A DNA stretch of 33,488 bases from Acidobacteriota bacterium (lineage in GTDB: Bacteria > Acidobacteriota > Terriglobia > Terriglobales > Acidobacteriaceae): assembly GCA_021781495.1 (NCBI GenBank), contig JAJXWS010000036.1:1014-34501 (forward strand), read 5' to 3'. Position numbers and translations under genes: made by a program. Under the pieces are notes generated by a model, which was not told the DNA's origin, searched no databases, and saw only the letters and a program-made list of their open reading frames with translations. Below are positions 1 to 33,488 of the stretch, piece by piece; positions within the stretch are counted from its first letter, which is position 1, and each line of letters starts with the position of its first letter.

Positions 1-393
1 AAGGAGAAGACCCTCCGCTTCCCGGGACACATTGCTTACATTCAGAAGTTGCAGCGCACCGGAGAGCCGTGGATTCCGGATACCTGGAAGCCGGGTGACG
101 ACCAGCAGGAGTTCACGCTGCTCGAAATCCGGCTCATGGGCGAGAATAACGGCACAAAGAAGAGCATTACCTACACACTCTTTGCCACGTACGACGCCGA
201 AAACCAATTCAGCTCCATGACGCGCACAACCGGGAACACCTGCACGGGGGTAGTCCGCTGCGTGCTCAGCGGACTCTACACTCGCAAGGGAATCTCGCCG
301 CCGTCGTACATAGGCGAGGCTCCGGGCTGCCTTGAGAGTATCCTTGTGCATCTCAGAGAACGCGGAATAGTTTTCGACATACGGGAAGCGTGA
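1..393 (+). CDS. Saccharopine dehydrogenase family protein, C-terminal part (5' end outside window)
   Basis: The reading frame is open from the first base of the window to the TGA at 391-393, so only the last 130 residues are present. The piece begins with a KTLRFPGH stretch, and later has MTRTTG followed by a GLYTRKGISPP segment. These are typical of the C-terminal substrate domain of saccharopine dehydrogenase, lysine dehydrogenase and carboxynorspermidine dehydrogenase enzymes. Members are cytosolic NAD(P)-dependent oxidoreductases that make or split a secondary amine between an amino acid and a keto acid or semialdehyde. The N-terminal Rossmann domain lies upstream of the window, so the exact substrate cannot be decided. 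The ornithine aminotransferase gene 1.2 kb downstream on the same strand fits basic amino-acid metabolism, but the gap makes an operon unlikely. The internal ATG at 49 is not the true start. Confidence 0.8.
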   Translation, partial: KEKTLRFPGHIAYIQKLQRTGEPWIPDTWKPGDDQQEFTLLEIRLMGENNGTKKSITYTLFATYDAENQFSSMTRTTGNTCTGVVRCVLSGLYTRKGISPPSYIGEAPGCLESILVHLRERGIVFDIREA

Positions 394-1082
394 GGCGCGG
401 ATTCGTACAGCGGTCATCGTCGAATCCGCGGTAGTACTGCATCCTTGCCGTGGTCACACAAAACAGAATGAAATCAGGGAATTAGAGGGCGCCGGAGGGC
501 CTCGGCGAGAAAGCCAAGCATGCCTTCAATTGCATTATCTTCAATAGATTATGTTGGGGTGGACAGAACTCAGGAAGGAATATGGCGGTGGATGGAGTCT
601 GCTGCGAACTACTCCCCGGCCAAATTCCCGATAAAAAGAGAAAAATACTGGTAATTGCACGCCTTTTCTCACGGAAGAAATACGGGCGGTCTTTCGTTTC
701 AGACAGTTGGGCCGATTTCAGCCTGTTCGAACGAATTCGGAACAGGGAATTTCCGGTTGCGTATCAGGGAACTCAATTTGCCTGTTAGCTGGTGAGAGTG
801 AGGAATCGGACACGAGCGCCGGGGGATAGCCACTGCCAGGTTTTCTCTTGGGCTTCCATAGGTATTGCCGGCTCTCTCGCCTCGCCCGCCAGATTCATCG
901 CAGCGAACCGCGAATCCTGGTTGTAGCTGAGCGAGGTGATGTGCTGCCCGCCCGGCGCCTGGATGCCCGGATTCAGGCTTGGTTCTGGCCGATGACTGAC
1001 ATTCAGCATGGTTCAGAAAAGCCGGGGCCGATCAGTATCATCAAAGCTGAATCTTCAGATCCACCGTATGAGAGGACCGCTG
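394..1082. other. Sparse 690-bp region without a convincing gene
   Basis: No protein family is recognised here. A 68-codon forward ORF at 582-788 has a purine-rich AGGAAGGA stretch at 572-579 just before its ATG, so it could be a small gene. Its sequence (two adjacent Cys near residue 7, a basic KKRKILVIARLFSRKK stretch) resembles nothing I know and its codon use is AT-richer than that of its neighbours. A 74-codon reverse ORF at 785-1009 is likewise unsupported. The stretch may hold decayed coding sequence or the upstream regulatory region of the next gene. Confidence 0.4.
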
Positions 1083-1568
1083 ATGTCAGTTTCTGCAAAC
1101 CGTATTTGGCGACAAATGCCCCAGGATGTCCGAATCGCAGCTAGCAAAATTGTTTGGAATGAGTCAAAAGGCGCCGAGAAGCAGTTCCTCTTCGCATCTC
1201 TCGCAAGAGCAAAAAACCTGCGTGAGGTCACAGTACGCAAAACCCCGATTGAGAAGCTGGTCACCTGGACGGCGGCAACCCTGTCGCTCCCTGACCAGAT
1301 CGTGGAGGACCTTCTGAAGAAGTATCTTCTTCACGAGCATCGTGCCGTGATTATCAGTTTTCTGGAATTGCTCAAGATTCCTCATGCCGAAGGCATGATC
1401 GAGGAGTCGTTTGACCTCGCAGCCCTTTCAAATGAGCAGGTTCAGACGGCTGCTCGCAGCTTGCTCGAATCGGCAGATCGAGCCGGAGCCGTGCTCTACC
1501 TCAAGTATCTCGTGCTTCAAGGTCGATCCTGGGCAGCGGTTGAACAAGTCCTGCCAGCCGGAGAATAA
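1083..1568 (+). CDS. Hypothetical protein, about 161 aa, mostly helical
   Basis: I do not recognise this family. The frame is open from 1008, but the ATG at 1083 gives a protein starting MSVSANRIW whose whole length looks like a soluble helical protein. It is rich in Ala, Leu, Glu and Lys and has no signal peptide, membrane segment or cysteine motif. The segment around residues 65-110 (an [21 protein letters not shown]-like run, then LKIPHAEG) looks like packed amphipathic helices. It ends 29 bp before rocD on the same strand, so the two may be co-transcribed. An alternative start is the ATG at 1068. Coding is supported by the compact spacing with rocD and by amino-acid composition; the function is unknown. 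Confidence 0.6.
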
Positions 1569-1597
1569 AGACGGCAAGGCATAATAGAAGAGAGACC

Positions 1598-2821
1598 ATG
1601 AATACGTCATTTACACAGCCGCAGACGCAAGCTCAGGAGCTTGTCGAGCTTGAATGCCAATACGGAGCGCACAACTATAGTCCTCTCGACGTAGTGATTG
1701 AACGTGCTGAGGGCGTTTGGGTTTATGACGTCGAAGGCAAACGTTATATGGATTGCCTGGCCGCTTACTCTGCGGTAAATCAAGGTCACTGTCACCCAAA
1801 GATTCTTCGAACGCTTGAAGAACAGGCCAGAAAAGTCACGCTAACCTCGCGCGCATTCCGCAACGCCCAACTTCCCCTGCTTTGTAAGGATCTTCACGAT
1901 CTGACGGGCTTCGAGATGGTATTGCCGATGAATTCCGGCACCGAGGCTGTCGAAAGCGCCATTAAGGTAGTGCGCAAGTGGGGCTACAAGGTGAAGGGCA
2001 TCCCACAGGACAAGGCCGAAATCATTGTCTGCGCCAACAATTTCCATGGGCGCACCGTTACCATTGTGGGCTTCTCAAGCGACGAACAGTATCGCGATGG
2101 CTTCGGCCCCTTCGCGCCCGGGTTTAAGGTGATCCCCTATGGCGACGCTGAGGCACTGCGCAACGCCATCACCCCGAATACCTGCGCCTTCCTCGTGGAA
2201 CCGATCCAGGGCGAAGCAGGAATCCTGATACCGCCGGTTGGATTCCTCCACGCAGCCGCTGAGATCTGCCGCCAGAACCGCGTGCTTCTCATGACCGATG
2301 AAATTCAGTCCGGCCTGGGGCGCACCGGCAAGCTCTTCGCTTACATGCACGAAGGAATCACGCCGGATGTGCTGATCGTGGGCAAAGCCCTGGCTGGCGG
2401 CTTTTATCCGGTTTCGGCCGTTCTTGCGTCTCGCGAGATTCTGGGTGTCATCACGCCCGGCGACCACGGCAGCACATTCGGAGGAAACCCGCTCGGATGC
2501 GCCATTGCCAGAACTGCCCTGCGTGTCCTGATGGAAGAGAAGATGGTCGAGCGGTCCGCAGAACTGGGGGATTACTTCCTGTCCCGGCTACGAACGCTCC
2601 GCAGTGATGCCATCAAAGAAGTTCGTGGAAAAGGCCTGTGGATCGGCGTCGAACTCTACGGTAAGGCTCGCCCCTACTGCGAAGCCCTGAAGGACGAAGG
2701 AATCCTGTGCAAGGAGACTCACGATCACGTCATCCGCATTGGGCCTCCGCTTGTCGTCACACGGGAAGAACTCGATTGGGCATTCGAGCGGATCGCGAAA
2801 GTGATAGAGGCAAGCCGGTAA
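1598..2821 (+). CDS. rocD: Ornithine--oxo-acid aminotransferase
   Basis: This is a PLP-dependent class III aminotransferase, 407 aa, the usual length for ornithine aminotransferase. It moves the delta-amino group of ornithine to 2-oxoglutarate, giving glutamate-5-semialdehyde, which links arginine/ornithine breakdown to proline and glutamate. Visible hallmarks are the N-terminal [13 protein letters not shown] block, [10 protein letters not shown] near residues 60-68, [12 protein letters not shown] near 112-123, the cofactor-contacting Asp234 in [13 protein letters not shown], and the Schiff-base Lys263 in [11 protein letters not shown]. The [11 protein letters not shown] block separates it from acetylornithine and GABA aminotransferases. 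The ATG at 1598 is preceded by a purine-rich AGAAGAGAG stretch that may serve as ribosome binding site. No arginase or proline gene is in the window, so a catabolic role is inferred from the family only. Confidence 0.93.
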
Positions 2822-3199
2822 GCTTTTCAGCGGGATCTCGTTACGGTTGTATGACTGGCCACTCTTACCCGTACGTGCGCCAAATCACTTGACAGCTTTC
2901 TGAATTGATTCGCTACTCCGAAGTCGTCAAGTTTGACGACATGCATGGGCGCGGATCAGTGGAAGTCATGCGAGCGCACGTCGATGGCCTGGTCGGAGAG
3001 CGGCTGCAGGCGTTTGGCGGGGAGGTGGATTACTCCATTCTGATTCTGGAGCGGCCCTTCGACCAGCAAAAACCGCGCACGCGTGACAACAAGCCGTTCC
3101 TCTCGAAGAGGTCAGGTGTCAAGGGCGGAGCAAAACCGGAGAATTGGACAGCGACGAGCAGTGGGGAGAAATTCTCTAGTGGAGCTTTTGGATGGAAAA
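2822..3199. other. Intergenic region between rocD and the tRNA-Ser terminator
   Basis: No gene is supported here. A forward frame is open from 2905 with the segment VEVMRAHVDGLVGERLQ, but it has only a TTG start without a ribosome binding site. It also runs on through the terminator hairpin and the tRNA gene in the antisense sense, so its 3' part cannot be genuine. A short hairpin (CCTCT/AGAGG) lies near 3101-3113. Confidence 0.4.
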
Positions 3200-3216
3200 G
3201 GCCCGGAAACCGGGCC
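3196..3216 (-). terminator. Intrinsic terminator downstream of tRNA-Ser
   Basis: A perfect 7-bp GC stem is formed by 3200-3206 and 3210-3216 with a three-base loop. Read on the minus strand it is followed by four T residues (3199-3196). It sits 45 bp past the tRNA 3' end in the direction of tRNA transcription. The T-tract is short, so termination may be partial. Confidence 0.6.
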
Positions 3217-3260
3217 AGACAGCGAAGTTACGCTGTTTTGTATGAATACGTTAGACTCAC

Positions 3261-3353
3261 TGGCGGAGAGAGGGGGATTCGAACCCCCGATAGAGCTTTT
3301 GACCCTATAACGGTTTAGCAAACCGCCGCCTTCAGCCACTCGGCCATCTCTCC
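3261..3353 (-). tRNA. tRNA-Ser (anticodon GCU)
   Basis: On the minus strand the sequence folds into a class II tRNA. The acceptor stem is GGAGAGA (3353-3347) paired with TCTCTCC (3271-3265), the discriminator base is G at 3264, and the CCA end is encoded (3263-3261). The anticodon GCT (3319-3317) lies in the loop TTGCTAA and reads AGC/AGU serine codons. A long variable arm of about 20 nt and a T-arm with a GGGGG/CCCCC stem and TTCGAAT loop complete the fold. The long variable arm is the identity feature of tRNA-Ser. No integrase or attachment-site repeat is seen next to it. Confidence 0.97.
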
Positions 3354-3365
3354 GGTTCTTTGTGG

Positions 3366-3371
3366 ATTATA
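3366..3371 (-). promoter_or_regulatory. -10 element of the tRNA-Ser promoter
   Basis: The minus strand reads a perfect TATAAT at 3371-3366. Transcription would start near 3359, about six bases before the tRNA 5' end. No good -35 hexamer is visible 16-18 bp upstream, so this assignment rests on the -10 and its position. Confidence 0.6.
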
Positions 3372-3675
3372 CCGGAAGTCTCCCCTTGCACGTGCGGGAG
3401 CCCTGCGAATCTTGCTTTCCGGTCGTGAATTGCAGCAACGGCTGCTGCCCCGGATGCTCCGCTTCGGGCTACGAATTCGGCGCCCATCCCGGTCCGGACA
3501 TGCGTATGGTGCGGCCGCGCCAGGCCGAAGGAAGACACGCGCATCCTCGGCTCGTATGCCCGGTCGCATTGCAACCCATCCCATCGGTGGCGCACAGCAG
3601 GAACTGCCCCGGAGCGCGGCACCGCCAAGCCGGGGCAAATCCTGGATTTCCTCTTTCTGCAAGGAAACAAACTTG
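3372..3675. other. Intergenic region between tRNA-Ser and the permease
   Basis: Apart from the tRNA promoter at its left edge and a -10-like element at its right edge, nothing is recognised. ORFs in this stretch on either strand overlap the tRNA or have no family resemblance. Confidence 0.4.
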
Positions 3676-3682
3676 TTAGATT
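3676..3682 (+). promoter_or_regulatory. Probable -10 (TTAGAT/TAGATT) of the APC permease gene, leaderless
   Basis: The sequence TGTTAGATT ends 7-8 bases before the ATG at 3690, and a TG lies one base ahead of TAGATT as in extended -10 promoters. Transcription would start at or just before the start codon. No Shine-Dalgarno sequence is seen. The -35 is not recognisable. Confidence 0.4.
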
Positions 3683-3689
3683 CACACGT

Positions 3690-5039
3690 ATGCGCCTTGG
3701 CTTGAACGATAGTCAGCGGAAGATGCGCTTTTTGCCGTTGATCGCCGCCACCTACTTCATGGTTTCCGGCGGTCCGTACGGCATTGAGGACATCCTGGGT
3801 GGGGCGGGTTTTGCCGCAGCGCTGGTCATTCTGCTCGGCATGCCCTTCTTCTGGAGCCTGCCCACGGCGCTGATGATTGGCGAACTGGCCAGCGCCATAC
3901 CCGCGGAAGGCGGTTTTTATGTGTGGGTCCGGCGTGCGCTCGGCCCATTCTGGGGCTATCAGGAGGGCTGGCTTTCGCTCTCCGCCAGCATCTTCGACAT
4001 GGCCATCTATCCGGCCATCTTCGTTCTGTATCTGGGCAAGTTCAGCCCGGCCCTGACCGAGGGCTGGCGTGGCTTTGCGTGGTCGATTGCGGTGGTGGTT
4101 CTGTGCTCCATCTGGAACCTTCGCGGAGCGCCCGCCGTGGGCGACGGATCCATGGGCCTTTTTGCGCTGCTGCTGGCGCCGTTTGTGGTGCTTACATTCC
4201 TGGGCGTCTGGCGGGGGCTTACTGTGCATCCCGCAGTGCAGTGGGGACAGGTGGCCTCCGGTCCCGCGCTCTCAACGGCGGTGCTGGTGGCGATGTGGAA
4301 CTACATGGGGTGGGACAACGCGTCTACGGTGGCGCAGGAGGTCGAAAATCCGCAGCGCAACTATCCGCGCGCCATGGTGGCCTGCACTCTGCTGGTGGCT
4401 GTCACCTATGCCCTGCCGCTGGTCGCCGTCGCCATGGGCGGCATCTCCGTTGAGAGCTTCACCACGGGAGATTGGACAACAGCCGCCAGCGCTCTGGGCG
4501 GACCACTGCTCGGCATGATGGTGGTGGCAGGCGGAGCGCTTACGGGAATCGGCATGTTTAACGCGCTGGTGCTCAGCTACACACGCGTGCCCATGGCCAT
4601 GGCGGAAGACGGCATGTTGCCCGGCATCCTTGCCCGGCGCAACCGCCGCGGCGTGCCCTGGGTCAGCGTCCTCGTTTGCGGAGTGGCCTGGGCGCTGGCT
4701 CTGAACCTGCCGTTTGAGCGGCTGATCTCCATTGACCTGATCCTTTACGGATCCAGCCTGCTGCTGGAGTTCGTCGCCCTCATTGTGCTGCGCTTCCGTG
4801 AGCCCGATCTGCCACGGCCGTTCCGGGCGGGCAACCTTGCTGTGGCGTGTTCCCTTGCGGTTGGGCCTGCGGCCATGATCGCCTACGCGATCTATGCTTC
4901 CCGCCAGGAGAAGCTGATGGGGTCCACCTCCGCGTTGCTGTTTGCGGTGCTGGTGGCTCTGCTTGGACCGCTGTTGTATTGGTTTATGGCAGCGCCGCTT
5001 GCCCGGCATCGCAGGGGGACGGAGCAGGCGAGGGGATGA
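3690..5039 (+). CDS. APC superfamily amino acid permease
   Basis: This is a 449-aa integral membrane protein with about 12 predicted helices. Its N-terminal helix contains SGGPYGIEDILGGAG, the glycine-rich unwound segment of amino acid-polyamine-organocation permeases. It is followed by the IPAEGGFYVWVRRALGPFWGYQEGW block, also typical of the superfamily, and later by the conserved EVENPQRNYPRAM loop after helix 6. Such proteins import amino acids or polyamines at the inner membrane using a cation gradient. The substrate cannot be told from the sequence. The neighbours (tRNA-Ser and a convergent pyrophosphatase) give no clue. The ATG at 3690 was chosen because a -10-like element directly precedes it; the ATG at 3723 is a possible alternative that would trim 11 polar residues. 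Confidence 0.88.
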   Translation: MRLGLNDSQRKMRFLPLIAATYFMVSGGPYGIEDILGGAGFAAALVILLGMPFFWSLPTALMIGELASAIPAEGGFYVWVRRALGPFWGYQEGWLSLSASIFDMAIYPAIFVLYLGKFSPALTEGWRGFAWSIAVVVLCSIWNLRGAPAVGDGSMGLFALLLAPFVVLTFLGVWRGLTVHPAVQWGQVASGPALSTAVLVAMWNYMGWDNASTVAQEVENPQRNYPRAMVACTLLVAVTYALPLVAVAMGGISVESFTTGDWTTAASALGGPLLGMMVVAGGALTGIGMFNALVLSYTRVPMAMAEDGMLPGILARRNRRGVPWVSVLVCGVAWALALNLPFERLISIDLILYGSSLLLEFVALIVLRFREPDLPRPFRAGNLAVACSLAVGPAAMIAYAIYASRQEKLMGSTSALLFAVLVALLGPLLYWFMAAPLARHRRGTEQARG

Positions 5040-5049
5040 GCCAAACGAC

Positions 5050-5079
5050 GCAGGCCGCCCCCGGAAGAGAGCGGCCTGC
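5050..5079. terminator. Hairpin between convergent genes (putative bidirectional terminator)
   Basis: A perfect 9-bp inverted repeat (GCAGGCCGC at 5050-5058, GCGGCCTGC at 5071-5079) with a 12-base loop lies between the 3' ends of the permease and pyrophosphatase genes. No T-tract follows on either strand, so it may act as an RNA 3' end stabiliser or assist Rho rather than being a classical terminator. Confidence 0.5.
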
Positions 5080-5105
5080 TGATCTGCCCATCCAGCCCGG
5101 AGCGG

Positions 5106-5654
5106 CTACGGCTTGAGCGCGGCCTTGTTGGCCTGGTTTTCGCGGAAGAGTTCCATGGCGCGAACCACGTGATCGCGGGCATAGGCGGCGTCGTGCCAGC
5201 CCTTCACTTCCACGCGCTTTCCTTCCAGATCCTTATAGATGGAGAAGAAGTGCGTGATCTCTTTCAGCAGATGGGGATAGATGTCCGTGTAGTTCCAGAT
5301 GTTGGTAAAGCGGGGATTGTTTTTGCCCACGGCCAGCACCTTTTCATCCAGCACGCCCTGGTCCAGCATCTCCAGCAGGCCAATGGGGCGCACTTCCTGC
5401 ACGCAGCCGGGGAAGCTGGGGCTGGCAACCAGCACCAGCACGTCCAGCGGGTCGCCGTCGTCGCTCAGCGTGGACGGAATGAACCCGTAGTCGCCCGGGT
5501 AGTGGACCGGCGAGTGCAGATTTCGATCTAGCTTGAAAACGTGGAGCTGCTTGTCGTACTCAAACTTATTGGTCGCGTCTTTGGGGATCTCAATGACAGC
5601 TCGAAAAACTTCGGGGGCGCGTTCGCCCACCGGCAACTCCAGGTAGTTCACCAT
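5106..5654 (-). CDS. ppa: Inorganic pyrophosphatase (family I)
   Basis: The protein is a 182-aa soluble cytosolic enzyme that hydrolyses pyrophosphate to two phosphates and so pulls biosynthetic reactions forward. The family I signature DGDPLDVLV lies at residues 66-74, with the metal-binding aspartates at 66, 68 and 71. It is preceded by the active-site stretch VHYPGDYGFIPSTL (residues 50-63) and followed by the DIYPHLLKEITHFF segment near the C-terminus. Length matches bacterial hexameric enzymes. The ATG at 5654 has AAGGAG about ten bases upstream on the minus strand. The gene is divergent from purS and convergent with the permease, so it is monocistronic. Confidence 0.96.
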   Translation of the reverse strand: MVNYLELPVGERAPEVFRAVIEIPKDATNKFEYDKQLHVFKLDRNLHSPVHYPGDYGFIPSTLSDDGDPLDVLVLVASPSFPGCVQEVRPIGLLEMLDQGVLDEKVLAVGKNNPRFTNIWNYTDIYPHLLKEITHFFSIYKDLEGKRVEVKGWHDAAYARDHVVRAMELFRENQANKAALKP

Positions 5655-5747
5655 GTTCCTGTTTCTCCTTGCGCCGTGGGGCGTGGCGGCAGATGGGCAA
5701 ATCCGTGCGGGACCTCCGGAAATTCACCAGCCATCTGCCGGAACTAA

Positions 5748-5753
5748 TATAAT
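5748..5753 (+). promoter_or_regulatory. -10 element (TATAAT) of purS, leaderless or nearly so
   Basis: A perfect TATAAT ends nine bases before the purS ATG at 5762, so transcription would begin one or two bases ahead of the start codon. A TTCACC at 5723-5728 could be a weak -35 with a long 19-bp spacer. There is no Shine-Dalgarno sequence between the -10 and the ATG. Confidence 0.6.
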
Positions 5754-5761
5754 CACAGCTA

Positions 5762-6007
5762 ATGAAGGCGCATGTCTATGTCACTTTGAAGACATCGGTC
5801 CTGGATCCGCAGGGCCAGACTATCCAGAACGCTCTACGCAAAATCGGCTTTGCGGATGTAACTGCCGTGCGCCAGGGCAAGTATTTTGTGGTTTCCCTGG
5901 CAGATGGCCTGTCCGGCGAGGCTGCGCGTGCCCAGGTGGAGCGTATTGCCCGGGAGGTGCTCACCAACCCGGTCATCGAAGAATTCACATACCGCATTGA
6001 GGAATAA
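5762..6007 (+). CDS. purS: Phosphoribosylformylglycinamidine synthase subunit PurS
   Basis: The 81-aa protein has the full-length PurS pattern: KAHVYVTLKTSVLDPQGQTI at the start, the RKIGFADVTAVRQGKYF middle and the NPVIEEFTYRIEE end. PurS is the small dimeric subunit that bridges PurQ (glutaminase) and PurL (synthetase) and helps channel ammonia in the fourth step of purine synthesis. In many bacteria it is encoded in a purS-purQ-purL cluster. Here it stands alone between ppa and glmS and neither partner gene is in the window. Its promoter appears to produce a leaderless mRNA. Confidence 0.93.
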   Translation: MKAHVYVTLKTSVLDPQGQTIQNALRKIGFADVTAVRQGKYFVVSLADGLSGEAARAQVERIAREVLTNPVIEEFTYRIEE

Positions 6008-6046
6008 GCCTGCCGGCTGGTTCGCCGCCGGGCTGTGTGCAAACGA

Positions 6047-6070
6047 CGCCATGCCATAACCGGCATGGTG
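6047..6070 (+). terminator. Hairpin after purS
   Basis: A 9-bp stem (6047-6055 with 6062-6070, including one G-T pair) and a six-base loop lie between purS and glmS. No T-tract follows. It may end or stabilise the purS transcript, since glmS seems to have its own -10 just downstream. Confidence 0.35.
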
Positions 6071-6086
6071 GCGCCGTTCTATCGCT

Positions 6087-6092
6087 TAAAAT
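6087..6092 (+). promoter_or_regulatory. Putative -10 (TAAAAT) of glmS, leaderless
   Basis: TAAAAT ends seven bases before the ATG at 6099, which places the predicted first transcribed base on the A of the start codon. There is no Shine-Dalgarno sequence and no good -35. No glmS ribozyme core is visible upstream. Confidence 0.4.
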
Positions 6093-6098
6093 CCTTGC

Positions 6099-7982
6099 AT
6101 GTGCGGAATCGTCGGATACGTTGGTCCCAAGCAGGTTGTCCCCATCATCATTGAGGGGCTCAGGCGCCTCGAATACCGCGGCTACGACTCGGCGGGCATT
6201 GCTGTAGGCAGTCCGTCGCGGCCCACCCTTGAGGTTTGCCGCGCTCCAGGCAAGCTGCACAACCTTGAGGAACTGCTCGCCAGCCATCCGCTCGACGGCA
6301 CCTTTGGCATTGGCCACACCCGCTGGGCGACGCATGGCCGTCCCACCGAAGAGAATGCCCATCCCCATCGCGACTGCACCGGGCGCATCGTTGTTGTCCA
6401 CAACGGCATTGTGGAGAACTACCTTGCGCTGAAGCGCGAACTGACCGCGCAGGGGCACAAGTTCGTGACGGAGACTGACACCGAGATCATCGCTCACCTG
6501 ATTGAGCAGGTGCAGAAGGACGCAGAGGCCGCCGGAAGTCCCATTCCGCTGGAGGTCGCCGTGCGCCGGGCCGTGAAGCGCCTGACCGGGGCCTTTGCCC
6601 TGGGCATCCTCTCCGCCGCTGAGCCGGACAAGATTATTGCCGCGCGCTCCGGGCCGCCGGTCGTCATTGGCGTAGGAGAGGGCGAGGCCTTTGTCGCCTC
6701 CGATGTTCCCGGCATCCTGCACCACACGCGCAATATCTACTTCCTGGCCGATGGCGATATGGCCATCCTGACCCGCGACGGGGTTAGCCTGACGGACTTT
6801 GACGGCAACCCCATCGAGCGGACCATCACGCGCATCCAGTGGGACCCGATCCAGGCAGAGAAGGGCGGATTCAAGCACTTCATGCTCAAAGAGATATGGG
6901 AGCAGCCAAGGGCCATTCGCGACACCACGCTGGGCCGCGTCTCCCTGGACTCCGGCAAGGTCTTCCTGGGGGAGATGGATATTCCCGAAGAGGAGCTGGC
7001 CGCCGCCACCAGCATCAGCATTGCGGCTTGCGGCACCAGCTGGCACGCGGCGCTTACCGGGAAGTACATGATCGAGCGCCTTGCCCGACTGCCCGTGGAC
7101 GTGGATTACGCAAGCGAGTATCGCTATCGCGACCCCATCGCCGGGCCCGGCTCGCTGGGACTGCTCATCACGCAGTCCGGCGAGACGGCGGATACGCTTG
7201 CCGCCCAGCGCGAGATGAAGGCGCTCGGTTCCCCCACGGTGGCCATCTGCAACGTGGTGGGAGCCATGGTGGCCCGCGAGGCTCGCGGCGCCATCTATAC
7301 CCACGCCGGACCGGAGATTGGCGTGGCGTCTACCAAGGCGTTTACTTCGCAGCTTACGGCGCTGTTCCTGCTGGCTCTCAAGCTGGGCCAGTTGCGCGGC
7401 AAGCTCGATGCGGCGCAGTCGGTTGCCCTGATCGAGGAACTGAGCCGCGTTCCTGCGCGCATGGAAGAGGTGCTGCGGACGACCGCCTCGCTGTGCGAGC
7501 ACCTTGCCCGCGAGTTTTCGAATGCCCGGGATTTTCTGTATCTGGGCCGCGGCATCCATTTTCCCATCGCGCTGGAGGGAGCTCTCAAGCTGAAGGAGAT
7601 CTCCTATATCCATGCCGAAGGCTATCCGGCGGGGGAGATGAAGCATGGTCCCAATGCCCTCATCGACGAGAACCTGCCCGTGGTGGTGCTGGCCACATGC
7701 GACGAGTCAGACCCGGCCTCCCGGCTTCGCTATGAGAAGACGCTCTCCAACATCCAGGAGGTCACGGCGCGCGCCGGTCGCGTGATTGCGATCGCCACGG
7801 AAGGGGATACGACCATCGGCGGCCTGGTGGAGCACGTGATTCCCGTACCGCACTCGATTGAGCTGCTTTCGCCGCTGATCGAGATTGTGCCCCTGCAACT
7901 GCTTGCCTACTACATTGCTGTTCGCCGCGGCTGCGACGTGGACCAGCCCCGAAACCTGGCAAAATCAGTCACGGTGGAGTAG
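6099..7982 (+). CDS. glmS: Glutamine--fructose-6-phosphate aminotransferase (isomerizing)
   Basis: This 627-aa cytosolic enzyme makes glucosamine-6-phosphate from fructose-6-phosphate and glutamine, the first step towards UDP-GlcNAc, peptidoglycan and lipid A. The N-terminus MCGIVGYVG supplies the catalytic Cys2 of the class II glutaminase domain, followed by [14 protein letters not shown] and [18 protein letters not shown]. Two sugar-isomerase (SIS) domains follow, with [11 protein letters not shown] near residue 310 and [10 protein letters not shown] near 360. The C-terminus ends in NLAKSVTVE, as in the family. Length is slightly above the E. coli enzyme because of a short insertion in the glutaminase domain. 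The start is fixed by the catalytic Cys2. The downstream dehydrogenase begins 22 bp later and may be co-transcribed. Confidence 0.97.
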
Positions 7983-8004
7983 CCCGCAATTCGGAGAAGG
8001 CCCT

Positions 8005-9078
8005 GTGAAATCGCTGTTGTTGACGGACTATCGAAAGCTGGAGATCGCGGATCTTCCGCGGCCCGAGCCGGGTGCGCACGACGTGCTTGTGCGTGTGGCC
8101 GCATGCGGCATCTGCGGGAGCGACGTGCATGGCTACGACGGCTCCTCGGGAAGACGTATACCGCCCCTTGTGATGGGCCATGAAGCCGCGGGTGTTGTAG
8201 AGGCTGTGGGCGGCGCCGTAAAGAACTTCAGCCCCGGCGACCGCGTTACCTTCGACTCCACGGTGTACTGCGGCGAGTGCCGCTTCTGCCGCAGCGGCGA
8301 TGTGAACCTGTGCGACCGGCGGCAGGTGATCGGCGTCTCCTGCGCGGAGTTTCGCCGGGAGGGCGCCTTCGCGGAATACATCGCTGTTCCGGAACGCATC
8401 GTCTACAAGCTGCCCGCGGGCATGTCGTTTCCTGAGGCGGCCATGCTTGAGGCTGTCTCCGTCGCGCTCCACGGGGTTCGCGTCAGCGCCGTGCGCGGAG
8501 GCGAAACGGCGCTGGTGGTGGGCGCGGGCATGATTGGCCTGCTCACCATGCAGGCTGCGCGGGCTGCCGGTTACAAGCGCGTTCTGATTGCCGATATCGA
8601 TGCCACGCGGCTTGAGCTTGCCCGCTCTCTCGGAGTCGATGAGGCGCTCTGTCTCTCCGGGCCGCAACTGACGCAGGAGATTCATCGCCATACGAATGGC
8701 CTCGGCGTTGACCTCGTACTGGAGGCGGTGGGCCGCAATGAGACCATTGCCACCTCAATTGACTGCGTGCGCAAGGGCGGAACCGTCACGCTTATCGGCA
8801 ACATTACGCCAGAGGTGACGCTGCCGCTGCAGAAGGTTGTCTCGCGGCAGATTCGCCTGCAGGGCAGCGCTGCTTCCTCGGGTGAGTATCCTGAGGCGAT
8901 TGACCTGGTGGCGAGCGGCAAGATTCTGGTGAAGCCGCTCATCACCGCGGTGGCGTCGCTGGAAGAGGGGCCCAGCTGGTTTGACCGGCTGTATGCCCAT
9001 GAGCCGAACCTGATGAAGATTGTGCTTTCTCCGGAGCCGGAATCGGTGGCATTGGCCGGCAGCAAGGCGGGACGATGA
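8005..9078 (+). CDS. Zinc-dependent medium-chain alcohol/polyol dehydrogenase
   Basis: This is a 357-aa MDR-family dehydrogenase of the sorbitol/galactitol-1-phosphate/threonine dehydrogenase type. The catalytic zinc ligands are Cys37 in CGICGSD and His59-Glu60 in GHEAAG. The structural zinc site has Cys89, 92, 95 and 103. The Rossmann motif VVGAGMIGLL follows near residue 170. It should oxidise a hydroxyl of a sugar alcohol or sugar acid with NAD(P); the exact substrate is not evident. I chose the GTG at 8005 because GGAGAAGG sits four bases upstream and the protein then starts where homologues do; the longer frame from 7885 would overlap glmS. Its stop overlaps the next ORF's start (ATGA), so the two are translationally coupled and probably act in one pathway. 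Confidence 0.88.
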   Translation: MKSLLLTDYRKLEIADLPRPEPGAHDVLVRVAACGICGSDVHGYDGSSGRRIPPLVMGHEAAGVVEAVGGAVKNFSPGDRVTFDSTVYCGECRFCRSGDVNLCDRRQVIGVSCAEFRREGAFAEYIAVPERIVYKLPAGMSFPEAAMLEAVSVALHGVRVSAVRGGETALVVGAGMIGLLTMQAARAAGYKRVLIADIDATRLELARSLGVDEALCLSGPQLTQEIHRHTNGLGVDLVLEAVGRNETIATSIDCVRKGGTVTLIGNITPEVTLPLQKVVSRQIRLQGSAASSGEYPEAIDLVASGKILVKPLITAVASLEEGPSWFDRLYAHEPNLMKIVLSPEPESVALAGSKAGR

Positions 9079-9866
9079 GCGAAAAGTTCTTTGACCTCAG
9101 CGGGCAGGTTGCCCTGGTGACCGGAACAAGCCGCGGCCTGGGCCAGTATCTGGCGCGCGCGTTGGCTCGGGCTGGCGCGGACCTGATCCTGACCAGCCGC
9201 AAGCGCGATACGCTGTCGGAGTTCGAGCAGGAGATTCGAGCCATGGGGCGCAAGGTGCTCTCGCTCGAACTCGACGTGCGCGACCACGCCAGCATCCAAA
9301 GCATGGCGCAGCAGGCTGAGGCGGCCTTCGGACAGATTCACATCCTGGTGAACAATGCCGGCTGCAATGTGCGCAAGCCGGCGCTGGACGTGACCTGGGA
9401 GGACTGGAACCTGGTGCTCGACACCAATCTGCGCGGCAGCTTTTTTGTGGCGCAGGCCGTGGCCCGGGGCATGATCGCCCGCGGATACGGGCGCATTATC
9501 AATATCGGCTCCGTTACCAGCGTCTTTGGCTTTGCAGGTCTGGCTCCGTACGGCGCCAGCCGCGGCGGCATTCGCCAGCTCACCATGAGCCTTGCCGATG
9601 ACTGGGGACGCCATGGCGTGACGGTGAACTGTCTTGCTCCGGGGTGGTTCCGCACGGAGCAGAACAAGGTGCTCTATGAGGATCCCGAGTGGGTTGCCTA
9701 CATCACGGATCGCATTCCCGTGAAGCGTCCCGGCCAGCCGCATGATCTGGACGGCGCTGTGGTCTTTCTGGCCTCAGAGGAGAGCCGTTATGTGACCGGG
9801 CAGACGCTGCTTGTGGATGGCGGCATCTCTACCGGAGCCACGCGAGCCACGGTGGCGCGCAAGTAG
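9075..9866 (+). CDS. SDR family oxidoreductase, gluconate 5-dehydrogenase-like
   Basis: This is a 263-aa classical short-chain dehydrogenase. It has the cofactor motif TGTSRGLG (residues 16-23), NNAG (93-96), the active-site Asn118, catalytic Ser146 and Tyr159, and the C-terminal GQTLLVDGG. Such enzymes interconvert keto and hydroxy groups of sugar acids with NAD(P). The position four residues after the catalytic Tyr, normally Lys, is Arg163 (YGASR; codon CGC), which is unusual for the family. The gene starts inside the stop codon of the zinc dehydrogenase (ATGA), so the pair is an operon. A convergent ACS-type MFS transporter suggests uptake and oxidation of a sugar acid, but the substrate is an inference. 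Confidence 0.88.
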   Translation: MSEKFFDLSGQVALVTGTSRGLGQYLARALARAGADLILTSRKRDTLSEFEQEIRAMGRKVLSLELDVRDHASIQSMAQQAEAAFGQIHILVNNAGCNVRKPALDVTWEDWNLVLDTNLRGSFFVAQAVARGMIARGYGRIINIGSVTSVFGFAGLAPYGASRGGIRQLTMSLADDWGRHGVTVNCLAPGWFRTEQNKVLYEDPEWVAYITDRIPVKRPGQPHDLDGAVVFLASEESRYVTGQTLLVDGGISTGATRATVARK

Positions 9867-9874
9867 CCTGGGCT

Positions 9875-9896
9875 GCGGCGACCGCGTGGTCGCCGC
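9875..9896. terminator. Hairpin between convergent SDR and MFS genes
   Basis: A perfect 9-bp stem (GCGGCGACC at 9875-9883, GGTCGCCGC at 9888-9896) with a four-base loop lies in the 48-bp gap between two converging genes. It lacks a T-tract on both sides. Position and strength suggest a shared transcript 3' end. Confidence 0.5.
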
Positions 9897-9914
9897 CTGC
9901 AGTGTTGCTGCAAA

Positions 9915-11201
9915 CTACGCGGTACGCTGCGGCATGGGGATCGTGCGGATCTCGCCGAGCAGGAAGATGTAAGCGGTGATGCCAATCGCCAGATACGCCG
10001 CGGCGACAAAGAACGCAGCAGCGAAGGACTGGCGCCCGTTCACCAGGAATCCGGTGATGATGGGCGCGGCGATGCCGGAGATCTGATTCGACAGATTCAG
10101 AATGCCGCCCACGGAGCCCACGCTGTCTCCCGGCGCAATCAGCGAGGGCACAGACCAGCCCACGGGCGCCGCTGCCGAAAGACCTCCGATGGCAAGGCTG
10201 ATCCAGAAGAGCGCCTGACCGGGCGTGTGTGCGCGAGCAGCGCCCAGGATCCCGAGCCCCATGGTGGTGCCCACCACCAGCCAGATGCGCCGGATGCGAT
10301 CGGCATTGCCGCCGTTGCGAATCAGAAAGTCCACCAGCCATCCGCCGAACACCACGTCGCCCACCGTCGCAACCAGCCAGGGAACGCCGGTGTACATAAA
10401 CGAGTGCGCAAGGTCGATGTTGAGGGACCGCGACAGGTACACCGGCAGCCATGTCAGCAGCAGATAAAAGACGTAGTTGTACGAGCCGAAGCCGAGCGCC
10501 AGGCCCAGCACCTTCTTCTGCCGTATGAGGAAGCTGAGCGATGCGCGCTCGCGGGGCTGCTCCACAATGCCGGCCTCGGCCAGCACCTCCGCGGTCAGCG
10601 CCGTGTCTTGCTCTTCGGCGTGCGCCACATGCTCGGGGTCGTGATACATGCCGCAGAAGAGCAGGAAGTAGAGGAAGCTGATGAGGCCGGTTGCGGCAAA
10701 GCTCAGCCGCCAGCCAATGTGCAGCAGCATGAGCCCGATGAGGGGCACGCCGATGGCCGAGGAGAACTTGGCGGCGCCGTCAAACAGGCTGGTCGCAAAG
10801 CTGCGCTCGCGGGGCGGAAACCAGTATCCGATGGCCTTGGCGTTGGCCGGGAACGTCGGCGCTTCACCGATGCCCAGCAGAAAGCGCGCGCCAAAGAATG
10901 CGCCGATGCCCTGGGCGGCTGCGGCGGCAAAGGAGGCCACGCTCCACAGGAAAGTGCTCACGCACCCTACGCGGCGAACGCCGAAGCGATCCAGCAGGAC
11001 TCCGGAAGGCAATTGCAGCAGGGCGTAGGTCCAGTTGTAGGCGCCCAGCAGAAATCCAAACGTGACGTCGGAGATGCCGAAGGAGGAGCAGAGTGCGTCG
11101 TGCGAAACCGAAAGATTCACACGATCGAAGTAGTTGACGAGCACGCCCAGCCCCAGCAGCCATGCAATTTTCCAGCGCTGTCGCGCTACCGCATCGATCA
11201 C
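9915..11201 (-). CDS. MFS transporter, anion:cation symporter (ACS) family
   Basis: The 428-aa protein has about 12 membrane helices. Its first helix carries VNYFDRVNLSVS, the DR-containing signature of ACS-family transporters for hexuronates, galactonate, glucarate and similar organic acids. The loop between helices 2 and 3 (SGVLLDRFGVRRVG) is the canonical MFS motif A. Further signals are GIGEAPTFPANAKAIGYWFPPRERSFA and, near the end, GGILNLSNQISGIAAPIITG, both typical of the family. It most likely imports a sugar acid with protons across the inner membrane. The GTG start at 11201 has GGAAGG about eight bases upstream on the minus strand. The convergent dehydrogenase pair may act on the imported compound. 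Confidence 0.88.
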   Translation of the reverse strand: MIDAVARQRWKIAWLLGLGVLVNYFDRVNLSVSHDALCSSFGISDVTFGFLLGAYNWTYALLQLPSGVLLDRFGVRRVGCVSTFLWSVASFAAAAAQGIGAFFGARFLLGIGEAPTFPANAKAIGYWFPPRERSFATSLFDGAAKFSSAIGVPLIGLMLLHIGWRLSFAATGLISFLYFLLFCGMYHDPEHVAHAEEQDTALTAEVLAEAGIVEQPRERASLSFLIRQKKVLGLALGFGSYNYVFYLLLTWLPVYLSRSLNIDLAHSFMYTGVPWLVATVGDVVFGGWLVDFLIRNGGNADRIRRIWLVVGTTMGLGILGAARAHTPGQALFWISLAIGGLSAAAPVGWSVPSLIAPGDSVGSVGGILNLSNQISGIAAPIITGFLVNGRQSFAAAFFVAAAYLAIGITAYIFLLGEIRTIPMPQRTA

Positions 11202-11406
11202 CAGTTACGCCTTCCGTTTTCGCAGTGGAAAGAATTCCCACAGATTCTACCGTGTTCGATGTGTCTTCTGGCCACTCCCCGCAAAATCCAAAATGAAAGA
11301 AGCATCGCTTGCGGAGCAGACCGGGAGTAGAGTGTTTGCAGGAACCATGGGCCGCTTCCCCAATTCGGCCTGGTTCTCCGCAGCAAGCTGAAAAGGAGAC
11401 GAGCGT

Positions 11407-11685
11407 ATGCAAGCACTCACTGCAGAGGAGGCCGCACAGCGCCTCAAATCCATTCCCGCGTGGCAGATTGAGCAGGGCGCGCTGGTGCGCGTCTTTGCGT
11501 TCGCAGATTTTCGCGCGGCGCTGGCTTTTGTGAATCAGGTTGGCGCGCTGGCAGAGGATGCCGGCCATCATCCTGACATCGACATTCGTTACAACCGCGT
11601 TCGGCTTGCGCTGGTGACGCACGATGCTAACGGGCTGACCGCGAAAGACTTTCACCTTGCATCGGCGGCGGATGCGCTGGTCTGA
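11407..11685 (+). CDS. phhB: 4a-hydroxytetrahydrobiopterin dehydratase (pterin-4a-carbinolamine dehydratase)
   Basis: The 92-aa protein has the PCD active-site pattern EDAGHHPDIDIRYNRVRLALVTHD, with paired His, Pro and a later His-Asp. This motif dehydrates the 4a-carbinolamine formed by aromatic amino acid hydroxylases and so helps regenerate tetrahydrobiopterin. Length matches the family (about 95-105 aa). AAAAGGAGA lies upstream of the ATG at a good distance. No phenylalanine hydroxylase gene is in the window, and stand-alone PCD genes can have other pterin roles, so the physiological partner is unknown. Confidence 0.92.
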   Translation: MQALTAEEAAQRLKSIPAWQIEQGALVRVFAFADFRAALAFVNQVGALAEDAGHHPDIDIRYNRVRLALVTHDANGLTAKDFHLASAADALV

Positions 11686-11720
11686 TGCGTGCGCGGCACG
11701 GCGTGGCTGCGCACTTTTTG

Positions 11721-11749
11721 TTGACCCTCCACCGTGGTAACGCTATACT
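11721..11749 (+). promoter_or_regulatory. Sigma-70 type promoter of the sulfate-assimilation operon
   Basis: TTGACC at 11721-11726 and TATACT at 11744-11749 are separated by exactly 17 bp, five of six matches to consensus in each hexamer. Transcription should start at 11756 or 11757, which is at the ATG of the cysteine-rich leader ORF. This is the best promoter match I see in the window. Confidence 0.8.
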
Positions 11750-11756
11750 CACAGAC

Positions 11757-11825
11757 ATGAGTTTGTACTCCACTCCGGCCCTTTGTTGTGCATGTTGTTG
11801 TGCACTGCGCCGGACTGTGGGGTAA
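11757..11825 (+). CDS. Cysteine-rich leader peptide (22 aa), probable attenuator ORF
   Basis: A 22-codon ORF runs from the ATG at 11757 to the TAA at 11823-11825. Residues 10-15 read Cys-Cys-Ala-Cys-Cys-Cys, all five encoded by TGT, within a peptide that is otherwise Ala, Leu, Thr and Arg rich. The predicted transcription start falls on or one base before the ATG, so the ORF would be translated from a leaderless mRNA without a Shine-Dalgarno sequence. It is followed by a strong intrinsic terminator and then by cysDN-cysH. By analogy with amino-acid operon leaders, and with the leaderless Cys-rich uORFs described in mycobacteria, ribosome stalling at the TGT run when Cys-tRNA is low would control read-through. 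The peptide itself probably has no other function. The ORF is directly visible; the regulatory role is inferred. Confidence 0.75.
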   Translation: MSLYSTPALCCACCCALRRTVG

Positions 11826-11862
11826 GCACGCCTTAACTCAGATCGATTTTTCCCCCCAGGCC
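11775..11862 (+). promoter_or_regulatory. Attenuator pairing segments (pause hairpin and antiterminator)
   Basis: Two exclusive structures can be drawn. A pause-type hairpin pairs CCGGC (11775-11779) with GCCGG (11809-11813) and GTGCA (11788-11792) with TGCAC (11801-11805), enclosing the Cys codons. The alternative pairs 11812-11822 (containing CTGTGGGG) with 11852-11862 (containing CCCCCCAG): nine base pairs with two mismatches. The second pairing takes up the first two bases and flank of the terminator stem, so it could act as antiterminator when a ribosome stalls on the Cys codons. This is drawn by hand, not by an energy calculation. Confidence 0.5.
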
Positions 11863-11902
11863 CGCGCTGCAGATTCTCTGCCGCTGCGGGTTTTTTCTTT
11901 TT
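11861..11902 (+). terminator. Intrinsic terminator in the cys operon leader
   Basis: The outer stem CCCGC (11861-11865) pairs with GCGGG (11886-11890). The inner stem GCAGA (11869-11873) pairs with TCTGC (11877-11881) around a TTC loop. An interrupted T-tract of eleven T in twelve bases follows at 11891-11902. It lies before, not after, the structural genes, 58 bp ahead of the cysD start codon, as expected for a transcriptional attenuator. Confidence 0.8.
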
Positions 11903-11959
11903 CTGCACAAAAAAACACAGTGAGGGTTGTATGGCAGCAATGCTGCAGGAGGCCAACGC

Positions 11960-12868
11960 ATGACGGCTCAGAACCGGCTCAATCACATTCAGTTGCTCGA
12001 GGCCGAGAGCATTCACATTCTGCGCGAGGTGGCCTCGGAGTTTCAGAAGCCTGTGATGCTCTACTCCATCGGCAAGGACTCGTCGGTGATGTTGCGCCTT
12101 GCACAGAAGGCCTTTCATCCGGGCCCCATCCCGTTTCCGCTGCTGCACGTTGACACCGGATACAAGTTTCACGAGATGCTTGAGTTTCGTGACCGCCTGA
12201 CCAGCGAACTGGGCGTCAAGCTCATCGTGTGGCGCAATGAGGAGGCGCTGGCGCAGGGCGCGAATCCGGTCAAGCTGGGCACGCAGCGCTGCTGCGGACT
12301 GCTGAAGACGCAGGCCCTGCTGGATGGCCTGCGGGCGCATGGATTCGATGCGGCCTTTGGCGGCGCGCGCCGCGATGAAGAGAAGTCGCGCGCCAAGGAG
12401 CGCATCTACTCCTTCCGTGACAGCGCGGGCCAGTGGGATCCCAAGAACCAGCGGCCCGAACTGTGGAACCTCTTCAACAGCCGCATCGGGCCCGGCGAAA
12501 GCATCCGCGTCTTTCCGCTCTCCAACTGGACGGAGCTGGATATCTGGCACTACATCCACCTGGAGAACATTCCCATTGTGCCGCTCTATCTGGCCAAGGA
12601 GCGCCGCATGCTGGTCCGCGGCGACAGCCTCATTCCTGTGGAGCAGTCGTTTGTGCAGGGACTGCCCGGAGAAGAGCAGTGGGTCAAGTGCCGTTTGCGG
12701 TCGCTCGGTTGCAGCCCTTGCACCGGCGCCATCCGCTCGGATGCGGACACGGTGCCGAAGATTATCGAAGAGCTGATGGGCATGCGGAACTCCGAGCGCG
12801 CCAATCGCGTCATCGATCACGACCAGGACGGTTCCATGGAGCTGAAGAAGCGCGAGGGATATTTCTAG
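11960..12868 (+). CDS. cysD: Sulfate adenylyltransferase subunit 2
   Basis: The 302-aa protein is the catalytic PP-loop subunit of ATP sulfurylase, which activates sulfate to adenosine 5'-phosphosulfate (APS). The PP-loop is [10 protein letters not shown] at residues 35-44. Family blocks follow: [45 protein letters not shown], and near the end [11 protein letters not shown] placed the start at the ATG 11960, which has AGGAGG seven bases upstream. An upstream in-frame TTG at 11927 would overlap leader sequence and has no good ribosome binding site. A 10-codon ORF (11931-11963) ends in an ATGA overlap with this start. cysN follows immediately (TAGATG), giving the usual CysDN complex. Expression is probably controlled by the upstream cysteine attenuator. 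Confidence 0.96.
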
Positions 12869-14533
12869 ATGATCTTTGCAGAGGAACAGACTGTGAATGG
12901 TGCGGATGTGGCCAAGGATACCGCGCACGCATCGATTGAAGCGCTGCTGGAGGCGGAACGCGCCAAGGACCTGCTGCGCTTCAGCACCGCGGGCAGCGTG
13001 GATGATGGCAAGTCAACCCTGATTGGCCGCCTGCTGTACGACTCGCGCAATGTGTATGAGGACCATGTGCGGGCCGTGACGCGCGACGCCGCAATTGATT
13101 TTGCGCAACTGACGGACGGCCTGCGCGCCGAGCGCGAGCAGGGCATCACGATCGACGTGGCCTACCGCTACTTCTCCACGGCCAAGCGCAAGTTCATCAT
13201 TGCGGATACGCCGGGCCACGAGCAGTACACGCGCAACATGGCCACCGGCGCTTCCACAGCGGATGTGGCGATTGTGCTGGTGGATGCGCGCAAGGGCATT
13301 CTGGATCAGACGCGCCGCCATGCCTGCATTGCGTCGCTGCTGGGCATACCGATTGTGATTGCGGCCATCAACAAGATGGACCTCGTCGAATTTTCGGAGG
13401 AGGTGTTTGAGCGCCATCGCCAGGCGCTGCTTGAGCTTGCGCATCGCCTTGAGATCCCCGAGCTGATTGCGGTTCCGGTCAGCGCGCTCGACGGCGACAA
13501 CATTGTGCATCGCAGCGAGCGCACGCCGTGGTACAGCGGCCCAAGCCTGCTGGAGCTGCTGGAAACCGTTCCGCTGGCCATTGAGCGATCCAGCGCCGGA
13601 CTGCGATTCCCGGTGCAGCGCGTGGTTCGCCCGCACCAGGACTTCCGCGGCTTTGCCGGACAGATTGCAGCGGGCACCGTTCGCCCGGGCGACGAGGTGG
13701 TTGCACTTCCGTCGGGACGTCGCACGCGAGTGCGCTCGATTACGACGTGGGAAGGCGAGCTGGAATTGGCGCACGCGCCGCAGTCGGTCGTGCTCACGCT
13801 GGAGGATGAGGTCGACGTTAGCCGCGGAGAGATGATTGCGTCTGTCACCGATGCTCCGCACAGGACCAGGCATTTTGAGGCAACCGTGGTGTGGATGCAC
13901 GGCACGCCGTTGCAGCCGGGCATGACCTATATGCTGAAGCACACCAGCCAGACCGTGCGCGCGCGCGTGGTGGAGATCCGTTCGCGCATCCACGTAGACC
14001 ACCTGGAACACCGCCCCGCCGAACAGTTGGGACTGAATGACATTGGGCAGCTGGTGATTGAGACGAGCCTGCCGCTGCTGGCGGATGTCTATCGCGAGAG
14101 CCGCGCCACGGGCAGCTTTATCCTCATCGACCCAACCGACAACACCACGGCCGGTGCGGGAATGATTCGCAGCATCGCCGACACGGAGGAAGGCGCGACC
14201 CCGATCAATCGCGCAACCCGTGGATTGATTGCTGTCGGGAATCGTCAGGAGCTTGCCGCGGAGTTGGAGAAGTCTCTGCTGCAGGCGGGTGCGCTGGTGC
14301 TTCGGACGCGCGTGCCGGTTTCCGCATCCCTGGTGACCATCGCCCGCATCGGTGCGGTGGTGCTGGTCGAAAGCGACGCAAGCGATCCGGTGACGCTGAC
14401 GCGGGTGGATGTGGCGAATGCCCAGCCGCGCGAGCTGGCATTCGATCATCCCGATGAAATTCTGAACGAACTGCAAAGCCTCGGAGCCCTTCCGACTGGA
14501 GACGATGAGAATGACAACGGCCTTGGTATCTGA
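12869..14533 (+). CDS. cysN: Sulfate adenylyltransferase subunit 1 with extended C-terminus
   Basis: This is the GTPase subunit that drives APS synthesis by CysD. G-motifs are GSVDDGKST (residues 42-50), DTPGHEQYT (113-121) and NKMD (168-171), followed by EF-Tu-like beta-barrel domains with RPHQDFRGFAGQIAAG. At 554 aa it is longer than single-domain CysN (about 475 aa in E. coli) and shorter than CysNC fusions (about 615-640 aa). The extra 100 residues after INRATRG resemble a shrunken APS kinase domain (an ELAAELEKSLLQAGALV helix), but the GLSGAGKST-type P-loop is absent, so kinase activity is not expected. The gene starts directly after the cysD stop. The downstream CysH appears to use APS, so loss of the kinase would be tolerated. 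The tail's origin is an inference. Confidence 0.93.
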   Translation: MIFAEEQTVNGADVAKDTAHASIEALLEAERAKDLLRFSTAGSVDDGKSTLIGRLLYDSRNVYEDHVRAVTRDAAIDFAQLTDGLRAEREQGITIDVAYRYFSTAKRKFIIADTPGHEQYTRNMATGASTADVAIVLVDARKGILDQTRRHACIASLLGIPIVIAAINKMDLVEFSEEVFERHRQALLELAHRLEIPELIAVPVSALDGDNIVHRSERTPWYSGPSLLELLETVPLAIERSSAGLRFPVQRVVRPHQDFRGFAGQIAAGTVRPGDEVVALPSGRRTRVRSITTWEGELELAHAPQSVVLTLEDEVDVSRGEMIASVTDAPHRTRHFEATVVWMHGTPLQPGMTYMLKHTSQTVRARVVEIRSRIHVDHLEHRPAEQLGLNDIGQLVIETSLPLLADVYRESRATGSFILIDPTDNTTAGAGMIRSIADTEEGATPINRATRGLIAVGNRQELAAELEKSLLQAGALVLRTRVPVSASLVTIARIGAVVLVESDASDPVTLTRVDVANAQPRELAFDHPDEILNELQSLGALPTGDDENDNGLGI

Positions 14534-15191
14534 AGAACTCGTCCGCACAACGGTTGGATTTCTCCGCGACCGCCTTGCCGGCGCAGAGCAGGTCTGCGTC
14601 ACCAGCAGCTTTCAGGCAGAGGATGTGGTGGTGCTGCACATGGTTCGGCAGATTCTGCCGCAGGTTCCGGTGCTCTTTCTGGAGACGGGCTATCACTTTC
14701 CGGAGACGTTGGAGTATCGCGACCGCATGGCAGCGGAGTGGAAGCTGAATCTGATCAACGTGGAGCCGGAGATTACGGTGGCGCAGCAGGAGTCGCAGTT
14801 CGGCATTCTGCACCAGACGGCTCCCGACCGCTGCTGCGGAATTCGCAAGGTGGAGCCGCTCTTCCGCTCGCTTGCGAACTACAAGGTGTGGGTGACGGGG
14901 CTGCGCCGCCAGCAATCCAAGTCCCGCGCCAACCTGCAGCCGGAAGAGAGCTTCGCGCTGCCCAGCGGGCACACGCTGGCAAAGCTCAGTCCGCTGACGG
15001 AGTGGACCACGCGCGATGTGTGGTACTACGCGCAGGAGCATCAGATTCCGCTGCTGCCGCTGTATGAGCTCGGTTACACGAGCATCGGATGCGCGCCGTG
15101 CACGAGTTTGCCCTTTGACCCCGATGATCCGCGCTCCGGGCGCTGGTCGGGCCGCAAGCTGGAATGCGGCATTCACGTGCAACCCTCGTAA
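14511..15191 (+). CDS. cysH: Assimilatory adenylyl-sulfate (APS) reductase, Fe-S type
   Basis: The 226-aa enzyme reduces activated sulfate to sulfite. It has the PP-loop fold start SSFQAEDVVVLHM and ETGYHFPETLEYRDR. Two cysteine pairs, Cys108-Cys109 (DRCCGIRK) and Cys194/Cys197 (GCAPC), bind a [4Fe-4S] cluster, and the catalytic Cys219 sits in the C-terminal ECGIH. The four cluster cysteines mark the APS-using bacterial type rather than the PAPS-using E. coli type that lacks them. I prefer the ATG at 14511 because GGAGA is eight bases upstream; the ATG at 14505 is too close to it. The start lies inside the end of cysN (about 23-bp overlap), indicating translational coupling. Electrons normally come from thioredoxin. 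Confidence 0.94.
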   Translation: MTTALVSEELVRTTVGFLRDRLAGAEQVCVTSSFQAEDVVVLHMVRQILPQVPVLFLETGYHFPETLEYRDRMAAEWKLNLINVEPEITVAQQESQFGILHQTAPDRCCGIRKVEPLFRSLANYKVWVTGLRRQQSKSRANLQPEESFALPSGHTLAKLSPLTEWTTRDVWYYAQEHQIPLLPLYELGYTSIGCAPCTSLPFDPDDPRSGRWSGRKLECGIHVQPS

Positions 15192-15205
15192 AGCTGGAGA
15201 ATGCA

Positions 15206-15970
15206 GTGGAACTTTTGCTGGGCTTTCTGATTGCCGCACTGATTGCGATGACCGGCATGGGCGCGGGCACCGTTACGGCGCCCCTGCTCATCCTGTTTCT
15301 GCACGTGCCGGTCTCCATTGCGGTGGGCACGGCCCTGGCGTATTCGGCGGCGGTCAAGCTGGTGGTTGTTCCCGTGCAGGTTTGGCGGCGCACGGTGGTG
15401 TGGCGCACGGTGGGCGTCATGCTGCTGGCCGGCGTGCCGGGCGTTGTGCTGGGCACCATGCTGCTGCGCCGCATCGCCAGCAACCGGGGCAACTCCATCT
15501 GGCTCTATCTTGCGCTGGGCAGCATGATTGCGCTTTCGTCCGCGTGGCATGTTTACAGGCACTTTCGTCCGGCGCGCGTGGCCGAGGGGCGCCGCTACCG
15601 GCCGGGATGGCTGGCCGCAGCCATGTTTCCTGTCGGTATGGAGGTGGGCTTCTCCTCCTCCGGAGCGGGCGCCCTGGGAACGCTGGCCCTGCTTGGCCTT
15701 ACAAACCTGGAGGCGGCGCAAATCGTGGGCACGGACCTGAGCTTTGGCCTGTGCCTTTCGCTGATCGGCGGCGGACTGCACCTGAGCTATGGCGGCTTTG
15801 ATGCGGCGGTGCTCAGCCGGCTGATCATTGGCGGCATCTTCGGCGCGGTGGCGGGCACCTCACTTGCGCCGCGCGTTCCGGCCCGTGCCATGCGGCTTGC
15901 GCTGTCGCTCAGCCTGCTCGCTATCGGGATGCAGCTTTGCTGGCGCGCGCTGGCGCAGGCGCACATTTAG
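15206..15970 (+). CDS. TauE/SafE family membrane permease
   Basis: The 254-aa protein has about seven or eight predicted membrane helices. It opens with LLGFLIAALIAMTGMGAGTVTAPLLIL, the glycine-rich first repeat of TauE/SafE proteins, and has a second such repeat near the middle (GMEVGFSSSGAGALGTLALLG). Members export sulfite or sulfoacetate or move related sulfur anions at the inner membrane. Its place directly behind cysH, 14 bp after the stop, argues for a role in handling sulfite or sulfate, but direction and substrate are inferred. The GTG at 15206 is preceded by GGAGA at 15196-15200; the ATG at 15164 would overlap cysH and add 14 polar residues. Confidence 0.85.
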   Translation: MELLLGFLIAALIAMTGMGAGTVTAPLLILFLHVPVSIAVGTALAYSAAVKLVVVPVQVWRRTVVWRTVGVMLLAGVPGVVLGTMLLRRIASNRGNSIWLYLALGSMIALSSAWHVYRHFRPARVAEGRRYRPGWLAAAMFPVGMEVGFSSSGAGALGTLALLGLTNLEAAQIVGTDLSFGLCLSLIGGGLHLSYGGFDAAVLSRLIIGGIFGAVAGTSLAPRVPARAMRLALSLSLLAIGMQLCWRALAQAHI

Positions 15971-16080
15971 CCTGCATCCAGCGCATTTCGCTGCGCCGGG
16001 CTTGCCCGCATCGCGTCCTGCTGGCGATACTGCCATTGGCGCCGGTTCGGGCCGCATCTTCCCGCAAGCGAGATATCCTT

Positions 16081-16878
16081 TTGGCGCGCGAATACGACAC
16101 GGCACGTCTGGTCCGCAAAGAATGCATCTCAGAGCAGACCCAATGCTTTCACTTCGAGTTCGTTCTGGAAGGAAGGCAGGACTTCCTGTTCACGCCGGGC
16201 CAGTTCGTTTCCTTTGTGGCGAACGATGCTGACGGCAAAGAGCAGACCCGCGCCTACTCCATCGCGTCGGCTCCGCGCGGCAACCGGTTTGATCTCTGCA
16301 TTAACCGCGTGGGAGCGGGCTTTTTCTCAAATCATCTGATTGATCTTGCCGCTGGCGACAAGGTTCGGATGCACGGGCCCTACGGGTACTTCACCCTGCG
16401 CGAGCCCATCACGGACTCGATCCTGATTGCCACCGGAACGGGCATCGCGCCCATGCGGGGATTTGTGCAGTGGCTGTTCCCGGCCGACGGAACGGACCGG
16501 AGCGAAGGCAAGGACATATGGCTGGTGGAGGGCACGCGCCACGCAGGCGACCTCTACTATCGCGAGGAGTTTGAGACGCTGGCGGCCCGCAAGCCCAACT
16601 TCCACTATCTGCCCACGCTGAGCCGCGCCGAGGAGAGCTGGCCCGGCCTGCGCGGTTACGTGCAGGAGCATGTGGCCCGCATTGTGGAAGAGCGCGCGGC
16701 GCGCCTGGGGCAGCCTTTGCCCGTGCCGCCGCTGGACCCGGCCACGCCCAGGGATGCGATGCGGTTTGACATCCATGCCTACATCTGCGGGCTGAACAAC
16801 ATGGTCAGCGCGGTGCGGGAGCGGCTTGTGCGCTTTGGATGGCACCGCAGACAGATCGTCTTTGAGCGCTACGACTGA
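16081..16878 (+). CDS. FAD-dependent ferredoxin-NADP(+)/flavin reductase family protein
   Basis: The protein (about 265 aa from the TTG at 16081) has the two-domain FNR layout. The FAD-binding barrel has RAYSIAS at residues 57-63 and GPYGYF near 99-104. The NAD(P)-binding domain has ATGTGIAPMRGFVQW from residue 117, HAYICGLNNMV late, and the terminal VFERYD. Such enzymes pass electrons between NAD(P)H and ferredoxin, flavodoxin or another partner. As last gene of the sulfate-assimilation cluster it may supply reducing power for sulfite reduction; no sulfite reductase is in the window, so this is an inference. The start is uncertain. The frame is open back to 15937 inside the TauE gene, but the upstream residues do not look like the family, and TTG 16081 lacks a clear ribosome binding site. 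Confidence 0.85.
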   Translation: MAREYDTARLVRKECISEQTQCFHFEFVLEGRQDFLFTPGQFVSFVANDADGKEQTRAYSIASAPRGNRFDLCINRVGAGFFSNHLIDLAAGDKVRMHGPYGYFTLREPITDSILIATGTGIAPMRGFVQWLFPADGTDRSEGKDIWLVEGTRHAGDLYYREEFETLAARKPNFHYLPTLSRAEESWPGLRGYVQEHVARIVEERAARLGQPLPVPPLDPATPRDAMRFDIHAYICGLNNMVSAVRERLVRFGWHRRQIVFERYD

Positions 16879-16893
16879 GGACCGGTTGCGGTT

Positions 16894-17718
16894 CTAAAGG
16901 TTGAAGAGTTCCTTCAGGCGACGGGTCTGGGCGCGGCTGACGGGAATCTCGGTCTGGTGCTTGTCGTTCATGCGCAACTGGTAGCTGGACTTGAACCACG
17001 GCACCACTTCGCGAATGTGATTGATGTTGACCACGTAACCGCGATGGGCGCGCCAGAAGAGCGCGGGGTCCAGCAACTCCAGCAGCTCCTCCAGTGTGCG
17101 GCACTTGGAGTGCCCCTCGAAGTGTTGCGTGACAACGCGAATGACGCCTTCGTCGATGGCGGCAAAGCAGATGTCGGCCTGGTCCACCAGCAGCAACCGG
17201 CTCTGCGCCTGCACAATAAGCCGCGCGGGCTGCTGGGCGCGCGTGCCGGACTGGGGGCGGTTCAGCAGGCGCAGCAGTGCGTCGATTTGCGACTCCGGCA
17301 GGGCGCCGGCGCCTGCATTACCGCTGGCGATGCGGGTGCGGACGCGCTCGAGGGCCTGTTCCACGCGCTTGCGGTCAAAGGGCTTGAGCAGATAGTCCAC
17401 CGCGTTCACGTCAAAGGCGCGTACGGCGTACTGGTCATAGGCCGTGGCAAAGATAACCTGCGGCAGGGGTTCGGCGTCGTGCCCGGGGCGTGCGCGGTGC
17501 CGCTCCATCAGGCGATGGAGGACGGCAAAGCCATCGAGGCCGGGCATCTGGACGTCGAGAAAGACGAGGTCCGGGTGGTGCTCTTCAATCAGATCCACGG
17601 CTTCAATGCCGTTGGTTCCCTGCGCCACCACGTCCACGCCGCCCATCTCATCGAGCAGATACTTCAACTCGTCGCGGGCCAGTTGTTCGTCGTCGATGAT
17701 CAGGGCGGAGATGGACAT
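16894..17718 (-). CDS. LytTR-type response regulator
   Basis: The 274-aa protein has an N-terminal CheY-like receiver domain with acidic pocket Asp9-Asp10, phospho-acceptor Asp55 in LVFLDVQMPGLDG, and Lys112 in YLLKPFD. The C-terminal domain from about residue 165 is a LytTR DNA-binding domain, with FWRAHRGYVVNINHIREVVPWF and the terminal EIPVSRAQTRRLKELF. It should bind direct-repeat operator DNA when phosphorylated and act as a transcription factor in the cytosol. The ATG at 17718 gives the normal MSISALIIDDEQ start; the longer frame to 17910 overlaps the zinc-ribbon gene in another frame and is not used. The cognate histidine kinase, usually of the LytS/AlgZ type, is not in the window. The gene runs convergent to the cys operon, 15 bp apart. 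Confidence 0.93.
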   Translation of the reverse strand: MSISALIIDDEQLARDELKYLLDEMGGVDVVAQGTNGIEAVDLIEEHHPDLVFLDVQMPGLDGFAVLHRLMERHRARPGHDAEPLPQVIFATAYDQYAVRAFDVNAVDYLLKPFDRKRVEQALERVRTRIASGNAGAGALPESQIDALLRLLNRPQSGTRAQQPARLIVQAQSRLLLVDQADICFAAIDEGVIRVVTQHFEGHSKCRTLEELLELLDPALFWRAHRGYVVNINHIREVVPWFKSSYQLRMNDKHQTEIPVSRAQTRRLKELFNL

Positions 17719-17774
17719 GCGGACTCGAAGTTCGATTGTAGGAAGGCCATGCCGCCGGGTCAATCCGTGGCGCG

Positions 17775-18299
17775 TCAGCCGCCCATGGCGTGCAGCCGCG
17801 CCGGCATGTGGTCGCGGGAGATCTCGTGTCCGCAACGGGTGCAGAACTGGTCCGTTGCGCGCACGGTGCGGTAGCAGTTGCCGCAGCTGGCGGTGAGCTG
17901 GTAGTTGCACTGCGGGCAGAAGTGAAAATCGCTCTGCACATGGGTGGAGCAGGCCGGGCAGCGCGATACGAGCGGCGCGCGCAGCAAAAAGTAGAGCACA
18001 GCGCCGATGCCGCCGGGCATGACAAAGCAGATCAGCATCCAGAAGCGCGCGCTCATGGCGCGCCGGGGAGCGTCCTTGCTGACGAATCCGACCATCAGGC
18101 AGTAGAGCGCGGCGAGCAGGCCCCAGGACAGGTTCAGGTAGATGCGCAGCCCAAGGGGCGCGGCATGGTGTTGCTGGCGGGGAAAGACCAGCCAGAAGTA
18201 ATACTCAACCAATACGAAGACGGCGGCGGAAAGCAGGATGGACCATACGGGAACCAGTCGCGTATCTTCGTTGGCGCTAATGACTTGCGGATCGGGCAT
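17775..18299 (-). CDS. Membrane protein with three TM helices and a C-terminal double zinc ribbon
   Basis: The 174-aa protein has hydrophobic segments at about residues 19-40, 52-74 and 86-107. Eight cysteines follow in two CxxC...CxxC zinc ribbons (Cys114/117/128/131 and Cys139/142/153/156). The ribbon part most likely faces the cytosol. Double zinc ribbons of this kind often mediate protein or nucleic-acid contacts, but I do not recognise a specific family. It lies 56 bp upstream of the LytTR regulator on the same strand and may be co-transcribed with it. Its ribosome binding site (GGAGGGG) is part of a perfect 6-bp GC hairpin. Confidence 0.8.
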   Translation of the reverse strand: MPDPQVISANEDTRLVPVWSILLSAAVFVLVEYYFWLVFPRQQHHAAPLGLRIYLNLSWGLLAALYCLMVGFVSKDAPRRAMSARFWMLICFVMPGGIGAVLYFLLRAPLVSRCPACSTHVQSDFHFCPQCNYQLTASCGNCYRTVRATDQFCTRCGHEISRDHMPARLHAMGG

Positions 18300-18307
18300 A
18301 GTGCAGC

Positions 18308-18322
18308 CCCTCCCTTGGAGGG
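18308..18322 (-). promoter_or_regulatory. Hairpin that sequesters the Shine-Dalgarno sequence of the zinc-ribbon gene
   Basis: On the minus strand CCCTCC (18322-18317) and GGAGGG (18313-18308) form a perfect all-but-one GC stem with a three-base loop. The second arm is the ribosome binding site, seven to eight bases before the ATG at 18299. In the mRNA this would hide the site, so initiation may need unfolding by a factor, temperature or an upstream ribosome. Confidence 0.45.
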
Positions 18323-18430
18323 TCCTTCATCGGATCAAGCTCAGCTTAACCCTTATTCCAATGGACGGGAAGAGCGCGAAGGAAGTTGCGTTGGCCGGGC
18401 GAAGATGCGCCGTGGGCGGTTGCGGGGCGG

Positions 18431-18817
18431 TCAGGGCTTGCGGCGCAGCCAGCCTGCCAGCAGGGCGGCGGCCAGCAGCGCGGTGCTGACAAAGAAGGCC
18501 CAGACGGTGAACTGGCTGGTGAGGCCGGCCAGGCGGCCTTCCTCGACGAGCGTTTCGGCGATCCACCATATGGGAGGGCCGACCACGAAAAATATGAGAA
18601 GCGTGGCGGCCAGCGCCACGGCGCGGCTGCGCCGGCTGCCGGCCTTCTGCTCCTTCATTACGCCCAGAGAGGTCATGACGACGCGCCGCGTGCGGTTGGC
18701 CACGCTGCGATCGCCGTTGGCCTGCACACCGGCCAGCGACTTGACCAGATCGCGTTCGTCGTTAGGGTTCGTCCTGGGATTGGGGGCCACGCCGTGGGCG
18801 GGCCCTGCGGTCTTCAC
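18431..18817 (-). CDS. Hypothetical protein with two C-terminal TM helices, coupled to the ECF sigma factor
   Basis: The 128-aa protein has a polar, basic N-terminal half and two hydrophobic segments at about residues 68-88 and 101-122. Its GTG start overlaps the TGA of the ECF sigma gene (GTGA), with AGGAGG four bases upstream, so the two are translationally coupled. That arrangement is typical of anti-sigma factors, and membrane anti-sigma proteins with a cytosolic N-terminus exist. However, the zinc-binding HxxxCxxC motif of the ZAS class is absent and I recognise no family. A role as membrane regulator of the sigma factor is therefore only an inference from gene order. Confidence 0.75.
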   Translation of the reverse strand: MKTAGPAHGVAPNPRTNPNDERDLVKSLAGVQANGDRSVANRTRRVVMTSLGVMKEQKAGSRRSRAVALAATLLIFFVVGPPIWWIAETLVEEGRLAGLTSQFTVWAFFVSTALLAAALLAGWLRRKP

Positions 18818-19470
18818 ACCGCCTCCTGGCGGGTGAGCTGCGTTGCCTGCAGCCGAGGCCGGATGGCGGCAAGGCCCCGGTAGAGTCTTGATTTCACGGT
18901 GGAAAGCGGCGCGCGGGTTACCTTGGCAATCTCTTCGAGCGACAGCTCCTCATGGAAGCGCAGCACCAGCACCTCGCGGTAGAGGGTGTCGAGCTGGAGC
19001 ATGGCCGCGGCGATCTGCTCGCGGTCTTCGCCGCTGGCGACGCGGTCAAACGGGCTGGGCTGGATGTCGGCTACCTCGAAGGTCATGGGGCGGTCGTCGT
19101 CGCCGCCGCTCTCAAACATCTCATCCAGGCTGGACATGGTGCGCTTGCGCCGCTGATCGATGACCAGGTTGCGGGCGATGGTGAAGAGCCAGGTCTCAAA
19201 CCGTGCCTTGCCGTTGAACTGGGTGCCGCGGGTGAGTACCCGCATCCACACTTCCTGAAAGAGATCCTCGGCCATCTCGCGGTTGCCGGTGAGGAACAGC
19301 AGATAGCGCAGCAGCCGGTGCTGGTAGCGCACGATCAGCTGGTCCAGCAGGCCCGCTTCCTGCCGCTTCAGACCGTCGGCGATGGCGAGGCTTTCCTGCC
19401 TGGCCTGCTCGTCGGCTATCGTCGCAGAACCGGCAGTGAAGATGGAGCGAATGGCAGCAGCGGCAATCAT
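18814..19470 (-). CDS. ECF-type RNA polymerase sigma factor
   Basis: The 218-aa protein has a region 2 domain at about residues 45-110, with RYQHRLLRYLLFLTGNREMAEDLFQEVWMRV and FETWLFTIARNLVIDQRRK. A region 4 domain follows at about 150-205, with REVLVLRFHEELSLEEIAKVTRAPLSTVKSRLYRGL. Regions 1 and 3 are missing, which defines an ECF (group IV) sigma factor. It should direct RNA polymerase to a small regulon. The chosen ATG at 19470 is three codons inside the frame, which otherwise begins with a TTG at 19479. A TCTAAT element (19484-19479, minus strand) would place the transcription start next to the ATG. The partner gene downstream overlaps by four bases. Confidence 0.92.
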   Translation of the reverse strand: MIAAAAIRSIFTAGSATIADEQARQESLAIADGLKRQEAGLLDQLIVRYQHRLLRYLLFLTGNREMAEDLFQEVWMRVLTRGTQFNGKARFETWLFTIARNLVIDQRRKRTMSSLDEMFESGGDDDRPMTFEVADIQPSPFDRVASGEDREQIAAAMLQLDTLYREVLVLRFHEELSLEEIAKVTRAPLSTVKSRLYRGLAAIRPRLQATQLTRQEAV

Positions 19471-19622
19471 CTTGCTCAATTAGACGACAAATTGGGCAGC
19501 GAAGCCGCAGAGATTGTTCGAATTCCGGAAAAAAGTTTCCCTGCGGAATCGCCGGGCTGATACACCGGGCCGGATAGGCCGGGATTTCGAGGCTTTCGGG
19601 CTCGGCTGCGAAGGCCATCTTC

Positions 19623-19628
19623 TACACT
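19623..19628 (+). promoter_or_regulatory. Putative -10 (TACACT) of rlmB, leaderless
   Basis: TACACT ends eight bases before the ATG at 19636, so the transcript would begin at or one base before the start codon. There is no Shine-Dalgarno sequence in the preceding bases. No convincing -35 is visible. Confidence 0.4.
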
Positions 19629-19635
19629 ATCGAGT

Positions 19636-20460
19636 ATGGAAGTTCTCTATGGTCTGCATCCGGTGGAGGAGGCTCTCAAGGCCGGCCGGCGGCGATTTGA
19701 TCATGTGCTGGTGGCCCGCGAGCGCCATGACGACCGGCTGGCGCACCTGATTGCCGAGTGCCGCCAGGCCGGTGTGCGCGTGCGCCAGGAGCCGCGCGAG
19801 CAACTGACGCAGCTGGCCGGGACCGCTGCCCACCAGGGTGTGGTGGCTGTGGTGCGGCCGCAGGAGTTTCTGGCCATTGAGGACCTGTTCCAGCCGGACC
19901 CGTCTTGCGGCGTGCCGGGACAGGCGCGGCTGGTGCTGGCGCTGGATGGCGTGGAAGACCCGCAGAATCTGGGGGCTCTGCTGCGCGTGGCCGATGGAGC
20001 GGGCGTGGATGGCGTGGTGCTGACGGAGCGGCGGTCGGCGCCGCTGAGTCCGGTGGCGGTGAAGGCCAGCGCCGGGGCTGCCGAGCATCTGCGGATTGCC
20101 CGCGTGGTGAACCTGGTGCGGGCTCTGGAAGACCTGAAGCAGCAGAATCTATGGATCATAGGGCTGGACGAGCGCGGAACGGCGGATTATGACCAGTTTG
20201 ACCTGACCGGCGACTGCGTGCTGGTGCTGGGGCGCGAAGGCGCAGGATTGCACGACCTGGTGCGGCGCACCTGCGACCACCTGTTGCGGATCCCGATGGC
20301 GGGCGGAGTGAGCTCGCTGAATGTGTCGGCCGCGGGCGCGGTGGTGCTGTATGAGGCCTTCCGGCAGCGGCGGAGCGCGGCGCGGCAGAAGAGCGCCGAC
20401 GCTCGCCCCGGTGGAGCGGGCGCGTCCAAACCCAAGCAACAGAAAGGCCTCGGTTCATGA
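19636..20460 (+). CDS. rlmB: 23S rRNA 2'-O-ribose methyltransferase, RlmB/TrmH (SPOUT) family
   Basis: The 274-aa protein opens with the RlmB substrate-binding domain (YGLHPVEEALKAG). It then has the three SPOUT knot motifs: DGVEDPQNLGALLRVADGAGVDGVVL (from residue 98), VLVLGREGAGL (near 197-207) and RIPMAGGVSSLNVSAAGAVVLYE (near 219-241). The enzyme uses S-adenosylmethionine to methylate a guanosine ribose in 23S rRNA (G2251 in E. coli). The C-terminus has an extra basic, Ala/Lys-rich tail of about 25 residues. The stop codon overlaps the start of the next gene (ATGA). The substrate position is inferred from family resemblance; other TrmH-like activity is possible. Confidence 0.88.
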   Translation: MEVLYGLHPVEEALKAGRRRFDHVLVARERHDDRLAHLIAECRQAGVRVRQEPREQLTQLAGTAAHQGVVAVVRPQEFLAIEDLFQPDPSCGVPGQARLVLALDGVEDPQNLGALLRVADGAGVDGVVLTERRSAPLSPVAVKASAGAAEHLRIARVVNLVRALEDLKQQNLWIIGLDERGTADYDQFDLTGDCVLVLGREGAGLHDLVRRTCDHLLRIPMAGGVSSLNVSAAGAVVLYEAFRQRRSAARQKSADARPGGAGASKPKQQKGLGS

Positions 20461-22469
20461 TGTTTTCCTTTGCCCGGATCAGGGCAATCGCCGCGGTAGC
20501 CGCATTGGTGGCTGCATCCGCAGGCTGGGCGCAGACGGCTGCCCGGCCCGCAAGCCAGGCCAAAACGGCCGCAAGCCAGCCGGCCCCTGCGAAGCCGCAG
20601 GCCAGCCAGCCAGGCGGCAAGGTGATCTTTTCGCGGTCCTCGGACGCCAATGGCCAGACCACGACCGAGGCCGGACCTGCCGCGCCGCAGCCCGCGATCC
20701 AGATGGCCAGCGAGCCGGCGGTGAGCGACGAGGCGCGCCAGGCCATCCGCTTTACGGTGATGAACCTGGATGTGCGTCTGCACCCCTCGAATAACCAGAT
20801 GGCCGTGCGCGCGCTGCTGACGGTGCGGAATGACGGCAAGACGGCGCTGACGCGCGTGCCGCTGCAGATCTCGTCCACGCTGAACTGGGAGCAGATTCGC
20901 GTGGAGGGCCGGGATGTGTCGTTCCCGGTGGCCACGCTGAACTCCGATACGGACCACACGGGGCAACTGCACGAGGCGGCGGTTCCGCTGGCGCAGCCGC
21001 TGCAGCCGGGAGCGACGCTGCAACTGGATGTGACCTACTCCGGCACGGTGAGCAAGGCGGCCAAGCGGCTGGTGGCGGTGGGCGCGCCGGAGGATCAGGC
21101 GCTGCTTTCGGACTGGGACGAGGTGACGGTTCCGTTCACGGGGCTGCGCGGGTTTGGCAACGTGGTGTGGTATCCGGTGGCGAGCGTGCCGGTGATTCTG
21201 GGCGACGGGGCCCGTGTTTTCAACGAGATCGGGCGGCACAAGCAGAGCATGACCGGGGTGCGCTTCCGGCTGCGGCTCACGGTGGAGTTTCCCCACGGGC
21301 ATCCGCCCACGGTGGCGCTGGTGAACGGGCATCCGGTGGCGCTGAAGGTGACGGACCTGGGCGGGCTGGACCCGGAGGTGACGGGCGTTGCTGCGGCAAG
21401 CTATGCGTCCGTGCTGGGCTTTGAGGCGCCGAGCATCTTTGCGGCGATCCGAAAGCCGAATGCGGGGACGAACCTGACGGCGTGGACGGTGCCGGAGGAC
21501 GACGTCACGGTGGAGAGCTGGGTTACCGAGGCGGTGGCCGTGACGCCGTTTGTGCAGGGCTGGCTGGGCAAGAGTCCGCGAGCGCAACTGACGCTGCTGG
21601 ACCTGCCGGACCCGGGCGATGCGCCGTTTGAGGCAGGTGCGATGCTTGCCGTTCCGCTGCGCGTGCAGACGCAGAGCCACCTGGACGCGATGCTGGTGCA
21701 TGCCTACGCGCATGCGTGGATGCAGTCGCCGCGCGCGTGGCTGAGCGAGGGCGTGGCGTTCTTCCTGGACACGCTGTGGATGGAGCGGCAAAAGGGGCGC
21801 GAGCAGGCGCTGGGCATGCTGGAGGCCGACCGGGCCGCGCTGGCTCTGGAGGAGCCGAGCAGCCCCGGCGAGAGCTCGGGACAGCCGCTGCCGGTGGCCA
21901 CGGCGCCGGTCTACTATCGCACGAAGGCGGCGTATGTCTTTTGGATGCTGCGGGATCTGGCCGGAGACGCGGCGATCCAGGCGGCTCTGAAGGCCTATGA
22001 TCCGGCCCAGGACGTGGCTCAGGATGCGGCGCAGGATGCGGCCAGCAAGGGCGGCAGCTATCTGGAGTCGCTGCTCAAGCAGGGTGGCGCGCGGCGGGAC
22101 CTGTCGTGGTTCTTTGCCGACTGGGTGGATGCCGACAAGGGGCTGCCGGACCTGACCATCCAAAGCGTGTTTCCGAACGCGGCGCAGGCGGGCACGACGC
22201 TGGTGGCGGTGAACGTGTCGAACTCAGGCTACGCGGCGGCGGAGGTTCCGGTGTCGGTGCGCACGGCGAAGGCGACGGTGACGGAGCGGCTGCTGGTGCC
22301 GGCGCGGAGCACCGCGGTGCAGCGCCTGCTGGTGATGGGCGTGCCCACGGAGGCGCAGGTGAACGATGGCACGGTTCCGGAGACAGAAGCCAGCGTGCAC
22401 GTGACGAAGATCGATCCGCCACCGCCTGCGCCGCTGGGCATTGGTCCGGTGAATCCGACGCGGCCTTAG
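20457..22469 (+). CDS. Secreted M1/gluzincin-like protein with degenerate zinc-peptidase motif
   Basis: The 670-aa protein has a signal peptide (first 26 residues, ending in a GWA-type site). A low-complexity Ala/Pro/Gln stretch follows to about residue 50, then a beta-rich N-terminal domain (about 90-330) like those of M1-family aminopeptidases, and a helical peptidase-like domain. The active-site helix reads HAYAH (residues 415-419) in place of HExxH. The downstream WLSEGVAFF retains Glu431 as possible third zinc ligand. The general-base glutamate is Ala416 (codon GCC), so peptidase activity is doubtful although metal binding could persist. A C-terminal domain from about 565 looks like an Ig-like or CARDB-type fold (QAGTTLVAVNVSNSGYAAAEVPVSV). 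It overlaps rlmB by four bases, so it is translationally coupled to an rRNA methylase despite being exported. Confidence 0.8.
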   Translation: MMFSFARIRAIAAVAALVAASAGWAQTAARPASQAKTAASQPAPAKPQASQPGGKVIFSRSSDANGQTTTEAGPAAPQPAIQMASEPAVSDEARQAIRFTVMNLDVRLHPSNNQMAVRALLTVRNDGKTALTRVPLQISSTLNWEQIRVEGRDVSFPVATLNSDTDHTGQLHEAAVPLAQPLQPGATLQLDVTYSGTVSKAAKRLVAVGAPEDQALLSDWDEVTVPFTGLRGFGNVVWYPVASVPVILGDGARVFNEIGRHKQSMTGVRFRLRLTVEFPHGHPPTVALVNGHPVALKVTDLGGLDPEVTGVAAASYASVLGFEAPSIFAAIRKPNAGTNLTAWTVPEDDVTVESWVTEAVAVTPFVQGWLGKSPRAQLTLLDLPDPGDAPFEAGAMLAVPLRVQTQSHLDAMLVHAYAHAWMQSPRAWLSEGVAFFLDTLWMERQKGREQALGMLEADRAALALEEPSSPGESSGQPLPVATAPVYYRTKAAYVFWMLRDLAGDAAIQAALKAYDPAQDVAQDAAQDAASKGGSYLESLLKQGGARRDLSWFFADWVDADKGLPDLTIQSVFPNAAQAGTTLVAVNVSNSGYAAAEVPVSVRTAKATVTERLLVPARSTAVQRLLVMGVPTEAQVNDGTVPETEASVHVTKIDPPPPAPLGIGPVNPTRP

Positions 22470-23137
22470 ACGGGTGCGCTTGGATCGATTAAACGCATTA
22501 TTATCTTTAATTTGAAGGAAATATTTTCCGTTCGGCGGGTTGGATGGCCGGCGGATTTTCTCTGTTCTACCAGAGGCTCCTTCCGGCGAAAGGCGAAGAT
22601 TTGTCGAATCGCGCCGCGTAATTTTTCGCACGATTTTCTGTGGAAAAGAAAACTTTCAGGGGGGGGTACCCCCAGGCTTCCAGCTGCCAGCTCTTTCGGA
22701 GGCCAGGCAGAACCGAAGGCCGTGGCTACGTGGTTCGGCATACTTCAAGATTAGCGGACTGGCGGGAAATACTTCGCAGATAGCGGTTCAGGAATTTTCT
22801 TTTTGTTTTCAATGGGTTAGCGGTTGGGTGGAATTTTTGGGTGTTGACATGGGAATTCCCTCGGGAGCTGAAGCACCTTTTCTTTTGCAACGGGTGATGT
22901 GTAGGCTGCAGACCTTACCTTCACTGAAGTCTGTACCCTTCCGAGAAGACAGGCATGGGCGAGGATGTGGTGTGCCACCCGTTTCCCTTCCCTTGCGCGA
23001 ATGGACAATGGTGCGCAGCCCATTCATGCCAAGGGGCTTATGCTCTGGGTAAGCCTTCGCCCTTATCGAATGAGGCTCCAGCAGGGTAGTGCGAGCTTTG
23101 GCGATCAGGAACGATGGTGAGGATGGCCGGTCATCGC
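22470..23137. other. AT-richer gene-poor region with a poly-G/GGTACC palindrome
   Basis: No protein family is recognised on either strand. The first 180 bases are clearly AT-richer than the flanking genes. A run of eight G at 22659-22666 leads into the palindrome GGGGGTACCCCC (22662-22673). Forward ORFs of 80 and 170 codons and a reverse ORF of 145 codons overlap each other and lack ribosome binding sites and family resemblance. The stretch may be an intergenic repeat or decayed insertion. Confidence 0.4.
22659..22673. repeat. G8 tract and GGGGGTACCCCC palindrome
   Basis: Eight consecutive G residues overlap a perfect 12-bp palindrome. A palindrome of this kind in a non-coding region is often part of a dispersed repeat or a protein binding site. 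No second copy is present in this window, so its status as a repeat cannot be judged here. Confidence 0.35.
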
Positions 23138-24877
23138 TCAGTTGGGAAGGGCTGGTGGGATTCTCAGAATGTAAATTGTCCTTTGGAAAGGTGGAAGCCA
23201 GCAGCGGTAATGGACAGGCGGAAATTGTGAAGGTGCAAGACACCATTTGGGACCAAAGACCGTGGTGAATTTCGGCTTGACTACCGGAGTCTTTGGTGCA
23301 AAGTCGAGTCGACAGTCCTTGGGAGGTTGGGAAATATCAGGATTGGGGGCGTAAGCGTCAGCTGGGATCTGAATTCGCTGATCGTTGATGTGTCCGCCAT
23401 ATTCGATCTGTGTCCAGCCGTCATATTCGAAGCCGCCTTGGATATTTCTTCGTGGCACTTTTGCAGCTCGAACCTCGTTGATCGCGGCGAGGCGCGCGCG
23501 CTGCCATGCGTACCAGTCGTGCGTACCTGCGATGGCGAGGATGGTGTAGACAATAAGTGCAAATGCAGAATAGGCGGGAAGTTCCTGCGCAATATGCCGT
23601 TGATACAGCCATAGTAGGCAGAGAATAGCGAAGGGCATTATACCCAGCACGTATCTGTCGTAGATCTCGCCGGTCGCAGCGCGCGGCAACAGAAGGGCAA
23701 AGTAACTCGAGACGAAAGGTGTACATAACCAGAAAATCTCGCTTCGCCCGTTTGGGGTTGCCGTGCGATTTTGAGCACCTAGCTTAAGTCGCACACTGGC
23801 AACACAAGCTAAGAAAGTGACTAGTACCAGCATTGAGATAGCTAAACGGCCAGACCAAGGCAGGAAAAAGGTCTGAACATCCAGAGCAGATCCTGCACTT
23901 GCGTCCCTGAAAGTGGCGAACTCTTTGAAGAGGCTACCCTGAGGCCAGAGTAACTCCCAGTGAAACAAGGATTCAAACACAATCCATATGACCAGAAAGA
24001 TCACGAATTTGGTGAAGGATGAGCGACTTATTTTGCGGATGTGCGGCAGCCATACAATTAGGAGTGGAAATACCACCAGGAGTAAACAAAGAAACTGGGC
24101 AGAGAGGTACATTGTTATGAGAAGCAGGTGTATCAGTACGGGGCTCCAATCGGAGAACGATGCTCGGAAAATATCTTCTTGTATCGAATACCGCTGCTGC
24201 GCAAACCAGTGCATGGAGTAGAGCACACCAACAATACAGACGATCCAAAGTGCGAGTGCGGTGGGCAGAACGCCCCGACGCTTGCGGAGGAGCCAACCGG
24301 TGGAGGGCACCATAACGAGCGCACCGAGCCAGACGATCTGGCGCACGGTCCCTCCGGCGAGATTGGAAGCTGCGGCGAAACTGAGCCAGGCGATGGTGGC
24401 TGTGTGGGTTTGGGCCTGTACGGCACGCTGGCAGCAGTAGAGGCAGAGCACGATGACGAACAAGCCGGAGATGTCCGTCATGAAGCTGGCTGCCAGCGGC
24501 ATAAAGAGCGGCGAGAGGCCGAGCGTAAGAGTCCCGATGATGGCATTGCGAGCAGAGATGCCGAAGCGAACCAGAATGAGATGGAAGAGAAAGAGCGTGG
24601 CAAGCGCCAGGGGGAAGGTGGAGAGTTTGACGGCCATAAAGGAGAAGCCGAAGAGTCGGATGAAGAGAGCTCCCCAGGGAATTTGCCAGCCAAGCATGGC
24701 GGTGGCCCAGCCGTTGTAAACAAAGCGGCCAGTCTGAGCAAAAACCTGGGCGGATTTGATGTAGGACCAATCGTCGCCGAAGCCCATCGCCGCGATAGGC
24801 CATGTTGCCCAGAAACAGACTGTAAAGATGAGCATACATAGGAAGCTGTTCCGGACTTCGTGGGTCTTTCCAATCAT
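23138..24877 (-). CDS. GT-C type membrane glycosyltransferase (ArnT/PMT, family 39-like)
   Basis: The 579-aa protein has about 12 predicted membrane helices followed by a soluble C-terminal tail of about 120 residues. Just after the first helix is FGDDWSYIKSAQVFAQTGRF, with the acidic pair that GT-C enzymes carry in their first extracytoplasmic loop. These enzymes move a sugar from a polyprenyl-phosphate donor to a lipid or protein at the periplasmic face. The acceptor is unknown. The gene follows a GT2 (DPM1/GtrB-like) gene on the same strand by 63 bp; such enzymes make the polyprenyl-phosphate sugar donor, so the pair could form a donor-transferase module. Base composition is AT-richer than in surrounding genes. 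The ATG at 24877 has only a weak ribosome binding site. Confidence 0.78.
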   Translation of the reverse strand: MIGKTHEVRNSFLCMLIFTVCFWATWPIAAMGFGDDWSYIKSAQVFAQTGRFVYNGWATAMLGWQIPWGALFIRLFGFSFMAVKLSTFPLALATLFLFHLILVRFGISARNAIIGTLTLGLSPLFMPLAASFMTDISGLFVIVLCLYCCQRAVQAQTHTATIAWLSFAAASNLAGGTVRQIVWLGALVMVPSTGWLLRKRRGVLPTALALWIVCIVGVLYSMHWFAQQRYSIQEDIFRASFSDWSPVLIHLLLITMYLSAQFLCLLLVVFPLLIVWLPHIRKISRSSFTKFVIFLVIWIVFESLFHWELLWPQGSLFKEFATFRDASAGSALDVQTFFLPWSGRLAISMLVLVTFLACVASVRLKLGAQNRTATPNGRSEIFWLCTPFVSSYFALLLPRAATGEIYDRYVLGIMPFAILCLLWLYQRHIAQELPAYSAFALIVYTILAIAGTHDWYAWQRARLAAINEVRAAKVPRRNIQGGFEYDGWTQIEYGGHINDQRIQIPADAYAPNPDISQPPKDCRLDFAPKTPVVKPKFTTVFGPKWCLAPSQFPPVHYRCWLPPFQRTIYILRIPPALPN

Positions 24878-24940
24878 GAGTCATGCGCCCTTAGAAGAAA
24901 TGGGATGAGGGGTATGCAGGAGATACATAAGCTGGTCGCG

Positions 24941-25927
24941 CTAGCGGCCGGACTCGACACAGCGAGGCGCGAGGACGATTTGACGCTGATCAACGTAGAA
25001 CCTGTAGCTAATGAGTGGGACTGCAGGAGGTTGCATGCGGCTATTGAGCAGCATGAGGATAAAGGACAGTGTGAAACTCATGGTCTGCACAAGGACCATA
25101 GTGACGCCAAAGGAGACGGTGGTTGCCCAGCCGGGTGTTGCATACCTCGGAAAGAAGATGCGGAGAGTAACAACAAACGGAATGGAGAATGCACTGAGCA
25201 AGAATAGGGCGAGAGTCAGGAAGAAGAATCGCACAAATATTGTTTCGGCATAGACGGAGATTCCGCTGAAGCCGTGAACCACGAGCGAGGTGAGATTCAT
25301 TTTCGATTCGCCAACATACCGTCGGGCACGGTCAATCGGAACTGCCTTAATGGGCAGTCTGGATCGAAGGACGGCGGCGGGAAGGCTATTCCAGAGATCG
25401 GGGATGTGGACGAGACGGCGGGCATATTCCTGCGAGAGCAGGCAGAAGTTGCCGAAGTTAATCTGATGCCCCGTGAGTAGCTTGAAGAGCAGCTTATATA
25501 ACAGGTAAGCAATCTGGAAGGTAAACGTCTCCGTCCGTTTGCCGCGTTTCGCAACTACACAGAATTCAGGGGCATTGCCAGCTGCCTGGAACATCTGTGA
25601 AATTGCATGCGGAGAGTCCTCTCCGTCAGCATCCATGACCAGGATGGCATCGCAGTTGTCGTCTTCCACGGCGGCACAGAGGCCGACTGCTATGGCGCGC
25701 TGATGGCCGACATTGGTGGTGAGATGAATGATTTCAACTCCGTCGAGATCGCGGAGCGGCTCACTGGTCAGCAAATCAGTGGGGGGAGCGATAGTTGAAC
25801 CGTCATTGATGACGCTGACAGCAATGCGCACGGGCAGGCTACCTGCGACTTGATCGACTTCACGCAGAAGAATGAGCAATGAATCCCAGTCGTTAAAAAC
25901 TGGAATCATAAGTCGTAATTTGTGCAC
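24941..25927 (-). CDS. Family 2 glycosyltransferase, DPM1/GtrB-like
   Basis: The 328-aa protein starts with the GT-A fold opening LMIPVFNDWDSLLILL. It has VINDGST near residue 40, NVGHQRAIAVGLCAA near 72-86 and the metal/nucleotide-binding DADGEDSPHAI near 98-108. Two hydrophobic hairpin segments at about 228-255 and 270-296 anchor the C-terminus in the membrane. This layout matches polyprenyl-phosphate mannose/glucose synthases, which load a sugar from NDP-sugar onto a lipid carrier at the cytosolic face. The GTG start at 25927 is preceded by GGGGGA on the minus strand; the ATG at 25909 is an alternative without a ribosome binding site. It is likely co-transcribed with the GT-C enzyme downstream. 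Base composition is AT-richer than in der. Confidence 0.85.
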   Translation of the reverse strand: MHKLRLMIPVFNDWDSLLILLREVDQVAGSLPVRIAVSVINDGSTIAPPTDLLTSEPLRDLDGVEIIHLTTNVGHQRAIAVGLCAAVEDDNCDAILVMDADGEDSPHAISQMFQAAGNAPEFCVVAKRGKRTETFTFQIAYLLYKLLFKLLTGHQINFGNFCLLSQEYARRLVHIPDLWNSLPAAVLRSRLPIKAVPIDRARRYVGESKMNLTSLVVHGFSGISVYAETIFVRFFFLTLALFLLSAFSIPFVVTLRIFFPRYATPGWATTVSFGVTMVLVQTMSFTLSFILMLLNSRMQPPAVPLISYRFYVDQRQIVLAPRCVESGR

Positions 25928-26155
25928 AATTCCCCCAAGCCTGGCGCAAAAGCGTTAGGCAATCCAACAGCTAACCCTTTGCAACAACAGGAGCAACCGT
26001 ACAACCCCCAATGGCTGCAATAGTAACAAGATTCGCGTAAGATCGGCCTGCTTTGTGCGAGCGGTGAATACGACTTTTAACTAAAAGCGGTATAGAGGGC
26101 TTACGAGCTCAGTAGCTAGCGGGTGCTATTGGCGGGAAGATTGTTCTTTGCGGGG

Positions 26156-27601
26156 CTACTCTTCTTTTTCGGCGTTGCGGGCTTTGACTTTGAACCAGAT
26201 GGGGGTGCCTTTGAAGCCGAAGGACTCGCGGATCTGGTTTTCGAGGAAGCGCTCGAAGGCGAAGTGGAGGCGCACGTCGCGGTCGGTGAACAGGACGAAG
26301 GTGGGCGGGGCCACGGCGGCCTGTGTCATGTAGAAGATGCGGATGCGCTTGGACATGGGTACCGGCGCGCGCTGGAAGTCGATGGTGTCGAGGAAGCGGT
26401 TCATCTGGCCGGTGGTGACGCGCTTGCGGCGCTCGGCGGCGACGGACATGACCTCGTTGAGCACGCGGGCGATGTTGGTGCCTTCGCGGGCAGACAGGAA
26501 GATGACGGGCGCGTAGCTGAGGTACTTGAGGGCGCGGCGAAGCTGCTGCTCGAAGATTTCGCGGTCGGCGGGCGGTCGGCCGTCTGTGCGGCCGGTGGTG
26601 ACGGCGTCCCACTTGTTGACGAGGATGATGACGCTGCGGCCGCTCTCGTGGGCGTATCCGCCGATGGTGGCGTCGCTGGCGGTGACGCCCTCAGTGGCGT
26701 CGATGACGAGGAGGGCAACGTCGGCGGCCTCAAGGTGGCGGCGAGCCATGACGACGCTGAGTTTTTCCGCCATCAGATGGGTTTTGCCCTTGCGGCGGAT
26801 GCCGGCGGTATCGACGAAGCGGAGCTGCGTGCCCTGGTACTCGACGACCTCATCGACGGCGTCGCGGGTGGTGCCGGCGATGGGCGAGACGATGGCGCGG
26901 CTGGTGCCGGTGAGGGCGTTGAGCAGGGTGGACTTGCCGACGTTGGGGCGGCCGATGATGGCGATGGAGATCTCGTGCTGCTCGAACTCGCCGTGGGTGC
27001 GGTGCACGGCGGAGGTCTCCGTCTCGGCGGCGGGTTCGGGCTCCGCGGGCTCGGCTGTGGCGGGGATGGCGTCGGCGATGGCGTCGAGCAGGTCGCCGAT
27101 GCCCAGGCCGTGCTCGGCGCTGATGGGGAAGACGTGGCGGATGCCGAGGCGGCGGAAGTTCTCTGCGGCAAGGGTCATGGCGTCGCCCTCGGCCTTGTTG
27201 ACGGCGAGAAAGACGGGCTTGGTGCCGCGCTGGAGCATGCGGACGAGGTCGTAGTCGGGGCTGGCCAGCTCGGTGCGCACGTCCACCACGAGCACGAGGG
27301 CGTCGGCCTCATCGAGAGCAACGCGGGCCTGGTTGAAGATTTCGGTGGGGATCAGCTCGGGGTCGTCGGGGACGATGCCGCCGGTATCGACTAGGCGGAA
27401 GGTGCGGCCGCCCCAGTCGTATTCGCCGTAGATGCGGTCGCGGGTGATGCCGGGCTCGTCGCCCACAATGGAGCGGCGGGTGCCGGTGAGCCGGTTGAAC
27501 AGCGTGGACTTGCCGACGTTGGGCCGGCCCACGATGGCCACCAGCGGCAGCGCCCTGGCTGCGGGGCGGGCCGGAATCACCGATCTGCGATACGTTGGCA
27601 A
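26156..27601 (-). CDS. der: Ribosome-associated GTPase Der (EngA)
   Basis: The 481-aa protein has two tandem GTPase domains, the signature of Der. Each carries a GRPNVGKSTL P-loop (residues 25-34 and near 216-225), a DTGG or DTAG G3 motif and an NK.(D/E) G4 motif (NKAEG and NKWDA). They are joined by an acidic Glu/Pro/Ala-rich linker and followed by the C-terminal KH-like domain (RIRIFYMTQAAVAPPTFVLFTD...IRESFGFKGTPI). Der is essential for assembly of the 50S ribosomal subunit. The start is a TTG at 27601 with GGAGA eight bases upstream on the minus strand; the N-terminus before the first G1 is slightly longer than usual. It is divergent from the DUF4242 gene. Confidence 0.96.
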   Translation of the reverse strand: MPTYRRSVIPARPAARALPLVAIVGRPNVGKSTLFNRLTGTRRSIVGDEPGITRDRIYGEYDWGGRTFRLVDTGGIVPDDPELIPTEIFNQARVALDEADALVLVVDVRTELASPDYDLVRMLQRGTKPVFLAVNKAEGDAMTLAAENFRRLGIRHVFPISAEHGLGIGDLLDAIADAIPATAEPAEPEPAAETETSAVHRTHGEFEQHEISIAIIGRPNVGKSTLLNALTGTSRAIVSPIAGTTRDAVDEVVEYQGTQLRFVDTAGIRRKGKTHLMAEKLSVVMARRHLEAADVALLVIDATEGVTASDATIGGYAHESGRSVIILVNKWDAVTTGRTDGRPPADREIFEQQLRRALKYLSYAPVIFLSAREGTNIARVLNEVMSVAAERRKRVTTGQMNRFLDTIDFQRAPVPMSKRIRIFYMTQAAVAPPTFVLFTDRDVRLHFAFERFLENQIRESFGFKGTPIWFKVKARNAEKEE

Positions 27602-27852
27602 GAAAATGGTCTCCAGACGAAGTTCAAAAGATACGCGGGTGCCATGCGCGGGCGGATTCCCACGGGCAAGTCGTTTTGTGGCTGCTTATCCAGTGTATCG
27701 TCTGGTGGGAAAGTTGAGCGAATAACCGAGGGGGCAACGGGCGCGCGGCAGGGGCGCGTGGGGGATGGCCGACTGCGAATTTTCTGCGCAGGCGAGCCGT
27801 TTTGCGTGTACACTGCGGCAATTCTTCCCACAACTGCACGGAGGTTGCAAGT

Positions 27853-28128
27853 ATGCCGAAGTTCGTGATCGAGCGCGAGATTCCGGGCGCGGGTTCGTTG
27901 TCCGCCGAGGAGTTGCAGGCGGTGTCGCAGAAGTCGTGCGGCGTGCTGCGGAGCATGGGGCCGCAGATCCAGTGGCTGCATAGCTATGTGACGGACGACA
28001 AGATTTATTGCGTCTATGTGGCGCCGAATGAGGACGAGGTGCGGAAGCACGCGGAGCTGGGCGGGTTTCCGGCAAACAGCGTGGCGCGGGTTCGACGCAT
28101 GATTGACCCGACGACAGCCGAGGGCTGA
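27853..28128 (+). CDS. DUF4242 (SCO4226-like) small protein
   Basis: The 91-aa protein begins MPKFVIEREIPGAG and continues with SCGVLRSMGPQIQWLHSYVTDDKIYCVYVAPNEDEVRKHAELGGFP. This is the pattern of DUF4242, a small ferredoxin-like alpha/beta fold whose Streptomyces member SCO4226 binds nickel. The family's function is not well established. The ATG at 27853 has GGAGG eight bases upstream; the longer frame from 27802 is not needed. It is a short stand-alone gene between der (divergent) and the DinG-type helicase, 56 bp downstream. Confidence 0.85.
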   Translation: MPKFVIEREIPGAGSLSAEELQAVSQKSCGVLRSMGPQIQWLHSYVTDDKIYCVYVAPNEDEVRKHAELGGFPANSVARVRRMIDPTTAEG

Positions 28129-28184
28129 ACCGGAGCTGCGACGCAGGCAGGCGGCTACGGACCCGGAGGGCGGGGTGCGTCACT

Positions 28185-30218
28185 ATGATGGAGGAAGCAC
28201 CCGGCCCCATGTCCCCGACCGACGCCCCAATCCGCGCCTTGCCCAGCCTGCACGAGTTCTTTGCGCCGGGCGGGATTCTGGCGCGATCCGAGCTGCCCTA
28301 TGAGTACCGGCCGGGGCAGCTGGAGATGGCGAAGGCCGTGGAGCGGGCGCTGGCCGAGCGCCGCCACCTGATTGTGGAGGCGGGCACGGGCACGGGCAAG
28401 ACGCTGGCGTATCTGCTGCCGGCGCTGCGCACGGGGCAGCGGGTGATTGTGTCCACGGGGACGAAGGCGCTGCAGGACCAGCTGTATTTTCGCGATGTGC
28501 CGTTTCTGGAGTCGCTGCTGGGCGAGCTGCGCGTGTGCTACATGAAGGGCCGGGCGAACTATCTGTGCCGGCACAAGCTGGTGGCGCTGCGCAACCAGCC
28601 GATCCTGTCGGGGCTGGAAGAGATTGACCAGTACCGGCAGATTGCGGAGTGGGAGCAGACGACGGAGACGGGTGACCGCTCAGAGCTGTCGGGCCTGCCG
28701 GAGTCGAGCGCGCTGTGGCACAAGCTGGATGCGCGGTCGGATGCGTGCCTGGGCACGACGTGCCCGGACTACCAGCGGTGCTTTATTACGGAAATGCGGC
28801 GGAGGGCGCTGGAGTCGGACATCATTATTGTGAACCACCACCTGTTCTTTGCCGACCTGGCGGTGAAGCAGGAGGCGGCGGGCGCTCCGGATGCGGGCGT
28901 GCTGCCGGAGGCCGCGGCGGTGGTGTTTGACGAGGCGCACGAGCTGGAAGAGGTGGCCTCAAACTACTTTGGCCTGTCGGTGAGCAACATTCGCTTTGAG
29001 GAGCTGGCGCGCGATACGGACGTGCTGCTGCGCGGCAAGGAAGGCACGGCGAACATGCCCGCGGTGACGCAGCAACTGCGCGAGCGGGCGCGGATGTTCT
29101 TTGGCGGGCTGCCGATGCAGGGCGACGGACGGCAGCCGTTTGCGGCGCGCGAGGAGTTTCTGGAGACAGCCGGGGACCTGTACCTGAGCGTGCGCGCCAC
29201 GCTGCGCCGCATGGAAGCCGAGATGGAAGGGCTGAAGGGCGTGGAGGAGGCGGCGGGGCTGCGCAAGCGGGTGACACGGCTGCGCACGGAGCTGGAGTTT
29301 CTGCTGGAGTCCAACGCGAGCAACATGGTGTATTGGCTGGAGCGGCGCGTGACGGGCGGAGGCGCGGAGGCAGGCGGCGGACGCAGCGCGATGCGCGACC
29401 GGGCGCGGGCCACCTTTGTGCAGGCCACGCCGATTGATGTGTCGGAGCTGCTGCGCGAGCTGGTGTTTGAGAGCATTCCCACGGCCGTGCTGACCTCGGC
29501 CACGCTGACGGTGCAGGGCGGGTTCCAGCACATCCGCAAGCGGCTGGGGATGCAGGAGGCACGGGAGCTGGTGGTGCCGTCGCACTTTCGCTATGGCGAG
29601 CAGGCACTGCTGTATCTGCCGCCGGAGATGCCGGACCCGCGCGACGCGGAGTTTCCCGAGGCGGCGGCGCGCTGCATCGAGCGCGTGCTGCGGCTGAGCC
29701 GGGGACGCGCGTTTTGCCTGTTCACCAGCTACAGCCAGATGCGCGACCTGTATGAGCGGCTGCTGCCGGTGGTGGAGTACCCCATCCTGCTGCACGGCAC
29801 GGCTCCGCGCAAGGCGCTGCTGGAGGAGTTTCGCTCCACGCCGAACGCGGTGCTGTTTGGCACGTCGAGCTTTTGGCAGGGCGTGGATGTGCAGGGCGAG
29901 GCGCTGAGCTGCGTGATTATCGACCGGCTGCCGTTTGCGGTGCCGAACGATCCGGTGGTGCAGGCGCGCATGCAGGCGATTGAAGAGGCGGGCGGCAAGC
30001 CGTTCTTTGACTACCAGGTGCCCGCGGCGGTGCTGACGCTGAAGCAGGGCTTCGGGCGGCTGATCCGCTCACTGGAGGACCGCGGCGTGCTGGTGCTGCT
30101 GGACCCGCGCATCCGGCGGCAGCGGTACGGGCAGACGTTTCTGCAGAGCCTGCCGCCGTATCGGGTGACGACGACGATTACGGATGTGGAGGCGTTCTTC
30201 GAGGCGGAGACGCGTTGA
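28185..30218 (+). CDS. dinG: ATP-dependent DNA helicase, DinG/XPD family
   Basis: The 677-aa superfamily 2 helicase has a Q-motif-like YRPGQLEMAKAVERAL stretch, Walker A EAGTGTGKTLAYLLP at about residues 65-79, and Walker B VVFDEAHELEE near 247. Late motifs are GTSSFWQGVDVQGEALSCVIIDRLPF and GFGRLIRSLEDRGVLVLLDPR, the latter with the arginine finger motif. Cysteines in NYLC and DACLGTTCPDYQRC (four in total, about residues 127-205) form the [4Fe-4S] domain of XPD/DinG helicases. Such enzymes unwind DNA 5'-3' and help resolve R-loops, D-loops or replication blocks. The start is the ATG at 28185; the ATG at 28188 or 28209 is also possible. The symbol is by family resemblance only (YoaA-type paralogues exist). 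Confidence 0.9.
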   Translation: MMEEAPGPMSPTDAPIRALPSLHEFFAPGGILARSELPYEYRPGQLEMAKAVERALAERRHLIVEAGTGTGKTLAYLLPALRTGQRVIVSTGTKALQDQLYFRDVPFLESLLGELRVCYMKGRANYLCRHKLVALRNQPILSGLEEIDQYRQIAEWEQTTETGDRSELSGLPESSALWHKLDARSDACLGTTCPDYQRCFITEMRRRALESDIIIVNHHLFFADLAVKQEAAGAPDAGVLPEAAAVVFDEAHELEEVASNYFGLSVSNIRFEELARDTDVLLRGKEGTANMPAVTQQLRERARMFFGGLPMQGDGRQPFAAREEFLETAGDLYLSVRATLRRMEAEMEGLKGVEEAAGLRKRVTRLRTELEFLLESNASNMVYWLERRVTGGGAEAGGGRSAMRDRARATFVQATPIDVSELLRELVFESIPTAVLTSATLTVQGGFQHIRKRLGMQEARELVVPSHFRYGEQALLYLPPEMPDPRDAEFPEAAARCIERVLRLSRGRAFCLFTSYSQMRDLYERLLPVVEYPILLHGTAPRKALLEEFRSTPNAVLFGTSSFWQGVDVQGEALSCVIIDRLPFAVPNDPVVQARMQAIEEAGGKPFFDYQVPAAVLTLKQGFGRLIRSLEDRGVLVLLDPRIRRQRYGQTFLQSLPPYRVTTTITDVEAFFEAETR

Positions 30219-30371
30219 CCGCGAGGCGGAGACGGTGCAGGAATCGCTTCTTAACATAGGCGCGGGCTTTTCTGTGTAACATGGGTTCGCCGCAGATATG
30301 TACCTCCAGGTCAGTTCCTAAAATCGCGATTCGCGGAAACGCGGCATTCTGCCATAAGGTGAGGAACAAGG

Positions 30372-31088
30372 ATGGTTGCACTTCGAAATCCATTGGTTGG
30401 TCGTCGTCGGCGGGGAGCGGTGAGTGTGGTGCGGATGGCGGTTTGTCTGCTCGCGCTGCTGCCGCTGCAGGGCAGAGCGCAAGCCGCGCCGGGCCTTGCC
30501 GGAGATTACGCCGGCGTGCTGGGCCCGCTGCACCTGAAGCTGCACCTGGCGGTGAGCGCGACGGGCGGCATAACGGGCACGCTCGACAGCCCCGACCAGG
30601 GCGCGATCGGGCTTCCGTGCGCGGACTTCCAGGTCTCAGGACACGCTTTGGCCTTCACGGTGCCGTCTGTGCACGGGGCGTGGAAGGGCGAGGTCTCTGC
30701 CGACCGGAAGACGCTGACCGGCGCGTGGGACCAGGGCAATCCGCTGCCGCTGGTCTTCAAGCGCTATACGTTTGTGCCCGCAGCCAAGCCTACGCGCGCC
30801 GATGGAGTGTGGCTGGGAGCCTTGCAGACGGGCAGCGCGGCACTGCGGCTGCAACTGCATGTAAAGAGCAACAGCGAGGGCCGGGAGTTCTGCTCGCTCG
30901 ATAGCCTGGACCAGCACGCCATGGGGCTGGAATGCGCCAATGCGGTGCTCCAGGGCGACGCCTTCTCGTTTGATGTGCCGTCCGTGGGCGGGCATTACGC
31001 GGGGAAACTCTCAGCGGATGGAAGTTCGCTGACCGGCGAGTGGAGCCAGCATGGCAACTCGCTGCCGCTGACGCTGACGCGGAGGTGA
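30372..31088 (+). CDS. Secreted protein with two tandem lipocalin-like repeats
   Basis: The 238-aa protein has a basic N-terminus and a signal peptide ending near residue 38 (LLPLQGRAQA). Two similar halves follow, about residues 42-135 and 143-238. Each runs W/Y-x-G-x-L, LxLxLHVxxxxxG, LDSxDQxAxGLxCA, FxVPSVxGxxxGxxSADxxxLTGxWxQ and ends in LPLxxxR. In many bacteria a single copy of this beta-barrel-like domain precedes a serine hydrolase or alpha/beta hydrolase; here it stands alone and doubled, with no enzyme domain. It is probably periplasmic and may bind a ligand or partner. GAGG lies seven bases before the ATG. Confidence 0.8.
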   Translation: MVALRNPLVGRRRRGAVSVVRMAVCLLALLPLQGRAQAAPGLAGDYAGVLGPLHLKLHLAVSATGGITGTLDSPDQGAIGLPCADFQVSGHALAFTVPSVHGAWKGEVSADRKTLTGAWDQGNPLPLVFKRYTFVPAAKPTRADGVWLGALQTGSAALRLQLHVKSNSEGREFCSLDSLDQHAMGLECANAVLQGDAFSFDVPSVGGHYAGKLSADGSSLTGEWSQHGNSLPLTLTRR

Positions 31089-31146
31089 GTGGGGGCGTGG
31101 GAGGGCTGGTCTTCGCGCTCTTGTTGCGCGGGAAAGATGGTGTGAT

Positions 31147-31172
31147 CCCAGGTCTCAAAAACGAGACCTGGG
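31147..31172 (-). repeat. GGTCTC palindromic repeat, copy 1
   Basis: CCCAGGTCTC (31147-31156) and GAGACCTGGG (31163-31172) form a perfect 10-bp stem with a six-base loop. Read on the minus strand, the repeat and its flanks (TGCCCC before, ATC after) match copy 2 at 32535-32560, so the two are inverted with respect to each other. Confidence 0.8.
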
Positions 31173-31193
31173 GCAGCTGGTCCGCTTGAGACT

Positions 31194-31646
31194 TCAACGC
31201 CTGAGATATCGTTTCAGGGATGAAATGAAGACCATAGCCAAAGCGACACAGAGCACGGTATAGAACACCTGCGCTACAACGAACAATTCGACAAGTTTGA
31301 GATGGAAATATGCTGCTACTGATGGAAGGTTCGCTTCCCATGGTCGTGTGATGGGGGAGAACTGAGCGTTGAGGTTGTAAAGCGCCTCAATGCCCGTTCT
31401 CAAGACGCCGTAGAAAGAGTAGATCAGGATGGTGAGTACAGCGTCCCTCTTCAGCGCGGCGACTCCTGTGGCGAGAAACAGGAACACTCCGATAATTAAT
31501 GCATCATCCCATGTAAAAATACCCATCCACCAGAACCAGGGGCAGAACCCTGATGCGTTCCCAATTGACACGTTTATGACGCCCAAAATAGCAGCAATTC
31601 CGGAAATCACTAACATTGCCATCCAGGTGATTTGCAGTTTTCTCAT
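31194..31646 (-). CDS. Hypothetical membrane protein, four TM helices
   Basis: The 150-aa protein has hydrophobic segments at about residues 7-30, 39-63, 68-85 and 112-142. I do not recognise a family. Tryptophans cluster near residues 37-46 (WFWWMGIFTWDD), possibly at a membrane interface. Its ATG overlaps the TGA of the upstream membrane gene (ATGA), so the two are translationally coupled and likely form one unit. Base composition is AT-richer than in the flanking dinG, repeat-protein and nicotinamidase genes, and the pair lies between inverted copies of a palindromic repeat. Confidence 0.7.
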   Translation of the reverse strand: MRKLQITWMAMLVISGIAAILGVINVSIGNASGFCPWFWWMGIFTWDDALIIGVFLFLATGVAALKRDAVLTILIYSFYGVLRTGIEALYNLNAQFSPITRPWEANLPSVAAYFHLKLVELFVVAQVFYTVLCVALAMVFISSLKRYLRR

Positions 31647-32467
31647 TCCGTCTCGCCTTCGGTTTCGTGCGAATCGGTTGCGCTTGACCGAGTTTGCCGA
31701 CTCCTCTTGTGATGCTTGGCATGTTCTAAATCGTACTTGGCGATTTCAAAGGAGCGCATTTGGGAATACAGCTTGAATCGCCAATAAAAGGCAAGGCCGC
31801 CCTCCAACACAAGGATTGAAAGGATAAAGATGAGATAAGCGACTGTGTTGAAGATTATCCGTCCGGATGTCATCGCTAGGATTGAAAAGATAAGCCCCGA
31901 CACCCCCAAGATAAAGCTGGTCCATACTCTTGGCAGATTCGCTTGTTCGACGTAGTAAGAGTTGAGAATGTCCAAAGCTCCGCCATATATCTCCCGCTTC
32001 TGCTTAGGCTCGTCTTGCAGGTTCTTGCGGCTGCCTTTGATCGCCGTATTCATTTCTCGAATCACCCGCGTCCAACCAAGCACGCTCAACAACATATAGG
32101 CCGAGTAGCTCATCCCGAACCATAACGGATTTCGGGCCGTGTACAAGAGAATCGTGAGAGCTGCTGCAATAGCCATTCCAATGAATGTCTCGTCAGGAAT
32201 TCGGTATTGGAGCGGGTCCAAGAAGTCGCACATGATCTCGAATTCCTTGTTGGCCACAAAAATCCATCCGGCGGTGAGAAGGGTCGCCGCCGTTAATAGA
32301 GCCAAGTAGAGTTCGTTATTCAGTTCTCGCGGAAGAGCCGTGACTCTGAGAAGCTCGGTTCGGAACAGGCCGATTCCTACCACGCCCAAGATTAATTTTG
32401 TGCCCCATTCAATAACATGACGAATGTGAATAGCACGTCTCTCTGTAATAGCCGTCGAATAGACCAT
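31643..32467 (-). CDS. Hypothetical membrane protein, about six TM helices
   Basis: The 274-aa protein (from the ATG at 32467, GGAG eight bases upstream on the minus strand) has hydrophobic segments near residues 18-38, 48-70, 92-110, 115-132, 185-206 and 212-238, and a basic, His-rich cytosolic tail ending ETEGETE. I recognise no family. A polar cytosolic loop between helices 4 and 5 contains an IREMNTAIKGSRKNLQDEP stretch. The frame stays open to 32749, but upstream it runs through the palindromic repeats, so that part is non-coding. It overlaps the following membrane gene by four bases. Codon use is AT-richer than in its neighbours, consistent with a recently gained module. Confidence 0.7.
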   Translation of the reverse strand: MVYSTAITERRAIHIRHVIEWGTKLILGVVGIGLFRTELLRVTALPRELNNELYLALLTAATLLTAGWIFVANKEFEIMCDFLDPLQYRIPDETFIGMAIAAALTILLYTARNPLWFGMSYSAYMLLSVLGWTRVIREMNTAIKGSRKNLQDEPKQKREIYGGALDILNSYYVEQANLPRVWTSFILGVSGLIFSILAMTSGRIIFNTVAYLIFILSILVLEGGLAFYWRFKLYSQMRSFEIAKYDLEHAKHHKRSRQTRSSATDSHETEGETE

Positions 32468-32534
32468 AACATTACTCCGCTCTGGATAGTTGGCGGGTGG
32501 CCGAGGTCTGCCACCACTACAAAACAATGGGTGC

Positions 32535-32560
32535 CCCAGGTCTCGACTTTGAGACCTGGG
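32535..32560 (+). repeat. GGTCTC palindromic repeat, copy 2
   Basis: CCCAGGTCTC (32535-32544) and GAGACCTGGG (32551-32560) form a perfect 10-bp stem with a six-base loop GACTTT. It is preceded by GGGTGC and followed by ATCGTG, flanks it shares with copy 1 (inverted). Confidence 0.8.
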
Positions 32561-32691
32561 ATCGTGTCTCAAATATGCCTGCAAGCATAGAAGAAAAGGG
32601 GAGAAAGCGGAAGATTCCGGGGAAGGTTTGATTAGTCCTCGCTCGTGGAGGACTTTCGAACTTATGTGCTGAGCGGAGTTTGTGCTATCCG

Positions 32692-32718
32692 AGGTCTCAA
32701 AGGCGAGACCTTGATGGG
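32692..32718 (-). repeat. GGTCTC palindromic repeat, copy 3 (degenerate)
   Basis: AGGTCTC (32692-32698) and GAGACCT (32705-32711) form a 7-bp stem with the loop AAAGGC. Read on the minus strand it is preceded by GGGTGCCC, as in copy 2, so it belongs to the same repeat family in the opposite orientation, with a shortened stem. Confidence 0.7.
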
Positions 32719-32808
32719 CACCCACGGGTGTGGCGGTGCGTGTGCGCACCCGAGACCGGGGTCACCCGGCATAGGCTACAAATGGTATGAGGTGGCAAGG
32801 TGGCCCGG

Positions 32809-33453
32809 ATGCAGGTGACTCCCCAGGACGTGCTGATTGTGGTGGACGTGCAGAATGATTTTTGCCCGGGCGGGGCGCTGGCGGTGGCGGAGGGCGACGC
32901 GGTGATTCCGGCGATACATCGCATTGCGCCGCTGTTTCACCACGTCATCCTGACGCAGGACTGGCATCCGGCGGGGCACTCGTCGTTTGCGTCGAGCCAC
33001 GCGGGCAGGCGGCCGTTTGAGCAGATGGAGCTGAGCTATGGGGTGCAAACGCTGTGGCCGGATCACTGCGTGCAGGGCAGCCGGGGAGCGGAGTTTCACG
33101 CGGCGCTGCATCTGCCGCAGGCGGAACTGGTGCTGCGCAAGGGCTTTCGCCCGCAGGTGGACTCGTACTCCACCTTTTTTGAGAATGATCGCAGGACGCC
33201 GACGGGGCTGGACGGGTATCTGCGCGAGCGGGAGCTGAAGCGGGTGTTTCTGGCCGGGCTGGCGTATGACTACTGCGTGGCCTACTCTGCGCTGGATGCG
33301 CGGCGGCTGGGGCTGCCGGCGGTGGTGATTCCGGACTGCTGCCGCGCGATTGACCTGGAGGGCTCAGTGGCCACGGCGGAGCGGGACTTTGCGTGGGCGG
33401 GCGTGGAGCAGGTGCAGAGCGGCGACCTTTGCCGCGCGGACGCGACGCCGTAG
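32809..33453 (+). CDS. pncA: Nicotinamidase / isochorismatase-fold hydrolase
   Basis: The 214-aa cytosolic enzyme hydrolyses nicotinamide to nicotinate in NAD salvage. The catalytic triad is visible as Asp13 (VVDVQNDFCPGGAL), Lys111 (VLRKGF) and Cys156 (AYDYCVAYSA). Metal ligands are Asp51 and His53 in TQDWHPAGHSSF and His86 in LWPDHCVQGS. The VDVQNDFCPGG opening and WPDHC are specific to nicotinamidases within the isochorismatase fold. The ATG at 32809 has AAGG about eight bases upstream; a GTG at 32800 is an alternative. No other NAD gene is close. Confidence 0.93.
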   Translation: MQVTPQDVLIVVDVQNDFCPGGALAVAEGDAVIPAIHRIAPLFHHVILTQDWHPAGHSSFASSHAGRRPFEQMELSYGVQTLWPDHCVQGSRGAEFHAALHLPQAELVLRKGFRPQVDSYSTFFENDRRTPTGLDGYLRERELKRVFLAGLAYDYCVAYSALDARRLGLPAVVIPDCCRAIDLEGSVATAERDFAWAGVEQVQSGDLCRADATP

Positions 33454-33474
33454 AATCGCAGCAGGGCGGAAGGC

Positions 33475-33488
33475 ATGTCACGCAACTT
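33475..33488 (+). CDS. Possible start of a downstream gene, truncated by the window
   Basis: An ATG at 33475 follows GGGCGGA at 33464-33470 and the frame is open to the end of the window (Met-Ser-Arg-Asn). A TAGAAT hexamer at 33451-33456 could be a -10. Four codons are too few to identify anything. Confidence 0.2.

Follow-up and report, generated by a model that had tools for sequence, protein, structure and literature searches.

The cysD locus and its leader

The window, i.e., the whole stretch of 33,488 nucleotides that was analysed, lies on contig C41 of a 3.6 Mb genome. By CysD, the closest named relative was Acidobacterium sp. S8 (89%), followed by Granulicella sp. dw_53 at 87%. Both are members of the Acidobacteriota, a widespread soil phylum, and on this basis the genome was assigned to that phylum. 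In each of the two, cysD is preceded by a Cys leader with a terminator, in sequence unlike that of the window. Within the window a short Cys-rich open reading frame (ORF) was followed by genes of sulfate assimilation:

11407-11685, pterin-4a-carbinolamine dehydratase gene, upstream of the cys promoter
11689-11714, + strand, terminator-like hairpin 3' of the dehydratase gene (9 pairs, 7 of them GC, then TTTTTGTTGA)
11721-11749, + strand, sigma-70-type promoter TTGACC-17-TATACT (-35 TTGACC, 11721-11726; 17 bp; -10 TATACT, 11744-11749)
11757-11825, + strand, leader ORF of 22 codons, MSLYSTPALCCACCCALRRTVG, with Cys at codons 10, 11, 13, 14 and 15 and TAA at 11823-11825
11948-11952, + strand, GGAGG, probable Shine-Dalgarno site of cysD, read from the sequence
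11960-12868, + strand, cysD, sulfate adenylyltransferase small subunit (TIGR02039, 447 bits, above cut-off)
12869-14533, + strand, cysN, sulfate adenylyltransferase large subunit (TIGR02034 and NF003478, above cut-off)
14505-15191, + strand, cysH, phosphoadenylyl-sulfate reductase family (NF002537, above cut-off; PF01507)
15164-15970, + strand, TauE/SafE family permease (PF01925)
15937-16878, + strand, FAD/NAD-binding oxidoreductase (PF00970 and PF00175; no NCBIfam match reached its cut-off), perhaps the final gene of the operon

A preliminary description of this DNA, made from the sequence alone, had named cysD, cysN and cysH downstream of the leader, and the NCBIfam and Pfam matches bore this out. 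The leader directly preceded the biosynthetic operon cysD-cysN-cysH-tauE, as expected of an attenuator. The promoter elements (TTGACC, 17 bp, TATACT) and the 22-codon ORF with Cys-Cys-Ala-Cys-Cys-Cys at residues 10-15 were likewise present as first described. Promoter-like sites numbered two in 1 kb, compared with 0.2 in shuffles. The hairpin at 11689-11714 probably separates the dehydratase gene from the cys promoter, in a setting where shuffles gave 1.4 terminator-like sites per kb; because of this hairpin the leader probably starts a separate transcript.

A TTG at 11927 is a possible alternative start of cysD. Between 11927 and 11963 cysD seemed to lack an N-terminal extension found in relatives. 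An ATG at 11931 matched the relatives' cysD start by eye and opened a 10-codon ORF, the TGA of which overlapped the cysD ATG at 11960. The missing extension is either a real change or an assembly indel.

Leader start and Cys codon choice

The leader ATG stood only 7 nt past the -10 hexamer, which leaves no room for a Shine-Dalgarno site, so the leader mRNA should be leaderless. Twenty loci, the window included, were grouped by their leader as type A, and TTGACC was found in all 20. The ATG followed the -10 hexamer by 6-8 nt in 19 of the type A loci and by 11 nt in one; in the sir leaders described below the distance was 5-8 nt in all 28 loci with a candidate, of 30 (L293 lacked a recognised gene start, and L320 yielded no candidate), leader starts having been picked by best promoter score, which favours neat spacing. 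This spacing suggests that the ORF is translated without a leader. A survey puts leaderless genes at an average of 13.3% in three Acidobacteria genomes (PMC3160421).

All five Cys codons of the window leader were TGT (UGU in the RNA), a codon that occurred at none of 38 Cys positions in seven nearby genes, sir and cysG (Fisher 1e-6). Over 54 loci, UGU made up 199 of 276 Cys codons in leaders and 8 of 254 in cysD. The preference may be due in part to RNA structure.

Conservation of the leader among relatives

Twenty-two loci encoded a CysD at least 89% identical to that of the window, and 19 of them (window included) had a type A leader with a terminator. Two others (G172 and G242) had another Cys leader. 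The last (G137) had none before cysD and carried a Cys leader before a reductase gene about 3-4 kb upstream of cysD on the same strand.

Across the family, a short ORF with at least three Cys in six codons was found in 105 of 132 distinct cysD upstream regions and in 18 of 775 control windows drawn from the same loci, counts that are inflated by the relatedness of the loci. With at least two Cys in six codons the corresponding numbers were 125 of 132 and 152 of 775. The seven regions below that level were L160, L180, L187 (masked), L201, L202, L210 and L211. L201 and L202 were second cysD copies without a Cys leader in two genomes of the genus. Not counted among the 132 were L120, which was too short, and six loci that matched named records exactly; five of these six had at least two Cys in six codons and one (L009/L092) had one. 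In a wider set, such a Cys-rich ORF was present in 117 of 164 loci; dinucleotide shuffling left 6.7, and the opposite strand gave 10. The upstream regions compared included another 80 stretches taken from part of the CysD places listed. Among loci with less similar CysD, 3 of 48 had a Cys-rich ORF. By these sequence comparisons, the Cys run before cysD is beyond chance across relatives.

A hairpin with a T-run of -16 kcal/mol or lower occurred in all 20 type A loci (in a scan without a shuffle control), and the five core pairs of the terminator, CCCGC/GCGGG, were identical in all 19 aligned type A leaders. The comparison of cysD upstream regions that had been proposed as a check on the attenuator idea therefore found both the Cys codons and the terminator kept, the former in 105 of 132 family regions and the latter in 20 of 20 type A loci. 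Most type A peptides had the CCACCC run and a following RR in common; by eye, peptides of different clades shared little beyond their Cys runs.

Outside the class, 5 of 10 cysD loci returned had a Cys-rich ORF and a terminator-like hairpin, in sequence unlike that of the window. L336, L338, L341, L342 and L344, from other classes of the phylum, showed Cys-rich ORFs and CCCGGG-type terminators before cysD.

Terminator and alternative stems

The predicted pairing segments of the leader were:

11758-11763, + strand, 5' half of the helix that closes over the start codon, its partner being 11835-11840
11766-11779, + strand, segment 1; pairs with 11809-11824 as the pause hairpin (1:2) around the Cys codons
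11798-11823, + strand, segment 2, the 3' half of the ORF; its partner is segment 1 or segment 3
11835-11840, + strand, 3' half of the closing helix; pairs with 11758-11763
11852-11873, + strand, segment 3, the antiterminator partner; from 11858 it is the 5' arm of the terminator
11858-11893, + strand, intrinsic terminator stem-loop (3:4), core 11861-11890, -20 to -22 kcal/mol
11891-11902, + strand, terminator U-tract

An intrinsic terminator with a T-tract had earlier been placed at 11861-11902, and both the stem (11858-11893) and the tract (11891-11902) were found there. Three terminator-like sites were counted in 1 kb, compared with 1.4 in shuffles, so the terminator scan alone was not significant. 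The 80 nt holding the terminator folded with a z-score of -2.0, and 7 of 200 shuffles folded equally well. The computational fold of the whole leader, named in the preliminary description as a further check, reached -55.9 compared with -39.9 in shuffles (sd 3.6, z -4.4).

The full antiterminator duplex, 11798-11823 with 11852-11873, was valued at -26.7 kcal/mol without loop cost and overlapped 14 nt of the terminator's 5' arm. The shorter pairing first put forward, 11812-11822 with 11852-11862, is only the outer half of this antiterminator; it folds beside the terminator and does not dissolve it. In type A leaders, seven bases starting with the U of the AUG paired with the strand past the stop codon. 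This 7-bp closing helix was paired in 95.2% of cells of the 19 type A leaders, compared with 16-48% in slid controls, and its covariation in those leaders was not above that of shuffles. If the helix is real, its formation would bar further ribosomes from the 5' end.

No Rfam leader or riboswitch family reached its gathering score in the leader, and the whole window gave only a tRNA. The Rfam model Trp_leader scored 15 bits where 41 were needed.

Covariation was measured on an alignment of 19 type A leaders (L133 left out). The 1:2 hairpin had 91.7% of its cells paired, and 13 cells showed changes on both sides. The number of cells paired, the number changed on both sides and the covariation score were each above all 500 shuffles; the other two of five measures lay within the shuffles (pairs changed on both sides, 254/500; pair types, 486/500). 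The hairpin around the Cys codons that had been described at the outset was recovered as 11766-11779 with 11809-11824, with covariation. For 2:3, a partner-swap test on the 19 leaders took the stretch of segment 3 that precedes the terminator core. Segment 2 paired with its own partner at -9.94 and with swapped partners at -8.45 (sd 0.30; p 5e-5, the lowest value that 20,000 permutations allow), and the result was the same with 15 rows, four near-identical leaders having been left out. From the 1:2 shuffle test and the 2:3 swap test together, both of which ignore relatedness, segment 2 covaries with two partners, the kind of compensatory change that had been proposed as a check on the alternative stem. 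The terminator helix showed no covariation in the 19 leaders. Among 58 loci picked by a hairpin below -12 kcal/mol 20-65 nt past the stop, the antiterminator averaged -20.4 with own partners and -16.5 with swapped partners, and 29 of the 58 did better than shuffles at 0.05. For 1:2 and 2:3, sequence comparison supports a scheme of pause, antiterminator and terminator stems that exclude one another.

Ribosome-position model

Capture of the terminator's 5' arm by the leader was modelled in 19 leaders with the ribosome at successive codons, the footprint edge being assumed to lie 15 nt past the first P-site base. The mean probability of capture was 0.71-0.73 with the A site at codons 4-13 and fell to 0.67 at codon 14, 0.52 at 15, 0.38 at 16, 0.21 at 17 and 0.11 at 23; the mean without a ribosome was 0.35. 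In the model, capture would be lost as the ribosome passes codons 14-17. A stall on the Cys codons was not separated by this model from an earlier stall in the ORF: given the level capture over codons 4-13, any stall no later than codon 13 would suffice.

In the modelled equilibrium after complete transcription, most of the 19 leaders favoured the terminator, also when a ribosome stood on the Cys codons; its lowest mean probability was 0.61, and in the window it was 0.99-1.00. Since the terminator wins at equilibrium, antitermination would have to be kinetic, with capture before the 3' arm is made. Minimum-energy folds with the ribosome at the first Cys codon gave the extended antiterminator in two of eight leaders (L084 and L087).

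A second leader type in the sister clade

A type B leader, with 22-23 codons and a peptide of the CC(C/R)LSNIFDGC kind, was present at 46 loci of the genus and family. L126 fitted the type and gave no cysD start; 45 of the 46 were aligned (L183 left out). One example lies on the minus strand of L090 at 2452-2632 (A2 alignment). The hairpin at the Cys codons of type B leaders was strongly conserved and nearly invariant, and their consensus fold showed only a hairpin next to those codons. Most were without a canonical terminator, their hairpins being weaker than -12 kcal/mol except in L219 (and in L200, outside the 46). With type B considered as a possible translational switch, helices 2:3, 3:4, 4:5 and anti-Shine-Dalgarno were paired in 92%, 70%, 88% and 89% of cells, respectively, with little covariation. 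Modelled access to the Shine-Dalgarno site was 0.27 at best and 0.19 with the ribosome near the stop, a weak effect.

Cys leaders before a reductase gene and other genes

The same genome carried a second Cys leader, MEFRPCCRHCSPLRAHR, with a hairpin of -29.7 kcal/mol, on contig C106 (L284, 1-4501), before the gene of a 565-aa sulfite/nitrite-type reductase that was followed by cysG. The protein had Pfam NIR_SIR domains and NCBIfam matches that were all below cut-off, and its best solved relative was 1zj8, deposited as a probable ferredoxin-dependent nitrite reductase NirA. The cysG neighbour and the Cys leader suggest that the enzyme acts on sulfite, and the gene is called sir here on that reading. 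It was found in 70 of 79 genomes of the genus. Among the best 30 sir loci, 29 were examined; 28 had at least three Cys in six codons and 27 had a terminator-like hairpin (without a separate control). The antiterminator swap test was not significant for these sir leaders (p 0.29, n = 27).

A search with model R1, built on the type A cysD leaders with short calibration and strict filters, matched 30 of 150 family genomes at E 0.01. By their downstream proteins, the 30 loci comprised 4 cysD, 20 (and probably L265) reductase, 1 cysH, 1 YeiH-like transporter and 3 unclear loci, the reductases having the N-terminus seen in that of the window's genome. Altogether, 27 of the 30 preceded a cysD, reductase, cysH or YeiH-like gene (L265 only probably). 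A CCxCCC pattern occurred at four other places in the window's genome, by eye inside longer genes, and R1 reported none of the four.

In L274 and L290 a Cys-rich leader, MKQNLTTVANACCMCCCMPRCCAGVCLL, and a terminator-like hairpin stood before a YeiH-like transporter gene, which had the Pfam domain Cons_hypoth698 and an NCBIfam match below cut-off.

Proposed mechanism and alternatives

The leader is very probably a ribosome-mediated transcription attenuator that reads charged tRNA-Cys. The cysteine-responsive attenuator of the preliminary description is supported, at the level of sequence, by the kept Cys codons, the terminator and the covarying alternative stems. Judging from the promoter spacing, transcription would start at the AUG or a nucleotide or two from it, and ribosomes would load on the 5' end. 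With ample Cys-tRNA, the ribosome would pass the UGU run and cover segment 2; segment 3 would then pair with segment 4, and RNA polymerase would stop at the U-tract before cysD. With scarce Cys-tRNA, the ribosome would wait on the first UGU codons, covering segment 1 and leaving segment 2 free; the free segment 2 would capture segment 3 and with it the 5' arm of the terminator, ahead of synthesis of the 3' arm, and cysDNH would be transcribed. With no ribosome, the 1:2 hairpin and the conserved helix over the start codon would let the terminator form. The transcription start, the stalling, the read-through and the cysteine response of this scheme are all predicted.

The leaderless Cys-rich ORF resembles the mycobacterial polycysteine ORFs described below, and stalling on it might alter access to the cysD ribosome-binding site by translational attenuation or coupling, with the hairpin and T-tract having no regulatory part. 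Type B, which keeps the Cys leader mostly without a canonical terminator, fits this explanation. It is nonetheless improbable for the window, as every one of the 20 type A loci had a GC-rich hairpin with a U-tract, and segment 2 shows covariation with the strand that directly precedes the terminator. Another alternative is a promoter-proximal terminator under other control (Rho, a protein, or stalling under redox or metal stress), with the Cys run serving only as the stall site, and a Cys-rich nascent peptide could conceivably respond to other stresses. Against such control, which we consider quite improbable, Cys codons recur by eye in leaders otherwise unlike in sequence, R1 also found leaders before sulfur genes (the 27 of 30 loci, L265 probably among them), and the window leader uses UGU, absent from nearby genes.

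The ORF might instead encode a functional small Cys-rich protein, e.g., a metal-binding one, beside an incidental terminator. The CCACCC run and RR of most type A peptides would suit such a product, yet it is scarcely credible: across clades the peptides look alike in little beyond the Cys runs, and the type A stretch past the run covaries as RNA with two partners.

The attenuator reading can be extended, tentatively and as something plausible rather than probable, to assimilatory sulfate reduction in Acidobacteriota at large. This process may be run via a Cys-tRNA-reading regulon of leaderless leader peptides before cysDNH, reductase-cysG and sometimes cysH or a YeiH-type transporter. The leaderless AUG would itself be part of the switch: the conserved 7-bp helix joining the 5' end to the region past the stop would close the start site when about 84 nt had been made, and cysteine status would thus be reported only by ribosomes that load close behind RNA polymerase. 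Within one genus, Cys leaders would drive a terminator or, in the sister clade, a terminator-poor and probably translational output.

Relation to known leaders

In the trp, his and leu attenuators, a leader peptide rich in the end-product amino acid is combined with alternative 1:2, 2:3 and 3:4 stems and an intrinsic terminator. The window leader has by sequence the same codon run, alternative stems and terminator, and differs in its cysteine signal, its apparent leaderless initiation and its lack of an Rfam leader match. These features support the view that it works like a trp-type attenuator, the response to cysteine itself being predicted.

In mycobacteria, short leaderless Cys-rich ORFs precede cysA2, Rv0485 and nirA (Shell 2015, PMC4633059). 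Cysteine-dependent attenuation is known from M. smegmatis (Canestrari 2020, as described in PMC9031893, PMC13236596 and PMC9094748), and the polycysteine control has been termed translation attenuation (PMC13236596). The window leader is like these in having a Cys-rich ORF, leaderless by its promoter-ATG spacing, before sulfur genes; it differs in its conserved intrinsic terminator and antiterminator and in its phylum. Cys leader peptides with Cys-codon runs before cys operons were predicted in Actinobacteria in 2005, where no conserved terminator hairpins were found, the Mycobacterium cys leaders included, and a role of Rho was called a "rather weak prediction" (PMC1262725). Because a terminator is present, the window leader is not of the mycobacterial kind as described in these sources. 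In the motif uORFC-8-2, a stem holds tandem Cys codons of a uORF, and after it comes a U-run that would fit an intrinsic terminator; the motif is reported exclusively before cysS of Rhodobacterales, with UGC as the dominant codon (PMC8632094). The Cys-codon ORF, stem and terminator-like U-run are shared, whereas the leaders described here precede cysDNH and reductase-cysG of Acidobacteriota and have longer Cys runs, UGU codons and a probable leaderless start.

No report of such a cysteine attenuator in Acidobacteriota was found in the open-access literature searched, as far as its accessible text goes. A 2010 paper describes the attenuators predicted in phyla such as Acidobacteria as almost all without associated functions (PMC2965389). 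Earlier reports of cysteine attenuation concern translational control in mycobacteria and a motif upstream of cysS in Rhodobacterales. New here are a probable cysteine transcription attenuator on core sulfate-assimilation operons of Acidobacteriota, with leader ORFs that appear leaderless, and a leader that uses a Cys codon its neighbouring genes do not. Signs of exchange between terminator and non-terminator layouts within one genus offer a natural series on how attenuator output changes.

Other promoter-proximal start codons

Across 79 genomes a promoter-plus-ATG pattern occurred at 26 places, of which type A cysD leaders accounted for 10, and a reversed control pattern at 10 places; the forward pattern misses the window leader, where the -10 is TATACT. 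L225 (genome G031) and L247 (genome G103) shared an identical promoter-to-ATG stretch, TTGACCAATATATGCCATTGGCATATAGTTTTTCTATG, which perhaps marks another leaderless gene.
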